From a virus: a stretch of 64,000 nucleotides of DNA. The stretch lies in the IMG/VR virus record IMGVR_UViG_3300046787_000130, positions 62,001 through 126,000 of that record, one strand, 5' to 3'. The translations under genes were made by a program, and so were the position numbers. Under the pieces are notes generated by a model. That model was not told the DNA's origin. It saw nothing but the letters and a program-made list of their open reading frames with translations, and ran no database searches. Below, one piece after another: positions 1 to 64,000 of this stretch. Numbering within the stretch: the stretch's first letter is position 1; the number at the start of each line of letters is the position of its first letter.

Positions 1-162
1 GGTATTCTAGGTGGTTCAACAAATACATCAAACTTGACAATCTATACTCCAGGAACTTCTTCAGTTGCTACAATATACTATACTGCCATATATGACAAAG
101 AACTTAGTTCATCTGAAGTACTACAAAACTATGCAGCACTTAGAGGGAGATTTGGGGTATGA
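1..162 (+). CDS. C-terminal fragment of a LamG/concanavalin-like fibre protein (5' truncated)
   Basis: The reading frame is open from the first base to TGA at 160-162 and encodes the last 53 residues of a protein that starts outside the window. The tail (Y-T-A-I-Y-D-K-E-L-S-S-S-E-V, then N-Y-A-A-L-R-G-R-F-G) matches the end of the next protein (Y-L-Y-S-R-A-L-S-Q-A-E-L-N-Q-N-F-A). This is the usual end of LamG-like jelly-roll domains in phage adhesins. The two genes overlap by ATGA and look like tandem paralogues. Probable role is tail fibre or receptor binding, inferred from context. Confidence 0.7.
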   Translation, partial: GILGGSTNTSNLTIYTPGTSSVATIYYTAIYDKELSSSEVLQNYAALRGRFGV

Positions 163-902
163 GTGTATACGGTTCTCCTAATATTGTAAAAAATGGATTG
201 TTTTTATGCATAGACCCGGCAAACCCAAAATCATGGACAGGCAGTGGCACTAGCGTTGTAGATTTAATAAGCAAAAATTCTAATACGCTTGCTGGCACAT
301 ATGGATATGATACTAGTTCTTATGCTGTACCTGTTATGACTATGAATAATAATGGAACTAATAGCGATGGTACTTTAACAGGAACCCCGTCTGTTAATTT
401 AGACACTCTTGCGCAATCCTATAATTTTAGCGTCATGTTTGCAGTTAAAAAAAATTATTACGGTATTGGCGGAAATAACACTGGTGATAGCACTTTTTTA
501 GAAGGTGCTACGAATGGGTATAACACTGGTTGGAGAATTACAGAAGGTCGAACAGGCACTCCAGGAGCAGCATATAGCAGTGCTCACATATTTTACTTCA
601 ATTTTCCCGGTATTAACACACTATTTCAGATAACGGATAGCGGTTCTACAAACAGAATGTCTGTCGTAGGATTTACTGTTACATCTTCAACCATAACTGG
701 TTTTATTAATGGGGCTATAACTACGACATCAAATCCGCAAACGTATGTTACGGGAACATCTTCATTTAGGATATCGCGTAATGGATACGGTACTGGTTCG
801 TGGAACGGATTAGTTGGTTTCATTTATCTCTATTCTAGAGCATTAAGTCAAGCAGAACTGAATCAAAATTTTGCTGCTGTTCGCGGACGTTATGGTCTAT
901 AA
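159..902 (+). CDS. LamG/concanavalin-like tail-fibre protein
   Basis: Encodes 247 residues. The N-terminus (MSVYGSPNIVKNGLFLCID, then P-A-N-P-K-S-W) and the C-terminal strand motif L-Y-S-R-A-L-S-Q-A-E-L are typical of a single LamG-like jelly-roll domain seen in aquatic phage structural proteins. Such domains bind glycans or act as fibre tips. The start is the ATGA overlap with the truncated paralogue upstream. It lies before a collagen-like fibre gene, so a role in host-surface binding is likely but inferred. Confidence 0.65.
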   Translation: MSVYGSPNIVKNGLFLCIDPANPKSWTGSGTSVVDLISKNSNTLAGTYGYDTSSYAVPVMTMNNNGTNSDGTLTGTPSVNLDTLAQSYNFSVMFAVKKNYYGIGGNNTGDSTFLEGATNGYNTGWRITEGRTGTPGAAYSSAHIFYFNFPGINTLFQITDSGSTNRMSVVGFTVTSSTITGFINGAITTTSNPQTYVTGTSSFRISRNGYGTGSWNGLVGFIYLYSRALSQAELNQNFAAVRGRYGL

Positions 903-905
903 ATA
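898..905 (+). promoter_or_regulatory. Late promoter TATAAATA
   Basis: Exact match to the T4 late-promoter element TATAAATA, 24 bases before the collagen-like fibre start. It overlaps the TAA stop of the preceding gene. It would be read by the gp55-type late sigma encoded at 20955-21479. Confidence 0.75.
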
Positions 906-929
906 AAGTATCTCTGAGAAAAAAAGACT

Positions 930-3900
930 ATGCCAACAAGTTATAAAGATATCATCATAACGCCAAATCGGGCATCTGCAACAGACAGCCCGAACATTTC
1001 GTTTAGAAGCGGTAACACTGCATCTAACACGGAAATTACTTTGCGCGTCTATCCTGAATCTAATGGAACATTGTCATTTGAAGGCAATGCAGGTCAGCTG
1101 TTCTCTATTACTAATGACTTGTCAGGTTCAATCTTTTCTGTTAATGACGTATCAGGCATTCCTTCTATTGAAGTATTTGCCAATGGCGTAGTTGAACTAG
1201 CCCGATACAACGGTAATGTTAGACTAGGCAATCTATCACTTGTATATGAAAGTTCAAACAATACCATCCTATATGGCGGTAATGTAACCTATACAAGTAA
1301 TATTGTAGACTTGCCAACGCAAACTATCACTACAAGCACTTCATTCTCAGAAAATTCAGCTGGTAAGATTATCATTGTTAACAATGGTTCATCAGATGTC
1401 ACTTTAACATTTGCTGCTGCTTCTACTTCCGGATTTGCCACCAGTGTGTTCCGTAAAGGAACTGGTAACGTAACTATCAATGCTGGCGCTGGCGTTACAA
1501 AGATTAACTCAGCCAGTTTCATTAGCGGCAACATTGCGATATCAAATGCTTCTGCTACAGTAGTATACTCAGCAACTAATGAAATTATTCTACTAGGTGA
1601 CATTCAGACTAATGGTATTGGCGGACCTCAAGGAACGCAAGGTGTTCAAGGTGTTCAGGGTCTACAAGGCGTACAAGGTTTTGGCGGCACTTCAGGTGGT
1701 ACTGGTAGCCAAGGCTCTCAAGGAACTCAGGGCACACAAGGAACCCAAGGTTTACAGGGATTACAAGGTCTACAGGGTCGCCAAGGACCACAAGGTCCAC
1801 AAGGGCTACAGGGTTTACAAGGCTTACAAGGACTAACTGGCGCAACTGGTTCTCAAGGTGCTCAAGGTCCACAAGGACTCCAAGGTTTACAGGGCAACCA
1901 AGGTCTTCAAGGTTTACAAGGACTACAAGGCGCTCAAGGTAATCAGGGACTTCAAGGTCTGCAGGGACTTCAAGGTCGCCAGGGTGTACAGGGTGCGCAA
2001 GGACCACAGGGACCACAAGGATTACAAGGTCTAACTGGACCAACTGGTAATAACATTATTGTTACTGATACCAGAGCCGGCACTACAACACCAGAAACTT
2101 TTGCAAGTCCAAGACTTGCTGTAGACTTTAAACAACTTTCAGCAGAAAGTTTAACTGATTCTGGTACATATTTTGGTGAGATTAGTTTTCGTCCATATGG
2201 CAGCACTACAGATTGGACTGGTGGACCTGCTCACCAATTAGGTTTTCCCGGCAGCGGTAATGTTTGGCATCGTTGGGGTTCAAGTACCACTTGGGGTTCT
2301 TGGACAAGAATGCTTGATACGCAAGACTTTAGCAGAGGTATGTCACTAACTGGTCCATTGACCGTATCTGCAAATGTTACTGCAACAAGCAACATCTTTG
2401 ACCTGCCTGTATTAACTGTAACTACAAATACTACCGTAGCCGACAATGTAGCAGGTAAGATTATCGTAGTTAACAACGGCGTATCTGATGTTACAATAAC
2501 ATTTGCTACTGCGTTAACTTCTGGTTTTGCAACTAGCGTATTCCGTAAGGGTACTGGTAATGTTATTATTGCTGCCGGTTCTGGCGTCACTAAAACCAAC
2601 TCAGCATCATTCATTAGCGGTAATATTGCAATTTCTAATGCTACTGCAACTGTTGTATATTCATCAACTAGCGAAATTTTATTGCTTGGTGATATTCAAA
2701 CTAATGGTATTACTGGTCCGCAAGGTGTTCAAGGAATTGCAGGAAGTAGTGCCGGTCAGGGAACGCAAGGTGCTCAGGGACCACAGGGTGCATTAGGTGT
2801 TACTGGTAACCAAGGCGCTCAGGGTGCGCAGGGTCTTCAAGGGCTACAGGGATTACAAGGTCGCCAAGGTCCACAGGGTCCACAAGGATTGCAAGGCTTA
2901 ACAGGTACAACTGGTAACCAAGGCGCTCAAGGCGCTAATGGCGCTCAGGGTACTAATGGCGCCCAAGGTACTACTGGTACAACTGGCAACCAAGGCGCTC
3001 AAGGTGCTCAAGGACCACAGGGTCTACAAGGCTTACAAGGATTAATTGGTTCTCAAGGTGCCCAAGGTGCTCAAGGACCACAGGGTCTACAAGGCTTACA
3101 AGGATTAATTGGTTCTCAAGGTGCCCAAGGCGCTCAGGGTTTACAAGGACTCCAAGGTTTACAAGGTTTACAAGGTCTTCAGGGTCGTCAAGGACCACAG
3201 GGACCACAAGGATTACAAGGTCTAACAGGCACTACGGGTTCTCAGGGTTCCCAAGGCGCTCAAGGTAATCAGGGACTACAAGGTTCAGGTTCTCAAGGTA
3301 CTACTGGTACTACGGGTTCTCAGGGAGCACAAGGCGCACAAGGTCTTAATGGCGCCCAAGGCGCTACGGGTACAACAGGTTCTCAGGGTTCCCAAGGCGC
3401 TCAAGGTAATCAGGGGCTTCAAGGCTTACAAGGTCTTCAAGGACGACAGGGACCACAAGGACCACAAGGGTTGCAAGGACTAACAGGCACAACTGGTTCT
3501 CAAGGCGCTCAAGGCTTACAAGGCGCTCAAGGTTCCGGCTCTCAGGGCACTACTGGTACAACTGGTAGCCAAGGTGCTCAAGGCGCTAATGGCGCTCAGG
3601 GCACTACTGGCGCCCAAGGTACTACAGGCACAACTGGCTCTCAAGGTTCCCAAGGCGCTCAAGGTAATCAGGGACTACAAGGTCTACAGGGTCGCCAAGG
3701 ACCACAAGGTTCGCAAGGCACTCTAGGTCCACAAGGACCAACTGTAGTTCCGCGCTCATCGACTACATCAACTCTAGTTGTAGGAGATTCCGGAAAATGC
3801 GTAGACTTAACGGCTGGCATTACAGTTCCTGCCTCAATCTTTACGTCAGGAGACATTGTAAGCCTATACAATAACTCAGCATCAACAATTACTATTACTC

Positions 3901-4034
3901 AAGGTGCATCATTATCATTAAGACTTGCTGGAACAGCAACTAACGGTAGCAGAACCCTAGCGCAAAATGGAATCTGCACTATTTGGTTTGCAAATGCAAC
4001 AACGGCAATTATATCAGGAGCAGGTATTGCATGA
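930..4034 (+). CDS. Collagen-like tail-fibre protein with duplicated beta domains
   Basis: Encodes 1034 residues. Order: an N-terminal phage-fibre module (about 1-115); a beta domain (about 125-229); a G-X-Y collagen-like arm (about 231-373) in which Gln very often occupies Y; a Trp-rich knob-like domain (about 374-470) with [12 protein letters not shown]; a second copy of the beta domain (about 486-591); a longer collagen-like arm (about 593-938); and a C-terminal domain distantly like the beta domain. Collagen triplets in phage fibres are known to form trimeric rods, so this is probably a long trimeric fibre. The DNA is internally repetitive and thus open to length change by recombination. 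A late promoter precedes it. Confidence 0.8.
1620..2048 (+). repeat. Collagen-like G-X-Y coding repeat, arm 1
   Basis: Nine-base periodic DNA encoding Gly-X-Gln triplets such as GLQ, GPQ, GAQ and GTQ. It is coding, without interspersed non-repetitive spacers. Confidence 0.85.
2706..3743 (+). repeat. Collagen-like G-X-Y coding repeat, arm 2
   Basis: Longer triplet region of about 346 residues. It contains a near-perfect 63-base tandem duplication around 2999-3125 encoding the [10 protein letters not shown] segments, and several repeats of the block ending G-T-T-G-S-Q-G. These are likely products of slippage or recombination. Confidence 0.85.
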
Positions 4035-4609
4035 GTGCGCATCAAACTATGGTTTGGATGAAATATTATAACAGAAGAACATTACAAACTGCTGCTACTA
4101 ATCAAACTGAAACTGTGCCAGCTGGTGCACAAAGTTTGCTAGTGAAGGTTTGGGGTGCTGGCGGCGGCGGCGGTAAAGATGGCAGTGCTTCTGGTCTAGC
4201 CCAAGGTGGTGGCGGTGGTGGTTACATTCAAAAAACTATAACTGTAACTCCAGGTCAAACTATTGGTTACAATGTTGGTGCTGGCGGAACAGGTGCTACA
4301 GGTGGTGCTGGCGGTGATGGTTTAAATGGACGTTCATCTAATGTAACCATTAGCGGTACATTGTATAATGCTGGCGGTGGTGATGGCGGTTCTCAAGATG
4401 GGTTAAATACTCCCGCAGGTGCTGGCGGCACAACTTCCGGAAATGGTGATGTTAATACTAATGGCGATGATGGTCTTATGCCTGATGGTGGTGCTCCAGG
4501 AAATGCAACTGAAATTGTAGGAACTAATGCTCGCGGTGGTGCTGGCGCCGATACTCCTTCTAACGGCACTAATGGTACAGCTGGTGAAATTATTTTTATC
4601 TATACCTAA
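4031..4609 (+). CDS. Glycine-rich tail-fibre-associated protein
   Basis: Encodes 192 residues if started at ATG 4031, which forms an ATGA overlap with the fibre stop. An upstream in-frame ATG at 3983 would lie inside the fibre gene and is less likely. The sequence has runs such as G-A-G-G-G-G-G and G-G-G-G-G-G-Y, with [17 protein letters not shown] at the start of the domain. This is the pattern of glycine-rich phage adhesin/fibre domains with polyglycine-II-like architecture. It probably forms part of the tip or decoration of the adjacent fibre. Confidence 0.7.
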
Positions 4610-4612
4610 ATA
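4605..4612 (+). promoter_or_regulatory. Late promoter-like CCTAAATA
   Basis: Seven-base core CTAAATA spans the TAA stop of the glycine-rich gene and lies 24 bases before gp13. The same motif precedes gp18, gp19, the post-gp23 tube gene, hsp20 and the gene at 59795, which supports a late promoter. Confidence 0.6.
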
Positions 4613-4636
4613 CAATAAATTGTCTAGGAATCTATA

Positions 4637-5398
4637 ATGGCAAAACCAACATCAAAAACAGAACTAAAAGACTACTGCTTGCGCAGACTAGGCTTTCCTG
4701 TAATTGACATCAATGTCGATGACGACCAAGTTGACGACAGAGTTGATGATGCTATACAGCTTTTTCACGATTTCCATTTTGATGGCTTAAGCCGCGAATA
4801 TCTTGCGATTGCAATACAAGCAGGTGATAAGGCAAACACCTACGTCACGTTACCAGATGATGTTGTTGGTGTAACCAGAATTTTCCGTATTGGTAGCGAG
4901 ACTACTAATAGCAATGGCACTAACTTTAATATGTTTGATATCAACTATCAACTTAGACTTAATGAGTTGTATGACTTTACATCCTCGTCATACATGTACT
5001 ATTGGATTGCAAGAACTCATATTGAAATGCTTGACCAGATTTTAATTGGTCAGAATCCAATTCGCTTTAACAAGAAGATGAATCGTCTATATGTTGATAT
5101 GAACTGGGCTGATGATGAGATTGCTCCTGGCAACTATATGATGGTTGAATGTACTCGCGCACTTGATGCGGATACTTACCCTAAAGTATACAATGATGAT
5201 TGGCTCAAAGAGTATACTACCCAACTCATTAAAAAGCAGTGGGGCGAGAACATGAAGAAGTATAGCAACTATACTCTTCCTGGTGGTATGGTTATTAATG
5301 GACAGCAAATTTACGATGAGGCTGTTGCTGAAATTGCAAAACTGGAAATTAAGTTGAGAGATACTTACGAAGAACCTCCAGAATTTTTGGTAGGCTAA
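4637..5398 (+). CDS. 13: Neck protein gp13 (head completion)
   Basis: Encodes 253 residues. The start (M-A-K-P-T-S-K-T-E-L-K-D-Y-C-L-R-R-L-G) and the following I-N-V-D-D-D-Q-V-D-D-R-V-D-D-A are characteristic of gp13-like neck proteins of aquatic T4-like phages. In T4, gp13 and gp14 complete the packaged head and join it to the tail. The adjacent order 13-14-15-16-17 matches the T4 superfamily. AGGA lies upstream of the ATG. Confidence 0.9.
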   Translation: MAKPTSKTELKDYCLRRLGFPVIDINVDDDQVDDRVDDAIQLFHDFHFDGLSREYLAIAIQAGDKANTYVTLPDDVVGVTRIFRIGSETTNSNGTNFNMFDINYQLRLNELYDFTSSSYMYYWIARTHIEMLDQILIGQNPIRFNKKMNRLYVDMNWADDEIAPGNYMMVECTRALDADTYPKVYNDDWLKEYTTQLIKKQWGENMKKYSNYTLPGGMVINGQQIYDEAVAEIAKLEIKLRDTYEEPPEFLVG

Positions 5399-5399
5399 G

Positions 5400-6275
5400 A
5401 TGCCAGTTAGCGTATACTTTAACAACCAAGGCGCTACAAGAGAGCAGTTTCTTGTAGAAGATTTAACCATAGAATCTATTCGGAATCATGGAATAGACAT
5501 CTATTATCTTCCAAGAACATCCCAAAGTACTCTTGATGTTCTCTTTGGCGATGACCCCGTAAAGTATTACAATGTTGCGTACAAAATAGACATGTACCTA
5601 GAGACATTTAATGACTTTGAAGGTCAACAAGAGTTTTTTTCTAAGTTTGGTTTACAGATAGACAAGACCGCAAAGGTTGCTGTTGCCCGTAGAACTTTTG
5701 AAAAATTAGTTCCTTCTGCCATACGCAGAATACCTAAAGAGGGAGATTTAATCTTCCTTCCTGTTCAACAAAAAGTAATGGAAGTACGTTTTGTTGAGGA
5801 AGAAAAGAACTTCTTCCAGTTGGGCAAGATGCAACCTTACATGTTTAGTCTGTCTCTTGAAACCTTTAAGTACAATGGTGAATTGTTTGATACTGGTATT
5901 CAAGAAATTGACCAACTACAAGATGATGTATCCTTTGCTACTGAATTTACTATGGATGATAATGGTCAAACCATATCGTATCAACGCGGAGAAGTTGTGT
6001 ACCAAGGCGTCAGTCTAGAGTTAGCAGTAAATCTAGGTATTGTTGCAAGTTTTGATAGAACCACATTAAAACTTCGCTTGCGCAATATTAAGGGCGATTT
6101 CCACAGCGATGACCCGGTAGAAGGTTCAGAAAGCGGCGCATCCTATAATATCATACCTAACGCGCATGATGAGAGAGATAATGCTGTTACAGTATTTGAT
6201 GATAACAGTTATCTTGAATCACAAGCCGTTAATATTCTAGACTTTTCTGAAACTAATCCTTTTGGTGAACCATAA
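5400..6275 (+). CDS. 14: Neck protein gp14
   Basis: Encodes 291 residues (T4 gp14 is about 256). The opening P-V-S-V-Y-F-N-N-Q-G followed by E-Q-F-L-V-E-D-L-T-I-E-S-I-R and H-G-I-D-I-Y-Y-L-P-R is the gp14 signature. It forms the neck ring with gp13 and supports whisker or tail attachment. It begins one base after gp13 and its TAA overlaps the ATG of gp15. Confidence 0.9.
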   Translation: MPVSVYFNNQGATREQFLVEDLTIESIRNHGIDIYYLPRTSQSTLDVLFGDDPVKYYNVAYKIDMYLETFNDFEGQQEFFSKFGLQIDKTAKVAVARRTFEKLVPSAIRRIPKEGDLIFLPVQQKVMEVRFVEEEKNFFQLGKMQPYMFSLSLETFKYNGELFDTGIQEIDQLQDDVSFATEFTMDDNGQTISYQRGEVVYQGVSLELAVNLGIVASFDRTTLKLRLRNIKGDFHSDDPVEGSESGASYNIIPNAHDERDNAVTVFDDNSYLESQAVNILDFSETNPFGEP

Positions 6276-7264
6276 TGCTATCTGATACACACTACTATCA
6301 CCGAATTGTTCGTAAAATGGTTATTGGGTTTGGTACCATTTTCAACAACGTTAAGATGTATCGTTACGCTGCGGATGGTACAACAGAAATTGAACGTATT
6401 AACGTGCCACTAACTTACGCGCCAAAAGAAAAGTTCTACACTCGTATAACTGAAGACCCATCATTGGCTAAGACTGTACAAATTACTTTGCCTAGAATGG
6501 CATTTGAAATGACGGGAATTACATATGACCCATTAAGAAAGATTTCGTCAAACATTGATTTGTATAAGAATATGTCTCCTAACAGCGTTAATCGAGTTAA
6601 GGGAACACCATATAATTTTGATTTTAACTTGTATGCGTTTGTTCGTAATACTGAAGATGGTATGCAGATTGTTGAGCAAATTCTCCCATACTTCAATCCA
6701 GACTACACTATTACTGTAGACCTAATGGGATTTGACAGTCTCAAACTTGATATTCCTATTGTGTTTAATAGTGTTACATACGAAACTGATTATGAGGGCA
6801 GTCCTGATTCTACTCGCATCATCACGTGGAATATGAACTTTACGGCTAAGGGATACTTGTTTGGACCAATCACAACATCTAAGGTCATTCGCAAATCAAC
6901 TGCAAATGTATTCAGTTATGTTGGAGAAACTAACAACAAGGGACTAACTCTTGTTAATGGTAATGGTGAGGAGTATCGTCTTGGTGAACTAGTATACCAA
7001 GGTGCTAGCATTGAAGAGGCTACTGCAAAAGCCTACGTCAAGCAATGGGACACTACTGCCAACACGCTCATTTTATGTGATGTTGCCGGTAATCTTGCTG
7101 CCAATAGCATTCTTGTTGGCGCAATTTCAGGGGCTAAATATAACGTCAGCACATTTGCGGTTAGCCCGGCTCAACTCATTAACATTGAAGTTGACCCAAA
7201 TCCATCAACTGCTAATGCTAATACTGATTTTGGATTTACTACAACGGTAACTGAGTTATTCTAA
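6275..7264 (+). CDS. 15: Tail sheath stabiliser gp15
   Basis: Encodes 329 residues, against about 272 in T4. The N-terminus contains H-Y-Y-H-R-I-V-R-K-M-V-I-G-F-G-T-I-F-N-N, followed by A-P-K-E-K-F-Y and I-T-L-P-R-M-A-F-E-M, all hallmarks of gp15. Gp15 caps the proximal tail sheath and forms the tail side of the head-tail joint. The C-terminal extension after about residue 210 (G-E-E-Y-R-L-G-E-L-V-Y-Q-G onward) resembles a segment in the C-terminal half of gp14 here (R-G-E-V-V-Y-Q-G), suggesting a shared appended domain. Confidence 0.9.
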   Translation: MLSDTHYYHRIVRKMVIGFGTIFNNVKMYRYAADGTTEIERINVPLTYAPKEKFYTRITEDPSLAKTVQITLPRMAFEMTGITYDPLRKISSNIDLYKNMSPNSVNRVKGTPYNFDFNLYAFVRNTEDGMQIVEQILPYFNPDYTITVDLMGFDSLKLDIPIVFNSVTYETDYEGSPDSTRIITWNMNFTAKGYLFGPITTSKVIRKSTANVFSYVGETNNKGLTLVNGNGEEYRLGELVYQGASIEEATAKAYVKQWDTTANTLILCDVAGNLAANSILVGAISGAKYNVSTFAVSPAQLINIEVDPNPSTANANTDFGFTTTVTELF

Positions 7265-7267
7265 TTT

Positions 7268-7678
7268 ATGTCTAATGTTGATAAGAACCTAAGTGAAATT
7301 CTTGAAACTGAATATGAGGTTCAAGAAACTCCAAAAAATCTTCCTGTAGCAGCTGTTCCGGAAACAACTACACAGGATTACGATTACTCACGCATGAATC
7401 ATTATAGTTTGATTGAGCGCGGTAGTGAAGCATTAGATGGTATTCTTGCTGTTGCTAGAGAATCACAACACCCAAGAGCATATGAAGTTGCTGCCACTAT
7501 GATGAAGAATCTTAGTGACATGACAGATAAACTTATCCAACTTCAAAAGCAAAAACAAGAAATGGAAAGGATTGCTAATCCAACTCCAACGCAAGTGACT
7601 GTTGACAAAGCAGTATTTGTAGGTTCTACAACTGACCTGTTGCGAAAGATAAAGAATGAATCAGCAAATAATCAGTAA
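7268..7678 (+). CDS. 16: Small terminase subunit gp16
   Basis: Encodes 136 residues, close to the aquatic gp16 size and shorter than T4 (164). The central helix pair (S-E-A-L-D-G-I-L-A-V-A-R-E-S-Q-H-P-R-A-Y-E-V, then M-M-K-N-L-S-D-M) is the conserved oligomerising core of gp16. It recognises phage DNA and stimulates the gp17 motor. It overlaps gp17 by 23 bases. Confidence 0.88.
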   Translation: MSNVDKNLSEILETEYEVQETPKNLPVAAVPETTTQDYDYSRMNHYSLIERGSEALDGILAVARESQHPRAYEVAATMMKNLSDMTDKLIQLQKQKQEMERIANPTPTQVTVDKAVFVGSTTDLLRKIKNESANNQ

Positions 7679-9290
7679 ACTTAAGACATACCTTGGCAAT
7701 CCTAAACTAAAGAAAGTTGGGGTTCCTGTTCAACTTGATGCTGAGCGAGTTGAGGAGTACGTCAAGTGTGCACAGAATCCAATCTACTTTATTGAAAACT
7801 ACGTCAAGATTATCACGCTTGACAAGGGTTTTGTTAAGATTGAGTTGTACCCGTTTCAGCAAAAAGCAATTACCGAAATTAACGACAATCGTCGGGTAAT
7901 TGTAAAAGCAGGTCGTCAGGTTGGTAAGACAACAATGGTTGTTGGTTACATTTTGTGGTACATTCTATTTAATGAAGATAAGACTGTTGCAATTCTTGCT
8001 AACAAGGCTGCTACCTCTCGCGAAATTCTTGCGCGCATCAAGATTGCATATGAAGCACTACCGATGTGGTTACAGCAAGGTGTGCGTACTTGGAATAAAG
8101 GCGACATTGAATTAGAGAACAACTGTCGTATTATGGCAACATCTACTGCTTCAAGTGCGATTCGCGGTTTCTCTATCTCATTGTTGTATCTTGACGAATT
8201 TGCTTTCGTTCCTAGCAACATTGCTGAAGAGTTTTTCACTTCGGTATATCCAACCATTTCTTCTGGTACAAGTTCAAAGATTCTAATCTCATCTACGCCT
8301 AATGGTATGAACCACTATTATAAAATGTGGACTGATGCTGTAGAAAAACGTAATGGGTTTATTGCTATTGAAGCCAACTGGCGCCAGGTTCCCGGCAGAG
8401 ACCAAAGATGGGCTGATGACCAACGTTCTGTTCTTGGTGAGGAGAAATACCTACAAGAAATGGAATGCGAGTTTATGGGCAGTGCTGGTACACTTATCAG
8501 CGGCATGGTGCTTAAATCATTGGTCTTTAGAACTCCAGTTGCACAACCTAACAATATTGTTGGTCTCAAGATACATCAAGAGCCTATTCCAGGCAACAAG
8601 TATGCTATGACTGTAGACACTTCTCGCGGTAAGGGGCTAGACTATTCGGCATTTGTTGTTGTTGATGTTACTGAGATTCCATATAGAGTTGTCTGCACAT
8701 ATAAAGACAATGATATCTCTCCTGTCATATACCCATCTATCATTAAGCGTATTGGCACATATTACAATGAAGCCTTTATACTTGTAGAAATTAACGACAA
8801 TGGTGCGCAGATATCATATAGTCTGTTTGATGACTATGAGTATGAAAATTTACTCTCTACAGTTGAGGCTAGCAAAAAAGTAACTTTGACTTGGGCTAAC
8901 AATAAAGCCGAAAGAGGAATTCGTACAACAAAATCTGTAAAAAGATTAGGTTGTTCATTGATGAAGACTTTGATTGAATCCTATAAACTAATTGTTGAAG
9001 ATTTTGATATTATTGCTGAACTTTCAACATTTATAAATAAGGGTACTAGTTATGAGGCTGATGACGGGTCGCATGATGACCTTGTAATGTGTTTGGTGTT
9101 ATTTGCATGGATGACAAATCAACAGTTTTTTTCTGAACTTTGCAACACGGATATCAGAGAAAAATTGTATAGAGAGCAGATGAATCAGATTGAAGATGAA
9201 TCTCTCCCGATGCCATACTTTGGTCCTGAATATACTGAAGAAGAGCGATTTGTTTCGAATGGAGCCGTCTGGAGTGTTGTAAAACCATAA
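7656..9290 (+). CDS. 17: Large terminase subunit gp17 (packaging ATPase/nuclease)
   Basis: Encodes 544 residues (T4 610); the difference is mostly a shorter N-terminus. Walker A is G-R-Q-V-G-K-T-T at residues 86-93, with Walker B L-Y-L-D-E at about 177-181 followed by F-A-F-V-P. The coupling motif is in S-S-T-P-N-G-M-N. The C-terminal RNase H-like nuclease begins near T-V-D-T-S-R-G-K-G-L-D-Y-S and includes D-D-G-S-H-D-D-L-V. It translocates DNA into the prohead and cuts headful lengths. Confidence 0.97.
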   Translation: MNQQIISKLKTYLGNPKLKKVGVPVQLDAERVEEYVKCAQNPIYFIENYVKIITLDKGFVKIELYPFQQKAITEINDNRRVIVKAGRQVGKTTMVVGYILWYILFNEDKTVAILANKAATSREILARIKIAYEALPMWLQQGVRTWNKGDIELENNCRIMATSTASSAIRGFSISLLYLDEFAFVPSNIAEEFFTSVYPTISSGTSSKILISSTPNGMNHYYKMWTDAVEKRNGFIAIEANWRQVPGRDQRWADDQRSVLGEEKYLQEMECEFMGSAGTLISGMVLKSLVFRTPVAQPNNIVGLKIHQEPIPGNKYAMTVDTSRGKGLDYSAFVVVDVTEIPYRVVCTYKDNDISPVIYPSIIKRIGTYYNEAFILVEINDNGAQISYSLFDDYEYENLLSTVEASKKVTLTWANNKAERGIRTTKSVKRLGCSLMKTLIESYKLIVEDFDIIAELSTFINKGTSYEADDGSHDDLVMCLVLFAWMTNQQFFSELCNTDIREKLYREQMNQIEDESLPMPYFGPEYTEEERFVSNGAVWSVVKP

Positions 9291-9293
9291 ATT

Positions 9294-9301
9294 ACTAAAT
9301 A
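9294..9301 (+). promoter_or_regulatory. Late promoter-like ACTAAATA
   Basis: CTAAATA core 36 bases upstream of the tail sheath gene, just after the gp17 stop. Confidence 0.6.
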
Positions 9302-9337
9302 GAATAACGGATTCTGTCCTTAACAGGAGTATTAAAG

Positions 9338-11068
9338 ATGCCATTTCAAGTATCACCAGGCGTGAACGTAACCGAATATGACCTGACGTCATCCATTCCA
9401 TCTGCTGCTGGCACCTTTGGTGCTATTGCTGGTGAGTTTGACTGGGGTCCAGTAGGTATTGCTCAGCCTATTTCAAGCGAACTAAAACTTGTTGACCGTT
9501 TCGGTAAACCACCGTACTCGTCTTCAAGCAATACAATCACTGATTTCTTTACTGCCGCAAGTTTCTTGCAGTATTCAGGAAGTCTAATTGTATCTCGCGC
9601 TGCACACGGTCAGTCAAATAACGCTGTTTCAAATAACTGGACAGCAGCTGCCGCAACACCTCGCCAAGTAAAGAATTCTAGCGATTACATTGGTAATCCT
9701 ACAATTTCTGGCGGTGTATTTGCTGCTCGTTATCCAGGAACAGTGGGTAATAACCTACAAGTTTCTATGTTTGCAAATACCGTTACCGGTTCTCTTGCAA
9801 ATTGGGCATATGGTTCACTCTTTGATAAGGAACCAGGCACATCTGACTTTATCAAGTTAAATGTAAACACCAATGCTAATGACGAAGTTTACATTGCAGT
9901 TATTGACCGTACTGGTGCAATTTCTGGTGCAGCAAATACAGTTCTAGAGAAGTTTATTGCTTCAAAGGCAACTAATGCTCGTGACCCAAACAACAATAGC
10001 ATGTACTACAAGGACGTTCTATTGAACAAGTCCAAGTATGTATACATGGTTGGTCACCCAAGCAGTTCATACAAGGGCACATTTAGCGCCAATGCATGGG
10101 GTGTTGCTGCTAACTCAACATACATCTTTGCCGACCACGATAGCGCAAACACTTCGTATCCTCTAGCCAACGGTTCTTATGTTGCCGTAACTTCAGGTAA
10201 CGTAACTTCTGCTCTTGACATTCTAAATGACCCAACAGTAGACGTTTCTCTAATCATGACAAGCGCGCACTCTTCAGCTGTCGTACAGTATGCTATTAAT
10301 AGCGTTGCCGAATACCGTAAGGATTGCTTGGTATTTGCTTCGCCAACATACGCAAACTGCACATCAACTCAACCAGAAGTAGACATTCCTGCTTGGAGAA
10401 CTGCAATTGGCGCATACAGTTCATACGCTGTAATGGACTCTGGCTGGAAGTATATCTATGACAAGTATTACGACACCTATCGTTGGGTTCCGCTAAACGG
10501 CGACGTTGCCGGTATGTGCGCAAAGACCGACGCAGAAAGAGAGCCATGGTTCTCACCTGCTGGTCCAGTACGTGGTCAGGTAAAGAACATTGTCAAACTT
10601 GCCTATAATCCAGACAAGAGTGACCGCGACATTCTTTACAAGGCAGACATTAACCCTGTTGTATCTTTTAATGGTGAAGGTACTTACCTATATGGTGACA
10701 AGACAATGCTAGGTCGCGCAAGCGCATTTAGCCGTATCAATGTTCGCCGTCTGTTTATGATTCTAGAAAAGACAATCTCTCGTGCTGCTAAGGCAAGCCT
10801 CTTTGAGTTCAATGATGAATTTACACGCTCACAGTTTGTAAGCATTGTTGACCCATACTTGCGCTCCGTAATGGCAGGTCGCGGTATCTATGACTACCGT
10901 GTAATCTGCGATGAGAGAAACAATCCACCAGACCTCATTGACCGTAATGAGTTTGTTGGCGACATCTACATCAAGCCATCAAAGAGCATTAACTTCATCC
11001 AACTCAACTTCGTTGCTATCCGCACCGGAGTACAGTTTGAAGAAGTAATTGGTCGTGCAACAGTCTAA
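9338..11068 (+). CDS. 18: Tail sheath protein gp18
   Basis: Encodes 576 residues, shorter than T4 (659). The N-terminus M-P-F-Q-V-S-P-G-V-N-V-T-E-Y-D-L-T is diagnostic of gp18, as is the C-terminal F-V-G-D-I-Y-I-K-P-S-K-S-I-N-F-I-Q-L-N-F. It polymerises around the gp19 tube and contracts on infection. The GAGT-like ribosome-binding site in AGGAGT lies upstream. Codon use is biased to C-ending codons relative to neighbours, as expected for a highly expressed late gene. Confidence 0.97.
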   Translation: MPFQVSPGVNVTEYDLTSSIPSAAGTFGAIAGEFDWGPVGIAQPISSELKLVDRFGKPPYSSSSNTITDFFTAASFLQYSGSLIVSRAAHGQSNNAVSNNWTAAAATPRQVKNSSDYIGNPTISGGVFAARYPGTVGNNLQVSMFANTVTGSLANWAYGSLFDKEPGTSDFIKLNVNTNANDEVYIAVIDRTGAISGAANTVLEKFIASKATNARDPNNNSMYYKDVLLNKSKYVYMVGHPSSSYKGTFSANAWGVAANSTYIFADHDSANTSYPLANGSYVAVTSGNVTSALDILNDPTVDVSLIMTSAHSSAVVQYAINSVAEYRKDCLVFASPTYANCTSTQPEVDIPAWRTAIGAYSSYAVMDSGWKYIYDKYYDTYRWVPLNGDVAGMCAKTDAEREPWFSPAGPVRGQVKNIVKLAYNPDKSDRDILYKADINPVVSFNGEGTYLYGDKTMLGRASAFSRINVRRLFMILEKTISRAAKASLFEFNDEFTRSQFVSIVDPYLRSVMAGRGIYDYRVICDERNNPPDLIDRNEFVGDIYIKPSKSINFIQLNFVAIRTGVQFEEVIGRATV

Positions 11069-11071
11069 ATA
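11064..11071 (+). promoter_or_regulatory. Late promoter-like TCTAAATA
   Basis: CTAAATA core overlaps the gp18 TAA stop (11066-11068) and lies 24 bases before gp19. Confidence 0.6.
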
Positions 11072-11095
11072 ACCTTATAGGTTCAGGAGAATCAA

Positions 11096-11734
11096 ATGAG
11101 TTTTAATGTAGATGAATTTAGAAAAAATCTAAGATGGGATGGTGCGCGCCCAAATCTATTTGAAGTTGAGGTGCCGTTTATGGACGGCACCATCGACCGT
11201 TCATTCAGATTTATGTGTAAGGCAGCATCAATTCCTGGTTCAAACCTTGGTGTGGTAGAAGTACCATACTTCGGTCGTCAGGTTAAGGTTGCTGGTAACA
11301 GAACATATGATGAGTGGACTGTTACAATCATCAATGACGAAACCTTTGACTTGCGCAACAAGTTTGAAGAATGGCACAAGCGTCTAAATGCTCCAGTTGA
11401 GAATACCCGCGCTGCTCTTAATAGCCTGTTCTATACAAGAGATGCAAAGGTAACTCACTACCGCAAAAATGGCTCAGTCATCAAGACATATAGTCTAGTT
11501 GGCGCCTTCCCTTCAAACATTGCACCAATCGACCTAGATTGGGGTTCAAATGATACGATTGAAGAATTCACCGTAACATTTGCATACCAGTACTGGATTG
11601 ATAGCAAGTTGAGCAAGTCTACGGCTCCTGAACAGCGTCCGTCAAATCAGGAAGTTCCTCAGTCTAATGCTCTACCAGCTGGTCCGACAGGAGATACAAC
11701 TCTTGACGGTCTGACAGCAGCCACTACAGTCTAA
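11096..11734 (+). CDS. 19: Tail tube protein gp19
   Basis: Encodes 212 residues. Contains N-L-F-E-V-E-V-P-F, C-K-A-A-S-I-P-G-S-N-L-G-V-V-E-V-P-Y-F-G-R and Y-D-E-W-T-V-T-I-I-N-D, all conserved in T4 tail tube proteins. It stacks as hexamers inside the sheath. The C-terminal tail after about residue 178 is low-complexity (S-T-A-P-E-Q-R-P) and longer than in T4 (163 residues). Strong AGGAGA precedes the start, and a rho-independent terminator follows. Confidence 0.95.
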   Translation: MSFNVDEFRKNLRWDGARPNLFEVEVPFMDGTIDRSFRFMCKAASIPGSNLGVVEVPYFGRQVKVAGNRTYDEWTVTIINDETFDLRNKFEEWHKRLNAPVENTRAALNSLFYTRDAKVTHYRKNGSVIKTYSLVGAFPSNIAPIDLDWGSNDTIEEFTVTFAYQYWIDSKLSKSTAPEQRPSNQEVPQSNALPAGPTGDTTLDGLTAATTV

Positions 11735-11753
11735 TATATAATTAGACTTTGTT

Positions 11754-11780
11754 GAGGGGAGGGTTTTCCTCCCCTCTTTT
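11754..11780 (+). terminator. Rho-independent terminator after gp19
   Basis: Perfect 9-bp GC-rich stem (GAGGGGAGG / CCTCCCCTC), 5-base loop, then TTTT at 11777-11780. It separates the tail genes from the portal gene. Confidence 0.9.
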
Positions 11781-11794
11781 GATATGAGGTACAC

Positions 11795-13408
11795 ATGGCA
11801 GGATTCAATCTATTTGGCTTTGAACTGGTACGCAGTTCTGAATTAGAAAAAATTCAGCAGTCCCAGCAGCCACCAATCGCGCCCCCACTAAACGATGACG
11901 GTGCAATCAGCATTAATGCTAGTGCTGTTGGTGGATATTATGGCACATACTTAAATCTAGAAACAGCATTTAAAGATGAGAATGACCTCATCTCGCGTTA
12001 TCGTGCTATGGCTATGCAGCCTGAAATTGAACAAGCCGTTGATGAAGTAGTTAATGAAGCAATTGTTCATGATGAGAATGGTAAGTCTGTAGAAATTATC
12101 CTAGATGAACTACAGCAACCTGATACAATCAAAGAAATGATTCGTAACGAATTTAAAGAGGTACTGAAGTTATTGGACTTCGGTAATAGCGGCGCTGACA
12201 TATTCCGCCGCTGGTATGTTGATGGAAGATTGTTCTATCAAGTACAAATTAATAATGCAAACCCTAAACTTGGTGTAACTGGACTTGTGTACCTTGACCC
12301 ACGAAAGATTCGTAAGGTTCGTACAGTACAGAAGAGCAAAGACCCAAGAACAGGTATTGAGGTTGTTTCGGCTGATGAAGAGTTTTTCCTTTACAGCGAG
12401 AAGATTCTCAATACAAATAACAACATTGTAACCAATCCTATTGATGCTGCTCTAAAGATTGCTCCAGACGCAGTTGTTAACATCAATTCTGGTTTGATGG
12501 ATGTCACTAAGAATATTGTATTGTCTTATCTTCATAAGGCAATCAAGCCAATGAACCAGTTGCGTATGATTGAAGACGCAGTTGTCATCTATCGATTATC
12601 ACGTGCGCCAGAACGTCGAGTATTCTATATTGACGTTGGCAATCTGCCTAAGCAGAAAGCAGACCAGTATCTACAAAATGTTATGACAAAGTTTCGTAAC
12701 AAGATTGTATATGACTCGAATACTGGCGAAGTGCGCGATGACCGTCGCTTTATGTCGATGATTGAAGACTTCTGGTTGCCTCGTCGCGGTGAAGGTAAGT
12801 CAACTGAAATTACCACTCTGCCTCCTGGTCAGAACCTTGGTGAACTATCAGACGTCAAGTACTTTGAACAAAAACTATACAAGTCGCTTGGCGTACCTAT
12901 TTCACGTCTTGATTCATCAACAACGTCATTCTCTCTTGGTCGCACTAATGAGATTACTCGCGATGAATTAAGATTCTCTAAGTTTGTAGAGAGACTCCGC
13001 AATCGCTTCAGCACTATGTTTGATGAGTTGATGAAGCGTCAACTTGCTCTTAAGGGAATTGCTTCTCCTGAAGAGTGGGATGATATGAAGGAAAGCATTC
13101 ACTATGATTTCCTCAAAGACAATAACTTTGCTGAACTTAAGGACGCTGAACTCCTAACCAATCGTGTTTTGTTACTTAATAGCATGGTTCCTTTTGTTGG
13201 TTCATATTACTCAATGAATTGGGTCAAGAAGAATGTTCTACACTTGACTGAAGATGAAATTAAGCAGATGGACCAAGAGATGGTAGACGAACAAGAGAAG
13301 ATGGCGCAGATTAATCTAATGCAGCAAGCGCAAGCAGCTGCTCTAGGTGCTGCACCTACATCCGGTATAAATACAGGAAGCGCGCCAACTAGCGCACCAC
13401 CACAGTAA
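11795..13408 (+). CDS. 20: Portal vertex protein gp20
   Basis: Encodes 537 residues (T4 524). Shows the gp20 core: R-Y-R-A-M-A-M-Q-P-E-I-E-Q-A-V-D-E-V-V-N-E-A, then R-R-W-Y-V-D-G-R-L-F-Y, and D-D-R-R-F-M-S-M-I-E-D-F-W-L-P-R. The dodecameric portal nucleates prohead assembly and is the packaging channel. GAGG lies upstream. The C-terminal tail is rich in Gln and Ala. Confidence 0.97.
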   Translation: MAGFNLFGFELVRSSELEKIQQSQQPPIAPPLNDDGAISINASAVGGYYGTYLNLETAFKDENDLISRYRAMAMQPEIEQAVDEVVNEAIVHDENGKSVEIILDELQQPDTIKEMIRNEFKEVLKLLDFGNSGADIFRRWYVDGRLFYQVQINNANPKLGVTGLVYLDPRKIRKVRTVQKSKDPRTGIEVVSADEEFFLYSEKILNTNNNIVTNPIDAALKIAPDAVVNINSGLMDVTKNIVLSYLHKAIKPMNQLRMIEDAVVIYRLSRAPERRVFYIDVGNLPKQKADQYLQNVMTKFRNKIVYDSNTGEVRDDRRFMSMIEDFWLPRRGEGKSTEITTLPPGQNLGELSDVKYFEQKLYKSLGVPISRLDSSTTSFSLGRTNEITRDELRFSKFVERLRNRFSTMFDELMKRQLALKGIASPEEWDDMKESIHYDFLKDNNFAELKDAELLTNRVLLLNSMVPFVGSYYSMNWVKKNVLHLTEDEIKQMDQEMVDEQEKMAQINLMQQAQAAALGAAPTSGINTGSAPTSAPPQ

Positions 13409-13417
13409 GGAACTAGC

Positions 13418-13786
13418 ATGAACACTAGAGATTTAATTGATATGATTGCTGATGAAAATGCAGATGGTGCTAATGCTGCGTTTGAAGCATTGTTAAGTGC
13501 AAAACTAGCCGATTCAATTGACGTAAAGAAGATTGAAGTTGCTTCTGCTATGTTCAATGGTCCAGAATCTGTAGCGGAGTCAATGACTAATCGTCAACTT
13601 GTTGCTGCTCTGGGCGCCGACCAACAAGCCAAAACATCTCTTGACAAGATGAACAAGTATGGTGTTGAAAAACTTCCAATGCGCGATAGAACCAATCTAA
13701 TGAAGATTCTTCCCTCATTGCTAAGAGCCAATCAGAAAGTTCTGCCTACAAGTTCAGTGCGCAAAGCACTCAAGGTCGCAGAATAA
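13418..13786 (+). CDS. Putative prohead core protein (gp67-like)
   Basis: Encodes 122 residues. The helical N-terminus (T-R-D-L-I-D-M-I-A-D, then A-F-E-A-L-L-S-A-K-L-A-D-S-I-D and A-S-A-M-F) resembles short prohead-core proteins placed between portal and protease in aquatic T4-like phages. It lies exactly in the T4 gp67/gp68 position. The function as a minor scaffold component is inferred from position and helix pattern. It overlaps the next gene at TAATG. Confidence 0.55.
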   Translation: MNTRDLIDMIADENADGANAAFEALLSAKLADSIDVKKIEVASAMFNGPESVAESMTNRQLVAALGADQQAKTSLDKMNKYGVEKLPMRDRTNLMKILPSLLRANQKVLPTSSVRKALKVAE

Positions 13787-14238
13787 TGGATTTTAAAGAG
13801 TTACGCGAACAACTAACTGAAGGACAAGATGTAGCAAATCCTGCTGCAATGCTAGTTCTGAAGAGAAGAGGAATCAGAGTATTTCCTGATGGTCAACGTG
13901 TTGCTCTGTATACTAACGACAAGTATAACCTAACATTTATGGTGCCATATGGTAAGGGTGTTGAACACAACACTGTTATCAATCCAGTTCCAACTAATGA
14001 AGCGTTTGTTAATGTAATGGGTAGATTGGCTTCTGCTGTTGCTAATATTCCTAAGAATCTTGCTGCAAAAAAGCAGGCTGAATTAAAAGCAGCTGCTGAT
14101 AAGGCTAAAGCCGACAGAGAGAAAGCATCTCAACAGCATAAAGCAAGGCGCCAAAGACAACTTAAGAGAGCAGTACAGAATCGCAGAAAGCGTCAAGTTG
14201 CTGCGATTGTAGCCGCACGGAGTGGTAACCAACCATGA
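13786..14238 (+). CDS. Small core-region protein with basic tail
   Basis: Encodes 150 residues. The N-terminal half is a compact domain (R-R-G-I-R-V-F-P-D-G-Q-R-V-A-L-Y). The C-terminal 60 residues are Lys/Arg/Ala-rich and probably helical and DNA- or scaffold-binding. Near its N-terminus is Q-L-T-E-G, which fits the gp21 prohead-protease rule (hydrophobic-x-Glu, cut before a small residue). It could therefore be a core protein that is processed and packaged. No named family is recognised. Confidence 0.6.
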   Translation: MDFKELREQLTEGQDVANPAAMLVLKRRGIRVFPDGQRVALYTNDKYNLTFMVPYGKGVEHNTVINPVPTNEAFVNVMGRLASAVANIPKNLAAKKQAELKAAADKAKADREKASQQHKARRQRQLKRAVQNRRKRQVAAIVAARSGNQP

Positions 14239-14513
14239 ACGAAGAAGCAATCATAGAATCATTTCTATCTGAAGCAAGAGTGCGTGTTGTCAAGGCTAGA
14301 ATTCGTGGCGGCAAGGTTCAACGTCGCAAGAAAGTATCTAATGTTGCTGGTTACAAGATTGCTGGTGGCAAACTACAACGCATGTCTGCTGCTGAAAAGA
14401 TGAAGAGAAAGCGTGCTGGTAAGGTTGCTGCTCGCAAGAGTAAGTCCAAGCAGGCTAGAGCAATGCTTAAGCGTAAGCGTTCACTACAAAAAAGAAAATC
14501 ACTAGGACTATAA
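14235..14513 (+). CDS. Basic prohead core protein (gp68-like)
   Basis: Encodes 92 residues, extremely rich in Lys and Arg. Begins M-N-E-E-A-I-I-E-S-F-L-S-E-A-R-V; F-L-S-E followed by A is a good gp21-type cleavage site. The rest contains S-A-A-E-K-M-K-R-K-R-A-G-K and S-K-Q-A-R-A-M-L-K-R, like the small basic gene before the protease in aquatic T4-like phages. Probable role is scaffold/core or a DNA-condensing internal protein. ATGA overlap with the gene before. Confidence 0.6.
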   Translation: MNEEAIIESFLSEARVRVVKARIRGGKVQRRKKVSNVAGYKIAGGKLQRMSAAEKMKRKRAGKVAARKSKSKQARAMLKRKRSLQKRKSLGL

Positions 14514-14516
14514 GCC

Positions 14517-15161
14517 ATGAAACTAATCACGGAAATGCTAGACCAAGTTCAGTACATTACTGAAGAAAAGAATGGTGTTAAGTCTCTGTTCATTCAGGGT
14601 CCATTCCTAGTTGCTGAGACAAAGAACAAAAACGGTCGCGTATATCAAGCAGATATTATGGACCGCGAAGTAAATCGTTACATGGAAGAATACGTTGGTA
14701 AGAACCGCGCATTTGGTGAACTTGGACATCCAGATGGTCCTTCTATCAACCTAGATAGAGTATCACATCTAATTACTGGTCTTCAGCGTGAAGGCAATAT
14801 CTGGATTGGTAAAGCAAAGATTCTAGAAACTCCAATGGGTAAGATTGCTAAGAGCCTTATGGAAGGTGGCGCAACCCTTGGTGTTTCTTCAAGAGGTATG
14901 GGTTCACTCAAAGAAGTAAATGGAGTGAATGTAGTACAAGATGACTTTTATCTAGCCACAGCGGCTGATATTGTTGCCGACCCTTCTGCTCCTGGAGCAT
15001 TCGTACAAGGCATTATGGAAGGTAAAGAGTGGGTATGGGATAATGGTATCGTGAAAGAAGTGAATGTAGTAGAAATGTACGAAGAAATTAAGATGGCAAA
15101 GCAAAAGCAAATTGAGGAAGTGTCTCTCAAGATATTTGAGAATTTCCTCTCCAAACTTTAA
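14517..15161 (+). CDS. 21: Prohead core protease gp21
   Basis: Encodes 214 residues (T4 212). Contains the conserved F-G-E-L-G-H-P segment with the catalytic His (about residue 72) and G-V-S-S-R-G with the catalytic Ser (about 126). It is a U9/herpesvirus-like assembly protease. It cleaves scaffold, core and capsid proteins after hydrophobic-x-Glu during head maturation. A possible self-cleavage site is Y-I-T-E near residue 16. Confidence 0.95.
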   Translation: MKLITEMLDQVQYITEEKNGVKSLFIQGPFLVAETKNKNGRVYQADIMDREVNRYMEEYVGKNRAFGELGHPDGPSINLDRVSHLITGLQREGNIWIGKAKILETPMGKIAKSLMEGGATLGVSSRGMGSLKEVNGVNVVQDDFYLATAADIVADPSAPGAFVQGIMEGKEWVWDNGIVKEVNVVEMYEEIKMAKQKQIEEVSLKIFENFLSKL

Positions 15162-15165
15162 AATT

Positions 15166-15173
15166 TATAAATA
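15166..15173 (+). promoter_or_regulatory. Late promoter TATAAATA
   Basis: Perfect TATAAATA just after gp21 and 26 bases before gp22. Confidence 0.75.
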
Positions 15174-15199
15174 AGAATAATCTCTACAGGAGTTTTCAA

Positions 15200-16459
15200 A
15201 TGGGTAAGACATTAGCAGAATCTGCCGCTGAAATTCTAGCCGCATCTGTTGGCAAAAATCAAGAGCCAACAAAGAAGTTGCCTGGCGAAGCAAATGACCT
15301 CGGCGGCGCAACAACAGAAAATCCTGGTGCTGAAGGCGTAGGCAAGAAAGCCTCTGCTGTAAATTCAGAAGCACCTAAGCCAGCCGCCAAGGGTGATGCT
15401 AAGTCAGCAAAGACCCCAAATATGGCTGAAGAAACTTCAGAAGAAGGTGTCAATCTAGAAGACCTTTCTGAAGAAGAACTAGATGAACTTCTAGCATCTC
15501 TATCAGAAGAAGAGATGGCAGAACTAGAAGCATCTCTAGAAGTCTCTGATGAAGACGCAATTAATGAACTTTCTGAAGAAGAACTAGATGAACTTCTAGC
15601 ATCTCTATCAGAAGAAGAGATTGCTGCTCTGGAAGAAGAGATGAAGGAAATGGAAGAGCCTAAGAGCAAGAAGAGCAAAAAGGCAATGCCTACTGCTGAA
15701 GCAATTGACGTCAAGGAATTGGTAAAGGCAAACATGGTCTCCATGAAGGAAGACGTTGATGCCCTATTCAATGGCGAATCGCTATCAGAAGAGTTCCGCA
15801 CAAAGGCAACAACAATCTTTGAAGCAGCTGTACAGGCTCGTGTAGAAGCAGTTGTCGCAACTGTTGTTGCTAAGAACAATGACTACCTATCTGAAGCATC
15901 TGACGCACTACGCGACAATCTTGCAGAACAGGTTGATAGTTACCTAAACTATGTTGTTGAAGAGTGGATGACAGCAAACCAAGTAGCCGTTGAATCTGGT
16001 CTACGTGGCGAGATTGCTGAAGGCTTTATCAAGGGTCTTAAGGGTCTATTTGCTGAACACTACATTGAAGTTCCGGAAGACAAGATTGACCTTGTTGATG
16101 AACTAGCAACAACAGTTAATACTCTAGAAAATGACCTAGCAGAAGAAGTTGCTGCTAAGGCTGTTCTCCAGAAGTCATTAAACGAATCAAAGGCTCAGGA
16201 AGCACTCCGCAAGATTTGCGAAGGTCTAACTGAGGTACAAATTCAGAAGATTAAGACACTCGCAGAGGGCGTCGAATTCACCACAGCAGGTGAGTACACT
16301 GAGAAACTCACGGTAATCCGTGAAAACTACTTCCCAACAAAGAATGCTAAGAGCGAGGCTCCAGCTGCTATTGTTGAGACAGCAGATGCATCTGCTGAAA
16401 ACGTCGCACCAAGAATGGACTTGTACGTCAAGGCAATTACCAAGACACTACCAGTCTAA
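15200..16459 (+). CDS. 22: Prohead core scaffolding protein gp22
   Basis: Encodes 419 residues, much longer than T4 gp22 (269). The C-terminal two thirds are helical scaffold. The first third adds a strongly acidic region (about 80-155) with two copies of L-S-E-E-E-L-D-E-L-L-A-S-L-S-E-E-E. It should be the main internal scaffold around which gp23 assembles and then be degraded by gp21. AGGAG lies before the start. The acidic insertion might mimic DNA charge or bind the very basic core proteins encoded just upstream. Confidence 0.85.
   Translation: MGKTLAESAAEILAASVGKNQEPTKKLPGEANDLGGATTENPGAEGVGKKASAVNSEAPKPAAKGDAKSAKTPNMAEETSEEGVNLEDLSEEELDELLASLSEEEMAELEASLEVSDEDAINELSEEELDELLASLSEEEIAALEEEMKEMEEPKSKKSKKAMPTAEAIDVKELVKANMVSMKEDVDALFNGESLSEEFRTKATTIFEAAVQARVEAVVATVVAKNNDYLSEASDALRDNLAEQVDSYLNYVVEEWMTANQVAVESGLRGEIAEGFIKGLKGLFAEHYIEVPEDKIDLVDELATTVNTLENDLAEEVAAKAVLQKSLNESKAQEALRKICEGLTEVQIQKIKTLAEGVEFTTAGEYTEKLTVIRENYFPTKNAKSEAPAAIVETADASAENVAPRMDLYVKAITKTLPV
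15464..15621 (+). repeat. 53-bp perfect direct repeat in gp22
   Basis: Bases 15464-15516 and 15569-15621 are identical, offset by 105 bases (35 codons), so the repeat keeps frame and duplicates an acidic helix. The identity at third codon positions indicates a recent duplication. Confidence 0.9.
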
Positions 16460-16485
16460 TTTAAATTTTAACGGAGATTAACCAA

Positions 16486-17826
16486 ATGTATCTATCAGAA
16501 ACTCATGGTAAGAAGTGGGCTCCAGTATTGGACCACTCTGACCTACCTGCAATTAAAGACCCATACAAGCGTGCAGTTACAGCTGTTGTTCTTGAGAACC
16601 AAGAGCGCGCAATTATGGAAGATGCGCAGAATATGCGTAATCTTTTCGAAGCAACACCTGTTAACGTTGCTCCAACATCACCAACAAGCGGCAACCTTCA
16701 GGGTTTTGACCCAATTCTAATCGGATTGGTCCGTCGCGCACTTCCAAACCTAATGGCATACGACATCTGCGGCGTTCAGCCAATGACTGGTCCAACAGGT
16801 TTGATTTTCGCAATGCGCACACGTTACTCTGCACCAAACGGTACAGAAGCATTCTACGGCGAAGCAAATACCACATTCTCTGGTAATACTGCTACTGCTC
16901 TAACTGCTAACGTTGACGTTGCTCTAGATGTTGGTACACCAAGCGGTAACATTGCTCGCTTTGGCACAGCAAACACCGGCGTACCTATTTCAACGGCAGT
17001 TGGTGAAACCCTCGGTCTAGCAAACATGGCATTCTCAATTGAGCGTGTATCTGTAACTGCTCAGACACGTGGTCTACAGGCTTCCTACACAATGGAACTT
17101 GCACAAGACCTCAAGGCAATCCACGGTCTAGACGCAGAAACAGAGTTGACAAACATTTTGTCAACTGAAATTCTTGCTGAAATCAATCGTGAAGTTGTCC
17201 GTACAGTCTATGCAACTGCAAACGTTGGCGTTGTTGGCGTAAGCACAGCATCAATCAACGTAGCAAACGCTGGTACAGTCTCTGACGGTCTATCAGGTCG
17301 TTGGCAGGTAGAAAAGTACAAGGGTCTATTGTTCCAGATTGAACGTGCTGCTAACAAGATTGCTAAGGATACCCGTCGCGGTAAGGGCAACATGCTAATC
17401 GTCTCTACAGACGTAGCATCTGCACTTGCAATGTCAGGTCTTCTTGACTATAACTCAGCATTGTCTGGCAACACAAACCTAAATGTTGACGACACTGGCA
17501 ACACCTTTGCAGGTATGCTATTCGGTCGCATCAAGGTCTACGTTGACCCATACTCAGTAACAGGCAGCGACTTCGTTGTTGTTGGTTATAAGGGTACAAA
17601 TCCTTACGATGCTGGTCTATTCTACTGCCCATATGTACCTCTACAGATGGTCCGTGCAATCGACCCAGACAACTATCAGCCAAAGGTTGGATTCAAGACT
17701 CGCTACGGCATGGTCGCAAATCCATTCGCAGGTGGCACAAATACGGCTCTCGCTGGTGCAATTACAACAAACACCAACGTTTACTACCGTAAGTTTGCTA
17801 TCTACAACCTAACATCAACTCCTTAA
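16486..17826 (+). CDS. 23: Major capsid protein gp23
   Basis: Encodes 446 residues (T4 521). Contains F-D-P-I-L-I-G-L-V-R-R-A-L-P-N-L-M-A-Y-D-I-C-G-V-Q-P-M-T-G-P-T-G, a gp23 signature, and Y-G-E-A-N-T. A probable gp21 cleavage site is L-F-E followed by A-T-P at residue 55, giving a mature protein of about 391 residues. ACGGAG lies before the start. Codon use is strongly biased, as for a very highly expressed gene. A T-rich TTTAAATT at about 16460 may be a degenerate late promoter. Confidence 0.97.
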   Translation: MYLSETHGKKWAPVLDHSDLPAIKDPYKRAVTAVVLENQERAIMEDAQNMRNLFEATPVNVAPTSPTSGNLQGFDPILIGLVRRALPNLMAYDICGVQPMTGPTGLIFAMRTRYSAPNGTEAFYGEANTTFSGNTATALTANVDVALDVGTPSGNIARFGTANTGVPISTAVGETLGLANMAFSIERVSVTAQTRGLQASYTMELAQDLKAIHGLDAETELTNILSTEILAEINREVVRTVYATANVGVVGVSTASINVANAGTVSDGLSGRWQVEKYKGLLFQIERAANKIAKDTRRGKGNMLIVSTDVASALAMSGLLDYNSALSGNTNLNVDDTGNTFAGMLFGRIKVYVDPYSVTGSDFVVVGYKGTNPYDAGLFYCPYVPLQMVRAIDPDNYQPKVGFKTRYGMVANPFAGGTNTALAGAITTNTNVYYRKFAIYNLTSTP

Positions 17827-17881
17827 TAGGGTTTGATGCTGGTAATTTGAAGCGACAGACTACAATAATAATAGTCGAATT

Positions 17882-17910
17882 GAGGGGGCTGAAAAGCCCC
17901 CTCTTTTTTT
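17882..17910 (+). terminator. Rho-independent terminator after gp23
   Basis: Perfect 9-bp stem GAGGGGGCT / AGCCCCCTC with GAAA tetraloop, followed by seven T. Confidence 0.95.
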
Positions 17911-17912
17911 AT

Positions 17913-17920
17913 CCTAAATA
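17913..17920 (+). promoter_or_regulatory. Late promoter-like CCTAAATA
   Basis: CTAAATA core directly after the gp23 terminator and 16 bases before the next ATG, with AGGAGG between. It would restart late transcription after termination. Confidence 0.6.
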
Positions 17921-17936
17921 AAGCAGGAGGACTACC

Positions 17937-18479
17937 ATGACAATTATCAACAGAAATCCTACAAACAAAGACTTGTTGCAGACTACCAAGTTTATGCTGA
18001 CTTTTAGTCGGCTACCTAACTTGTCTTTCTTCTGTCAATCTGCTAATCTTCCTGGCGTATCCCTAAGTGAAGTTCCTTTCAATACACCATTTATTGATTT
18101 GTATGTTCCTGGTGAGAAACTAGCCTATGATATGTTTAACACTACATTTCTTGTAGATGAAGATATCAGTGGCTGGAAACAAATTCACGATTGGATTCGT
18201 GCAATGACCTTCCCAGTTGAATTTAAAGAGTACATGAACCGCGAAAGCCTCTCTGCTGTATCTAATCTGAGAATGAACTCCAGTTTGCCACCGCAGTACT
18301 CAGATGCTATCCTTACAATCTATACAAACAAGAACAATGCAAATTTCAGAGTGCATTTTAAAAACTTGTTTCCTGTAACTCTTGGCAGCATCCTTTTCAA
18401 TACATCAGACAATGCTGAATACATTGCTACATCTGATGTATCATTCCGCTTTGACTACTATGAGATTGAAAAGATTTGA
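17937..18479 (+). CDS. Tail tube-fold protein after gp23 (gp3-like tail completion or gp19 paralogue)
   Basis: Encodes 180 residues. F-F-C-Q-S-A-N-L-P-G-V-S-L-S-E-V-P followed by V-P-G-E-K-L-A-Y-D and F-L-V-D-E-D-I-S-G-W is the T4 gp19-family signature. It is clearly distinct from the main tube gene at 11096. In aquatic T4-like phages a gene here is commonly labelled gp3 (tail completion and sheath stabiliser). A tube terminator or baseplate tube-initiator role (gp48/54-like) is also possible. Confidence 0.75.
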   Translation: MTIINRNPTNKDLLQTTKFMLTFSRLPNLSFFCQSANLPGVSLSEVPFNTPFIDLYVPGEKLAYDMFNTTFLVDEDISGWKQIHDWIRAMTFPVEFKEYMNRESLSAVSNLRMNSSLPPQYSDAILTIYTNKNNANFRVHFKNLFPVTLGSILFNTSDNAEYIATSDVSFRFDYYEIEKI

Positions 18480-18504
18480 CTTTTGAAGTTAGATAGGATA
18501 TACT
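18476..18504 (+). promoter_or_regulatory. Sigma70-type promoter for uvsY-uvsW
   Basis: TTGACT (18476-18481), 17-base spacer, TATACT (18499-18504). It is an early-type promoter for the host polymerase and marks the switch from the late structural block to the recombination genes. Confidence 0.8.
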
Positions 18505-18532
18505 ATCCTGTCTCTCTTTATAATGGTGATGT

Positions 18533-18988
18533 ATGGCTAATAAACTTGAAACTCCTCCTTTGGAGCAGATTATTGAGCATTGGACCAAGGATTCTGAAGT
18601 AGACTCTACAGAACCTGGCAAGGAAATTCTCCGTATTCCTTTGCTACACAACAAGTACAACAAGTTTCTAACTCTTCATAACCTTTCAGCCAAGAAAGCA
18701 GGTTATGATTATGCCAAAATGAAAAAGACCAAGTGGGCATACTATAGTGGTAGAATGTCGCAGGAAGAGTTGGATAAGTATGGTTGGGAGCCATTTCAAT
18801 TTGTTCTCAAGACCGATATCAATCTCTATCTTGATGGAGATGATGACCTGAATAAGTTAGCCCGAAAGAAAGCCTATCATGAAGAAGCCTCATCTTTCTG
18901 TACTAATGTTATGAAGGAATTAAACAATCGTACTTGGCAGCTGAAGGAATTTATGGCATGGGAGCGATTCATCAGCGGACAATTCTAA
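18533..18988 (+). CDS. uvsY: Recombination mediator UvsY
   Basis: Encodes 151 residues (T4 137). Contains L-E-Q-I-I-E-H-W, Y-Y-S-G-R-M, Y-G-W-E-P-F and the C-terminal W-E-R-F-I-S-G, conserved in UvsY. It loads UvsX onto gp32-covered single-stranded DNA. It sits between the gp23 block and uvsW, as in related phages. Confidence 0.93.
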   Translation: MANKLETPPLEQIIEHWTKDSEVDSTEPGKEILRIPLLHNKYNKFLTLHNLSAKKAGYDYAKMKKTKWAYYSGRMSQEELDKYGWEPFQFVLKTDINLYLDGDDDLNKLARKKAYHEEASSFCTNVMKELNNRTWQLKEFMAWERFISGQF

Positions 18989-20443
18989 ATGGTTGATATA
19001 GAGATACACCAACTTAATAACAGTTACATAAAGGTTATTTGCGAACCATCTATTAGTCAGGAACTATGTGATTTCTTTACGTTTGATGTTCCTGGCGCAC
19101 AGTTCTCTCCTCAATACAAGAGTAGATACTGGGATGGTAAAATTAGACTCTATTCAATAAAGACTAATCAAGTATACGCAGGTTTGGCTTCTCATGTAGA
19201 AGCCTTTGCTGAATTGCAGGGTTATACTTGCAGTAAAACAATGCTTAATGATACTCCGGTAACATTACCCAACAAAGAGTTCATTAGCAAACTTAATTTA
19301 CCTGTTGAACCTAGAGATTACCAGATTGCTGCTTTCTTGTACTCACTAACCAAGAAGCGCACTGTTCTACTGTCTCCAACAGCATCTGGTAAGTCTCTAA
19401 TCATCTATCTGATAGCAAGTTGGTTGTTATCTCACGGCAAGAAGCAAGGATTGCTAATTGTCCCAACTGTATCTCTTGTTGAGCAGATGTATAGTGACTT
19501 TAAGTCATATGGGCTAGATGTAGACAAGTACTGTCAGAAAATCTATCAGGGTCAGGATAAAGCCCCATCTGCTCCCCTAGTAATCTCAACTTGGCAATCA
19601 ATCTTTGAAATGCCAAAATCATATTTCGCTAAGTTTGATTTCGTTATTGGAGATGAAGCCCATACATTCGCGGCTAAGTCTTTGACGGCAATTATGACCC
19701 GTCTTGTTAATTGTGACTATCGCATTGGTACAACTGGTACACTTGATGGTACTAAGGTCAACAAACTAGTGCTTGAAGGTCTGTTTGGTCCTGTAAAGAA
19801 GTTTATCTCTACCAAGGAACTAATTGACAGAGGGCAACTAGCTGACTTTGGTATCAAGTGTTTAATTCTACAGTATGCTGAGCAAGTGTGCAAAGAATTA
19901 AAAGGAAAGACCTATCAGGAAGAGATTGAATTTCTAATAGGTTGTGATAACAGAAATAAATTCATTACAAATTTGACTTTATCGCTGAAAGGTAATACAC
20001 TAGTACTTTATAGTTACGTTGAGAAGCATGGCAAGGTGCTTTTTGAGTTGATACAACAACAAGTAACTGAAGGTCGCAAAGTGTTCTTTATTCACGGTGG
20101 AGTTGATGCGTTAGACCGTGAAGCAGTTAGAGCAATCACCGAAAAGGAAACTGATGCCATCATCGTTGCTTCCTACGGCACGTTCTCTACTGGCATTAAT
20201 ATACGCAACCTACATAATATAGTCTTTGCATCTCCTACTAAGAGCAAGATTCGTACACTACAATCGATTGGTCGTGGTCTACGATTAGGAGAGAATAAAG
20301 ATAAGGCTATGTTGTATGATATATCTGATGATTTAAGATACAAGACAAACGTAAACTTTACGCTACGTCATTTTGAAGAACGAGTGAAGATGTATAGTGA
20401 AGAGAAGTTTACATTCACTACAAATACGATAAGGATAGCATAA
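18989..20443 (+). CDS. uvsW: UvsW-type recombination/repair helicase
   Basis: Encodes 484 residues (T4 503). N-terminal UvsW domain with P-Q-Y-K-S-R-Y-W-D-G-K-I-R-L-Y, then SF2 motifs: Walker A in P-T-A-S-G-K-S (about 131-137), D-E-A-H (about 219-222) and the terminal Q-S-I-G-R-G-L-R-L. It branch-migrates D-loops and replication forks and, in T4, shuts off origin R-loops. It begins directly after the uvsY stop and overlaps the next gene by one base. Confidence 0.95.
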   Translation: MVDIEIHQLNNSYIKVICEPSISQELCDFFTFDVPGAQFSPQYKSRYWDGKIRLYSIKTNQVYAGLASHVEAFAELQGYTCSKTMLNDTPVTLPNKEFISKLNLPVEPRDYQIAAFLYSLTKKRTVLLSPTASGKSLIIYLIASWLLSHGKKQGLLIVPTVSLVEQMYSDFKSYGLDVDKYCQKIYQGQDKAPSAPLVISTWQSIFEMPKSYFAKFDFVIGDEAHTFAAKSLTAIMTRLVNCDYRIGTTGTLDGTKVNKLVLEGLFGPVKKFISTKELIDRGQLADFGIKCLILQYAEQVCKELKGKTYQEEIEFLIGCDNRNKFITNLTLSLKGNTLVLYSYVEKHGKVLFELIQQQVTEGRKVFFIHGGVDALDREAVRAITEKETDAIIVASYGTFSTGINIRNLHNIVFASPTKSKIRTLQSIGRGLRLGENKDKAMLYDISDDLRYKTNVNFTLRHFEERVKMYSEEKFTFTTNTIRIA

Positions 20444-20835
20444 TGACACAACAAATCGAGTTTATGCGCCTAACTACAGGCGAAGAGATTGTTGCTTCTG
20501 TAACACATAATGGCGACAAGATTCGTATTGACAATCCGCTTATTGTTGAAGTTGAAACCTTTATGGAAGAAGGTAAGCAGCTGCTATACATGAAGGAATA
20601 TCTCCCACAGTCTATCGTTGATATCAAGAGCGTTGAGATTCCTTCAGATATGGTAATCATTGCTGTTAAGGTCAGCGAAGAATTTCTTGACCAGTACAAT
20701 CAAGCAACTGAGTATTTTTATAACTCAGAAATTAAAAAGCCTTCTAAAAAGAAGGCTAATAAAGTTGATGAGACAGGAAAGGTAGTTGCTTTATTTGAAG
20801 CACTATTGGAGAAGAAGGATAAAACAGTTCATTGA
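20443..20835 (+). CDS. Small beta-barrel-like conserved phage protein
   Basis: Encodes 130 residues. The N-terminal half (L-T-T-G-E-E-I-V-A-S-V, then N-P-L-I-V-E-V) looks like the Sm/SH3-like small beta proteins found near replication genes of aquatic T4-like phages. A second copy of the family lies at 49377-49673 before DNA polymerase. The C-terminus is Lys-rich (K-K-P-S-K-K-K). Function is unknown; nucleic-acid binding is possible. Confidence 0.7.
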   Translation: MTQQIEFMRLTTGEEIVASVTHNGDKIRIDNPLIVEVETFMEEGKQLLYMKEYLPQSIVDIKSVEIPSDMVIIAVKVSEEFLDQYNQATEYFYNSEIKKPSKKKANKVDETGKVVALFEALLEKKDKTVH

Positions 20836-20840
20836 TACTA

Positions 20841-20906
20841 TTAACTAACGAATCAGTGATTGTTAACTAACGACTTGCTTACTAGTAACTAAAGAATCAC
20901 TTCACA
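20841..20906 (+). repeat. Three 22-bp tandem repeats upstream of gp55
   Basis: Cores TTAACTAACG (20841), TTAACTAACG (20863) and GTAACTAAAG (20885) are spaced exactly 22 bases, about two helical turns. Units 1 and 3 also share AATCA after the core. Three copies on one DNA face suggest a protein-binding array. A possible weak -10 (TATATA, 20921-20926) follows before gp55. Confidence 0.65.
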
Positions 20907-20954
20907 GCGGACATACTGATTATATACCCTACAGAGAGAAAAGTAAAGTAAATT

Positions 20955-21479
20955 ATGGCAAAGAATCACTACATTGATAACAAACTATTTCTAGTACACA
21001 TGACTGAATACCGTGCTGCGGTAGATGTTGCTAAGGCTGAAGATAAGAAAAAGCCTCAGATTCCAAGATATGTTGCTGAAGCATTTATGAAGATTGCGGA
21101 GAACCTTTCACACAAACCCAACTTCCTATCCTATTCATTCAGAGATGAAATGGTTGCTGATGCGATTGAAAATTGTGTAATGTATGCTAGCAACTTTGAC
21201 CCGAAAAAGTCATCAAATCCGTTTGCCTATTTCACTCAAATAGCGTATTATGCTTTCTTGAGGCGCATCCATCGCGAGAAGAAGCAGCTGTACGTTAAGT
21301 ACAAGTCTACTGAACAGGCTGGTATCATGGATGAGTTTGAACAACTTGAGTCTGATGATGGTCAGACAAGACAGTTTGAAATGTATGAGAACATCTCTGA
21401 GTTTATTGAAAACTTTGAAACAGCAAAGAAGAACAAGAAACTTAAGAAGATGAATCTGGAGAAGTTTGTAGAGGAATAG
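20955..21479 (+). CDS. 55: Late sigma factor gp55
   Basis: Encodes 174 residues (T4 185). The core N-P-F-A-Y-F-T-Q-I-A-Y-Y-A-F-L-R-R-I-H-R-E-K is the gp55 region-2-like DNA and polymerase-binding segment. The C-terminal M-N-L-E-K-F-V-E-E resembles the short sliding-clamp-binding tail used in T4 late transcription. It should direct the host polymerase to TATAAATA promoters found throughout this window. Confidence 0.95.
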   Translation: MAKNHYIDNKLFLVHMTEYRAAVDVAKAEDKKKPQIPRYVAEAFMKIAENLSHKPNFLSYSFRDEMVADAIENCVMYASNFDPKKSSNPFAYFTQIAYYAFLRRIHREKKQLYVKYKSTEQAGIMDEFEQLESDDGQTRQFEMYENISEFIENFETAKKNKKLKKMNLEKFVEE

Positions 21480-21480
21480 T

Positions 21481-22545
21481 ATGAAATTATGTATAATCGG
21501 GGACTTGCATTTCGGAATGCGAAATGATAGCCCTATCTTTCATGAACTGTATAAGAACTTCTATCAAAACACCTTGTTCCCCTATTTGGATGAGCATAAC
21601 ATCAATGCCATCTTCCAATTAGGGGACTTGTTTGATAGACGCAAGTTCATCAACTTCCATACACTTGAGCAAGTCAAGTCATACTTCTTTGATGAACTAG
21701 AATCAAGAGGCATTACGTTACATACGCTTCTTGGTAATCATGATGTTTACTGGAAGAATACGTTACAAGTAAACTCTACGTCTCTAGTATTGGGGGAGTA
21801 TGGCAACGTTGTTGTTTATGACACTCCTACTACAGTAGATTTTGGAGGTTTAGCAATAGACGTGATTCCGTGGATTTGCGAAAGTAACGAAGCCCAAGTA
21901 AAGACATTCATATCAGAAACTAGGTCTGAGGTCTGCTTAGGTCATTTCGAGTTGATAGGCTTTGAAATGGACAGAGGAAACGTCTGTCACGAAGGATTTG
22001 ACCCTTCAATGTTGTCTCGCTATGAAACAGTAATGACTGGACACTTCCATCATCCATCATCGAAGAATAACATTGTTTATGTCGGTGCGCCTGGAGAGAT
22101 GACTTGGGCTGATTACAATGACCCAAGAGGCTTCTACATCTATGATACTGATACACGAGAACTAGAATTCATCGTCAATCCGTATACAATCTTCCGTAAG
22201 ATTTTCTATAACGATGATGACTTGTTCCTTAATGATGTACAGAACAAAGACTATTCTGAGTTCAAGGGCAAGTATGTTAAGTTGGTTGTATCAAAGAAGT
22301 CTAATGTATTCTTGTTTGAAACTTTTCTCGACAACCTAACAAAGTCTGGCGCCATAGATGTTTCTGTGGTTGAAGACTTTACGGATGTCAATACATCGGA
22401 TACAATAGGAGAGGTAGACCAAGCAGATGATACTACTACCATCCTTGATAAGTATATTGATGGCATTGAGATTGATTTGAACAAGGTCAAACTGAAGAAC
22501 ATTATTAGAGATATCTACACGGAAGCATTGACTATAGAATCATGA
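21481..22545 (+). CDS. 47: Recombination endonuclease subunit gp47 (Mre11-like)
   Basis: Encodes 354 residues (T4 339). Calcineurin-type metallophosphoesterase motifs: G-D-L-H-F-G near the start, L-G-D-L-F-D-R-R, L-G-N-H-D and T-G-H-F-H. With gp46 it forms the Mre11/Rad50-like complex that resects DNA ends for recombination-dependent replication and degrades host DNA. ATGA overlap with gp46 gives translational coupling. Confidence 0.95.
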   Translation: MKLCIIGDLHFGMRNDSPIFHELYKNFYQNTLFPYLDEHNINAIFQLGDLFDRRKFINFHTLEQVKSYFFDELESRGITLHTLLGNHDVYWKNTLQVNSTSLVLGEYGNVVVYDTPTTVDFGGLAIDVIPWICESNEAQVKTFISETRSEVCLGHFELIGFEMDRGNVCHEGFDPSMLSRYETVMTGHFHHPSSKNNIVYVGAPGEMTWADYNDPRGFYIYDTDTRELEFIVNPYTIFRKIFYNDDDLFLNDVQNKDYSEFKGKYVKLVVSKKSNVFLFETFLDNLTKSGAIDVSVVEDFTDVNTSDTIGEVDQADDTTTILDKYIDGIEIDLNKVKLKNIIRDIYTEALTIES

Positions 22546-24254
22546 TTATATTCCAAAACATTCGATGGAAGAATTTCCTGTCTACAGGAAATGTCTTTAC
22601 TGAGTTAGCACTTAACAAGCATAGCAATACGCTGATTGTCGGTGAGAATGGCGCAGGCAAGTCTACGCTACTTGACGCTGTCACGTTTGCTTTGTTTGGT
22701 AAGCCATACCGCAACATTAACAAGCCTCAACTAGTTAACTCTATCAATAACAAGGATTGTCTTGTTGAACTAGAGTTTCAACTAGGCGAGAAGCAGTATC
22801 AGATTCGTAGAGGCATCAAGCCTAACGTGTTTGAGATTAAGTTAGATGGCGAGTTGCTTAACCAAGACTCAAAGGCTAAAGACTATCAGGACATGCTTGA
22901 GCGGTTAATCCTCAAGATGAACCATAAGTCATTTACGCAGATTGTAATCCTTGGTAGTGCTTCATTCACTCCATTTATGCAACTCAACGCAGCTGACCGT
23001 CGTGCTGTTATTGAAGACTTGCTTGACATCCAAATCTTTTCTAACATGAACTCAATCGTGAAAGATAAGGTGAATGGACTCAAGTCTGAAATTAATGAAC
23101 TCAAGATTCGACTTGATAACGTGAAAGAGAAGATTGAACTTCATAAGAAGCATATTGAGGAGATGAAGAAGAATAATCAAGAGATGATTGATGCTAAGCA
23201 GACTGAGTTTGAACAAAACATTACTGCGGTCAAGGCATATCAGGAAGACCAAGAGAAGATTCAGTCTGAAATTGAAGCACTGGTTGAGCAAGTATCTGAC
23301 CTTGTTGCCGTTAGAAGCAAGAACAACAAGTTGATTAGTTTTGAGGCTAAGATTCAACAGAACATTAGCAAAACAGAAAAAGAGTTTGAGTTCTATCACG
23401 ATAACGATAACTGCCCGACTTGTAAGCAGGTGCTAGAGTCTACCTTTAAAGGCGAAAAGATTGTTGAATGCGAACGCAAGTTTGAAGAATACAATAAGGG
23501 TCTTGAGAAGTTAAAGGCAGAGCAAGAGACTGTTACTGCAAGAATCGCAGAGATTGAAGTGGTTAATAAGACCATTTCAAGTCATCAAGCCAATGTTGCT
23601 AGGACTAGTGTTTCTGTTTCTCACCTTCAGAAGTATAATATCAACCTTCAGAAAGAAATTGAAAGGCTAAGTGAAAGCAAGAGCATTAGTGCTGATACCA
23701 AGGAAGAGTCAAAGAAACTTGTTGAAGAGTATACAGGTTACTTAGAACGTCGCAAGGTAGCAACAGAAGAGAAGCAATACTATGACATTGCTGCTCAACT
23801 ACTGAAGGATGGTGGCATCAAGGCTAAGATTATCAAGCAGTACTTGCCTGTCATCAATAAACTGGTAAATAAGTATCTTGCGTCTATGGACTTCTTTGTC
23901 AACTTTAACATTGATGAAGAGTTCAAAGAGACTATCAAGTCAAGACATCGTGATGATTTCAGTTATGAAAACTTTTCAGAAGGTGAGAAGCAGAAGATTG
24001 ACTTATCGCTACTCTTGACTTGGCGCGCGATTGCGCGTATGAAGAACAGCGTCAATACCAACTTGCTCATCCTAGATGAGACATTTGACTCAAGTCTAGA
24101 TGGTAAGGGTACTGACTCATTGCTACAGATTCTTCAGACTCTACCAGATAACACTAATGTTTTTGTTATCTCGCACAAAGACCAACTGTTTGATAAATTT
24201 GCTAACGCTATTCGCTTTGAGAAAAAGCAAAACTTTTCGAGGATTGCCCCATGA
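22542..24254 (+). CDS. 46: Recombination endonuclease subunit gp46 (Rad50-like)
   Basis: Encodes 570 residues (T4 560). Walker A is G-E-N-G-A-G-K-S-T (about 33-41). A coiled-coil arm carries the zinc hook C-P-T-C (about 291-294). The ABC signature is F-S-E-G-E-K-Q-K, with Walker B L-L-I-L-D-E-T-F-D. It dimerises through the hook and works with gp47. ATGA overlaps at both ends link it to gp47 and the deformylase. Confidence 0.96.
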   Translation: MIIFQNIRWKNFLSTGNVFTELALNKHSNTLIVGENGAGKSTLLDAVTFALFGKPYRNINKPQLVNSINNKDCLVELEFQLGEKQYQIRRGIKPNVFEIKLDGELLNQDSKAKDYQDMLERLILKMNHKSFTQIVILGSASFTPFMQLNAADRRAVIEDLLDIQIFSNMNSIVKDKVNGLKSEINELKIRLDNVKEKIELHKKHIEEMKKNNQEMIDAKQTEFEQNITAVKAYQEDQEKIQSEIEALVEQVSDLVAVRSKNNKLISFEAKIQQNISKTEKEFEFYHDNDNCPTCKQVLESTFKGEKIVECERKFEEYNKGLEKLKAEQETVTARIAEIEVVNKTISSHQANVARTSVSVSHLQKYNINLQKEIERLSESKSISADTKEESKKLVEEYTGYLERRKVATEEKQYYDIAAQLLKDGGIKAKIIKQYLPVINKLVNKYLASMDFFVNFNIDEEFKETIKSRHRDDFSYENFSEGEKQKIDLSLLLTWRAIARMKNSVNTNLLILDETFDSSLDGKGTDSLLQILQTLPDNTNVFVISHKDQLFDKFANAIRFEKKQNFSRIAP

Positions 24255-24838
24255 GTAAGATGGTTAAGTTTGTTAATGGTCATATGATTTCGTATGAAGT
24301 ACTAAAACTAGTTGATAAGTATGACCCTATCCTACATAAGCCAACAATCCCTGTTGACTTTAACAACTTACAAGAGCAGCAAATAGACACAGCTGAATTG
24401 GCTTATTCGCTTGTAGAAACTATGAATAAGTTAGGTGGTCTGGGTTTATCTGCTAATCAGGTTGGCATCCCTTATCGCGTATGTGCTATTAATGTCGGTA
24501 AGGAAGCACACATACTTTTCAACCCAAGAGTAGTCATGATTTCTGGTAATGTATCTAAGTTAAAGGAAGGCTGTTTGTCATTTCCTGGGCTTTATCTAGA
24601 AGTTGGTAGACCTGAACTGGTAACTGTTGAGTTTTACGGTATTGATGGTGCTAAGCAAATTCAAACTTATGAGGGAGTCCATGCTATTTGTGTACAGCAT
24701 GAGATTGACCACCTAGATGGTATTTGCTACACGAAGAAAGTTTCTCCATTAGTTCTTGAACGTGAGAAGAAAAAGGTCAAAAAGAACATGCGCAAAATCA
24801 AGGAAGCAGCGCAAAGAATAGCCCGAAATTCTAACTAA
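24251..24838 (+). CDS. def: Peptide deformylase
   Basis: Encodes 195 residues. All three deformylase motifs are present: G-L-S-A-N-Q-V-G (motif 1), E-G-C-L-S-F-P (motif 2, metal Cys) and Q-H-E-I-D-H-L-D-G (motif 3, HExxH). It removes N-formyl groups from new proteins. Phage deformylases are known from aquatic T4-like phages and are thought to sustain turnover or maturation of host and phage proteins during infection. ATGA overlap with gp46 places it in the recombination operon. Confidence 0.95.
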   Translation: MSKMVKFVNGHMISYEVLKLVDKYDPILHKPTIPVDFNNLQEQQIDTAELAYSLVETMNKLGGLGLSANQVGIPYRVCAINVGKEAHILFNPRVVMISGNVSKLKEGCLSFPGLYLEVGRPELVTVEFYGIDGAKQIQTYEGVHAICVQHEIDHLDGICYTKKVSPLVLEREKKKVKKNMRKIKEAAQRIARNSN

Positions 24839-24890
24839 TTGATTTTACAGAAGTTTTCTGCATCGACTTTTTATCAGAATCCGGTATTAT
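24839..24890 (+). promoter_or_regulatory. Promoter cassette copy 1 (TTGATT-N18-TCGACT-N16-TATTAT)
   Basis: TTGATT 24839-24844, -35-like TCGACT 24863-24868, -10 TATTAT 24885-24890. It shares exact spacing and much flanking sequence with four other copies. ATGATG begins 6 bases after the -10, near the expected transcription start. Confidence 0.8.
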
Positions 24891-24896
24891 ATACCT

Positions 24897-25016
24897 ATGA
24901 TGAAAACTTATGAAGTGCTGACGTGGGCGCATGCGCATAATCGTAAGTCATTGATTCTTAACGCTTTTTTGACATTGACTTTTACGCAGTTTCCCGTATA
25001 CTTTAAGGGTAACTGA
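24897..25016 (+). CDS. Possible 39-residue leader ORF
   Basis: ATGATG at the predicted +1 opens a 39-codon frame (starting M-M-K-T-Y-E-V-L-T-W-A-H) that ends just before the ribosome-binding site of the VWA gene and runs through the second promoter. It could be a leaderless leader peptide or chance; there is no Shine-Dalgarno site and no recognised family. Confidence 0.25.
   Translation: MMKTYEVLTWAHAHNRKSLILNAFLTLTFTQFPVYFKGN
24951..25002 (+). promoter_or_regulatory. Promoter cassette copy 2 (TTGATT-N18-TTGACT-N16-TATACT)
   Basis: TTGATT 24951-24956, TTGACT 24975-24980, TATACT 24997-25002. It lies directly upstream of the VWA gene, whose GAGG and ATG follow. It is tandem with copy 1, 112 bases downstream. 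Confidence 0.85.
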
Positions 25017-25026
25017 GGAAAACATT

Positions 25027-27234
25027 ATGGAATTAATTCAAAGCAAATCTGTTCTTGCGCGCCTCATGGCTGCTGAGAACATCAACATTCACCACCAGAA
25101 TGTGCCCACGGCATATTTTGACCTCAAGAATCGTTCGCTTGTCCTGCCCATGTGGGGTGAGATGGACGGTTACATGTATGACCTGCTCTGCGGTCATGAG
25201 GTTGGTCACGCGCTGTACACGCCGTTTGATGGCTGGCATCACAATACGCATAGCAATCCTGCTATGAAGCCATTCCTCAATGTGATTGAGGATGCGCGCA
25301 TTGAGAAGCGCATCAAGTCAAAGTTTCCTGGGCTGTCCAAGTCATTTGCTCAGGCTTATGCTGACCTGTATGAGCGTGATTTCTTTGGCATCAAGAAGAT
25401 TGATGACCTCAATACACTGAACCTCATTGACCGCATTAACTTGTATTTCAAGTTGGGCGCGCACGTCATCGTGCCGTTCACCGATGCTGAACGTGTGTTT
25501 GTTCGTGATACCAGCAACGCTGAAACGTGGGATGACGTGGTTGAGATTGCCAACCGCGTGTATGCCTATGTCAAGCAGAATGAATCCGACAAACTGAACA
25601 GCGTTCAGGATTTGATGGACAAGTTGGCTGACATGCTACAAGATGACCTTAATGATGTTGAGTCTGATGGTCAATCTGACGATTCTATGGAGTATGATGA
25701 CGCCGAATCTGATGACAGTGAGGATGATGGCGCGTCTGGCGGCATGTCTGACGAATCTGATGGTGATGGCGACGATGATTCTGACGCTGCTGGTTCTACC
25801 GGTGACGATGAAGATTCTGAAAATAGCGAGACTCCCAGCAGCACTACCGGCATGAATGGCGGCGTCAGCGATGACAAGACGCAGACTGAACCGTCATCCA
25901 TCACGGATGATATTTTCCGTCAGCGTGAATCTGAGTTGGTGTCCAACGGCAAGGGCAACGTGTATATGTTTGACCTGCCAATCCCCAACCTGAAGAACAT
26001 TATTGTTCCTGTTGAAACCACGCTCAAAAAGTTTGAGGCTGAGGCTAATCGTTTCAATCTTGATGAGATGACGCGCCAGTCTGTTTCTGAGTTCAACTCG
26101 CGCAACAGCAAGTACATTGCTATGCTGGTCAAGGAATTTGAGATGCGCAAGAATGCCACAGAATATGCCCGTGCGCAAGTTTCTCGCAGTGGTCAACTTG
26201 ACACCAGCAAACTCCATCAGTTCAAGTTGAAGAATGACCTGTTCAAGCGGGTCACTACTATCGGCAAGGGCAAGTCTCACGGCATGCAACTGGTGTTTGA
26301 CATGTCTGGTTCGATGTATGAAATCTTCAAGGAGACTGTTGAGCAGATTCTTGTGCTTTCGGTGTTCTGTAAGCGCGTCAACATTCCGTTTGAGGTGTAT
26401 GGCTTTACTGACATTCGGCGTCTGAACCCTCATGCTGGTCAGCGTTGGACACGCGGTTATGGTGAATCTGAGGCTGCGCGTAATGCCAAGCCTACCATGT
26501 ATGGTGACCCGCATTTTAGCCTCATCAAGTACCTGTCGTCAGATATGTCGGCTAGCACATACCGTCGTGCGTTTAACATGCTTGCCACCGTTGCCATGAA
26601 GTACAACAAGCACAACAACTATTTTGGTGCTGCTATGAGTTGGGATACTGCTGGCTTTGAACTTGGTGGCACGCCACTGGCTGAGACCATGATAACCATG
26701 CGCACGCTGGCTGAACAGTTTAAGCATCGCACGGGTGTTGACCACGTCAATCTGGTCATCATGACTGACGGTGAAGGGCACGGCAACAGCACCAGTCACT
26801 CTTATAACTACGCACAAGACACTGCTTATGTTGTTGACCCGCAGAACAAGGAACGTCAGAAGATATACGGCAACCAATATGGCATAAATGAAGCCGTTGA
26901 GAAACTTGTACACAAGTCGCTGTCTCAACTAGGCATCAAGGTGATTGGCTACTACATTGCCAAGCATGCTCGCCATCTCGCGTATGCTTGCCGTAGCGTC
27001 AATGCTACTGCTATGAAGGCTGCTATCAAGAAGCAGGGATTCTTTGTTGAAACCAATCGAATTGGTTTTGACAAGTATTTCCTGCTCCCGATTGGTGAGG
27101 CTCAGGCTGAAACTATGGGTGACGTTGACGCCACAAATAAGAATGCGCTGCGCACTGCCTTCAAGCAGATGCAAAAGGGCAAGCAAGCCAACCGTGCACT
27201 CGCAACCAACTTTGCCAAGGAGATTGCACTGTAA
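25027..27234 (+). CDS. Metalloprotease-like/VWA protein (CobT-like)
   Basis: Encodes 735 residues. The N-terminal domain has G-H-E-V-G-H-A-L-Y, an HExxH zinc-protease motif at about residues 58-62. A long Asp/Ser/Glu-rich linker follows (about 215-290). The C-terminal half has a VWA domain with the MIDAS start D-M-S-G-S-M (about 425-430). This layout resembles CobT/BatA-type VWA partners of MoxR ATPases, and relatives occur in aquatic T4-like phages. The next gene is such an ATPase, so they probably form a chaperone or remodelling pair. Codons are more GC-rich than in flanking phage genes, suggesting separate origin or selection. Confidence 0.8.
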   Translation: MELIQSKSVLARLMAAENINIHHQNVPTAYFDLKNRSLVLPMWGEMDGYMYDLLCGHEVGHALYTPFDGWHHNTHSNPAMKPFLNVIEDARIEKRIKSKFPGLSKSFAQAYADLYERDFFGIKKIDDLNTLNLIDRINLYFKLGAHVIVPFTDAERVFVRDTSNAETWDDVVEIANRVYAYVKQNESDKLNSVQDLMDKLADMLQDDLNDVESDGQSDDSMEYDDAESDDSEDDGASGGMSDESDGDGDDDSDAAGSTGDDEDSENSETPSSTTGMNGGVSDDKTQTEPSSITDDIFRQRESELVSNGKGNVYMFDLPIPNLKNIIVPVETTLKKFEAEANRFNLDEMTRQSVSEFNSRNSKYIAMLVKEFEMRKNATEYARAQVSRSGQLDTSKLHQFKLKNDLFKRVTTIGKGKSHGMQLVFDMSGSMYEIFKETVEQILVLSVFCKRVNIPFEVYGFTDIRRLNPHAGQRWTRGYGESEAARNAKPTMYGDPHFSLIKYLSSDMSASTYRRAFNMLATVAMKYNKHNNYFGAAMSWDTAGFELGGTPLAETMITMRTLAEQFKHRTGVDHVNLVIMTDGEGHGNSTSHSYNYAQDTAYVVDPQNKERQKIYGNQYGINEAVEKLVHKSLSQLGIKVIGYYIAKHARHLAYACRSVNATAMKAAIKKQGFFVETNRIGFDKYFLLPIGEAQAETMGDVDATNKNALRTAFKQMQKGKQANRALATNFAKEIAL

Positions 27235-27252
27235 TGGTGAAAACGTAAGTGA

Positions 27253-27304
27253 TTGATTCTACAAAAGAATTTCCCATCGACTTTTTCGCAGATTCCAGTA
27301 TACT
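27253..27304 (+). promoter_or_regulatory. Promoter cassette copy 3 (TTGATT-N18-TCGACT-N16-TATACT)
   Basis: TTGATT 27253-27258, TCGACT 27277-27282, TATACT 27299-27304. An ATGATG starts at 27311 after 6 bases and encodes an 8-residue peptide (M-M-N-N-S-S-E-V) stopping at 27337, five bases before the ATPase ATG. Confidence 0.85.
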
Positions 27305-27341
27305 TTATATATGATGAATAATTCAAGTGAGGTTTGATAGT

Positions 27342-28574
27342 ATGTACGCTCCCAATTTTACTGCTGCTGAGCAGATTGCTCTGCTGGATAAACTTGCCAA
27401 GCACTACAAGAGCAGCGAGTTGACCACCAAGCAGATTCTGGACTATGCTGATGCCAACGGCATCAAGATTCCATACTTCATTTTGAATAGCAAGACTCGC
27501 AAGGTTGGTCGTGGCTTGTTTGACGTATCCACCAGTGGCGCTGCGGCTGCTGGTTCGCGCAAGCCCAAGGCAGACGCTGCGGCATCCCCTGCCGCACCTG
27601 CCCCTGCTGCTGAGGCTCAGGTTGCGATGGTCGCGCAGGTGGTTTCTCTGCCCACCAAGCGTGCTGCCAACGTGACTGAATCCTATGTGCCTGAACTGAA
27701 TCGCACGTATGTGCCGTTTGGTTTCTTCAATGACCTGAAGAACATTATCAAGTCTGGTGTGTTCTATCCGGTGTACATCACTGGCTTGTCCGGCAACGGC
27801 AAGACATTCATGGTGGAGCAGATTTGCGCGCAACTCAAGCGTGAACTCATCCGCGTGAACATCACCAAGCGCAGCGATGAGGATGCCCTGATTGGTTCCT
27901 ATGAACTGATTGACGGCAACACCGTGCGCCGTGAAGGTCCAGTGCTGACTGCGATGCGTCGTGGTGCGGTGCTGCTGCTTGACGAAACGGACTATGGCAC
28001 TGAGGATTTGCTGTGCCTTCAGCCCATCCTTGAGGGCAAGCCATACTTCGACAAGAAGACTGGTGAGGTGATTCACCCTGCCAAGGGTTTCACCGTGCTG
28101 GCTACTGCCAACACCAAGGGCAAGGGTTCAGATGATGGTCGGTTCATCGGTGCTAACACGCTGAATGAAGCATTCCTTGAGCGTTTTGCCATCACCGTTG
28201 AGCAGGAGTACCCGCCTGTTGCGACTGAGCGCAAGATTCTGAGCAAGAATTTTGCTGAACTTAACATCAATGACGACAAGTTCATTGACCATCTCATCAC
28301 CTGGGCTGAGGTCATTCGCAAGACTTTCAATGAGGGTGGTGTTGAGGAAGTCATCAGCACGCGCCGTCTGGTTCACATTGCCAAGGCATACAGCATCTTC
28401 AAGAGCCGCAAGAAGGCTGTTGAACTCTGCCTAAACCGCTTTGACAATGAAACCAAGACGGGTTTTCTTGACCTGTACACCAAGGTTGACCCTGAAGTGA
28501 GCAGCGCAAACACCGCAGCCCCTGAAACGGCGCAGACTGAAGAACACCAGATGGATAGTGACATCCCGTTCTAA
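27342..28574 (+). CDS. MoxR/CobS-type AAA+ ATPase
   Basis: Encodes 410 residues from ATG 27342, chosen because GAGG lies 9 bases upstream; an in-frame GTG at 27327 is the alternative. Walker A is G-L-S-G-N-G-K-T, Walker B L-L-L-D-E-T-D-Y, and sensor L-A-T-A-N-T-K-G. A Pro/Ala-rich linker (about 65-100) separates an N-terminal helical domain. CobS-like ATPases are common in aquatic T4-like phages. Because the VWA/HExxH gene precedes it, a MoxR-VWA remodelling complex is more likely than cobalamin synthesis. The extreme C-terminus, M-D-S-D-I-P-F, resembles the SSB C-terminal interaction tail. Confidence 0.85.
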   Translation: MYAPNFTAAEQIALLDKLAKHYKSSELTTKQILDYADANGIKIPYFILNSKTRKVGRGLFDVSTSGAAAAGSRKPKADAAASPAAPAPAAEAQVAMVAQVVSLPTKRAANVTESYVPELNRTYVPFGFFNDLKNIIKSGVFYPVYITGLSGNGKTFMVEQICAQLKRELIRVNITKRSDEDALIGSYELIDGNTVRREGPVLTAMRRGAVLLLDETDYGTEDLLCLQPILEGKPYFDKKTGEVIHPAKGFTVLATANTKGKGSDDGRFIGANTLNEAFLERFAITVEQEYPPVATERKILSKNFAELNINDDKFIDHLITWAEVIRKTFNEGGVEEVISTRRLVHIAKAYSIFKSRKKAVELCLNRFDNETKTGFLDLYTKVDPEVSSANTAAPETAQTEEHQMDSDIPF

Positions 28575-28576
28575 GT

Positions 28577-28605
28577 TTGCCTTTTCAAGCATTCAGGCGT
28601 ATAAT
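28577..28605 (+). promoter_or_regulatory. Sigma70-type promoter upstream of winged-helix-like gene
   Basis: TTGCCT (28577-28582), 17-base spacer, TATAAT (28600-28605). The expected start is near 28612, inside the 5' arm of the following hairpin. Confidence 0.75.
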
Positions 28606-28608
28606 AAT

Positions 28609-28659
28609 CTTGTTGGATGTAAATGTCACCGCATCCAACAAGGCTTTTTCTTGGTGACA
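28609..28659 (+). promoter_or_regulatory. Predicted H-type pseudoknot leader
   Basis: Stem 1: CTTGTTGGATG (28609-28619) pairs perfectly with CATCCAACAAG (28632-28642). The loop segment TGTCACC (28624-28630) pairs perfectly with GGTGACA (28653-28659), just before the ribosome-binding site of the next gene. Part of the structure (stem plus TTTTTC at 28644-28649) could also act as a weak terminator for upstream transcription. Confidence 0.6.
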
Positions 28660-28673
28660 AATTGGAGTTGATT

Positions 28674-28955
28674 ATGTCCGCAGTTGAATCGTTTTATACT
28701 TACCTTGCTGAAGGCAATACCGTAACCACTCGCGCTGCCCGCGCAATGTTCAAGGTTGAGCACGTCAGCACTCTAGTGTACCGTTTGCGCAATGCTGGTG
28801 TTCCGGTTTACACCAACCGCTACACGACCAGCCGTGGTGAGCGCACCTTTGCCTATCGCATTGGTCAGCCATCTGAAGCATTTGAGAATGCTCTCAGCAC
28901 TCGTCATAAGGCACGTGCTCGCAAGGCACTCTACCGTCAGGCTGTTGGCGCATAA
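28674..28955 (+). CDS. Small winged-helix/HTH-like protein
   Basis: Encodes 93 residues from ATG 28674, chosen because GGAG lies 7 bases upstream; an in-frame ATG at 28623 lies within the pseudoknot and would add an implausible N-terminus. The pattern V-T-T-R-A-A-R-A-M-F-K-V-E-H-V-S-T-L-V-Y followed by R-N-A-G-V-P-V-Y-T-N resembles helix-turn-helix proteins of aquatic T4-like phages. The tail is basic. It probably binds DNA or RNA. The structured leader suggests post-transcriptional, perhaps autogenous, control. Confidence 0.7.
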   Translation: MSAVESFYTYLAEGNTVTTRAARAMFKVEHVSTLVYRLRNAGVPVYTNRYTTSRGERTFAYRIGQPSEAFENALSTRHKARARKALYRQAVGA

Positions 28956-28959
28956 GTAT

Positions 28960-29007
28960 AAGTCACCTTGCTTGTGACTTTGGGGGAGCAGAAATGCTCC
29001 CCTTTTT
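28960..29007 (+). terminator. Tandem hairpin terminator
   Basis: Hairpin 1: AAGTCAC (28960-28966) with GTGACTT (28974-28980). Hairpin 2: GGGGAGCA (28983-28990), loop GAAA, TGCTCCCC (28995-29002), then TTTTT. The second is a strong rho-independent terminator isolating the downstream modification operon. Confidence 0.93.
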
Positions 29008-29024
29008 ATTTTGTATTCCACATA

Positions 29025-29037
29025 TATAATCTATAAT
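29025..29037 (+). promoter_or_regulatory. Candidate -10 elements before the dioxygenase operon
   Basis: Two TATAAT hexamers (29025-29030 and 29032-29037) lie 27-39 bases upstream of the dioxygenase start. No good -35 is visible at standard spacing, so an activator or alternative sigma use is possible. Confidence 0.5.
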
Positions 29038-29063
29038 AAGGCTATGTGTAATGGAGATGCTGT

Positions 29064-30404
29064 ATGGTAACTGTAATTGTAGCAAAATCAAAATTGGATT
29101 GTGAACAACTGCTTGGACAGTTTGTAGATGAATCGCATTATGATGTCGTTGTAGATATGGATGTTGATTGCTACATGCCCCGTAACTGTAATGCTGCTGA
29201 GATTCTAGATTGTAACCAAGATTGCAATAATTGCGATAAAGGGCAAGATGAGAGCCGTATTGCTTTCAAGTTCAGAAAGAATTGGTTCACTAAGGAAGAA
29301 CAAGAGCAAGCCTATGAAGGGTTGCGAGATGCCGCTACACCATCAAACAATCGCGGTATTGCTGCTGGACCAAGAGGCAGTTATTCAGGCTCACGTTGGT
29401 ATGTTACTGACTATCAGCAGAAGATTCTAGACTACATTGAACAGGAACCTGAAACATCTTTCACGCCATTCAAAGATATTCTAAAAGAGATTGATGCTAA
29501 AGAATCAAAGGAGCATAGCACTCATGGCGCTGTTTGGCTCACTGCTCAGATTGAAGAAGACAAGTTTGATTTTGATAAGTGGGTCAAGCAAACTATTAAA
29601 ATGACTGTTGCTGAACGCAAAGCAGCGGCTGCTGATGTAGTCAAGAATTATATCTCAGGCACTCACTATGCTAACAAAGTCAATTCAGGTATTGCCGGAT
29701 GGTATGACCGTTATCCCCGCGCACCTTTTGGTCGCGCAACAGCATACACGCAGCATCACTATAGTAAGTTTGAAAAGTCATTTCCATTCCTACAGTCTCT
29801 GAATAGAGGTTTCAAAGAGTTGATGCCACAGCGTTGGAGCAACCAACGTAAAGCCGCTGATACACTTGACCAACGGTTCCTAGTTCCTGACACCGTGTTT
29901 ACAACCATTACAGTAAACAAGACTTTCAGAACGGCTTGCCATCGTGACGCAGGCGACTTCAATGATGGGTTGAGCAACTTGCTTGTACTGTCTAACAACG
30001 GCAAGTACAGAGGCGGCTATCTAGTGTTTCCTGAATACCGAATCGCAGTAGATGTTCGTCCCGGTGACTTATTGCTAGTTAACAATCATGAAATTATTCA
30101 CGGCAATACTCCCATTGAAACATATGATGATGGTGAGCGTATTAGCCTAGTTTGCTATTTGCGTGAAGGGATGCTTGAGTTGGGTTCTAAGGAATATGAA
30201 GATGCGCGGTTCAACTTCGTAGAAGAGCGCAAGCGTAACAAGGAACATCCTGACTGGCGCAAAGGCTGGAATGGCATCAGTCCAGGAATGTGGACACATC
30301 ATGAATGGTATGACTATCTGCGAGAGTTAGATGAGACAATGCTAGCAAAGTATCATCCTGAAGTAATAGCAACTACATCAGCATTAGATTCACTCTGGGA
30401 TTGA
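29064..30404 (+). CDS. TET/JBP-like 2-oxoglutarate/Fe(II) dioxygenase
   Basis: Encodes 446 residues. The catalytic double-stranded beta-helix lies in the C-terminal half: H293 and D295 in A-C-H-R-D-A-G-D, conserved G-G-Y-L-V-F-P-E-Y, V-R-P-G-D-L-L, distal H346 in I-I-H-G-N-T-P, and likely 2-oxoglutarate-binding R359. The spacing and the G-D-F-N-D-G-L-S-N-L segment resemble TET/JBP enzymes, which oxidise 5-methyl groups of pyrimidines in DNA, some in phages. The N-terminus holds a Cys cluster (C36, C42, C50, C54, C57). It heads a six-gene operon of probable DNA-base modification enzymes. Substrate (5-methylcytosine or thymine) cannot be told from sequence. Confidence 0.75.
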   Translation: MVTVIVAKSKLDCEQLLGQFVDESHYDVVVDMDVDCYMPRNCNAAEILDCNQDCNNCDKGQDESRIAFKFRKNWFTKEEQEQAYEGLRDAATPSNNRGIAAGPRGSYSGSRWYVTDYQQKILDYIEQEPETSFTPFKDILKEIDAKESKEHSTHGAVWLTAQIEEDKFDFDKWVKQTIKMTVAERKAAAADVVKNYISGTHYANKVNSGIAGWYDRYPRAPFGRATAYTQHHYSKFEKSFPFLQSLNRGFKELMPQRWSNQRKAADTLDQRFLVPDTVFTTITVNKTFRTACHRDAGDFNDGLSNLLVLSNNGKYRGGYLVFPEYRIAVDVRPGDLLLVNNHEIIHGNTPIETYDDGERISLVCYLREGMLELGSKEYEDARFNFVEERKRNKEHPDWRKGWNGISPGMWTHHEWYDYLRELDETMLAKYHPEVIATTSALDSLWD

Positions 30405-30405
30405 T

Positions 30406-31038
30406 ATGTGCGCAGTAATTGGAGTTGACCTCAAGAATCCTTCAATGGATGACTTGCATCTTGTTATGAATGTCTTCCTTGAATCTAAGATTCGTGGAAT
30501 GCACGCAACAGGCTTAACCTTTCTATGTGATAACAAACTAATAACATTGATTGCGCCATTGCCGGCAGATAAGTTTTCTCCGATTGAAAACCTATTAGAT
30601 ATGGTAGACAACAACGCGCTTAAACTAATTGGTCATTGTCGGTATAGCACTAGTGACCTTGAATATAATCAACCGCTATACAATAATGATGTTGCCATCG
30701 TTCATAATGGCGTTATCTCTCAGGAACTACCTGAGAACTGGGAGAAGTTGTATGGGATTACTACAAAGACTAAAAACGATAGTGAACTGTTATTGCACAC
30801 AGTCGCTGATAGTCCTCTTATGCTATGGTCTAACGCTAGCATTGCTGCTATTGAGTTGCATCGCAGCGGTGTAATGAAGGCTTATCGAAATGGTAAGCGA
30901 CCGCTGTATGTAACTGAACTAGATAATGGTGTTATCTATACGTCAACTGCTGATATCATGTACAGAGCATCTAAAGGCAGGTATGTTGCCAAGCGGCTTG
31001 ATTTTGAAGGAAAGGATTTACAGTGGACTATCGCTTAA
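30406..31038 (+). CDS. Class II glutamine amidotransferase (Ntn hydrolase)
   Basis: Encodes 210 residues. Starts M-C-A-V-I-G-V, so Cys2 can be the N-terminal nucleophile after Met removal. Further GATase II motifs: G-H-C-R-Y-S-T (about 77-83), V-H-N-G-V-I-S and K-N-D-S-E-L-L. It is a stand-alone glutaminase domain with no synthetase domain fused. In this operon it may supply ammonia or a glutamyl group to the modification of oxidised DNA bases; that role is inference. It starts 1 base after the dioxygenase stop. Confidence 0.85.
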   Translation: MCAVIGVDLKNPSMDDLHLVMNVFLESKIRGMHATGLTFLCDNKLITLIAPLPADKFSPIENLLDMVDNNALKLIGHCRYSTSDLEYNQPLYNNDVAIVHNGVISQELPENWEKLYGITTKTKNDSELLLHTVADSPLMLWSNASIAAIELHRSGVMKAYRNGKRPLYVTELDNGVIYTSTADIMYRASKGRYVAKRLDFEGKDLQWTIA

Positions 31039-32042
31039 AAGAAAATCGACGTGAAGCATTCATCCGTTGGTATGCTTGGGCATTAGAGTACAAAGACTGC
31101 GACCCTGCTGTTTGGCTTACAAACTACCTCAACAAGCGTTATGAACATAATGATGAAGAACGTATTTGGTTATGTTGGTTGTATGGTAATACTTACCAGT
31201 TGCCTACAGCATGGGTACTCAAGAATGAATTTCCAGACTATGAACTTGCTACAGTAGATAGAATCACTGCTTGGAACACTACTAACTATAAGAGACTGCG
31301 ATATCAAACTGACACCAAGTGGAACAAGGGTCATCTGCCTGCGATGTTCGCATCATATCAAGAACTAATCGGCAATCGCAGCCAACGTGAAGTGATGGAG
31401 AGTTATTATGAGGGAACACCTGAAACTAATTTTAATAGCATATGGAATCTATTTCAGAGCAGTCTCCATAAGTTTGGTCGTTATTCTTGCTGGTTCTATC
31501 TACAACATCTTCATCACACTGCTGGTCTTGATGTTGTACCTACTAATCTCATGCTCTCTGATTATAGTGGCTCCCGTTCACATCGTAACGGCTTGCTTTT
31601 CGCCCTTGGACAAGATGACAGTGTCGATGAGCGCCTTTCAAGCGCGAAATATAATAGTCTTGAGTCAGCTGCGGCAGATATTCTCATCGAAATGAAAATT
31701 CGATTCCCTAAGATACGGGATGAGATTAATTTCTTTACGATGGAAACCTGCTTGTGTTCATTCAAGAAACTATTCAGAGAGAAGCATGGACGATATCTTG
31801 GGTATTATCTTGACAGGCAATCTGAAGAGATAGTACAAGCAGAGCAAGATGGTTGGCATGGCATTGATTGGAGTGTACTATGGCAAGCGCGAAATGAGAC
31901 ACTAGACAATCGGTTGGTAGGCAGAAAAGAAATTGAGGATGAAAGGTTTACTTTTTTCCTCCGTTCAGGTAGAATAGACCGATTGGAATGGATGTTTGAT
32001 GATTCCGCTTTGCCTGTAGGCTTGGAGGCATTTTATGATTAG
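31023..32042 (+). CDS. Putative amino acid:DNA transferase (AGPT-pyrophosphorylase-like helical protein)
   Basis: Encodes 339 residues, GTG start, 16-base overlap with the amidotransferase. It is mostly helical with many Trp and Tyr: W-L-C-W-L-Y-G-N-T-Y-Q-L-P-T-A-W near residue 50-65, W-N-T-T-N-Y-K-R-L-R-Y, and Y-S-C-W-F-Y-L-Q. The general look and position next to a base-kinase-like gene resemble the alpha-glutamyl/putrescinyl-thymine pyrophosphorylase families. Those attach amino acids or amines to phosphorylated 5-hydroxymethyl pyrimidines in DNA. I could not align it, so the family call is tentative; otherwise it is an unknown helical protein. Confidence 0.5.
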   Translation: MDYRLKENRREAFIRWYAWALEYKDCDPAVWLTNYLNKRYEHNDEERIWLCWLYGNTYQLPTAWVLKNEFPDYELATVDRITAWNTTNYKRLRYQTDTKWNKGHLPAMFASYQELIGNRSQREVMESYYEGTPETNFNSIWNLFQSSLHKFGRYSCWFYLQHLHHTAGLDVVPTNLMLSDYSGSRSHRNGLLFALGQDDSVDERLSSAKYNSLESAAADILIEMKIRFPKIRDEINFFTMETCLCSFKKLFREKHGRYLGYYLDRQSEEIVQAEQDGWHGIDWSVLWQARNETLDNRLVGRKEIEDERFTFFLRSGRIDRLEWMFDDSALPVGLEAFYD

Positions 32043-32616
32043 AGTGATTGCTGTCGGGGGTGAACCTGCTACTGGCAAGACAACCCTGATGTTTAAGTTG
32101 ATTGATATGGCTGATGATTGGGTTACTTGTAAGCCTGAAAAACTTCTTGATGCCTTGTATAGCAAGACATTAAACACTTACATTCTTGGTAAGTATGAAA
32201 AGGGAAGTACATTTCAAGGTACTGATAGGTTGAGCATGGCAGTTCAGCCTGATGCCGAAAAGTTTATCAGTAGCCTTAACTATGAAGACTCTGATGTCAA
32301 TGTAATCTTTGAAGGTGATAGGTTATTCAACAGTAAATTTCTTGAGCACTGCTCCAAGAACACTAAGCGGTTTAATATCATACTGTTGCAAGTTGCCGCT
32401 GATATTGTAAAGCAGCGACACATTAACCGCAATGATACGCAAACCGAAAAATTTATAAATGGTCGCAAGACTAAACTAGACAATATCAGTAGTTCCCTAG
32501 TGTTGATGGACTATATAAGTGTAAGGGAAAACAACACTGTTGTTGACCAGCAGAAGATTATTAGTGATATTGTTAATTACTTTAAGTGGAGTGAGAATAA
32601 TGCAACTGGAATTTAA
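32035..32616 (+). CDS. P-loop kinase, probable 5-hydroxymethylpyrimidine DNA kinase
   Basis: Encodes 193 residues. Walker A G-E-P-A-T-G-K-T-T (about 8-16). The central T-F-Q-G-T-D-R-L-S-M-A-V-Q-P-D-A and I-F-E-G-D-R-L-F-N segments resemble phage DNA base kinases that phosphorylate 5-hydroxymethyluracil in DNA. Such kinases act between base oxidation and amino-acid transfer, matching the gene order here. It overlaps both neighbours by a few bases, so translation is coupled. Another nucleotide or polynucleotide kinase role cannot be excluded. Confidence 0.65.
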   Translation: MIRVIAVGGEPATGKTTLMFKLIDMADDWVTCKPEKLLDALYSKTLNTYILGKYEKGSTFQGTDRLSMAVQPDAEKFISSLNYEDSDVNVIFEGDRLFNSKFLEHCSKNTKRFNIILLQVAADIVKQRHINRNDTQTEKFINGRKTKLDNISSSLVLMDYISVRENNTVVDQQKIISDIVNYFKWSENNATGI

Positions 32617-33397
32617 GGTTGAAGATTTGAAGAAGAAGAAATTGTTTATTGCTACGCCAATGTATGGCGGGCAGTGCTTTGGTATGTATGCAAAGTCTAC
32701 GCTAGATTTACAGGCACTTTGCATTCAGCATGGAATTGATGTTAGGTTCTCATTTATCTTTAATGAATCCCTAATCACCCGCGCAAGAAACTATCTTGTT
32801 GATGAATTCCTACGTTCAGGGTTCACTCATATGTTGTTCCTTGATGCTGATATCCATTTTGACCCGCGTGACGTTATTGCCATGCTTGGTCTTGACCGTG
32901 ATATCATTGGTGCGCCATATCCTAAGAAGAGCGTTAAGTGGTCTTCTGTAAAGGAAGCAATCAAGCGCAATCCTGATATTACTCATGCTGAACTTGAAAA
33001 GGTTACAGGTGACTTTGTGTTCAATCCAGTTCCTGGTACTGAACGCTTTCAGGTTAATCAGCCTGTTGAGGTACTTGAACTTGGAACTGGCTTCATGATG
33101 ATTAAGCGTGAAGTGTTTGAAAAGTTTGAGAAGCAGTATCCTGAACTTCGCTACAAGCCAGACCACGTTGGTCAGGCTAACTTTGATGGCGCACGTTACA
33201 TTCACGCATACTTTGACACCGTGATTGACCGTGGTAAGTCAGACCGCTATCTCTCTGAAGACTATATGTTCTGTCAGTGGTGGCGTAACATGGGTGGTCA
33301 GATTTGGCTCTGCCCGTGGATGCGTACACATCACATCGGAACCTACGCCTTCACTGGCGACTTGGCTGCTGTAGCAAACTACGTCGGCACTCTATGA
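32600..33397 (+). CDS. GT-A-type glycosyltransferase
   Basis: Encodes 265 residues from ATG 32600, chosen because GGAG lies 8 bases upstream; it overlaps the kinase by 17 bases. Contains F-I-A-T-P-M-Y-G-G near the start, the DxD-like M-L-F-L-D-A-D-I-H-F-D, G-A-P-Y-P-K-K, L-G-T-G-F-M-M-I-K-R-E-V-F and S-E-D-Y-M-F-C. This family is frequent in aquatic T4-like phages. Its place in the base-modification operon suggests that it may glycosylate the modified base; a capsid or LPS acceptor is the alternative. Confidence 0.8.
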   Translation: MQLEFKVEDLKKKKLFIATPMYGGQCFGMYAKSTLDLQALCIQHGIDVRFSFIFNESLITRARNYLVDEFLRSGFTHMLFLDADIHFDPRDVIAMLGLDRDIIGAPYPKKSVKWSSVKEAIKRNPDITHAELEKVTGDFVFNPVPGTERFQVNQPVEVLELGTGFMMIKREVFEKFEKQYPELRYKPDHVGQANFDGARYIHAYFDTVIDRGKSDRYLSEDYMFCQWWRNMGGQIWLCPWMRTHHIGTYAFTGDLAAVANYVGTL

Positions 33398-34044
33398 TTG
33401 TAGGGCTTGTTGGCTTTATTGGGGCTGGTAAAGGTAGTGTGGCGGACATTCTTGTTGAACGCCACGACTACTTTAAAGAAAGTTTTGCCAATAGCGTCAA
33501 GGATGCGGTTTCAGCTGTATTTGGCTGGAACCGCGCTCTTCTTGAAGGTGATACACCCGAGTCACGCGCATGGAGAGAGCAGGATGATGAATTCTGGTCC
33601 AAGAAACTAGGCAAGCCATTCTCCCCAAGACTAGCCTTACAACTTATGGGCACAGAGGCAGGTCGCGATGTATTTCACCCTGACCTCTGGGTTCATACTG
33701 TTCTACGTCGGTGTGAGAATGCACCTTGGAACAACTATGTAATTGCTGATGTTCGTTTCCCTAATGAAGTCAAAGCAATTCATGACGCAGGTGGTATTAT
33801 TGTAAGAGTTAGGCGTGGTCCAGAACCTGAATGGTATAATACTGCGCTTAAAACTAATAAAAAAATTAACTACTATGGTATGGCTGAAAACTATCCTGAT
33901 GTTCACTTTAGCGAATGGGCATGGATTGGTTCTGAAATTGATTTTGAGATTAACAACAACCGTACACTAGATGACCTAATAGAAAGAGTTGACTCTTTGG
34001 TCAAACTAGTATATAATAATGACTTGACAATTGAACGAGGTTAA
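33394..34044 (+). CDS. Deoxynucleoside monophosphate kinase (gp1-like)
   Basis: Encodes 216 residues from ATG 33394 (ATGA overlap with the glycosyltransferase). Walker A-type G-F-I-G-A-G-K-G-S (about 7-15), a lid with A-D-V-R-F-P-N-E, and S-P-R-L-A-L-Q-L-M-G-T-E as in phage dNMP kinases. T4 gp1 phosphorylates dTMP, dGMP and hydroxymethyl-dCMP. Here it may serve general dNTP supply or the modified-nucleotide pathway. Confidence 0.82.
   Translation: MIVGLVGFIGAGKGSVADILVERHDYFKESFANSVKDAVSAVFGWNRALLEGDTPESRAWREQDDEFWSKKLGKPFSPRLALQLMGTEAGRDVFHPDLWVHTVLRRCENAPWNNYVIADVRFPNEVKAIHDAGGIIVRVRRGPEPEWYNTALKTNKKINYYGMAENYPDVHFSEWAWIGSEIDFEINNNRTLDDLIERVDSLVKLVYNNDLTIERG
33989..34017 (+). promoter_or_regulatory. 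Sigma70-type promoter for the clamp gene
   Basis: TTGACT (33989-33994), exact 17-base spacer, TATAAT (34012-34017). It lies inside the end of the dNMP kinase gene, 30 bases before gp45. Confidence 0.85.
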
Positions 34045-34046
34045 TT

Positions 34047-34724
34047 ATGAAACTGTCGAATGATACTGTTGAAATTTTGAAGAACTTCTCTGCCATTAAT
34101 CAGAGCATTCAGTTCAAGCAGGGTACGGTCATCAAGACCATTTCCCCGTTGCGTACAATCTATGTTGAAGCAGTTGTTGCTGAGCAGTTCCCGCAGGAAT
34201 TTGCTTTGTATGACTTGAACAAGTTGCTTGCTAAGATGTCTTTGTACAAAGAAGCAGACCTAAGTTTTGCTGCTGACCGAATCAACATTGCCACGGACAA
34301 CCGCAAGAAGAATGACAATATCAAGTATTGCTCCCCTTCTGTTATTGTTGTTCCGCCAGAGAAGCCTATCAACTTTGGTGCTGCTGATTGCGAGTTTACC
34401 CTCAACAAGGAAGACTTGGATTGGATGAAGAAGAGTGCTGGCATCTCTGGTTCACCCAACTTTGTTTTTGAGAGTGATGGTGAGAAGGTCTACTTGATTG
34501 CTACTGACGTCAAGGATGACTCCGCTGACCAGTCTAAGATTGAGATTGGTGATAGCGACGGTGACAAGTATCGCGTAGTCATGAAGGTTGAAAACTTTAA
34601 GTTGGTTGATGGTTCATACAATGTAAAGATTGCCAAGAAGGGTCTTGCGTTGTTCCAGCACACTACTAAGAACATCAAGTACTTCATTGCTATTGAATCG
34701 GCACAGAGCAAGTTTGGGGAGTAA
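34047..34724 (+). CDS. 45: Sliding clamp gp45
   Basis: Encodes 225 residues (T4 228). Contains L-S-N-D-T-V-E-I-L-K-N-F-S-A-I-N-Q-S-I and the interdomain region with F-A-L-Y-D-L-N-K-L-L. The trimeric clamp tethers polymerase gp43 and also activates gp55-dependent late transcription. Strong sigma70 promoter upstream. Adjacent to clamp loader genes as in T4. Confidence 0.96.
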   Translation: MKLSNDTVEILKNFSAINQSIQFKQGTVIKTISPLRTIYVEAVVAEQFPQEFALYDLNKLLAKMSLYKEADLSFAADRINIATDNRKKNDNIKYCSPSVIVVPPEKPINFGAADCEFTLNKEDLDWMKKSAGISGSPNFVFESDGEKVYLIATDVKDDSADQSKIEIGDSDGDKYRVVMKVENFKLVDGSYNVKIAKKGLALFQHTTKNIKYFIAIESAQSKFGE

Positions 34725-34727
34725 TAG

Positions 34728-34991
34728 ATGATTATCAATACTCGCACCAAGCAGGACATTCTCAACTGCCTTCAGGAAATGTCCAACTCTATGATTCGAA
34801 TTGAAGCAGAACGTGACCATATGAAGTCCATTCTAGAAAAGATGAAGGATGAATATGAAATTCCTCCCAAGATTGGTCGGCGTCTAGCAAAGACCTTCCA
34901 CAAGCGTTCTTATGAGGAAGAAGTTGCTTCTAATCAAGAGTTTAGTGATGCTTATGGCGCACTCGCAGGAAGTGAAGCCATCTCTGATTGA
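34728..34991 (+). CDS. Small helical protein, DsbA-like dsDNA-binding candidate
   Basis: Encodes 87 residues. The C-terminal half (Y-E-I-P-P-K-I-G-R-R-L-A-K-T-F-H-K, then E-F-S-D-A-Y-G-A-L) is similar in pattern to T4 DsbA (89 residues), a double-stranded DNA-binding protein linked to late promoters. The N-terminal half is a coiled helix with E-A-E-R-D-H-M-K. It lies between clamp and clamp loader, where related phages have a small conserved protein. Assignment is moderate. Confidence 0.5.
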   Translation: MIINTRTKQDILNCLQEMSNSMIRIEAERDHMKSILEKMKDEYEIPPKIGRRLAKTFHKRSYEEEVASNQEFSDAYGALAGSEAISD

Positions 34992-34995
34992 CCTA

Positions 34996-35075
34996 TATAA
35001 TACGGGGCGTGCGTAAGCAACGAAAACTTCCGCCAGACTGCTCTTCGTGGATTCACCCTCCCGCCCCACTTTTTT
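34996..35075 (+). promoter_or_regulatory. -10 box plus structured RNA/attenuator before gp44
   Basis: TATAAT (34996-35001) lies immediately before a 5'-terminal structure closed by GGGGCG (35004-35009) with CGCCCC (35062-35067), followed by ACTTTTTT. Inside are TGC-GTAA-GCA (35010-35019, a GNRA-type tetraloop hairpin) and ACGAA (35020-35024) with TTCGT (35044-35048). An alternative hairpin GTG-GATT-CAC (35047-35056) competes. It could be an attenuator for gp44 or a short stable RNA. The -35 is weak. Confidence 0.55.
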
Positions 35076-35090
35076 ATTATGGAGTATATT

Positions 35091-36029
35091 ATGAATGAAG
35101 CCCTTTGGGTTGAAAAGTATCGTCCGCATACTATTGCTGACTGTATCCTGCCGGAATCGTATAAAAATACATTCCAAGAATATGTAAATAAAAAAGATAT
35201 TCCACATCTGCTGCTTTGCGGCAGTGCTGGCGTTGGTAAGACCACCGTTGCTAAGGCTCTCTGTGAAGAGATTGGGTGCGACTATCTTGTCATCAATGGT
35301 TCTGATGAATCAGGCATTGATACCTTCCGTATGAAGATTAAGAATTACGCCAGTGCTATGTCGTTGACTGGTGGTAAGAAAGTCATCATCATTGATGAGG
35401 CTGACTATCTCAATGCTAACTCTACTCAGCCAGCCATGCGTGCTGCTATGGAAGAGTTTGCCCATAATTGTACGTTTATCATGACGTGTAATTATAAGAA
35501 TCGTATCATTGACCCTCTACACTCACGCTGCGCGGTCATTGAGTTTAAACTTAAGAATGTTGACAAGCCTATCATTGCCAAGCAGTTCATGCAGCGTGTT
35601 ATCAACATTCTGACTAATGAGAAGGTTAACTTCGACAAGCAGGTTGTTGTTGAGGTAATTAAGAAATATTTTCCTGACTTTAGGCGCACCCTGAATGAAC
35701 TACAAAGGTATTCGGTATCTGGACATATTGATTCTGGTATTCTATCTTCTGTTGTTGATGTATCTCTTGCCGGTTTGGTAAAGTCTCTCAGAGACCAAAA
35801 CTTTACTGAAATGCGCAAGTGGGTTGCTGAGAATGGCGGTGATGACCCTGTTCGTATGTACCGTCGTATCTATGATTCACTCTATGATGTTATGGACAAA
35901 ACAACTATCCCTAACGCAGTAATCATCCTAGCCCGATATCAGTACCAAGCAGCGTTTGTTGCTGACCAAGAACTGAACCTCACGGCATGCCTTACTGAAA
36001 TGATGGTTGAGTGTAAGTTTAATGGCTGA
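35091..36029 (+). CDS. 44: Clamp loader large subunit gp44
   Basis: Encodes 312 residues from ATG 35091, chosen because GGAG lies 6 bases upstream; an in-frame ATG at 35079 would overlap that site. L-W-V-E-K-Y-R-P near the start, Walker A G-S-A-G-V-G-K-T-T, Walker B I-I-D-E-A-D and H-S-R-C-A-V-I-E-F (SRC motif). Four gp44 plus one gp62 load the gp45 clamp. Confidence 0.96.
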   Translation: MNEALWVEKYRPHTIADCILPESYKNTFQEYVNKKDIPHLLLCGSAGVGKTTVAKALCEEIGCDYLVINGSDESGIDTFRMKIKNYASAMSLTGGKKVIIIDEADYLNANSTQPAMRAAMEEFAHNCTFIMTCNYKNRIIDPLHSRCAVIEFKLKNVDKPIIAKQFMQRVINILTNEKVNFDKQVVVEVIKKYFPDFRRTLNELQRYSVSGHIDSGILSSVVDVSLAGLVKSLRDQNFTEMRKWVAENGGDDPVRMYRRIYDSLYDVMDKTTIPNAVIILARYQYQAAFVADQELNLTACLTEMMVECKFNG

Positions 36030-36402
36030 CCTATTCAAGGAGATTATTCCTAGCATCCTACAAACAAAGGAATATGCCCTGCTGACAGAGCAGGATGAAA
36101 AGGGTTACAGTTCATTTATGGTTAACAAGGCATTGTCATTTCATCGTGACACTGCTTTGATTGCTAATGCCATCAACGTGTATCCAAATCTTGACAATAA
36201 GTTGAAATACGACTTTCTTATAAATATGGTACGTGCTCAAAAACGCCCCTATTCAAAGTGGTTTAAGAGAGCCGAAAGTAGTGATTTGCTTGCTGTCAAA
36301 GAATATTATGGCTACTCGGATGCCAAAGCATATGAAGCCCTTCGGGTGCTTGATGATGAGCAAGTCACCATGATTAAAACAAGAATCAATAAAGGTGACT
36401 GA
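36022..36402 (+). CDS. 62: Clamp loader small subunit gp62
   Basis: Encodes 126 residues from ATG 36022, overlapping gp44 by 8 bases. Shorter than T4 gp62 (187), as in aquatic relatives. Contains F-M-V-N-K-A-L-S-F-H-R-D-T and K-W-F-K-R, features of gp62. The position directly after gp44 and before regA is conserved. Confidence 0.88.
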   Translation: MADLFKEIIPSILQTKEYALLTEQDEKGYSSFMVNKALSFHRDTALIANAINVYPNLDNKLKYDFLINMVRAQKRPYSKWFKRAESSDLLAVKEYYGYSDAKAYEALRVLDDEQVTMIKTRINKGD

Positions 36403-36403
36403 T

Positions 36404-36817
36404 ATGACTTTGGAAAAATTAGTAGAGGTAACTCTGGCAAAGGAAGATGACTTTCTCAAGGTGCGTGAGACGCTAACTCGGATTGGCGTTGCCGCAAAGA
36501 AAGATAACATCCTGTATCAATCATGCCACATCCTGCACAAGCAGGGTAAGTACTACATCGTACACTTCAAAGAATTGTTTGAACTTGATGGCAAGCCTAG
36601 CAGCATGACAGAGAATGACGTTGCTAGACGCAATACCATTGCAAATCTAATCGCAGAGTGGGGACTTGTAAAGTTACTTGACCCTGCCAAGACTAAAGAC
36701 AATCTAGCCCCAATTAGCCAAATCAAGATTCTTCCGCACAAAGAGAAAGCAGAATGGCAGTTGGTTAGCAAGTACACTATTGGAAAGAAGCGCCGCGATA
36801 TCCCTGAAATGGAGTAA
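36404..36817 (+). CDS. regA: Translational repressor RegA
   Basis: Encodes 137 residues from ATG 36404; a GTG at 36395 is possible. Core K-V-R-E-T-L-T-R-I-G-V-A followed by Y-Q-S-C-H-I-L-H-K-Q-G-K-Y-Y-I-V-H-F-K-E is diagnostic, and the C-terminus has W-Q-L-V-S-K-Y-T-I-G. It represses early mRNAs including clamp-loader genes by binding near ribosome-binding sites. Confidence 0.96.
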   Translation: MTLEKLVEVTLAKEDDFLKVRETLTRIGVAAKKDNILYQSCHILHKQGKYYIVHFKELFELDGKPSSMTENDVARRNTIANLIAEWGLVKLLDPAKTKDNLAPISQIKILPHKEKAEWQLVSKYTIGKKRRDIPEME

Positions 36818-36820
36818 ATT

Positions 36821-37339
36821 ATGTACATTGAGATTTATAGAATGAACGCAGATGTCAGACTGCCTAAGTGGGGTACTGACTACGCAAACTGTTTTGATAT
36901 TGAGTATTGCCCGGTAAATGATATTGTTCACGGCTACAATGACTCTAATATTACGGTAGAGCGTTGGATTGAAAAGGATACGCATGACGTTGTCATCTAT
37001 CCAGGTGAACGTCTTCTCATTCCCACAGGGTTAATCTTCAAGTTTCCAGACACTGTTGAGCATACTTATTCTTTGCGTCTCCATTCACGGTCTGGTCTTG
37101 CGTTGAAGCGCGGATTGGTTCTTGCTAATGGTACTGGAATTGTAGATGTAGACTACCGTATGCAGGTGTTTGCATTGATTGCTAACGTATCCTCAGTTGC
37201 GCAAACTATTGCCAAGCATGAACGTATCTGTCAGGGTGAGATTGTTCGTAATGAGCAATTCAAATTTGTGGAAACGGCAGATAAGCCTGACTTGTTAGGC
37301 AATCGCGCTGGCGGTTTTGGTTCAACTGGAACAAAGTGA
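36821..37339 (+). CDS. dut: dUTP diphosphatase
   Basis: Encodes 172 residues. Trimeric dUTPase motifs: R-S-G-L-A-L-K-R-G (motif 2), G-I-V-D-V-D-Y-R (motif 3), and C-terminal N-R-A-G-G-F-G-S-T-G (motif 5). It prevents uracil incorporation and supplies dUMP for thymidylate-type synthesis. This matters in a phage that probably modifies pyrimidines. Confidence 0.95.
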   Translation: MYIEIYRMNADVRLPKWGTDYANCFDIEYCPVNDIVHGYNDSNITVERWIEKDTHDVVIYPGERLLIPTGLIFKFPDTVEHTYSLRLHSRSGLALKRGLVLANGTGIVDVDYRMQVFALIANVSSVAQTIAKHERICQGEIVRNEQFKFVETADKPDLLGNRAGGFGSTGTK

Positions 37340-37767
37340 TGTTAGATGTGTTTGGTGATGCAGTGGTTGAGAATCCGTTTCTTAACTACCTGACATATGA
37401 AAACCACCTGCGTAACCTAGTGTTGAATAGACACGCTGGAGTTTTTATGCAGTACTGCGTAGGAACAAAACCAGGTGGCACCAAACATATCATTGATGTT
37501 GTTTCAGTTGATTCTAAGATTCTTGTTTCTGCAAAGTTGCAAAATATTGCGGGTACTGCGGAAGAGAAGATTCCATATGAGCAGTTAATGCTTCAGCATG
37601 CTTGTGATACCTACGGGTACAACAAAGCCTACATCGTATGCGCTGGAACTGGTTGGCGTCTGCTCAACTACTTCACCTCAGAAGAATACAAGAATCTCAT
37701 CAAGACTCCAAAAGTTGAACTGCTAAAGTACGAAGATTTTGCTAGAATTATTGATGAAGTTGGCTAA
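37339..37767 (+). CDS. PD-(D/E)XK nuclease-like protein
   Basis: Encodes 142 residues from ATG 37339 (TGATG overlap with dut). The segment D-V-V-S-V-D, V-S-A-K-L-Q and G-T-A-E-E-K-I-P-Y-E-Q-L-M-L-Q is like nuclease cores in which the acidic residue before x-K is replaced and a GTAEEK-type motif follows. Related small proteins occur in aquatic T4-like phages. The D/E of the canonical (D/E)xK is Ser here, so activity may rely on the shifted Glu residues. Possible role in host DNA breakdown or DNA processing. Confidence 0.55.
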   Translation: MLDVFGDAVVENPFLNYLTYENHLRNLVLNRHAGVFMQYCVGTKPGGTKHIIDVVSVDSKILVSAKLQNIAGTAEEKIPYEQLMLQHACDTYGYNKAYIVCAGTGWRLLNYFTSEEYKNLIKTPKVELLKYEDFARIIDEVG

Positions 37768-37770
37768 ATA
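37763..37770 (+). promoter_or_regulatory. Late promoter-like GCTAAATA
   Basis: CTAAATA overlaps the stop of the nuclease-like gene, 60 bases before the hsp20 start. Confidence 0.5.
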
Positions 37771-37829
37771 AGAAACTGGATGCCCAATCGGGGTCCAGGT
37801 TTTTAACTTGCTTTTAAAGGAGTACAATC

Positions 37830-38255
37830 ATGACCAATAGTCTATTTGACCGTTATCTACCATCTGCTCTTGGATTTGACCGCGTGTTTGATGTTCTTGA
37901 CCACGCCTCTGATGTTGTCAATTCAAGCAATCTAGCCTTTCCTCCAGTAAATATTGTAAAGATTGACGACACTAACTATGCCGTTGAACTTGCTATTGCT
38001 GGTTACACAGAAGAAGAAGTCAACGTAGAAACCGAAAAGAATCTACTGAAGATTTCTGGAAAGAAATTGGAAAAAGATGAACGCAATTATGTCCTTAGAG
38101 GAATTGCAGGACGTTCATTCTATCGCCAGTTTATTCTGACTGATACGATGGTAGTGCGAGATGCGGCTCTCAAGAATGGCGTTCTTACAGTTTCTCTTGA
38201 GAATGTTATTCCAGAAGCCCAGAAGCCAAGAAAGATTGCTGTTCTAGCAACCTAG
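37830..38255 (+). CDS. hsp20: Small heat-shock protein Hsp20
   Basis: Encodes 141 residues. Alpha-crystallin domain with P-P-V-N-I-V-K-I-D-D-T-N-Y-A-V-E-L-A-I-A-G-Y, L-L-K-I-S-G-K-K and A-L-K-N-G-V-L-T-V-S-L-E. It is an ATP-independent holdase, typical of aquatic T4-like phages, where it probably supports capsid or host-protein folding. AAAGGAG lies before the start; a terminator follows. Confidence 0.96.
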   Translation: MTNSLFDRYLPSALGFDRVFDVLDHASDVVNSSNLAFPPVNIVKIDDTNYAVELAIAGYTEEEVNVETEKNLLKISGKKLEKDERNYVLRGIAGRSFYRQFILTDTMVVRDAALKNGVLTVSLENVIPEAQKPRKIAVLAT

Positions 38256-38281
38256 TAAAACAGACAACTTTTCTTGTAACG

Positions 38282-38316
38282 GTGCGGTGGTGAAAATCAC
38301 CGCACTTTGCGTTTTT
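38282..38316 (+). terminator. Rho-independent terminator after hsp20
   Basis: GTGCGGTG (38282-38289) pairs with CACCGCAC (38298-38305), 8-base loop, then TTTGCGTTTTT. Confidence 0.85.
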
Positions 38317-38324
38317 GTAAGTGA

Positions 38325-38376
38325 TTGATTTTACAGAAATTTTTCCTATCGACTTTTTTCTGGATTTCAGTACAAT
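38325..38376 (+). promoter_or_regulatory. Promoter cassette copy 4 (TTGATT-N18-TCGACT-N16-TACAAT)
   Basis: TTGATT 38325-38330, TCGACT 38349-38354, TACAAT 38371-38376; same spacing as the other copies. It begins directly after the hsp20 terminator. Confidence 0.85.
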
Positions 38377-38403
38377 ATAGGTATAGTGAAAGTTAAGGGA
38401 AAA

Positions 38404-38586
38404 ATGATGAAGACTGAAAAGCAGATTTTGGCTGAAATTGCGCGCCTGCAGGCTCAACTTGATAGCATGAAAAAGCCCAAGATGAGCAAAGTGCGTCCGC
38501 TGTTTTCTGACAAGGACATCTGGATTGAGTCTGACAAAGTTGGCGGTTGCTGCGACCCGTCCACCGAAACTTACTGGTCAATGTAA
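38404..38586 (+). CDS. Small hypothetical protein with N-terminal coiled helix
   Basis: Encodes 60 residues (ATGATG at 38404/38407, with GGGA upstream). An N-terminal amphipathic helix (I-L-A-E-I-A-R-L-Q-A-Q-L-D) precedes a tail with G-G-C-C-D-P. No recognised family. Expressed from promoter cassette copy 4. Confidence 0.6.
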   Translation: MMKTEKQILAEIARLQAQLDSMKKPKMSKVRPLFSDKDIWIESDKVGGCCDPSTETYWSM

Positions 38587-38590
38587 GTGA

Positions 38591-38642
38591 TTGATTTTAC
38601 AAAAGAAAATCGCATTGACTTTTTCCTAGAATCCGGTATTAT
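38591..38642 (+). promoter_or_regulatory. Promoter cassette copy 5 (TTGATT-N18-TTGACT-N16-TATTAT)
   Basis: TTGATT 38591-38596, TTGACT 38615-38620, TATTAT 38637-38642. The ATG of the next gene is at 38649, about the expected +1, so the mRNA would be leaderless. Confidence 0.85.
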
Positions 38643-38648
38643 ATAAGT

Positions 38649-38948
38649 ATGAAAAGCAAGTTCAAGCCGCTGCCGCGCAGCACCCGCCTCATCGTGGAAT
38701 TCCACGATGGTATCCACAGCACCTACACCACCAAGGGTGACATCCTCAAGCAGAATGTCTTCAACCCGCGTGCCATGAGCCTGTCGCTCATCAACGCGCT
38801 GGCTGACTTGGAGGCAGACCGCAAGGCTGACTTTGACAAGATAGGCACCATTGTGACCACCAACGCGATTGGTTACGTCACTGGTGTTGATGGCAAGCAG
38901 CACACCTACACTCTGGACATTTCCGCATACCGCATTGGGGGCAAGTAA
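38649..38948 (+). CDS. Hypothetical protein with apparently leaderless start
   Basis: Encodes 99 residues with GC-rich, C-ending codons unlike the replication genes. Basic N-terminus (M-K-S-K-F-K-P-L-P-R-S-T-R) and a mixed body with V-G-V-D-G-K-Q type turns. No recognised family. The start at the predicted +1 of promoter cassette 5, with no Shine-Dalgarno site possible, is unusual. Confidence 0.65.
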   Translation: MKSKFKPLPRSTRLIVEFHDGIHSTYTTKGDILKQNVFNPRAMSLSLINALADLEADRKADFDKIGTIVTTNAIGYVTGVDGKQHTYTLDISAYRIGGK

Positions 38949-38949
38949 G

Positions 38950-39234
38950 ATGAGCCACATGAAGGATTTTCTTGAGGATGTTCGCGCCATGATTCTGCAT
39001 GGCGCTTCCGTTGAGTACATCGCAAGTTGTAATGACGTGCCGGTGGAAATGGTCGAGGGTGCGCTTGACATTCTCATGGAAGATGCTGACTTCTGTAAAC
39101 TGGCTGGCTTTGATGCGCCTGAGCCGCTGTATGACGTGGACGATGAGCCGCTGAGTGCAGAGGATGATGGCTACATCTATGGCACGGATGATGGCTATGG
39201 TGTGGATTTCTATGATGGGGAGTATGCGACATGA
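38950..39234 (+). CDS. Small acidic hypothetical protein
   Basis: Encodes 94 residues from ATG 38950, right after the previous stop. The N-terminal part may form a helix-turn-helix-like fold (S-V-E-Y-I-A-S-C-N-D-V-P-V-E-M-V). The C-terminal 40 residues are very acidic and Tyr/Gly-rich (D-D-G-Y-I-Y-G-T-D-D-G-Y). Acidic DNA-mimic tails are one possible reading. Function unknown. Confidence 0.6.
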   Translation: MSHMKDFLEDVRAMILHGASVEYIASCNDVPVEMVEGALDILMEDADFCKLAGFDAPEPLYDVDDEPLSAEDDGYIYGTDDGYGVDFYDGEYAT

Positions 39235-39362
39235 GCAAGTTGTATAAGGGTAATGGCGTGGCGCGTGATTTGCGCAGCCCCAAGTATGCGATGCGTGTTG
39301 TGCCGACGCACAAGCAGTATCGTCGCGCCAAGGCAAAGCGGGATTGGTCTAATGATATCTGA
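39231..39362 (+). CDS. Very small basic hypothetical protein
   Basis: Encodes 43 residues, ATGA overlap with the gene before. Strongly basic (H-K-Q-Y-R-R-A-K-A-K-R). The tight overlap and the codon use shared with its neighbours support a real gene. Its acidic upstream neighbour could be its partner, which is only a guess. Confidence 0.5.
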   Translation: MSKLYKGNGVARDLRSPKYAMRVVPTHKQYRRAKAKRDWSNDI

Positions 39363-39588
39363 TGGAGTTGTTGCTGTGTATCGTGAACGTGCATATGTTG
39401 TAAAGCCGCGAGTCAATTTCAATCCTGCAAACAAGCAGCATAGGCTTGACTATGCGCAGTTTATCAAGTATAATAACTGGAAGACAGGTTGCCAATATCT
39501 GTTGGAAGAGCCATACATGGACATTCCGACAATGATTCAGGACAAGTTGGTTCGTTATTATCTCAAGCCGATGATGGAGAAAGCGTGA
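39352..39588 (+). CDS. Small hypothetical protein
   Basis: Encodes 78 residues from ATG 39352, overlapping the previous gene by 11 bases. Contains R-V-N-F-N-P-A-N-K-Q-H-R-L-D-Y-A-Q-F. No recognised family; part of an operon of tightly packed small genes. Confidence 0.55.
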   Translation: MISDGVVAVYRERAYVVKPRVNFNPANKQHRLDYAQFIKYNNWKTGCQYLLEEPYMDIPTMIQDKLVRYYLKPMMEKA

Positions 39589-39815
39589 TGCCTTATCAGT
39601 GGGTTGAACATGATTTGGGTGTTTACACCGATGAAGACCTGGTTGAAGAACTGGAACATCGTCACTATAACTTCAAGAATCTCATAAAAGATGAGATAAA
39701 AGAAGACATTGATGCTGCCCTATATGAGTTGGCTGATTGTAAGCGTTACAATCCTGAGAAGTTTGATGAGATGTTTTCCCAGTTTGTTTGGGACACCATT
39801 GGAAAGAGTATCTGA
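39588..39815 (+). CDS. Small acidic hypothetical protein
   Basis: Encodes 75 residues from ATG 39588 (TGATG overlap). Helical and acidic (E-D-L-V-E-E-L-E, D-E-I-K-E-D-I-D-A-A). No recognised family. Confidence 0.55.
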   Translation: MPYQWVEHDLGVYTDEDLVEELEHRHYNFKNLIKDEIKEDIDAALYELADCKRYNPEKFDEMFSQFVWDTIGKSI

Positions 39816-39817
39816 AA

Positions 39818-40153
39818 ATGTATCGTTGGTCTAAAAAGCGCAAGCCAAAGGGTGAGATTGCTCGCAAACTTGACACCCGAAAGTTGCGTGGCGTTGATGT
39901 AGTGTTCGGCAGTAACCGCGCACTGCGTCCTGGTTCTGACGTTGCGTTGAGCATCCAGTCTCACGTGACATCAACGCAGTTTCTTCCTGCGCGCAACAGC
40001 GTAATGGATGCGGCTCAACTTGCCAAGGAAGCACCTGAAGTGCGTGATGCCATCATTGCCAAAAGCAAGCGACTGGCTCCTGCCTATAGCAAGGGCGCAG
40101 TGCAGTATGTTACTGATGATGCTGATGTACAGTCACTGGGGAGAAAGCGGTGA
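39818..40153 (+). CDS. Basic hypothetical protein
   Basis: Encodes 111 residues from ATG 39818, two bases after the previous stop. Basic N-terminus (W-S-K-K-R-K-P-K) and D-T-R-K-L-R-G-V-D-V-V-F-G-S. GC-rich codons like the other genes of this block. Function unknown. Confidence 0.6.
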   Translation: MYRWSKKRKPKGEIARKLDTRKLRGVDVVFGSNRALRPGSDVALSIQSHVTSTQFLPARNSVMDAAQLAKEAPEVRDAIIAKSKRLAPAYSKGAVQYVTDDADVQSLGRKR

Positions 40154-40437
40154 ACAAACTAACGAAAGAATATCTGGCTGAGTTGGGATTGGCACTTAAG
40201 CGATTTGGCACTTATCAATATGATGATAAGGGTGCGCATGAGGTAATGAATCTTGAACCACTAATCTCTAAATTGCAAGAATTATCTGCAATAGAAGCAG
40301 CAGAAGTCTTGCGGGAAATTGCAGCGTCTCCAAAGTATGACAACCGAGGCAGTCTCTTAACGGAAACACTGCTTGCTTACATGGAAGACTGGGAAGAGTT
40401 GTGGGCGCAGCCTGGAATTGAAGACTTGGCATATTAG
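40150..40437 (+). CDS. Helical hypothetical protein
   Basis: Encodes 95 residues with GTG start in a GTGA overlap. Predicted all-helical (L-Q-E-L-S-A-I-E-A-A-E-V-L-R-E-I). No recognised family. Confidence 0.6.
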   Translation: MNKLTKEYLAELGLALKRFGTYQYDDKGAHEVMNLEPLISKLQELSAIEAAEVLREIAASPKYDNRGSLLTETLLAYMEDWEELWAQPGIEDLAY

Positions 40438-40447
40438 GAGTTGAAGA

Positions 40448-40666
40448 ATGAAAGTACGATTGATGAAGCGATATATGAAAGATGTTGAAGACCCATATTA
40501 TGAAGTGGACAAATGGATTCATCTGTTAGGGCAAATTGGGTATTGGAGTACTCAGGCAAGAACAATGGATTACAATTATGCAGTTTCCGTGTTTGAAGAC
40601 TATAAGCACAATAAGCGCGGCGGACCAGAACGCAAGGCAGAAGTACTTTTAATTCACCATGAGTGA
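40448..40666 (+). CDS. Small hypothetical protein
   Basis: Encodes 72 residues. Basic N-terminus, with Y-Y-E-V-D-K-W-I-H-L-L-G-Q-I-G-Y-W. AGGAG precedes the start by about 7 bases. Function unknown. Confidence 0.6.
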   Translation: MKVRLMKRYMKDVEDPYYEVDKWIHLLGQIGYWSTQARTMDYNYAVSVFEDYKHNKRGGPERKAEVLLIHHE

Positions 40667-40793
40667 ACTTGACTTTTTCATTTTAATCTTTTATACTATA
40701 TCTTTCGTATGGTTAGTGGGTATCCTGCTAGCCATGCTTTTCTTTTTAGGACTATTGTATGAAGTTACATTTACTAAGCGACCTCCATCTTGA
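40659..40793 (+). CDS. Possible 44-residue single-span membrane protein
   Basis: ATG at 40659 in an ATGAGTGA overlap with the gene before. Residues about 5-33 are almost entirely hydrophobic (F-F-I-L-I-F-Y-T-I-S-F-V-W-L-V-G-I-L-L-A), then Y-E-V-T-F-T-K-R. It overlaps the phosphoesterase start by 35 bases and also contains a sigma70 promoter, so the hydrophobicity might be an accident of T-rich promoter DNA. Confidence 0.4.
   Translation: MSELDFFILIFYTISFVWLVGILLAMLFFLGLLYEVTFTKRPPS
40669..40697 (+). promoter_or_regulatory. Sigma70-type promoter upstream of phosphoesterase
   Basis: TTGACT (40669-40674), 17-base spacer, TATACT (40692-40697). It lacks the upstream TTGATT box of the cassette family. 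Confidence 0.75.
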
Positions 40794-41568
40794 GTTTGCC
40801 CCAATAGATTTGCCCGGCGGCGATGTACTTCTGCTTGCTGGCGATATTTTTGTTGCTAGCAACAAGCGTCTTAATGATACGTTTCATGGAGAAGAAGCCA
40901 AATATTTCTTTGAAGATGCGTGCGCCAAGTACAACAAGGTAATCTGCATTGCCGGCAACCATGAACACTATGGTAACTATTATAACACGACACACGAAAA
41001 CATTCGTAACTTTTTCCATAAGCATGACTTGAAGGTTGTGTTCTTAGAGAACAGTTGCTTTGAATTAAATGATGAATACGTGTTGTTTGGTTCTACCTTC
41101 TGGACAGACTTTAACAACAATGACTTTGTTGCGGTACAAGCAGCAAAGAACGGCATGAATGACTTCCGTATGATTTCCTATGAGAATGATAATAAGAGCG
41201 GAAGTCTCTCGCCATTTGACACTACCGAATTTAATTTGACGGCGCGCAATTCACTAAAGATGGCACTAGAGTTTTATTCAACCAAGAAGTTTATCGTGAT
41301 GACGCATCATCTACCTGACATGCTCAGTGTTGATGCTAAGTATGGTAATGACCCGTTGAATTATGCCTATGCTAACACGGGTCTCAAACAATTCATATTG
41401 GACAATCCCCGTATAAAGTACTGGATGCATGGGCACACCCATACCAGCCGTGACTATATAATTGGAGATTGTCGAGTGATGTGCAATCCAAGAGGATACG
41501 CCAAACCGTATCGTCCTGAAGAATGCGAAAATATTTTGTTTAACGTGAATCATACACTGGAGATTTAA
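40759..41568 (+). CDS. Calcineurin-like metallophosphoesterase
   Basis: Encodes 269 residues. Motifs: L-S-D-L-H-L-E, A-G-D-I-F, A-G-N-H-E-H-Y, H-H-L-P and H-G-H-T-H. These bind two metal ions. Single-domain enzymes like this hydrolyse phosphomono- or diesters, including nucleotides or signalling molecules. Substrate unknown. Distinct from gp47, which lies elsewhere. Confidence 0.88.
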   Translation: MKLHLLSDLHLEFAPIDLPGGDVLLLAGDIFVASNKRLNDTFHGEEAKYFFEDACAKYNKVICIAGNHEHYGNYYNTTHENIRNFFHKHDLKVVFLENSCFELNDEYVLFGSTFWTDFNNNDFVAVQAAKNGMNDFRMISYENDNKSGSLSPFDTTEFNLTARNSLKMALEFYSTKKFIVMTHHLPDMLSVDAKYGNDPLNYAYANTGLKQFILDNPRIKYWMHGHTHTSRDYIIGDCRVMCNPRGYAKPYRPEECENILFNVNHTLEI

Positions 41569-41569
41569 T

Positions 41570-41776
41570 ATGCAAAACTTTAATTTTACCCTACACGAAG
41601 ATGGTAGCAATCAACTAGATGGTTCGCATCCTGTAATTCCATCTGTGCGCAATACCCTAAGCGTTCATGGCGATTTGAACCTAACCATGTTGATTGAACA
41701 CTTCCAGCAGTTTGTTGTTGGTTGCGGATATGTTCTTCCTGAGAATACTTCGATTGGTCTTGTTGAGGACTATTAA
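41570..41776 (+). CDS. Small hypothetical protein
   Basis: Encodes 68 residues, starting one base after the phosphoesterase stop. Contains F-T-L-H-E-D-G-S-N-Q-L-D-G-S. No recognised family. Confidence 0.55.
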   Translation: MQNFNFTLHEDGSNQLDGSHPVIPSVRNTLSVHGDLNLTMLIEHFQQFVVGCGYVLPENTSIGLVEDY

Positions 41777-41779
41777 TCT

Positions 41780-42520
41780 ATGAAAGTAACCGTAATCACG
41801 GCTACTACAGGCAACCCGCTTCTTGCGGGTTGTTTGCGTTCTGTGGCAGCACAAACCCATAGAGATGTCACCCATGTTGTAGTTGGAGATGGTCCAGAAC
41901 ATTGGGAGAAGATTGACGCAATCTTTACAGATGCTGGATTTCCTAATGGGACAAATCAGTTCTATCTTGAGATTCCTTACCCTATCGGAAAAGACCGCTG
42001 GAATGCACATCGCATCTATCCAGCAGTAACCTATATGGCAGAGGGTGACTTCATCATGTATCTTGATGAGGACAATGTTCTTGAGCCTGACCATATTGAA
42101 TCCCTAATCAAGTTGGTTACAGAAAAGAATCTACATTGGGCTTATTCGCTCCGTAAGATTATTGACAAGGATGGTAACTATCTCTGTCATGATGATTGCG
42201 AGAGTCTGGGCAAGTGGGCTTCTGTACTTGACCCACGAGACTTCTTTGTAGATGTAAATTGCTACTTTGTGCGAAGGGATGTTGCTGTTGCGATTACACC
42301 TGCTTGGTACAGAAAATTCAGAGAACCGGGACAGCCTGAAGTTGACCGCGTGTTAGCGCACGTGCTGATGAATAACTTCCCACAGTATGATTGCACTTAC
42401 AATTATTCGTTGCTATATAGAGTAGGCAACACGCAGCACTCAGTGCAGAAAGAATTCTTTGAGCGTGGCAATGCCGCTATGTTGCAACGATATGATGGCA
42501 AACTTCCTTGGAAGATTTAA
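41780..42520 (+). CDS. GT2-family glycosyltransferase
   Basis: Encodes 246 residues. N-terminal V-T-V-I-T-A-T-T-G-N and S-V-A-A-Q-T-H-R-D-V-T-H, DxD-type Y-L-D-E-D-N and the acceptor region with R-K-I-I-D-K-D-G. Classical GT-A fold using a nucleotide sugar. It opens the sugar cluster reaching to 48961. Confidence 0.85.
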   Translation: MKVTVITATTGNPLLAGCLRSVAAQTHRDVTHVVVGDGPEHWEKIDAIFTDAGFPNGTNQFYLEIPYPIGKDRWNAHRIYPAVTYMAEGDFIMYLDEDNVLEPDHIESLIKLVTEKNLHWAYSLRKIIDKDGNYLCHDDCESLGKWASVLDPRDFFVDVNCYFVRRDVAVAITPAWYRKFREPGQPEVDRVLAHVLMNNFPQYDCTYNYSLLYRVGNTQHSVQKEFFERGNAAMLQRYDGKLPWKI

Positions 42521-42521
42521 T

Positions 42522-43475
42522 ATGGCAGAACAAAGAACCTTAGTTTGCGTTTTTGCGCAAACTCGCGAACATGAATTAGTATGGAAGAATTTCAAGAAGA
42601 ACGTATTAGATGCTCTCAATGCTGACTTGGCTCTTTGTATTGCTGTACCCGATGACTATGCTTACGCTAATCCATATTGGCAGCATGCTAAGTATAAATG
42701 GACTTGTCCAGAATATGAAAACTGGATGGATGCTTTTGAGTATGCCAAAAAAATTAGTTTCCCTCAAGTTGGTGATGATTGGAAAACTGCATTAACGGTT
42801 CCTGGTAATTGGATATCACCGCTAAATGGTAATCCTGCTGGCGGCGCACTTCAAATCTTTTTTAGATGGTTGCTTTGGCAGCATCTACAAAAAGATGACA
42901 TTTTTGCGCAATATGATAGGGTTGTCTTTACGCGCTCTGATTTTATGTTCCTCTCTCCGCATCCTCCAATGGACTTGTTAAGCCAAGAGCATATTTGGCT
43001 TCCTAATGGAGAGTACTACGGTGGCGTAACAGACCGTCATGCAGTTCTTTCGAGAAAGAACGCTGAAGGATATCTTATGGGCATTATGAAAAACATAATG
43101 ACAAATACGAGCCAATTTTGTGCATGTTTGCGGGAAGCGGGAAAAAACTACGATAGACATTATGCAACTGATACTGATGACCCTAATAAGGTAATTCCTG
43201 TTGGGCTAGAGATGTCTATCAAGGTTAATTTAGATTTTGAATTTCCGGTAGATACATGTAGATTCTTTCCATATATAATGTATACGGTAAGGTCAGCTGA
43301 CGGTAAATCGCGCCATAATTATGGAACATGGTACGAAGAATTAGGCTACTTCATAAAAAGTCCTGAAGAACTGTTTAGCGCAAAAACTTACCAAGCAATT
43401 TACGTGAAACCGCAAGATTGGTATACTGTGCCAAGAGTAGAAGCCCCGCCATATTGGAACTCTACTTGGCCATGA
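42522..43475 (+). CDS. Putative glycosyltransferase-like protein, paralogue A
   Basis: Encodes 317 residues from ATG 42522, one base after the previous stop. Clear tandem paralogue of the next gene: both share R-T-L-V-C-V, N-F-K-K-N-V-L-D, K-Y-K-W-T-C-P-E-Y, F-T-R-S-D-F or I-T-R-S-D-F-M-F-L, G-G-V-T-D-R and C-R-F-F-P-Y-I-M-Y. The R-S-D-F-M-F and G-G-(V/I)-T-D-R segments recall sugar-transferase folds of the WavE type. Function is inferred from the cluster; copy A has an insertion of about 20-25 residues near residues 200-225 and a longer C-terminus. Confidence 0.6.
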   Translation: MAEQRTLVCVFAQTREHELVWKNFKKNVLDALNADLALCIAVPDDYAYANPYWQHAKYKWTCPEYENWMDAFEYAKKISFPQVGDDWKTALTVPGNWISPLNGNPAGGALQIFFRWLLWQHLQKDDIFAQYDRVVFTRSDFMFLSPHPPMDLLSQEHIWLPNGEYYGGVTDRHAVLSRKNAEGYLMGIMKNIMTNTSQFCACLREAGKNYDRHYATDTDDPNKVIPVGLEMSIKVNLDFEFPVDTCRFFPYIMYTVRSADGKSRHNYGTWYEELGYFIKSPEELFSAKTYQAIYVKPQDWYTVPRVEAPPYWNSTWP

Positions 43476-43498
43476 CAATATAACAAAGGTGAATTGAT

Positions 43499-44377
43499 AT
43501 GCAACAACGAACGCTAGTTTGCGTAATCTCTCAAACAAGAGAACAAGAAATTGTTTGGGATAATTTCAAGAAGAATGTACTGGATACTTTAAACGCTGAC
43601 TTAGCGTTATGTATTGCTGTATCAGACGATTATGATTACTCTAATCCATATTGGCAGAACGCCAAATACAAGTGGACATGTCCAGAGTATAAAGATTGGA
43701 CTGATGCGTTTGAGTTTGCGAGGCAAACGGATTTTCCAGAAGCAACTGATGACTGGAAGAAAATTCTAACCATCCCAAGCAACTGGATGTCGCCAATTAA
43801 CGGGTATCCTGGCGCAGGGTCTATTCTGATTTTCTTCCGTTGGTTGTTATGGCACAACTTAAAGAAAGAAGACATCTTCAAGCACTATGACCGCATCATC
43901 ATAACTCGATCAGACTTTATGTTCCTCTGTCCGCATCCTCCAATGGAACTGCTCCATCCAAATTATATTTGGGTGCCTGATGGTGAACACTATGGCGGCA
44001 TTACTGACCGTTATGCCGTCTTGTCTGAAAAAAATGCTGATGGTTACTTCAGCATCATGAAGCATATCATGACCAACACGAACAATCTATATAATACTCT
44101 CAAGCAACTGCAAGATGAAATCCAAGATGAAATAAATCTGGAAAAGTCTGTTATGAAAGTTTTAGAGTTTGAGTTTGGTCCTAACATATGCAGATTCTTT
44201 CCATATATAATGTATTCCGTTAGGTCTAAGGAAGGAAAAACCCGATGGCAAAGTGGTTACTGGGTTGAGGAATTAGGTTACTACATTAAGTATCCCTCAG
44301 AATTCGAACGCGCACAATTCTTTCAACAAATTATCGTAAAGCCAGAAGATTGGTATCGTATAGCGAGGCAAGAATGA
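43499..44377 (+). CDS. Putative glycosyltransferase-like protein, paralogue B
   Basis: Encodes 292 residues. Shares with copy A most of its length, including F-R-W-L-L-W, S-D-F-M-F-L and H-P-P-M-(D/E)-L-L. The DNA has diverged, so the duplication is old and both copies are under selection. They might transfer different sugars or act as a heterodimer. Confidence 0.6.
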   Translation: MQQRTLVCVISQTREQEIVWDNFKKNVLDTLNADLALCIAVSDDYDYSNPYWQNAKYKWTCPEYKDWTDAFEFARQTDFPEATDDWKKILTIPSNWMSPINGYPGAGSILIFFRWLLWHNLKKEDIFKHYDRIIITRSDFMFLCPHPPMELLHPNYIWVPDGEHYGGITDRYAVLSEKNADGYFSIMKHIMTNTNNLYNTLKQLQDEIQDEINLEKSVMKVLEFEFGPNICRFFPYIMYSVRSKEGKTRWQSGYWVEELGYYIKYPSEFERAQFFQQIIVKPEDWYRIARQE

Positions 44378-45600
44378 TTACAAAAAGTGAACACCTATCT
44401 ACCTGTTTAATTACTGGTAGCCCAGTACAGAAGATACTTGATTTAGGTCAGCATGCGTATGCAGATACCTTCATAGCAGAAAATCAACTTGATTTGTCTG
44501 AGCCAGTATTCCCACTACAATTGTTTATGAACTCAGATTCAGGTTCAATTCAACTTGGTTACGTTAGCAAGGCTGAAGACCGCTACAATCTATACGGATA
44601 CAGTTACACCTCAAGCAACTCTCAAACATCAAGAAATCATTGGACTGAATATGCTACGACAATACAGGAGAAGTATCCATCTCCTAAACTAGCAGTAGAG
44701 ATTGGAAGCAATGATGGATATCTAATCAATCAGTTTAAGTCAACAGCCAAGAGAGTGCTTGGAGTAGACTCATCTGAAGAAATGTGCAATCTTGCCAACG
44801 CAAATCATATTCCAACCATCTGCAATTTGTTTGATGAGACTGTTGCAGATAGTATTCGCGAAGAGTATGGTGAAGCCGATATTATCATGGCTAACAATGT
44901 TTTCAATCATGCTAACAATCCAGTTGGGTTTGCTAGAGGCGTATTGAAACTGTTGTCTGCTAATGGCGTGTTTGTATTTGAGGTTCCATCTTGGGCTGAG
45001 ATGGTTACTAGCAACCGATTTGTTGATATGGTATACCATGAACACATCAGTTACTTTACTGTGCGGAGTTGCTGGAATCTACTACAAGCCGCTGGTCTAG
45101 ACATCGTTGATTTTAATGTTGTAAATTATCATGGTGGTAGTCTTAGAATTGAAGCAAAGAAGTCTACTGGGACGGGCATCATGCCCAAGAAGGTTGCTGA
45201 TGCAATTCAAAAAGAAATTGAACTGGGGCTATTTGACGTTAACTTCTATACAACATTTCAGCAAAAGTTAGAGCGCGATAGAAATGCTTGGTTGAACAAG
45301 TTCTATCAGATTCTAAATGATGAACCAGATGCCGTAATAATCGGTGTTGGAGCAGCAGCAAAGGCTAACACTTGGCTCAACTGGCATCGACTAGATAAGA
45401 CATTACTGCGTTGTATTACTGATGCATCTCAGTTTAAGCAAGGTAAGTATACGCCACTAACCCGCATCCCTATTGTCGATGACTCTGAATTTGCTAAGTA
45501 TGATAAGCCATATGCGCTGGTTTTGAGTTGGAACATTGGAGATGCTCTAAAGGCTGCACTATTGAAAATTAATCCAAACGTGAGGTTCATTTCGCAATGA
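44374..45600 (+). CDS. Sugar C-methyltransferase (NDP-hexose 3-C-methyltransferase family)
   Basis: Encodes 408 residues from ATG 44374 (ATGA overlap). SAM-binding motif V-E-I-G-S-N-D-G-Y at about 110-118, H-E-H-I-S-Y-F-T and C-terminal V-I-I-G-V-G-A-A-A-K-A-N-T. This is the layout of TylC3-type enzymes that methylate keto-sugar nucleotides. The N-terminal zinc-binding module normally has two CxxC pairs; here the first has one Cys (C-L-I-T-G) and the second is replaced by Ser, so zinc binding seems lost. Confidence 0.8.
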   Translation: MITKSEHLSTCLITGSPVQKILDLGQHAYADTFIAENQLDLSEPVFPLQLFMNSDSGSIQLGYVSKAEDRYNLYGYSYTSSNSQTSRNHWTEYATTIQEKYPSPKLAVEIGSNDGYLINQFKSTAKRVLGVDSSEEMCNLANANHIPTICNLFDETVADSIREEYGEADIIMANNVFNHANNPVGFARGVLKLLSANGVFVFEVPSWAEMVTSNRFVDMVYHEHISYFTVRSCWNLLQAAGLDIVDFNVVNYHGGSLRIEAKKSTGTGIMPKKVADAIQKEIELGLFDVNFYTTFQQKLERDRNAWLNKFYQILNDEPDAVIIGVGAAAKANTWLNWHRLDKTLLRCITDASQFKQGKYTPLTRIPIVDDSEFAKYDKPYALVLSWNIGDALKAALLKINPNVRFISQ

Positions 45601-46001
45601 AAGTCTATAACATCTATATGAATTTAGAAGAAGGTCTAAGTTCTTTTTCAGATAATCGCGGCAACATTACTGATATCTTCTTCAAGAAGTCTATCAATCA
45701 TGGTTGTATTATTACTAACAATCCCGGTGCTGTTCGCGGTAATCATTACCACAATCATACTACTCAATACACCTACATTCTTTCAGGTAGTTTAGAATAC
45801 TATTCATCTGAAGTTGATAGTAATCTCGTAGAACGTTATGTTGCTGTTCCTGGTGATATGATTATAAGCGAACCTCGTGAGATTCATGCAATGCGCGCAG
45901 GTGAGGATGGTTGCGTTTTTATTGCTTTTGCAGAAGGTCCACGCGGCGGCGCTGACTATGAGACTGATACGGTAAGAGTTGAATCAATCATCTATGACTA
46001 A
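45597..46001 (+). CDS. Cupin-fold sugar isomerase/epimerase-like protein
   Basis: Encodes 134 residues, ATGA overlap. Contains S-D-N-R-G-N-I-T-D-I, R-G-N-H-Y-H-N-H-T-T-Q-Y-T-Y-I-L-S-G-S-L-E-Y and P-G-D-M-I-I-S-E-P. Fits WxcM/FdtA-like or RmlC-like cupins acting on dTDP-4-keto sugars. Its placement between a C-methyltransferase and an SDR supports a role in making an unusual sugar. Confidence 0.7.
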   Translation: MKVYNIYMNLEEGLSSFSDNRGNITDIFFKKSINHGCIITNNPGAVRGNHYHNHTTQYTYILSGSLEYYSSEVDSNLVERYVAVPGDMIISEPREIHAMRAGEDGCVFIAFAEGPRGGADYETDTVRVESIIYD

Positions 46002-46581
46002 GGTTGCTGTAGTTTTTGGGGCAAGTGGCGGGATTGGAAACGCCACTTGCCTAGCATTGTCTGCTGAATATAAAGTCATTGCTATAACAAGAGAAGAAAT
46101 TGACTTATTTGACAATCTAAGTTATAATCAGATATGCGCTTTCCTTACTGCTATGCAACCAGACTTAGTTGTCAACTGCGCAGGACATTTTGCGGACAAT
46201 ACTGAAACGCATAATGCTACGATGGACATCAATGTTGGCTCTAACTGGAGCATCATTAAACACTACATTGACAATCCATCATCCAAACCTGTTAAAGTTA
46301 TCCTTGTTGGTTCAAGCGCATATCGTGAGGGCAGAAAGAACTACATGCTATATGCCGCAAGCAAAGCAGCACTATATAATTTGTGGCTAAGTTCTGCCGA
46401 ATACTTTCAGAGTAGCAATGTTGCGGTTTCACTAATTAATCCAGTGAAGACCAAAACTAAGATGATGGACCCAGCATCAACTAGATTCATACTTCCGGAA
46501 GATGTAGCGCAAAAAATATTAGCAATGTCATCAACAGCATTAAGTGAGTGTATTGATTTAGAATACCCGAAGGAGTCGTAA
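45994..46581 (+). CDS. Short-chain dehydrogenase/reductase
   Basis: Encodes 195 residues from ATG 45994. NAD(P) motif G-A-S-G-G-I-G near the start, N-C-A-G-H, catalytic S-S in V-G-S-S-A-Y and Y-A-A-S-K. Probably reduces a keto-sugar or related intermediate; shorter than typical SDRs (about 250). Confidence 0.8.
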   Translation: MTKVAVVFGASGGIGNATCLALSAEYKVIAITREEIDLFDNLSYNQICAFLTAMQPDLVVNCAGHFADNTETHNATMDINVGSNWSIIKHYIDNPSSKPVKVILVGSSAYREGRKNYMLYAASKAALYNLWLSSAEYFQSSNVAVSLINPVKTKTKMMDPASTRFILPEDVAQKILAMSSTALSECIDLEYPKES

Positions 46582-47358
46582 ATGAAAGTTGGCGTTATTG
46601 GAAAAGGCGTAGTTGGTACTGCCGTGTATGAGGGGCTAAAGCATCTTGGTCATACAGTAAGTTTCTTTGATAAGAAGTATGATGGTTCCAAGGTAGAGGA
46701 CATCCTAGACACCGATTGCGTTTTCGTATCAGTGCCTACAAATCAAGCATCTAACGGCGATTGCGATACCAGCATTGTTGAATCTGTTGTAGCCGAATTA
46801 AATGATAGAAACTACAAGGGATTGATTGCTATTAAAAGCACCGTAATCCCCGGCACATCTGACAAGTTAGCATCCGCATATCCAAATCTGCGAATCTGCT
46901 CAGTACCTGAATTCCTCCGCGCTAAGACAGCACTAGCAGATTTTATGTACAATCATGACCTGCTTATTATTGGTAGCCATAATGATGCGGACTTTGATAT
47001 AATTAAGAAGATTCATGGGCATCTACCAAAAGCAACATCTTGCGTTAAGCCTGTTGAAGCAGAGATTGTAAAGTATTTTAACAACGTTAATCACAGTGTA
47101 CAAATTATCTTTGCTAACATCTTCTATGATGTATGTAAAAAGGTTGGTGCTGATTACAATAATGTTTATGATGCTATCATCAAGAGAGAGTGCTTCAACT
47201 CATCATACCTAATGTGTAATGAAAACCTCAGAGGATTTGGCGGACACTGTTTGCCAAAGGATACTAGTGCTTGGGGCAACCTTGTTAAGAATCTTGGACT
47301 AGAGTATGCGACAATCCAAGCAGTTCTTTCAGACAATGAGAAGATTAACAATGAGTAA
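46582..47358 (+). CDS. Truncated UDP-glucose/GDP-mannose dehydrogenase-like protein
   Basis: Encodes 258 residues. Rossmann start V-G-V-I-G-K-G-V-V-G, S-V-P-T-N, I-K-S-T-V-I-P-G-T, V-P-E-F-L-R and the catalytic Cys in G-F-G-G-H-C-L-P-K-D. It ends before the C-terminal UDP-binding domain (family normally about 390-450 residues). It could be a short functional form, as seen in some phages, or have another substrate. Confidence 0.8.
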   Translation: MKVGVIGKGVVGTAVYEGLKHLGHTVSFFDKKYDGSKVEDILDTDCVFVSVPTNQASNGDCDTSIVESVVAELNDRNYKGLIAIKSTVIPGTSDKLASAYPNLRICSVPEFLRAKTALADFMYNHDLLIIGSHNDADFDIIKKIHGHLPKATSCVKPVEAEIVKYFNNVNHSVQIIFANIFYDVCKKVGADYNNVYDAIIKRECFNSSYLMCNENLRGFGGHCLPKDTSAWGNLVKNLGLEYATIQAVLSDNEKINNE

Positions 47359-48244
47359 AATTCTAGTGACTGGTGCCAGCGGTTTGCTGGGGACAGAATT
47401 CTGCCGACAACTTACTGAAGCAAATCATGAAGTTTGGGCTGTTGATAATCATTCACGTTCTAGTACTATTCCACCATGCAGTAAGTGGCTAAAGATTGAC
47501 TTGAATGATGTAGCAGAACTAAATGCTTTGCCTACTGATTTTGATTACATCTATCACTACAGTGCTATTAATGGTACAACAAACTTCTACAAGTATCCGA
47601 CAAAGGTGCTAACAAATAATTTTGTTTGTGACATTAACATATTTGAATTTGCATCACGTTGCGCTAACCTATCTAAGTTGGTATACGCATCAAGCAGCGA
47701 AATCGTAGCAGATGACCCAACCCGTCCAGTGCCTGAAAACACTGATGTGTTTATCAAGAACATTCATAATGCACGTTGGAGTTATCGTCTAGCCAAGATT
47801 ACAAGTGAAAACTTTTTGGCTAACAGCAATCTGCCTTGGGTTGTTCTTCGTTACTTTAACGTGTATGGCGAGAATAGCAAGCAAGGGCACTTTCTAGGTG
47901 ACCAGATTGCTAAGATTAAGAGTGGCGTATTTTCTGTTATTGGAAGCAACGAAACTAGGTCATTCTGTCATGTTCAGGATGCTATCTTAGCCAGCATCTA
48001 TGTAGCCGAGAATACTGTTAATCAAGTTGTTAACATTGGAAATGATAGAGAGATTAGCATTGGTGATGCTGTCAAGGTTATTGCTAAAGAACTTGGTCAT
48101 CCAGATGCTAACTTTGAAGAACTTCCTAGCATGCCTGGTTCAGTTGAAAATAGACGCCCCGACATCACCAAACTTAGAAGCATCATGCAACATTACACCC
48201 CAATGTCATTTGAAGATGGCATTAGAACAATACTCAAGAGGTAA
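47351..48244 (+). CDS. NAD-dependent epimerase/dehydratase
   Basis: Encodes 297 residues from ATG 47351 (8-base overlap). Extended SDR: G-A-S-G-L-L-G near the start, A-S-S-S-E-I and Y-R-L-A-K. Probably epimerises, dehydrates or decarboxylates a nucleotide sugar; given the adjacent Ugd-like gene, a UDP-glucuronate-derived sugar is possible. Confidence 0.85.
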   Translation: MSKILVTGASGLLGTEFCRQLTEANHEVWAVDNHSRSSTIPPCSKWLKIDLNDVAELNALPTDFDYIYHYSAINGTTNFYKYPTKVLTNNFVCDINIFEFASRCANLSKLVYASSSEIVADDPTRPVPENTDVFIKNIHNARWSYRLAKITSENFLANSNLPWVVLRYFNVYGENSKQGHFLGDQIAKIKSGVFSVIGSNETRSFCHVQDAILASIYVAENTVNQVVNIGNDREISIGDAVKVIAKELGHPDANFEELPSMPGSVENRRPDITKLRSIMQHYTPMSFEDGIRTILKR

Positions 48245-48247
48245 TTT

Positions 48248-48961
48248 ATGAATCCGTGTATCGTATCATTTTTTATGAATAACATTGACCGTGAAACTGT
48301 AGACTTACAAGCAGCTGTTGTGCAGAAGTTTAACAAGAGCAATGTGAAGCATTACCTCATTAAGGTTGATGCTCCTCATGGAATTGCTATTGATTACTTC
48401 TGGGCAATGAATGGTCATAAACCGCATACGTTAGAAACATATGATATCAAAGCAACTCTAGACCATGATGTCATTCTGTTTCTAGACATTGATTGTATTC
48501 CTCTTCATGAAGATTCAATTGATACTTACCTTGAAGCAGCCGCAGCTGGAAAGATTATGGGTAATGCCCAACGGTCTAATCATATTGAAAACAATCAGCA
48601 TGTCTTTGCTGCGCCATCAGCTGCTGCCATCTCACTTGAGACATTTCTAAAACTTGAAAAGCCTTCAGGATTAGAAACAAAGCGCGGTGATGTTCTTGAA
48701 GAGTATACCTTTGCCGCCGAAAAGAGTGGCATCCAAGTTGACCTTTCAATGCCATTACGTTATGATAATCCTCCTAACCGTTACGATTGGGAAAAAGACC
48801 AGCCTCCATATTGGGCACTTGCTGATGGCATGCCTGTATATGGTATGGGAACAACTTATGGCGTTGACGGTAAGGAATTGTTCTTCCATAATTTCCAAAT
48901 TCGAATGGAAGGACAACAGGAAAAGTTTCAGACAAAGTGTAAGGAAATTCTAAATGGCTAA
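48248..48961 (+). CDS. GT-A-like glycosyltransferase
   Basis: Encodes 237 residues. Contains V-S-F-F-M-N-N-I-D, DxD-type I-L-F-L-D-I-D-C-I-P-L, and F-A-A-P-S-A-A-A-I-S. No clear closer family. It closes the sugar cluster. The acceptor is unknown. Confidence 0.65.
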   Translation: MNPCIVSFFMNNIDRETVDLQAAVVQKFNKSNVKHYLIKVDAPHGIAIDYFWAMNGHKPHTLETYDIKATLDHDVILFLDIDCIPLHEDSIDTYLEAAAAGKIMGNAQRSNHIENNQHVFAAPSAAAISLETFLKLEKPSGLETKRGDVLEEYTFAAEKSGIQVDLSMPLRYDNPPNRYDWEKDQPPYWALADGMPVYGMGTTYGVDGKELFFHNFQIRMEGQQEKFQTKCKEILNG

Positions 48962-49148
48962 TCGTAGTGATTTTCAGCGCGCAGTACTCCCCCGACAAAT
49001 CAAAAAGTTTTTGCTTGGTGGTAAGTTTAAAGATGCGCACGAGTATGGTTCAATGAAACGATTGTTTATTGAAGCCCACAGCATCAATCGTACTGCACGC
49101 AACCGTCGCACAACACTTCAACTAGAGACTTCTGACGCAGAAGGATGA
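48954..49148 (+). CDS. Conserved small basic protein
   Basis: Encodes 64 residues, 8-base overlap. Contains F-Q-R-A-V-L-P-R-Q-I and Y-G-S-M-K-R-L-F-I-E-A-H. Similar small proteins stand near DNA polymerase in aquatic T4-like phages; function unknown. Confidence 0.6.
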   Translation: MANRSDFQRAVLPRQIKKFLLGGKFKDAHEYGSMKRLFIEAHSINRTARNRRTTLQLETSDAEG

Positions 49149-49396
49149 ACACTCTAGTTGAACTAAGGACTCTGTTCAGAGAGAACAGAGTTCCTGTAAC
49201 CGAATATGGTGGTTGGTATTTAAAATGCGGTAATGATTCTTGGGGCATAGTTGACGGAGAATACTATAAAAACTACGTCAAGGTTGACAAGAACTTTATC
49301 AAACAATATGTAATTGATAAGAGAATGCCTGCGAGAGCAAGAGCATTTAAAATTAATCCAAATAGGGGATATGAAGATGCCAGTGAGAGTGATTAA
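49145..49396 (+). CDS. Small hypothetical protein
   Basis: Encodes 83 residues, ATGA overlap. Contains Y-G-G-W-Y-L-K-C-G-N and D-S-W-G-I-V-D-G-E-Y-Y. Overlaps the next gene by 20 bases. Function unknown. Confidence 0.55.
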   Translation: MNTLVELRTLFRENRVPVTEYGGWYLKCGNDSWGIVDGEYYKNYVKVDKNFIKQYVIDKRMPARARAFKINPNRGYEDASESD

Positions 49397-49673
49397 ATCC
49401 GTAACCGGAGAAGAAGTGCTTGGCGATGTTGAAGAGATTCAAGGGGGATATCTAGTCTCCAATCCTGTAATTGTTATGCTGCGCGGAATGCCGCAAGGCG
49501 GACAGATGGGGCTTGAGTTTGTTCCATACATTGCTTATGCAGCAATCAAGTCTGTAGAGTTTGCTACGGATAAGGTAATTCACGTTTTAGAAGTAGACGA
49601 TTCAGTTAAAAACCAGTATAATACTATCTTTGGCGGCATTGTTGTGCCACCTAAGAATATTCTACTGGGGTAA
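49377..49673 (+). CDS. Small beta protein upstream of polymerase (paralogue of 20443 gene)
   Basis: Encodes 98 residues from ATG 49377, chosen because GGGGA lies 8 bases upstream. S-V-T-G-E-E-V-L-G-D-V followed by S-N-P-V-I-V and F-V-P-Y-I-A-Y-A matches the family of the gene at 20443. Relatives are common near polymerase genes in aquatic T4-like phages. Role unknown. Confidence 0.7.
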   Translation: MPVRVIKSVTGEEVLGDVEEIQGGYLVSNPVIVMLRGMPQGGQMGLEFVPYIAYAAIKSVEFATDKVIHVLEVDDSVKNQYNTIFGGIVVPPKNILLG

Positions 49674-49676
49674 AAC

Positions 49677-52205
49677 TTGAACTTCTATACTAATGTAGCC
49701 CTCTCAGGTCGAAACATCCTCCTGAGAGGGATTGAGAATGGACAGCGCATTCGCAGGAAGGTGGAGTATCAACCCACCTTCTTTTTGCCGTCTAAAGAAC
49801 CAACTGAATTTAAGACTCTGACAGGAGAGTACGTTGCTCCTGTTCAACCCGGCACTATTCCTGATTGCCGTGAGTTTGTTAACAAGTACAAAGATGTTGA
49901 CAACTTTGCCATCTATGGCAACACCCGATACAAGTATGCCTTCATTGGTGAAGAGTATCCTGGTCTAATTGATTGGGATATCTCTAAGATTCTTGTTGCA
50001 TATCTCGACATTGAGGTCGCATCTGATGACGGGTTTCCTGAACCTAAAGATGCTAACAAAGAAATCACCGCCATTACCATTAAACTTGGTAACAAGATTC
50101 ATACCTTTGGTTGCGGTGAATACAATAACACGCAAAGTCATGTAAAGTACCATAAGTGCGCTGATGAGTATTCATTGCTCAGTCAGTTCATTGACCTGTG
50201 GACTTTGTATTGCCCTGATGTTGTTACTGGTTGGAACGTCAATCTGTTTGACATCACTTACATCGTAAACCGTATCATCAACCTTATGGGTGAGAGTGAA
50301 GCAAAGAAACTCTCTCCATGGAATCAGGTTCATGCGCGAGAGACAACTATTCAGAATCGTACATTCCAAGTGTATGATATTGTTGGCGTGAGTGTACTTG
50401 ACTATCTTGATTTGTACAAGAAGTATCCGATGCCCAAGTCGCAAGAGTCTTGGAAGTTGGACCATATCGCATTTATTGAACTTGGTGAAAACAAGTTAGA
50501 CTACTCTGAGCATGGCTCTTTGTTTAGTCTATACAAGGAAGATTTTCAGAAGTTTATTGACTACAATATTCGTGACGTTGAACTTGTTGCTAAGTTGAAT
50601 GACAAGGGTCGATTGATTGACCTTGCTCTGACTCTAGCCTATGTTGCTAAGGTAAACTACGATGACGTGTTTGCTCAAGTGACAATGTGGGATGCTATTA
50701 CCTATAATCATATGCTTGAGAAAGGTATTGTTGTTCCGCAGCCAAAGGACAAGAGCAAGAAGGAACAATATGCCGGCGCGTATGTTAAGGAACCTGTTCC
50801 TGGCGCATATGATTACGTTGCATCCTTTGACTTGAACTCTCTGTATCCGCATCTAATCATGCAATACAATATCTCTATGGAGACTCTAATCCAGCCTGAT
50901 GCATATTCATTAGAGATGAAGGCTATCCGTCAGAGTGATATGTCTGTAGATGAGTTGCTATGTAAAGGCGTGTACACTGACTTCCTAGTTGGACAGGATG
51001 CTACGATGGCGGCTAATGGTCAGTTCTTCAAGCGTGATAGAATGGGCATGATGCCTGAGATTATGGACTTGATGTATAAGGATAGAACCAAGTACAAGAA
51101 CATGGCTCAGGATGCTAAGAAGAAGTTACAGACTGTTCTTGGTGATAAGAAGCAGGTTGAGTATCTTGAAAAGGAAGTCTCGCGATATAACAATCTACAG
51201 TTGGCAATGAAGGTTACTCTAAACTCCGCTTATGGCGCGATGGGTAACAACTACTTCCGATTCTTTGATTTGCGTATTGCTGAAGCCATTACCTACTCTG
51301 GTCAGTTGTCTATCCGTTGGATTATGAACAAAGTCAATCAGTACATGAATAGTGTGCTCAAGACAAACAAGGATTATATTGTTGCGTCTGATACTGACTC
51401 CATCTATATCCATCTTGGACCGCTAATTGAGAAGGTTGGCATCACGGATAAGAAGAAAGCCATTGACTTCATGAACAAGGTTTGTGAGGAGAAGATTCAG
51501 CCATACATCGACAAGTCATTCCAAGAACTGGCTGAGTATCTAAATGCTTATGACCAGAAGATGTTCATGAAGCGCGAATCTCTTGCTGACAAGGCTATCT
51601 GGACTGCGAAGAAGAATTATCTTCTTAATGTTTGGGATGATGAGGGTGTCGTATATAAGGAGCCTAAGATTAAGATTGTTGGCATGGCTGCGGTCAAGTC
51701 ATCAACTCCATCTGCTTGCCGGTCTAAGATTCGTGAAGCAATCAAGATTATGATTCAGCAAGATGAAGCCACAATGATTCAGTTCATTGATAAGTTTCGT
51801 AATGAATTTAAAACTCTGCCTCTTGAAGAGATATCATTCCCCCGTGGCGTGACTGGTCTTGCTGAATACTCTGATGGCTCTAACATCTACAAGAAGGGTA
51901 CTCCAATCCACGTCAAAGCCTCGCTGACCCATAATCATTTTATTGATGCGATGCGTCTTACCAAGAAGTATCAACTCATCAAGGAAGGTGAAAAGATTAA
52001 GTTCATCTATCTGAAGGAACCTAATCCATTTAGAAATAATACACTTGCGTTCATGAATGAAATGCCAAAAGAGTTTAATGCCGAGAGATACATAGATTAT
52101 GACCTCCAGTTTGAGACATCTTTCCTAAAGCCGTTGCGTATCATCCTTGATGCGATTGGTTGGAAGACTGAGCAGGTCAATTCAATCGACGACTTTTTCG
52201 GGTAA
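49677..52205 (+). CDS. 43: DNA polymerase gp43 (family B)
   Basis: Encodes 842 residues (T4 898) with a TTG start, GGGG upstream. Exonuclease: Y-L-D-I-E at about 109-113 (D111, E113), D-V-V-T-G-W-N-V-N-L-F-D and Y-N-I-R-D-V-E. Polymerase: D-L-N-S-L-Y-P-H-L-I, K-V-T-L-N-S-A-Y-G-A-M-G and D-T-D-S near residue 572. The C-terminal S-I-D-D-F-F-G matches the clamp-binding tail. Replicates phage DNA, probably including modified bases. Confidence 0.97.
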   Translation: MNFYTNVALSGRNILLRGIENGQRIRRKVEYQPTFFLPSKEPTEFKTLTGEYVAPVQPGTIPDCREFVNKYKDVDNFAIYGNTRYKYAFIGEEYPGLIDWDISKILVAYLDIEVASDDGFPEPKDANKEITAITIKLGNKIHTFGCGEYNNTQSHVKYHKCADEYSLLSQFIDLWTLYCPDVVTGWNVNLFDITYIVNRIINLMGESEAKKLSPWNQVHARETTIQNRTFQVYDIVGVSVLDYLDLYKKYPMPKSQESWKLDHIAFIELGENKLDYSEHGSLFSLYKEDFQKFIDYNIRDVELVAKLNDKGRLIDLALTLAYVAKVNYDDVFAQVTMWDAITYNHMLEKGIVVPQPKDKSKKEQYAGAYVKEPVPGAYDYVASFDLNSLYPHLIMQYNISMETLIQPDAYSLEMKAIRQSDMSVDELLCKGVYTDFLVGQDATMAANGQFFKRDRMGMMPEIMDLMYKDRTKYKNMAQDAKKKLQTVLGDKKQVEYLEKEVSRYNNLQLAMKVTLNSAYGAMGNNYFRFFDLRIAEAITYSGQLSIRWIMNKVNQYMNSVLKTNKDYIVASDTDSIYIHLGPLIEKVGITDKKKAIDFMNKVCEEKIQPYIDKSFQELAEYLNAYDQKMFMKRESLADKAIWTAKKNYLLNVWDDEGVVYKEPKIKIVGMAAVKSSTPSACRSKIREAIKIMIQQDEATMIQFIDKFRNEFKTLPLEEISFPRGVTGLAEYSDGSNIYKKGTPIHVKASLTHNHFIDAMRLTKKYQLIKEGEKIKFIYLKEPNPFRNNTLAFMNEMPKEFNAERYIDYDLQFETSFLKPLRIILDAIGWKTEQVNSIDDFFG

Positions 52206-52210
52206 CAAAA

Positions 52211-53068
52211 ATGGGATACTTAGCACTACTAGCAGGCTTGCTCCTTTCAGGAACTGCCGCATACTACTCTATTGTCGGCTTGATGGCAATCTTTCCCGGC
52301 TCAACTATTGCTATTGTTGCAATGGGCGCAAGTCTGGAGTTTGCCAAACTTGTCGTTGCATCATGGTTGTATCGTAATTGGAAAGCAGCCCCGCTGTTTT
52401 TGAAGAGTGTGTTTTGTACTGGTGTAGTGATTCTGATGTTCTTCACGTCAATGGGCATCTTTGGATTCTTATCCAAATCTCATCTTGAGCATACTGCTAG
52501 TATGGGTGCTGATACGTCTTATCAGATTGCTTCATATGAACAGCAGATTGGTTCCAAAGAGAAGACCATCAAGTTGATTGAGCGTCAGATTGATACTCTT
52601 GATAACTCAATGATTAAGTATCTGGAACAGGGTAAAGTCTCTACAGGATTACAGCAGCGTAATAAATTAAAAGCAGACCGAGGCGCACTTGAAAAGCAAC
52701 GCCAAGTTGCTGAGTCTGAATTGATTGATTTGAATACTAAGATGAATGCATTGAAGATTGATAATGCAAAACGTGAAGTTGAGGTTGGTCCGCTTAAATA
52801 CATTGCTGAATTGATTTATGGCAGTGATGCCAAGAACCACTTTGATTCTGCTGTACGGGCTGTAATCATCCTTATTGTTGCCGTGTTTGACCCACTGGCT
52901 GTATTGTTACTGATTGCAGCCAATATGAGTTTCATGGGAACCAATACAAAGAAAAAACCTTCCAAGAAGGTTGCCTCTACAAAGAAACCGAAGTATAATA
53001 ACGATAACCTTTACACCGTCATGATGAATGACGAATTTGGTATACAGCACAAAAAGGATATACAATGA
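52211..53068 (+). CDS. Membrane-anchored coiled-coil protein
   Basis: Encodes 285 residues. Three or four hydrophobic segments at about 1-30, 32-50 and 60-85, a coiled-coil (about 105-185) with many Lys/Glu, a further hydrophobic pair at about 215-245, then a Lys-rich tail. Similar proteins are common next to uvsX in aquatic T4-like phages. It may tether replication or recombination complexes to the membrane; this is inference. Confidence 0.75.
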   Translation: MGYLALLAGLLLSGTAAYYSIVGLMAIFPGSTIAIVAMGASLEFAKLVVASWLYRNWKAAPLFLKSVFCTGVVILMFFTSMGIFGFLSKSHLEHTASMGADTSYQIASYEQQIGSKEKTIKLIERQIDTLDNSMIKYLEQGKVSTGLQQRNKLKADRGALEKQRQVAESELIDLNTKMNALKIDNAKREVEVGPLKYIAELIYGSDAKNHFDSAVRAVIILIVAVFDPLAVLLLIAANMSFMGTNTKKKPSKKVASTKKPKYNNDNLYTVMMNDEFGIQHKKDIQ

Positions 53069-54132
53069 GTTTGCTTGAAAAGTTAAAGAAGAATACCACT
53101 ATCAAGGATTCTGCCATCCTTGCTAAGTCTAAGTTTTTTGATGCTAAGGATATGATTCCCACTAGCATTCCTGCTCTCAATATTGCCTTGTCTGGCAGTC
53201 TTGATGGCGGCTTTGCTCCTGGTCTTACAATCTGGGCTGGTCCATCTAAGCACTTCAAGACTGCTTTCACCTTGCTTATGGTCAAGGCATATCAGGACAA
53301 GTATCCTGACTCTGTAGTTCTGTTCTATGACTCTGAGTTTGGTAGTCCGAAGAGTTACTTTGAATCTTTCGGTATTGATACTGACCGTATTGTTCATACT
53401 CCAATCACGGACATTGAACAGTTGAAGTTTGATATCATGAAGCAACTCAAGGAAATCAATCGCGGTGAGCGTATCATGATTGTACTTGACTCCATTGGTA
53501 ATCTTGCTTCCAAGAAGGAAGTTGATGACGCACTAGATGGTAAGTCTGTTGCTGATATGTCTCGCGCCAAGCAGATTAAGTCTCTGTTCCGTATGGTAAC
53601 ACCGCACCTCAATCTCAAGGACATTCCTATGATTGCTGTTGCACACATCTACATGACGCAGGAAATGTACTCTAAGCCTGTCGTGTCTGGTGGTACTGGT
53701 CCATACTACTCCGCTGATAACATCTACATTGTTGGTCGTCAGCAGGAAAAGGAAGGTACTGAACTTGTTGGTTACAGTTTCATCGTCAACGTTGAGAAGT
53801 CTCGTTGTGTTCGTGAGAAGGCTAAGATTCCTATCACTGTAACCTACGAAGGTGGAGTCAGCAAGTGGTCTGGTTTGCTTGATATGGCTGTTGAATCTGG
53901 TCACGTCATTAAGCCATCTATGGGTTGGTATGCTCGTGTTAACAAGGAAACTGGTGAAGTTGAACCCAAGAAGTATCGCATCAAGGATACTGATACCAAG
54001 GAATTTTGGACTCCTATTCTTGAGTCTGCGTCTTTCAAGGAATGGGTAAACACCAACTACCAGTTCTCTAATTCCGTTGCTGCAACATTGACAGAGGAGT
54101 CTGACGATGAGTATGAAGTCGATGATGAATGA
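53065..54132 (+). CDS. uvsX: RecA-like recombinase UvsX
   Basis: Encodes 355 residues (T4 391). Walker A is A-G-P-S-K-H-F-K-T (about 56-64), with L-F-Y-D-S-E-F-G and G-G-T-G-P-Y-Y-S. The acidic tail ends D-D-E-Y-E-V-D-D-E. Forms filaments on ssDNA with UvsY and drives recombination-dependent replication. ATGA overlap upstream, 26-base overlap downstream. Confidence 0.97.
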   Translation: MSLLEKLKKNTTIKDSAILAKSKFFDAKDMIPTSIPALNIALSGSLDGGFAPGLTIWAGPSKHFKTAFTLLMVKAYQDKYPDSVVLFYDSEFGSPKSYFESFGIDTDRIVHTPITDIEQLKFDIMKQLKEINRGERIMIVLDSIGNLASKKEVDDALDGKSVADMSRAKQIKSLFRMVTPHLNLKDIPMIAVAHIYMTQEMYSKPVVSGGTGPYYSADNIYIVGRQQEKEGTELVGYSFIVNVEKSRCVREKAKIPITVTYEGGVSKWSGLLDMAVESGHVIKPSMGWYARVNKETGEVEPKKYRIKDTDTKEFWTPILESASFKEWVNTNYQFSNSVAATLTEESDDEYEVDDE

Positions 54133-54541
54133 TTTTATTGCTAAACTAGAGTTTAGGCGCGCAAGTCGAATTAAACTGGACAAAGACTATCAGTTTATGC
54201 TTGACATCAGTAACCCTACCGCATTTTCGGTTAGGGTTCTGAAGAAGAAGTTTGAAGGTGTTATCATTGAATACACCAACATAGAGTTTGGTGATGATGG
54301 ACAGTTTCACTTTGATGCTAATGTAATTGCTAACCCAAACCTAAAGAATGTCGAATCTAAAGCATTCAGAACCTTTACTTCTGACATTATGCGCGGTATA
54401 ATTACTGAGTCGGTTAGGCACGCGGAGAAGATTATTAATGAAAACGGAACACTTGATTCTGTCGAGTCTATTGAAGAACGAGCCGTTTATGCGGAAGACG
54501 ATTCCGTATCTGAAGAGCGAGTATCTAAGCGAAAGTCATGA
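54107..54541 (+). CDS. Conserved hypothetical protein between uvsX and gp41
   Basis: Encodes 144 residues. GAGGAG lies 6 bases before the ATG. Contains F-R-R-A-S-R-I-K-L-D and V-R-V-L-K-K-K-F. The last 34 codons overlap the gp41 start in another frame. Position is kept in aquatic T4-like phages; function unknown. Confidence 0.65.
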   Translation: MSMKSMMNDFIAKLEFRRASRIKLDKDYQFMLDISNPTAFSVRVLKKKFEGVIIEYTNIEFGDDGQFHFDANVIANPNLKNVESKAFRTFTSDIMRGIITESVRHAEKIINENGTLDSVESIEERAVYAEDDSVSEERVSKRKS

Positions 54542-55802
54542 GAAGAAAGTTTTTGAAGAAATTCAAAACTTCGTAACTAAATACAATACTCTTCCATCTC
54601 CTGCGGCAGTACACCTTGCGCTGAAAGCCCGTACTGATGTGACTGAGCCAGAACTGAAGCGAGCAGTTGAATTGCTCGCTGAGGCATCCAAAGACAAATC
54701 AGAACATCGTTTGGAATGGCTAATTGACGAAACTGAGAAGTTCTGTCAAGAGAAGGCAGTCTACAATGCAATCATGGATTCTATTCAAATCCTCGACGGC
54801 AAAGATACTAACAAAGGCAAAGGCGCCATTCCAACTCTGTTGTCTGATGCCCTTGGGGTTAGTTTTGACCCTAATGTTGGGCATGACTACATTGATAACA
54901 GTGATTCCCGCTATGATTTCTATCATCGCGTTGAGAAGCGTATCCCGCTTGACTTGGAATACTTTAACGTCATTACAAAAGGCGGGTTTCCTCAGAAGAC
55001 TCTAAATGTTGCGCTTGCCGGCACTGGTGTTGGTAAGTCAATGTTTATGTGTCATCTGTCCGCAAGTTGTTTGTTAAAGAACTACAATGTTCTCTACATT
55101 ACTCTGGAAATGGCGGAAGAGCGTATTGCTGAACGTATTGATGCTAACCTGCTTGATGTTACCCTAGATGACCTTGCTGTCATGCCAAAGGATGTTTTTG
55201 ACCGTAGAATGGAACGGTTGAAGAAAAACGTAAAGGGCAAACTCATCATCAAAGAGTATCCTACTGCTTCAGCAAATGCTGCTCACTTTCGTGCGCTGCT
55301 AAATGAACTTGAGTTAAAGAAAAACTTTAGACCTGATATTATCTGCATTGACTATCTAAACATCTGCGCATCAGCGCGAATCAAGGCTGGCGCTAATGTC
55401 AATTCATTTACTTACATCAAGGCAATCGCAGAAGAGTTGCGCGGATTAGCAATGGAACGCAAGGTTCCTATCATCACCGCTACTCAGACTACCCGTTCAG
55501 GCTTTACGAATTCTGACCCTGGTCTTGAAGATACCTCTGAATCATTTGGTCTGCCTGCGACAGCTGACTTTATGTTTGCTCTCATTTCTACTGAAGACTT
55601 AGAGAAGATGGGACAGATTATGGTCAAGCAACTGAAGAACCGATATGGTGACCCAAACAAGCACAAGCGGTTTGTTGTTGGTATTGATAGGGCTAAGATG
55701 CGCTTGTATGACCTAGAACTGAATGCACAGACTGATATTGTGCAGGAAACTCAGTCATCTCCGCAGAATTCTAAGGATAAATTTAAGAATCTCAAGATAT
55801 AA
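54438..55802 (+). CDS. 41: Replicative helicase gp41 (DnaB-like)
   Basis: Encodes 454 residues (T4 475). N-terminal H-L-I-L-S-S-L-L-K-N and W-L-I-D-E-T-E-K-F-C, Walker A G-T-G-V-G-K-S, Y-I-T-L-E-M-A-E-E and I-D-Y-L-N-I-C. Alignment by eye with T4 gp41 needs the N-terminus from 54438, giving a 104-base overlap with the gene before. Unwinds DNA with primase gp61. Confidence 0.96.
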   Translation: MKTEHLILSSLLKNEPFMRKTIPYLKSEYLSESHEKKVFEEIQNFVTKYNTLPSPAAVHLALKARTDVTEPELKRAVELLAEASKDKSEHRLEWLIDETEKFCQEKAVYNAIMDSIQILDGKDTNKGKGAIPTLLSDALGVSFDPNVGHDYIDNSDSRYDFYHRVEKRIPLDLEYFNVITKGGFPQKTLNVALAGTGVGKSMFMCHLSASCLLKNYNVLYITLEMAEERIAERIDANLLDVTLDDLAVMPKDVFDRRMERLKKNVKGKLIIKEYPTASANAAHFRALLNELELKKNFRPDIICIDYLNICASARIKAGANVNSFTYIKAIAEELRGLAMERKVPIITATQTTRSGFTNSDPGLEDTSESFGLPATADFMFALISTEDLEKMGQIMVKQLKNRYGDPNKHKRFVVGIDRAKMRLYDLELNAQTDIVQETQSSPQNSKDKFKNLKI

Positions 55803-55805
55803 ATA
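55798..55805 (+). promoter_or_regulatory. Late promoter TATAAATA
   Basis: Perfect TATAAATA overlapping the gp41 stop, 31 bases before the next ATG. Confidence 0.78.
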
Positions 55806-55836
55806 GGATATCCGTGGAATTCTTAGAGAGCAAACA

Positions 55837-56577
55837 ATGGCTGGTACATCCGCAGAAAGACAGGAATCTGGCTTAATCCGTAAAATTAAAGCCGCTATCA
55901 AGGCTAATAAAAACAATCCTGTAACTATTGTTTTTGCTAACGGCAAGAAACTTACTGGCGTTACTGATGCTATGAAGTATAACGGGCGACAGACTTCTGG
56001 TTCAGAACCATATACTGATGTTATTATCCTCCAAGGCAAGAAGAAAGTTAATCTCTCTTTGAAAGGTGAATCAGCCCCATCTTTGGCTGGTGGCGGTCTT
56101 CGCGGAATTGAAATGGCGGCTCCTGGTCTTGGCGCTAAGTTTTTCAAAGCCGCTTATGACCACCTTAGAGATAACCTACAACTAAGTCCTGGTGATAAAG
56201 TACCAGATACATATGGTAAGATTCCAAGTCGTCTTGTTGAGGATATTGTCGTAGGTAATGCTAGCATGGGTGGACCAATTGACTATATGTACATTGGACC
56301 AATGACCGTTGGCGGTCCAGCCTATGACGCTAAGAAGAATATTCTTAAAGTTGATGGTAATCTATATGAAGCAAAAGAGTATGCCAAGAAGCATACGCTA
56401 TACTTCAGATTGCGCGCAAGAAGAGAAGACCAGCGTTTTGACCCTGGCGCTAAAGATAATAAGGGTGTACCTAAGATTTATGGCAAATCGCCATCAAGAG
56501 GCGATAGTGCTGGGCGCATTGTTGTAGTGAGCGGAGATTCTCTTCCTAATAATGCAGAGACAGTATCACTTAGATAG
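55837..56577 (+). CDS. Late hypothetical protein
   Basis: Encodes 246 residues. Contains A-E-R-Q-E-S-G-L-I-R-K-I-K-A-A-I-K and Y-F-R-L-R-A-R-R-E-D-Q-R-F-D. Resembles conserved late proteins of aquatic T4-like phages. The late promoter suggests a structural or packaged role. No catalytic motif is recognised. Confidence 0.65.
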   Translation: MAGTSAERQESGLIRKIKAAIKANKNNPVTIVFANGKKLTGVTDAMKYNGRQTSGSEPYTDVIILQGKKKVNLSLKGESAPSLAGGGLRGIEMAAPGLGAKFFKAAYDHLRDNLQLSPGDKVPDTYGKIPSRLVEDIVVGNASMGGPIDYMYIGPMTVGGPAYDAKKNILKVDGNLYEAKEYAKKHTLYFRLRARREDQRFDPGAKDNKGVPKIYGKSPSRGDSAGRIVVVSGDSLPNNAETVSLR

Positions 56578-56584
56578 GTAATTT

Positions 56585-57520
56585 ATGACTGTACTTGTGA
56601 CTGGTGGATTGGGCTTCATTGGCTCAAATTTTGTTATTCGTCATCTTGAAAAGTATCCTGATGAACGAGTAGTTGTTGTAGATAATGAATCTTATGCTGC
56701 TTCTAGGACAAATTTGTCTTGTGTTGCAGATAAGGTAATCGTACACAAAGTTGACATTGCCGATAAAGATAGAATGAATAAGGTGATGGCAAAGTATATG
56801 CCGCACATCATCTACAACTTTGCGGCTGAATCTCACGTTGATAACTCTATTGCAGATGATTCTGTATTTTATCAGACTAATGTGATGGGTACACTTAACC
56901 TTTTACATCTGGTAAAAGAATATCAAATCAAGTTGCTTCACGTATCAACAGATGAAGTCTATGGCTCTTTGTCTCTAGATACAACTGATGTCTTTACTGA
57001 AAAGACTCCGTACAATCCGTTGAATCCATACTCTGCTAGCAAAGCCGCATCTGACCATATGGTGCGCGCATATGTCAATACGCATAAGATTAAAGCAGTT
57101 GTAACTAATTGCTCTAACAACTATGGACCAAGACAGCATAGCGAGAAATTAATTCCTACAATCATCCGTAGGGCTAAGGCTAATATGACCATTCCCATCT
57201 ATGGTAATGGCTCTAACGTTCGCGATTGGTTGTATGTAGATGACCACTGTGATGCGTTGTTGCGTATTAATGAAGCCTTTGTATATGGAGAACGATACAA
57301 CATTGGCGGTCATAATGAACTGACCAATCTGTCTCTTGCGCGATACATTCTTGACCTTATGGGCAAACCTCGCAGCCTAATTGAGTTTGTCAAAGACCGT
57401 CCCGGGCATGACGCTAGATATGCTATATCCACTAAGAAAATTGAAAAAGAACTTAAGTGGCGTCCTACAACAACCCTTGAAGTTGGTATGAAGAAGACAT
57501 TGGAGTATTATAATGCGTAA
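56585..57520 (+). CDS. rmlB: dTDP-glucose 4,6-dehydratase RmlB
   Basis: Encodes 311 residues. NAD motif G-G-L-G-F-I-G, S-T-D-E-V-Y-G with catalytic Thr-Asp-Glu, and Y-S-A-S-K. Second step of dTDP-L-rhamnose synthesis. Slightly shorter than bacterial RmlB (about 350). First of four consecutive rml genes. Confidence 0.93.
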   Translation: MTVLVTGGLGFIGSNFVIRHLEKYPDERVVVVDNESYAASRTNLSCVADKVIVHKVDIADKDRMNKVMAKYMPHIIYNFAAESHVDNSIADDSVFYQTNVMGTLNLLHLVKEYQIKLLHVSTDEVYGSLSLDTTDVFTEKTPYNPLNPYSASKAASDHMVRAYVNTHKIKAVVTNCSNNYGPRQHSEKLIPTIIRRAKANMTIPIYGNGSNVRDWLYVDDHCDALLRINEAFVYGERYNIGGHNELTNLSLARYILDLMGKPRSLIEFVKDRPGHDARYAISTKKIEKELKWRPTTTLEVGMKKTLEYYNA

Positions 57521-58409
57521 AGGTATTGTTCTTTCTGGCGGTCTAGGAACCAGACTCTATCCATGCACAGAAGTTATCTCAAAGCAGCTGCTTCCTGTAT
57601 ATGACAAGCCATTAATCTATTATCCTATTGCTACGCTAATGTTGGCTGGCATTAGTGATATCATGGTCATTACCAATCCCGAAAACAATTTCCAGTTCCA
57701 GACTCTGTTGCGTGATGGTTCACAGTGGGGAATCAACATCTGTTATGCAACACAAAGAGAACCAAAAGGTATTGCTGACGCGTTGCTAATTGCTCAAGGA
57801 TTTATTGGTAAAGATGACTTTGCTCTAATCCTTGGAGATAACATCTACTACGGCAATGACCTTGTAAACCGTCTAGAGCGTTCAAATAGAGATGTTTGGG
57901 CTTCAACTTTGTTTGCTTATCATGTAAGTGACCCTGAACGTTTTGGTGTTCTTGAGTTTGGTGAGGATAACCAGCCAAAGCGTATTCTTGAAAAACCTGC
58001 TGTTGCCCCGTCTAATTACGCAGTGACAGGTCTATACTTTTACAAAAACATCGCACTACACTATGCAAATCAACTCAAGCCATCTCCTCGCGGTGAACTT
58101 GAAATTACAGACCTTAACAATCTGCTAATGCAAAACACTGAGGTTGAGATTGAGTTTATGAATCGCGGTATTGCTTGGATTGATACAGGCACGTTTGATT
58201 CTCTTGCTGAGGCATCAACCTTTGTCGCTTCTGTGCAGAAGCGCACTGGCACTATGATTTGTTGCCCTGAAGAGATTGCATTTAAGAATGGGTGGATTGA
58301 AAAGGCTGAGTTGCTAGAAGCAGCAACTAAGTACGGTAAATCTGATTATGGTACTTACTTGAGGAAGATTGCTGATGAACAAAGAGTTAGCCCAATACGT
58401 CGATATTAA
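57513..58409 (+). CDS. rmlA: Glucose-1-phosphate thymidylyltransferase RmlA
   Basis: Encodes 298 residues. Signature G-L-G-T-R-L-Y-P, K-Q-L-L-P-V-Y-D-K-P, and L-G-D-N-I-Y-Y-G. Makes dTDP-glucose from glucose-1-phosphate and dTTP, the first pathway step. 8-base overlap with rmlB. Confidence 0.95.
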   Translation: MRKGIVLSGGLGTRLYPCTEVISKQLLPVYDKPLIYYPIATLMLAGISDIMVITNPENNFQFQTLLRDGSQWGINICYATQREPKGIADALLIAQGFIGKDDFALILGDNIYYGNDLVNRLERSNRDVWASTLFAYHVSDPERFGVLEFGEDNQPKRILEKPAVAPSNYAVTGLYFYKNIALHYANQLKPSPRGELEITDLNNLLMQNTEVEIEFMNRGIAWIDTGTFDSLAEASTFVASVQKRTGTMICCPEEIAFKNGWIEKAELLEAATKYGKSDYGTYLRKIADEQRVSPIRRY

Positions 58410-58905
58410 GTATTTCCAAGATGACCGTGGTTACTTCTGTGAGACATTAAATCTTTCTAAACCGCCATTTAATGAACTAACTTATGTGCAAAGCAATATG
58501 TCAGTTAACAATAATGGCGCGTTGCGAGGAATGCACTATCAGCATAAGTATCCTCAAGGCAAGTTCTGCTATGTAGCATCTGGGGCAGCATTTGATTTCG
58601 TAATTGATTTGCGAAAGGATTCTCCAGATTTTATGAAGTGTCGCACTTTCTTCATAGAGCCAAAAGGTCCAGCAGTCTGGGTTCCTCCTGGTTATGCTCA
58701 CGGGTTTTTCTCTTGCCGCGAAAACACCGTATTCTGCTACCATGTATTTGGTAATGCTTGGCACAAGGATGATGAGCACTCAATTAATCCATTAACCGTG
58801 CCTGATATCAAGCATATGGTAGATGTTAAACTTGACGTAATTGTTTCACCAAAGGATATTGCTGGTTATGACTATGCTGCATCAACTTGTCCCATCTATG
58901 AATAA
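58375..58905 (+). CDS. rmlC: dTDP-4-dehydrorhamnose 3,5-epimerase RmlC
   Basis: Encodes 176 residues from ATG 58375 (GAGG about 10 bases upstream; 35-base overlap with rmlA). D-D-R-G-Y-F, R-G-M-H-Y-Q with the catalytic His, and P-P-G-Y-A-H-G-F. Third pathway step. Confidence 0.93.
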   Translation: MNKELAQYVDIKYFQDDRGYFCETLNLSKPPFNELTYVQSNMSVNNNGALRGMHYQHKYPQGKFCYVASGAAFDFVIDLRKDSPDFMKCRTFFIEPKGPAVWVPPGYAHGFFSCRENTVFCYHVFGNAWHKDDEHSINPLTVPDIKHMVDVKLDVIVSPKDIAGYDYAASTCPIYE

Positions 58906-59764
58906 GAGAATTGTAATCCTTGGCGCTCGTGGTCAGATTGGTAGTGAGATTACCAAACTAGTCCGCGAGGGATTACATCAATGGTGGGCGCTAAATGGGA
59001 CAGCCATAGATTATAATGACCCAGACCGAATCCGTCGAATTATGGATGAGATTCAACCTGAAGTTATCATCAACTGCGCTGCATACACTAATGTTGCTGC
59101 GGCTGAAGAGGATGTTAATCATCGGTCAGTTAGTGCAATGAACATTCAATTACCTAAGAATCTAACTGATGCTGCCGTCGAACACAACGCTGAAATTATT
59201 CATTTCTCTACAGACTATGTGTATGACGGTAAGAAGAATGAGTATAGAGAAGACGACAGGGTCAAGCCATTAAATCATTATGGCTTGACCAAGAGCATTG
59301 GTGATAAGTTTGTACTTGAGTATCCTAAGTCTAAGGTGTTTCGAGTTCAAGCCGTTTACTCCAACCGCAACACCAATTTCTTCAAGAGCATTCAAGCCAA
59401 AGCCCTAGTCGATGAACCTGCTACTGTAGTCTCAGACCAGTTTACAACTCCAACATCAGCAAACTGGATTGCCAAGCAGGTCTATCGTACTCTGTTCATG
59501 CCTCAATATGGTTTGTATCATCTATCTCCTAATGGCTTTTGTTCATTTGCGGACTTTGCTGAGTTGATTTATGCTACCAATTACCCAACAATTTACAGTA
59601 AGTCAACTCCTCCTATCAAGAGAATCCATTACAAAGACCTAAACGCATCTGTAAATCGCCCTATGGTGACCATTTTAAACCATGAAAAGTTTGATAATGC
59701 GTTCTTTCCTATTACAGAAACATGGGAAGATGTGTATAGAGAGTTTATTAAAATACCTAAATAA
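58898..59764 (+). CDS. rmlD: dTDP-4-dehydrorhamnose reductase RmlD
   Basis: Encodes 288 residues from ATG 58898 (8-base overlap). G-A-R-G-Q-I-G near the start, S-T-D-Y-V-Y-D-G and Y-G-L-T-K. Final reduction to dTDP-L-rhamnose. The CTAAATA late promoter overlaps its stop. Confidence 0.93.
   Translation: MNKRIVILGARGQIGSEITKLVREGLHQWWALNGTAIDYNDPDRIRRIMDEIQPEVIINCAAYTNVAAAEEDVNHRSVSAMNIQLPKNLTDAAVEHNAEIIHFSTDYVYDGKKNEYREDDRVKPLNHYGLTKSIGDKFVLEYPKSKVFRVQAVYSNRNTNFFKSIQAKALVDEPATVVSDQFTTPTSANWIAKQVYRTLFMPQYGLYHLSPNGFCSFADFAELIYATNYPTIYSKSTPPIKRIHYKDLNASVNRPMVTILNHEKFDNAFFPITETWEDVYREFIKIPK
59756..59763 (+). promoter_or_regulatory. Late promoter-like CCTAAATA
   Basis: CTAAATA core at the rmlD stop, 31 bases before the next start. 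Confidence 0.6.
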
Positions 59765-59794
59765 TAGACTATCCCACAGAGTGGACGGGTTTAA

Positions 59795-60952
59795 ATGTTA
59801 AAGTTTACGCAGTTTATTACAGAGTCGCTTGAGACAGAAAAACTAACTCACCTAGAGCACGCAGAAGACCATCATATCAATGCTGGTAAGGCTGGCTTTA
59901 ACCACGCAGTTAGAACTCTTGAAGCCGTACATAACAAACTATCTGGCAAGAAGTCAGAAGCCGCTTTGACAACCAAGTATGATGGTTCCCCGTCCATAGT
60001 ATTCGGACATCACCCAGAGAACGGAAAGTTCTTTGTAGCATCTAAGTCCGCATTCAATAAGAACCCTAAAATCAACTATACACCTAAAGACATTGACAAG
60101 AATCATGGTCATGCTCCTGGTCTAGTTGATAAGTTGAAGACTGCGCTCAAGCACCTACCCAAAGCAGCCCCTGGTCATGGCGTATATCAAGGCGACTTGA
60201 TGTATACTAAGGGTGACGTAGAAGAACATGGCGGGTCATACCATTTCAAGCCTAACACCATTACCTATTCCTCTAAGAAAGATTCTGATGAGGGCAAGAA
60301 GATTGGTAAGGCTAAGATTGGTGTTGTAGTTCATACCAAGTATGAAGGAAAGAACTTTGAAGATATGAAGGCAAAGTTTGCCCCTAAGTTGGGCGGATTT
60401 GCTGAACACAAAGATGTTCATATTATGGACCCTGAAACAGACCACGAGAAGGTTCATTATACATCTGAGCAAAAAGATAAGTTTAATCATCATATCGAAA
60501 AGGCTAAGGCACTTGATGCTAAGCATGATTATGCTCATCTAGAGGGTCATCAAGAGCATCTAAAGACCTATATCAACCAGACCGTCCGTACTGGTGATGC
60601 GCCTACTGTTGAAGGTCTAAAGGCTCATGTTACCGCACTTCACACAAAGGCTGCTGAAAAATTAAAGACAGCAGCATCAAAAAGTAAGATTACCGATAAG
60701 ATGAACAAGCATCTATCACATATTGATGCTAATGCTAAGGAGTTTAAGACAACCTTAGCAATTCATCACCACTTGCAAGCCGCCAAAGACCAACTGGTCA
60801 ATGGATTATCATCTCACAGCACCTATGGTCATAGTATCAAGGGTAAAGCGGCAAAACCAGAAGGATTTGTTGCCGTTATAGATAATAAGCCAACTAAGTT
60901 AGTTGACAGAGCAGAGTTCAGTAGAGAAAACTTTCTTGCGAGACCACGATGA
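59795..60952 (+). CDS. Ligase-like nucleotidyltransferase with capsid-targeting-like N-terminus
   Basis: Encodes 385 residues. Begins M-L-K-F-T-Q-F-I-T-E-S, like T4 capsid-targeting sequences cut by gp21 after F-I-x-E. T-K-Y-D-G-S-P (about 62-68) fits the KxDG adenylation motif; Y-Q-G-D-L-M and I-G-V-V-V-H could be later ligase motifs. His/Lys-rich helical C-terminus. Similar late proteins occur in aquatic T4-like phages. A packaged ligase or capping-like enzyme is inferred; activity is unproven. Confidence 0.6.
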   Translation: MLKFTQFITESLETEKLTHLEHAEDHHINAGKAGFNHAVRTLEAVHNKLSGKKSEAALTTKYDGSPSIVFGHHPENGKFFVASKSAFNKNPKINYTPKDIDKNHGHAPGLVDKLKTALKHLPKAAPGHGVYQGDLMYTKGDVEEHGGSYHFKPNTITYSSKKDSDEGKKIGKAKIGVVVHTKYEGKNFEDMKAKFAPKLGGFAEHKDVHIMDPETDHEKVHYTSEQKDKFNHHIEKAKALDAKHDYAHLEGHQEHLKTYINQTVRTGDAPTVEGLKAHVTALHTKAAEKLKTAASKSKITDKMNKHLSHIDANAKEFKTTLAIHHHLQAAKDQLVNGLSSHSTYGHSIKGKAAKPEGFVAVIDNKPTKLVDRAEFSRENFLARPR

Positions 60953-62832
60953 AACACGCAGTCTTTACATTTGGTAGATTTAATCCTCCAACAGAAGCAG
61001 GACACGGCAAACTAGTAAATGCCGTTAAGTCTCATGCAGAATCAGTTGGCGGTGACCACTTCATCTTCCCATCCCATTCTCAGGATGCAAAAAAGAATCC
61101 TTTGTCTCATGAAGACAAGGTTTCTGCTATGCACAAAGTCTTCCCTAAGACAAACATTGTTAGCCATCCTGAAGTAAAGACTGCTATTCATGCAATGAAG
61201 CATCTTGAAAAGAAAGGATACACCCACGCAACAATGGTTGTTGGCTCTGACCGTGTTCCTGAGTTTAAGTCTTTGCTTGGCAAGTACAATGGCAAAGAGT
61301 ACAACTTTAAGAAGATTCATGTCAAGTCAGCTGGCAATCGTGACCCTGACGCAGAAGGCGCTGAGGGCATGTCAGCATCCAAACTTCGCGGTTTGGTATC
61401 AGCAGGAAAGCGTGATGAATTCATTAGTCATTACTCTAACAAGAAAGTTGGCGCTGAAATTCACGACAAGGTAAAGAAAGCAATGAAAGAACAAACAACT
61501 GCACCAATTGGTATCTTTTTGTTTGGTGGTCCTGGCAGCGGCAAGGATTATGTCCTCAAGAATATCTTCTCACGTTTTGACTTAACTGAAGTACAAGCCG
61601 ACCAGCTGCTACAAGGTTATGCTGGTATTCTACTAGAAGATAACGCAAATATTGTTATCAACTGCTCAGCAGAAAATTCTGAACAGATTGAGACTATCAA
61701 GTCTATGCTGGGAGGTTATGAGTTTGACCATGTATACGTTTCTGTATCAAACAAGGTCAGCCGTGAGCGTAATCAAGCCCGACTAAACCCACTACGGGAA
61801 GATGTTCGTATTGGCAAGATGCTCAAAGCCGAAAGACTTGCTAAGTCTATTCCAGAAACATTTACCTTTAACAACTCATTAAATTTATCAGAATCCAGTG
61901 AGATGGAAAAGGTATTTTTTGCGTCGCAGATTCAAAAACTGCTAGAGCGTGTAGTAGGAATGGGATTAGAGTTACAACAAACTCCCAGTCCAAAAAACTT
62001 TGCTAAGATAAGACAAGCATTAGGAGAAAATAATGTTCAAGTTTCTAAAAAAGGTATGGCATTGGCTGATGGGAAAGAAGGAGACTGTGCCTGCAGTGGA
62101 GGTGCCTCCGGCAGCCCCTGTGATTGTGGAGGCTCCTGTGGTTGCGCCGAGTGTGCAGGAACCAGTAAAGCCGTCAAAGAAGAAGCCAGCACAGTCAAAG
62201 TCCTCAACAGTCTCAAAAGCAAAATCAAAGCCAAAAAAGGTGTAGGACCAACAAACTATGATGGTAGACTTGGAATCAACATTGGATTGATTTCAGCTCC
62301 TACCGTTGTAGGCTCACCTACATCTACTTATGAGTCTATACAGTATCATCTCAAGAACAACATTTCCTTTACCAAGAACATTTATCGTCCTGGTTCAGAA
62401 AAGTTCTTTGAGATGATTGACCATGCCCGTCAGTTGTATCTTGAAGGCAAGTATCAGCCTGAAGATGAGTATGAACTTGAAGTCCTAGAAAGCAACATTG
62501 GCGAAATAGCCATGTATGAGGGCAAGCAAGTTGTACTTGATTTTCCTTTTGAAGTACTTGCTGAAGAGGGTTCTGACCCAACTAAGGGTCATGGAATTGG
62601 CAAGCCATTCCGTAAAGGTGGTGGCGGTGCAGTCTATGTCAAGAGCGGTGATGGCGTCAAACTAGTTAACTTTAGTCAGTCAGGCATGACCAAGAAGTAT
62701 AATGACCCAGGTCGTTTGAAGAGTTTTATGGCAAGACATCACTGCTTGACCAATAAGGACAAAACATCTGCGTCTTACTGGGCTTGCCGTTGGCCAAGAT
62801 ACTTCAGTTCAGGCGGTCAACAGTGGTGGTAA
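60949..62832 (+). CDS. Multidomain protein: NMNAT-like nucleotidyltransferase, P-loop kinase, Cys-rich and C-terminal virion-type domains
   Basis: Encodes 627 residues, ATGA overlap. N-terminal F-G-R-F-N-P-P-T-E-A-G-H (HxGH-like) and S-A-S-K-L-R fit a cytidylyl/NMN-adenylyltransferase fold. G-G-P-G-S-G-K-D (about 192-199) is a Walker A. A Cys-rich stretch (about 377-402) with C-D-C-G-G-S-C-G-C follows. The C-terminus has K-D-K-T-S-A-S-Y-W-A-C-R. A late operon member. A small frame in +2 overlaps the Cys-rich part. Confidence 0.7.
   Translation: MKHAVFTFGRFNPPTEAGHGKLVNAVKSHAESVGGDHFIFPSHSQDAKKNPLSHEDKVSAMHKVFPKTNIVSHPEVKTAIHAMKHLEKKGYTHATMVVGSDRVPEFKSLLGKYNGKEYNFKKIHVKSAGNRDPDAEGAEGMSASKLRGLVSAGKRDEFISHYSNKKVGAEIHDKVKKAMKEQTTAPIGIFLFGGPGSGKDYVLKNIFSRFDLTEVQADQLLQGYAGILLEDNANIVINCSAENSEQIETIKSMLGGYEFDHVYVSVSNKVSRERNQARLNPLREDVRIGKMLKAERLAKSIPETFTFNNSLNLSESSEMEKVFFASQIQKLLERVVGMGLELQQTPSPKNFAKIRQALGENNVQVSKKGMALADGKEGDCACSGGASGSPCDCGGSCGCAECAGTSKAVKEEASTVKVLNSLKSKIKAKKGVGPTNYDGRLGINIGLISAPTVVGSPTSTYESIQYHLKNNISFTKNIYRPGSEKFFEMIDHARQLYLEGKYQPEDEYELEVLESNIGEIAMYEGKQVVLDFPFEVLAEEGSDPTKGHGIGKPFRKGGGGAVYVKSGDGVKLVNFSQSGMTKKYNDPGRLKSFMARHHCLTNKDKTSASYWACRWPRYFSSGGQQWW
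62033..62245 (+). CDS. Overprinted small membrane-associated ORF
   Basis: Encodes 70 residues inside the preceding gene in another frame. AGGAG lies 6 bases before the ATG. Reads M-F-K-F-L-K-K-V-W-H-W-L-M-G-K-K, then Pro/Ala/Val-rich, then a Lys/Ser-rich tail. It looks like a genuine amphipathic N-helix protein. Alternatively it may be a shadow of the Cys-rich segment. Confidence 0.5.
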   Translation: MFKFLKKVWHWLMGKKETVPAVEVPPAAPVIVEAPVVAPSVQEPVKPSKKKPAQSKSSTVSKAKSKPKKV

Positions 62833-62835
62833 AAG

Positions 62836-63102
62836 GTGAAACCATACAGTGAAAAATTCCTAAATAATGGTATCATTGTACGGACATTTTCCAAGGATGT
62901 ATTATCTGAAGAATTAGTTTGGCACAGAGATAGAAATAATCGCGATGTTACTGTGATATCAGGAGAAGGTTGGCTTCTACAATTAGATGACAACCTCCCT
63001 ACTGAATTAAAAGAGGGATGCACATATCATATTCCGGCATATGTGTATCATAGAATAAAGCGCGGGAATACAGATTTGACAGTACAAATCAGAGAGACGT
63101 AA
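62836..63102 (+). CDS. Small cupin-like protein
   Basis: Encodes 88 residues with GTG start. E-E-L-V-W-H-R-D, V-T-V-I-S-G-E-G-W and Y-H-I-P-A-Y-V-Y-H-R-I suggest a single cupin with His metal ligands. Conserved near late genes of related phages. Substrate unknown. Confidence 0.75.
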   Translation: MKPYSEKFLNNGIIVRTFSKDVLSEELVWHRDRNNRDVTVISGEGWLLQLDDNLPTELKEGCTYHIPAYVYHRIKRGNTDLTVQIRET

Positions 63103-63103
63103 C

Positions 63104-64000
63104 ATGGCATCAGCATCGGTACTACAGGCTTGGGAAAGAGCATTTAAGAGTGGCTCTAAATCCCTACAGCAAAAACTCAGAGCAGCCCATGGCAACAAGC
63201 CTGAGTTTAAGAAGTTTTTAAAAGACCAAGGTCTTGAAACTGAAACTAGCGTAAAGCAAGTATCCAAGTCACAAGTTGACAAGGTCAAGCAGAAAGCCCG
63301 TGAAAAACTAGCCGCAAAAGCCTATGGTGCTACCAAGGGAACCCGTATGGGTGCTGCTGATGGTTCAGGTGAAACGCTCCGTGACACCATTGCACCACTT
63401 TCTCCCGAGCAACATGCTGCTGTTAAGACCGCAGAAAGAACTGCGAAAGCCGCTGCTAAACCAGCCGCCAAACCTAAGAAAGAAAAGAAGCCAAAGGCTC
63501 CAAAACCAGAAGAATCTCGCCTAGACATGATTAAGCGTCTAGCATCAAGAAAGAAGATTAACAATCCTCCTGTATCTGCTAAGCAGTTACGCACTATTGC
63601 GGCTGTTGGCGGTCAAGAACATGACCATGGCGGATTTGATGACCTATCTGGAACAGGTTATGAGAATATGGGTGGTCGTTACAGCATGGATGAATCGCAC
63701 AAAGTTGGCGATTTAGTAAGTTACTTCCATCAAGGATTAGGCGACCATCTCTACGGTAGAGTACAGACAGTTGCTGATGACCATATTACTATGAAGAGCG
63801 GAGGAAAAACTTGGAAAGTGCCAATGCAGTTAGTCCATAAGGCTGATGAAAAGAAGGTTCCCAAGTACCGTTATGATGAGCAAGTTGAGCGGGTTGCTGA
63901 GAACATTATTGACAGATTTGTTGCTAACAAGATTGCTTCATATCACAGTGATAAGGTCAAAGGTTCTGTAGAGCAGTCCGATGCAGCCCGTGAAGCCGTC
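63104..64000 (+). CDS. Late protein, 3' truncated by the window
   Basis: 299 codons open from ATG 63104 to the window end. Lys/Ala/Pro-rich linker at about 105-140 (A-K-P-A-A-K-P-K-K-E-K-K-P-K). Later G-D-L-V-S-Y-F-H-Q-G-L-G-D-H and V-A-D-D-H-I-T-M-K-S form a small beta region. No family recognised; probably virion-associated by context. Confidence 0.65.
   Translation, partial: MASASVLQAWERAFKSGSKSLQQKLRAAHGNKPEFKKFLKDQGLETETSVKQVSKSQVDKVKQKAREKLAAKAYGATKGTRMGAADGSGETLRDTIAPLSPEQHAAVKTAERTAKAAAKPAAKPKKEKKPKAPKPEESRLDMIKRLASRKKINNPPVSAKQLRTIAAVGGQEHDHGGFDDLSGTGYENMGGRYSMDESHKVGDLVSYFHQGLGDHLYGRVQTVADDHITMKSGGKTWKVPMQLVHKADEKKVPKYRYDEQVERVAENIIDRFVANKIASYHSDKVKGSVEQSDAAREAV

Follow-up and report, generated by a model that had tools for sequence, protein, structure and literature searches.

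A covarying H-type leader pseudoknot before a winged helix-turn-helix gene of uncultured T4-like phages: a candidate for autogenous translational control

What role does an RNA fold play when it stands between the start of transcription and the ribosome-binding site of one small phage gene? The question is raised by a locus in a 161-kb IMG/VR virus record, of which positions 62001-126000 (64 kb, referred to here as the window) were analysed. A preliminary description of this DNA had proposed an 11-bp stem whose loop carries a 7-base complement to bases just before the ribosome-binding site, the two together making an H-type pseudoknot, and this is exactly the fold that the sequence holds (Table 1).

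The leader fold and the gene behind it

Stem S1 pairs 11 bases and stem S2 pairs seven, both perfectly, and the two helices interlock as an H-type pseudoknot that is topologically feasible, the loop of stem S1 reading UAAA-UGUCACC-G. One extra wobble is possible per stem, U28608-G28643 in S1 and G28631-U28652 in S2. The mean unpaired value of the Shine-Dalgarno (SD) sequence is 0.36 in the free leader and 0.29 with the knot, low to middling either way, and these values speak neither for nor against sequestration of the SD by the knot. An in-frame ATG within the loop (position 28623, opening a 110-aa ORF) is absent from most relatives and was regarded as chance.

Table 1. Features of the leader, its promoter and its gene (window coordinates)
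Feature	Position	Strand	Remarks
-35 element TTGCCT	28577..28582	+	17 nt spacing to -10; sigma-70-type
-10 element TATAAT	28600..28605	+	predicted RNA start about 28611-28613
S1 5′ arm CTTGTTGGATG	28609..28619	+	read off sequence; covariation
L1, UAAA, 4 nt	28620..28623	+	A-rich among relatives
S2 5′ arm TGTCACC	28624..28630	+	covariation; S2-only shuffle test
L2, one nt	28631		
S1 3′ arm CATCCAACAAG	28632..28642	+	
L3 GCTTTTTCTT, 10 nt, spans S1	28643..28652	+	length 6-13 nt in relatives
S2 3′ arm GGTGACA	28653..28659	+	ends 14 nt 5′ of ATG 28674
Shine-Dalgarno GGAG	28664..28667	+	4 nt after S2, 6 nt before ATG
93-aa winged helix-turn-helix (wHTH) protein	28674..28955	+	Pfam HTH_39, phrog_4973
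Intrinsic terminator after wHTH gene	28982..29003	+	

The wHTH product is predicted (AlphaFold2, pLDDT 90) to adopt a nucleic-acid-binding fold whose C-terminal helix is basic. This predicted structure has no close solved counterpart, its nearest predicted viral structures being HTH proteins of uncultured phages, and the protein has no relative in the genome collection and no convincing homologue among named phages, plasmids or prokaryote genomes. The phage carries T4-like genes, among them those for gp46/47-like proteins, a sliding clamp, a clamp loader and gp32, while the immediate neighbours of the wHTH gene are a CobS-like AAA ATPase upstream and a Tet_JBP-type 2-oxoglutarate oxygenase downstream. 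The oxygenase (29064-30404; Pfam PF12851, 82.6 bits) adjoins the wHTH gene in most relatives and possibly has to do with a modified base in the DNA; the name queuine tRNA-ribosyltransferase, given to this stretch by PHROG 6059, is probably mistaken. Upstream of the CobT/CobS-like pair lies a phage-encoded peptide deformylase (phrog_2890, 24251-24838).

How unusual is the fold within its own genome? When the 85-nt leader was shuffled with its dinucleotides preserved, none of 300 shuffles gave a pseudoknot score as good. The leader knot is also the best H-type pseudoknot on both strands of the window, at -35.4 with the next at -29.7, on simplified stacking scores that ignore pseudoknot loop penalties and serve for ranking only. 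In three shuffles of the whole window the top scores were -27.9, -34.4 and -30.6, and one of these thus comes near the observed value. Nested folding of the leader is only modestly unusual (z = -2.3), which is what one would expect when nested programs cannot score a pseudoknot. Judged by these scores the window fold is by itself unusual, not unique, and it is the relatives that supply the decisive evidence.

Conservation of shape among related phages

A protein search of IMG/VR returned five relatives at first and then 57, from which 32 distinct leaders (85% cut-off), all taken from metagenomic contigs, were assembled. Protein identity among close relatives is 53-96%, and nearly all relatives share the gene order CobT-CobS-wHTH-oxygenase; the leaders are therefore orthologous. 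A strong pseudoknot occurs at the same place in 27 of the 32, built from quite different stem sequences, and a broader search, used as an out-of-sample check, added 36 further contigs with seven new distinct leaders, every one of which has the knot. Overall, both stems are kept in 34 of 39 distinct leaders. The remaining five (L022, L028, L054, L057 and L058) have no knot, which is therefore dispensable in some phages, and in three of these (L054, L057 and L058) the neighbourhood of the gene shows neither a CobS nor an oxygenase homologue.

The extent to which the stems have been rewritten is illustrated by arm pairs such as UGUUGCC/GGCAACA in L002, UGCCACA/UGUGGCG in L031, AUUCCGCA/UGCGGAAU in L004 and GCCCGCAU/AUGCGGGC in L046. 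Among the 34 leaders with a knot there are 27 distinct S1 and 19 distinct S2 5′ arms, and the comparison of leaders reveals neither invariant nucleotides in the stems nor a conserved nucleotide core. Arms are matched to their own partners: when they are swapped between leaders, just 7% of the combinations for S1 and 16% for S2 pair fully. Even the sibling L001, whose protein is 96% identical, differs by two compensated pairs towards the outer end of S1 (T-A to C-G and C-G to T-A).

Covariation was measured on an alignment of 17 leaders made with MAFFT from sequence only, onto which the knot was written from one member. Despite some misaligned rows, 77% of the cells pair, and the two sides have both changed in 15 of the 16 pairs (11 of 11 in S1, 4 of 5 in S2). 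Double-change cells number 47, against 17 in shuffles, and the covariation score is 0.453, compared with 0.187 for shuffled alignments and at most 0.170 when the fold is slid; sliding by one to three columns lowers the paired cells to 35-46%, and on none of five measures did any of 500 shuffles equal the observed value. When S1 was held fixed and the sequence behind it shuffled, the combined p for S2 over 27 leaders was about 2e-18, to be read as an order of magnitude only because the leaders are related. A count of double against single changes along the tree (124 vs 20) is raised artificially by register shifts and the choice of paired stems, and was not used as evidence. The preliminary description had suggested a role in control for the pseudoknot and had named the lack of compensatory changes in homologous leaders as the result that would speak against it; such changes are present in nearly every pair, which supports the pseudoknot and a control role. 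Taken together, the comparison indicates that in a family of T4-like phages the fold is kept by shape while almost every letter of it has been replaced.

Transcript boundaries and restriction to one gene

Where does the RNA begin? A TATAAT-like hexamer ends 2-11 nt 5′ of S1 in 26 of 27 leaders, most commonly at a distance of 7, and in 32 of 34 a -35-like hexamer precedes it by a spacer of exactly 17 nt; S1 therefore starts close to +1 or on it, and most relatives have all of S1 at +1 or beyond. In the window, the TTGCCT-17-TATAAT promoter predicts a start at about 28612, which bears out an earlier placing of the RNA start within the 5′ arm; such a start removes the outer S1 pairs and leaves at least 8 bp. 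At the other end, 23 of 27 relatives have a terminator no more than 90 nt past the stop codon, so that promoter, knot, gene and terminator usually make up one short autonomous unit. According to the predicted promoter and terminator, then, the knot opens a short transcript that is usually monocistronic. One leader, L046, has a very strong knot, with an S2 helix among the strongest, and no recognisable -10.

Other repeats are present around the promoter. A second covarying inverted repeat, with its left arm in the promoter spacer and the 6 nt after TATAAT as its right arm, is found in 24 of the relatives' 52 distinct promoter segments (L003, L016, L018, L019, L030, L036, L081 and others), and is weak or absent in the window (equivalent to about 28587-28611). 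Its non-Watson-Crick cells, read on the coding strand, comprise 13 G.T, 1 A.C and 3 T.T, a strand bias such as RNA would show, even though the repeat runs across the -10. The repeat may be part of an RNA that reads through from CobS, or it may be a feature of the DNA. Four other relatives (L008, L034, L048 and L049) carry long near-perfect palindromes over the -10 in a different register, for example GACATTATACC-n8-GGTATAATGTC in L008, which are possibly operators or bidirectional -10 elements. Between the CobS stop and the -35 of L003, L015, L027, L030 and L109, TCGCAAGAG nearly repeats the S1 5′ arm (CGCAAGA), so that in read-through RNA the S1 3′ arm would have two partners.

The arrangement is confined to one gene. 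Across the 161-kb record, only the wHTH leader presents a -10, a knot, an SD and a start codon in that order, and no second combination of promoter, knot and start codon occurs in the rest of it. The same search in relatives matched 49 loci at the wHTH leader, with the matches elsewhere scattered and mostly lacking an SD and start codon. A general 5′ element of the phage was accordingly rejected, since no further copy is set between a promoter and a start codon, and control linked to gp32 was likewise rejected, as the gp32 leader of this phage carries no knot. A natural variant is instructive in this respect. In L022 (1-760), the wHTH protein is identical to that of L019, and a foreign 68-codon ORF directly after CobS replaces the promoter and leader; upstream of this ORF there is no knot. 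The variant places the knot with the wHTH unit, suggests that the gene can lose it on joining an operon, and provides, with L019, a ready-made comparison of an operonic and a regulated form.

Candidate modes of control and known systems

The sequence shows that the fold exists, that it is conserved, that it stands between start site and SD and that it is confined to the wHTH gene, and on that footing the fold almost certainly controls the reading of this gene alone. The controlled step is quite probably translation, and the partner of the fold may be the gene's own product, at somewhat less than an even chance. Control of translation initiation by the shape of the knot, most likely as autogenous wHTH feedback, is the best explanation of the comparative data, one that we hold tentatively and just short of evenly. 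Such control would proceed as follows. RNA polymerase would initiate at, or just within, stem S1, which would fold first, as a hairpin; the bases just 5′ of the SD, once emerged, would pair with the hairpin loop to form S2. The compact fold would then sit 2-10 nt upstream of the SD, on the platform side of the 30S subunit. There, wHTH protein in excess of its DNA targets may bind the fold, stabilise it, and block or trap the 30S subunit, giving autogenous feedback. As no RNA sequence is conserved, the protein would have to read shape, and binding of this kind by the wHTH product is plausible.

Autogenous repression by shape recognition is thus the likeliest single reading, though a tentative one, and its main rival is a translation enhancer, in which the 5′ pseudoknot and a U-rich linker dock ribosomal protein S1 and the 30S subunit for strong or timed translation with no feedback. 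Pseudoknots and U-rich stretches 5′ of the SD are high-affinity targets of ribosomal protein S1 (PMC10931766), and translation of tisB and timP is activated by 5′ pseudoknots (PMC11295053). The linker between knot and SD, 2-10 nt long in the 34 leaders, is 68% U, which suits ribosomal protein S1 equally well and counts to that extent against wHTH feedback; moreover, docking does not require conserved nucleotides. However, an enhancer of this general kind would be expected on other phage genes too, yet none was found, and it leaves unexplained why the gene of a small nucleic-acid-binding protein should have the knot. We consider an enhancer on balance unlikely, if clearly the strongest of the alternatives. 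Control in trans by another phage or host factor, be it a protein or a loop-pairing sRNA, would equally account for a conserved and gene-specific 5′ element, and the timP pseudoknot is itself under sRNA control. But loops and stems vary freely, so a base-pairing regulator would need to co-vary with them, and no candidate for one was found, which leaves control in trans rather improbable. A little less probable again is a knot that stabilises the 5′ end and shields the mRNA from RppH and RNase E. The start of stem S1 at about +1 in nearly all leaders agrees with this, but a plain hairpin would suffice for it, yet S2 is conserved; the knot is on one gene only, and the retention of a very strong knot by L046 in the absence of a recognisable -10 speaks against protection as the only role.

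Conservation of shape weighs on the remaining readings, most strongly on chance, next on a DNA operator, then on a terminator and least on a classical riboswitch. Chance, or inverted repeats that act at the DNA level as a wHTH operator, retain a negligible share of our belief: the repeat does lie just after the -10, a usual operator site, but the repeats diverge where the protein is conserved, and the interlocked covariation of S1 and S2 is RNA-like. A 5′ RNA acting on transcription, whether by put-like antitermination past the conserved terminator or as an attenuator, would fit a structured 5′-terminal RNA that has a short gene and then a strong terminator behind it. To our knowledge, however, put elements are hairpins without pseudoknots, and stem S1 is no terminator: it is followed by a U-rich stretch in the window and in L001, but this tract is not generally kept (only 9 of 34 leaders reach 5 T within the 8 nt that follow), and S1 as a terminator or attenuator was rejected, making an action on transcription very unlikely. 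Small H-type riboswitches that adjoin the SD do exist, in SAM-II and preQ1, and the preliminary description had allowed for a ligand-binding riboswitch. This option is now disfavoured and appears more remote than an action on transcription, since there is no conserved nucleotide core for a ligand, the regulated gene is not metabolic, and searches of Rfam at gathering and lax thresholds matched no family, returning only far-below-cutoff eukaryotic microRNA and snoRNA noise.

How does the leader compare with pseudoknots of known function? It resembles SAM-II and preQ1 in being a compact H-type pseudoknot next to the SD, but has no conserved ligand core, and its SD is not within the knot. With tisB and timP, which recruit the 30S subunit and ribosomal protein S1, it shares a 5′-proximal pseudoknot and a U-rich or open region before the SD; unlike them, it abuts the SD, and neither a toxin-antitoxin pair nor an antisense RNA partner was found. 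An obvious precedent for the preferred autogenous reading is the gene 32 operator of T4, in which a knot about 67 nt upstream and a UUAAA-rich region of cooperative binding serve repression by gp32 (PMC3014915, PMC535899). Like T4, T2 and RB69 gene 32, the present case involves a T4-like phage, an H-type leader knot, a nucleic-acid-binding product and a single-stranded linker to the ribosome-binding site. In contrast, its product is a wHTH protein and not gp32, its knot ends 13-21 nt before the AUG where that of gene 32 starts about 67 nt upstream, and its linker is only as long as the short spacer described above, with no UUAAA in 28660-28673, as opposed to more than 40 nt of unstructured A+U with UUAAA in gene 32. 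Stem S1 is also unlike that of the gene 32 operator, spanning about one helical turn (median 11 bp). As two defining features of gene 32 are absent, the leader perhaps works alike but is not a gene 32-type operator. The analogy with gene 32 drawn in the preliminary description thus stands in its principle and fails in the protein, in the position of the knot against the SD and in the phage's own gp32 leader.

In the openly accessible literature that was searched, the leader is not described. Should the wHTH protein prove to read the shape of its leader, this clade of uncultured T4-like phages would offer a second independent case of viral autogenous control through a pseudoknot, a prospect that we rate as possible and somewhat below that of feedback itself. 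It is in any case a second phage leader pseudoknot for which comparative support is strong, on another kind of gene, with another geometry and in many related phages. The free turnover of its stems under a kept shape makes shape recognition, or pure handling by the ribosome, directly testable: leaders that share no sequence should be interchangeable. Among the systems compared, the rpsO (S15) leaders offer a further analogy, since they pair a pseudoknot near the SD, which controls initiation, with a nucleic-acid-binding product, as the present leader would. The protein here is not S15, the U-G/C-G recognition motif was not found, and in E. coli rpsO the SD and AUG lie in the loop of the knot, whereas here the SD lies outside it. 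In mycobacterial rpsO the knot is upstream of the initiation site, an arrangement geometrically closer to the present leader than that of gene 32.
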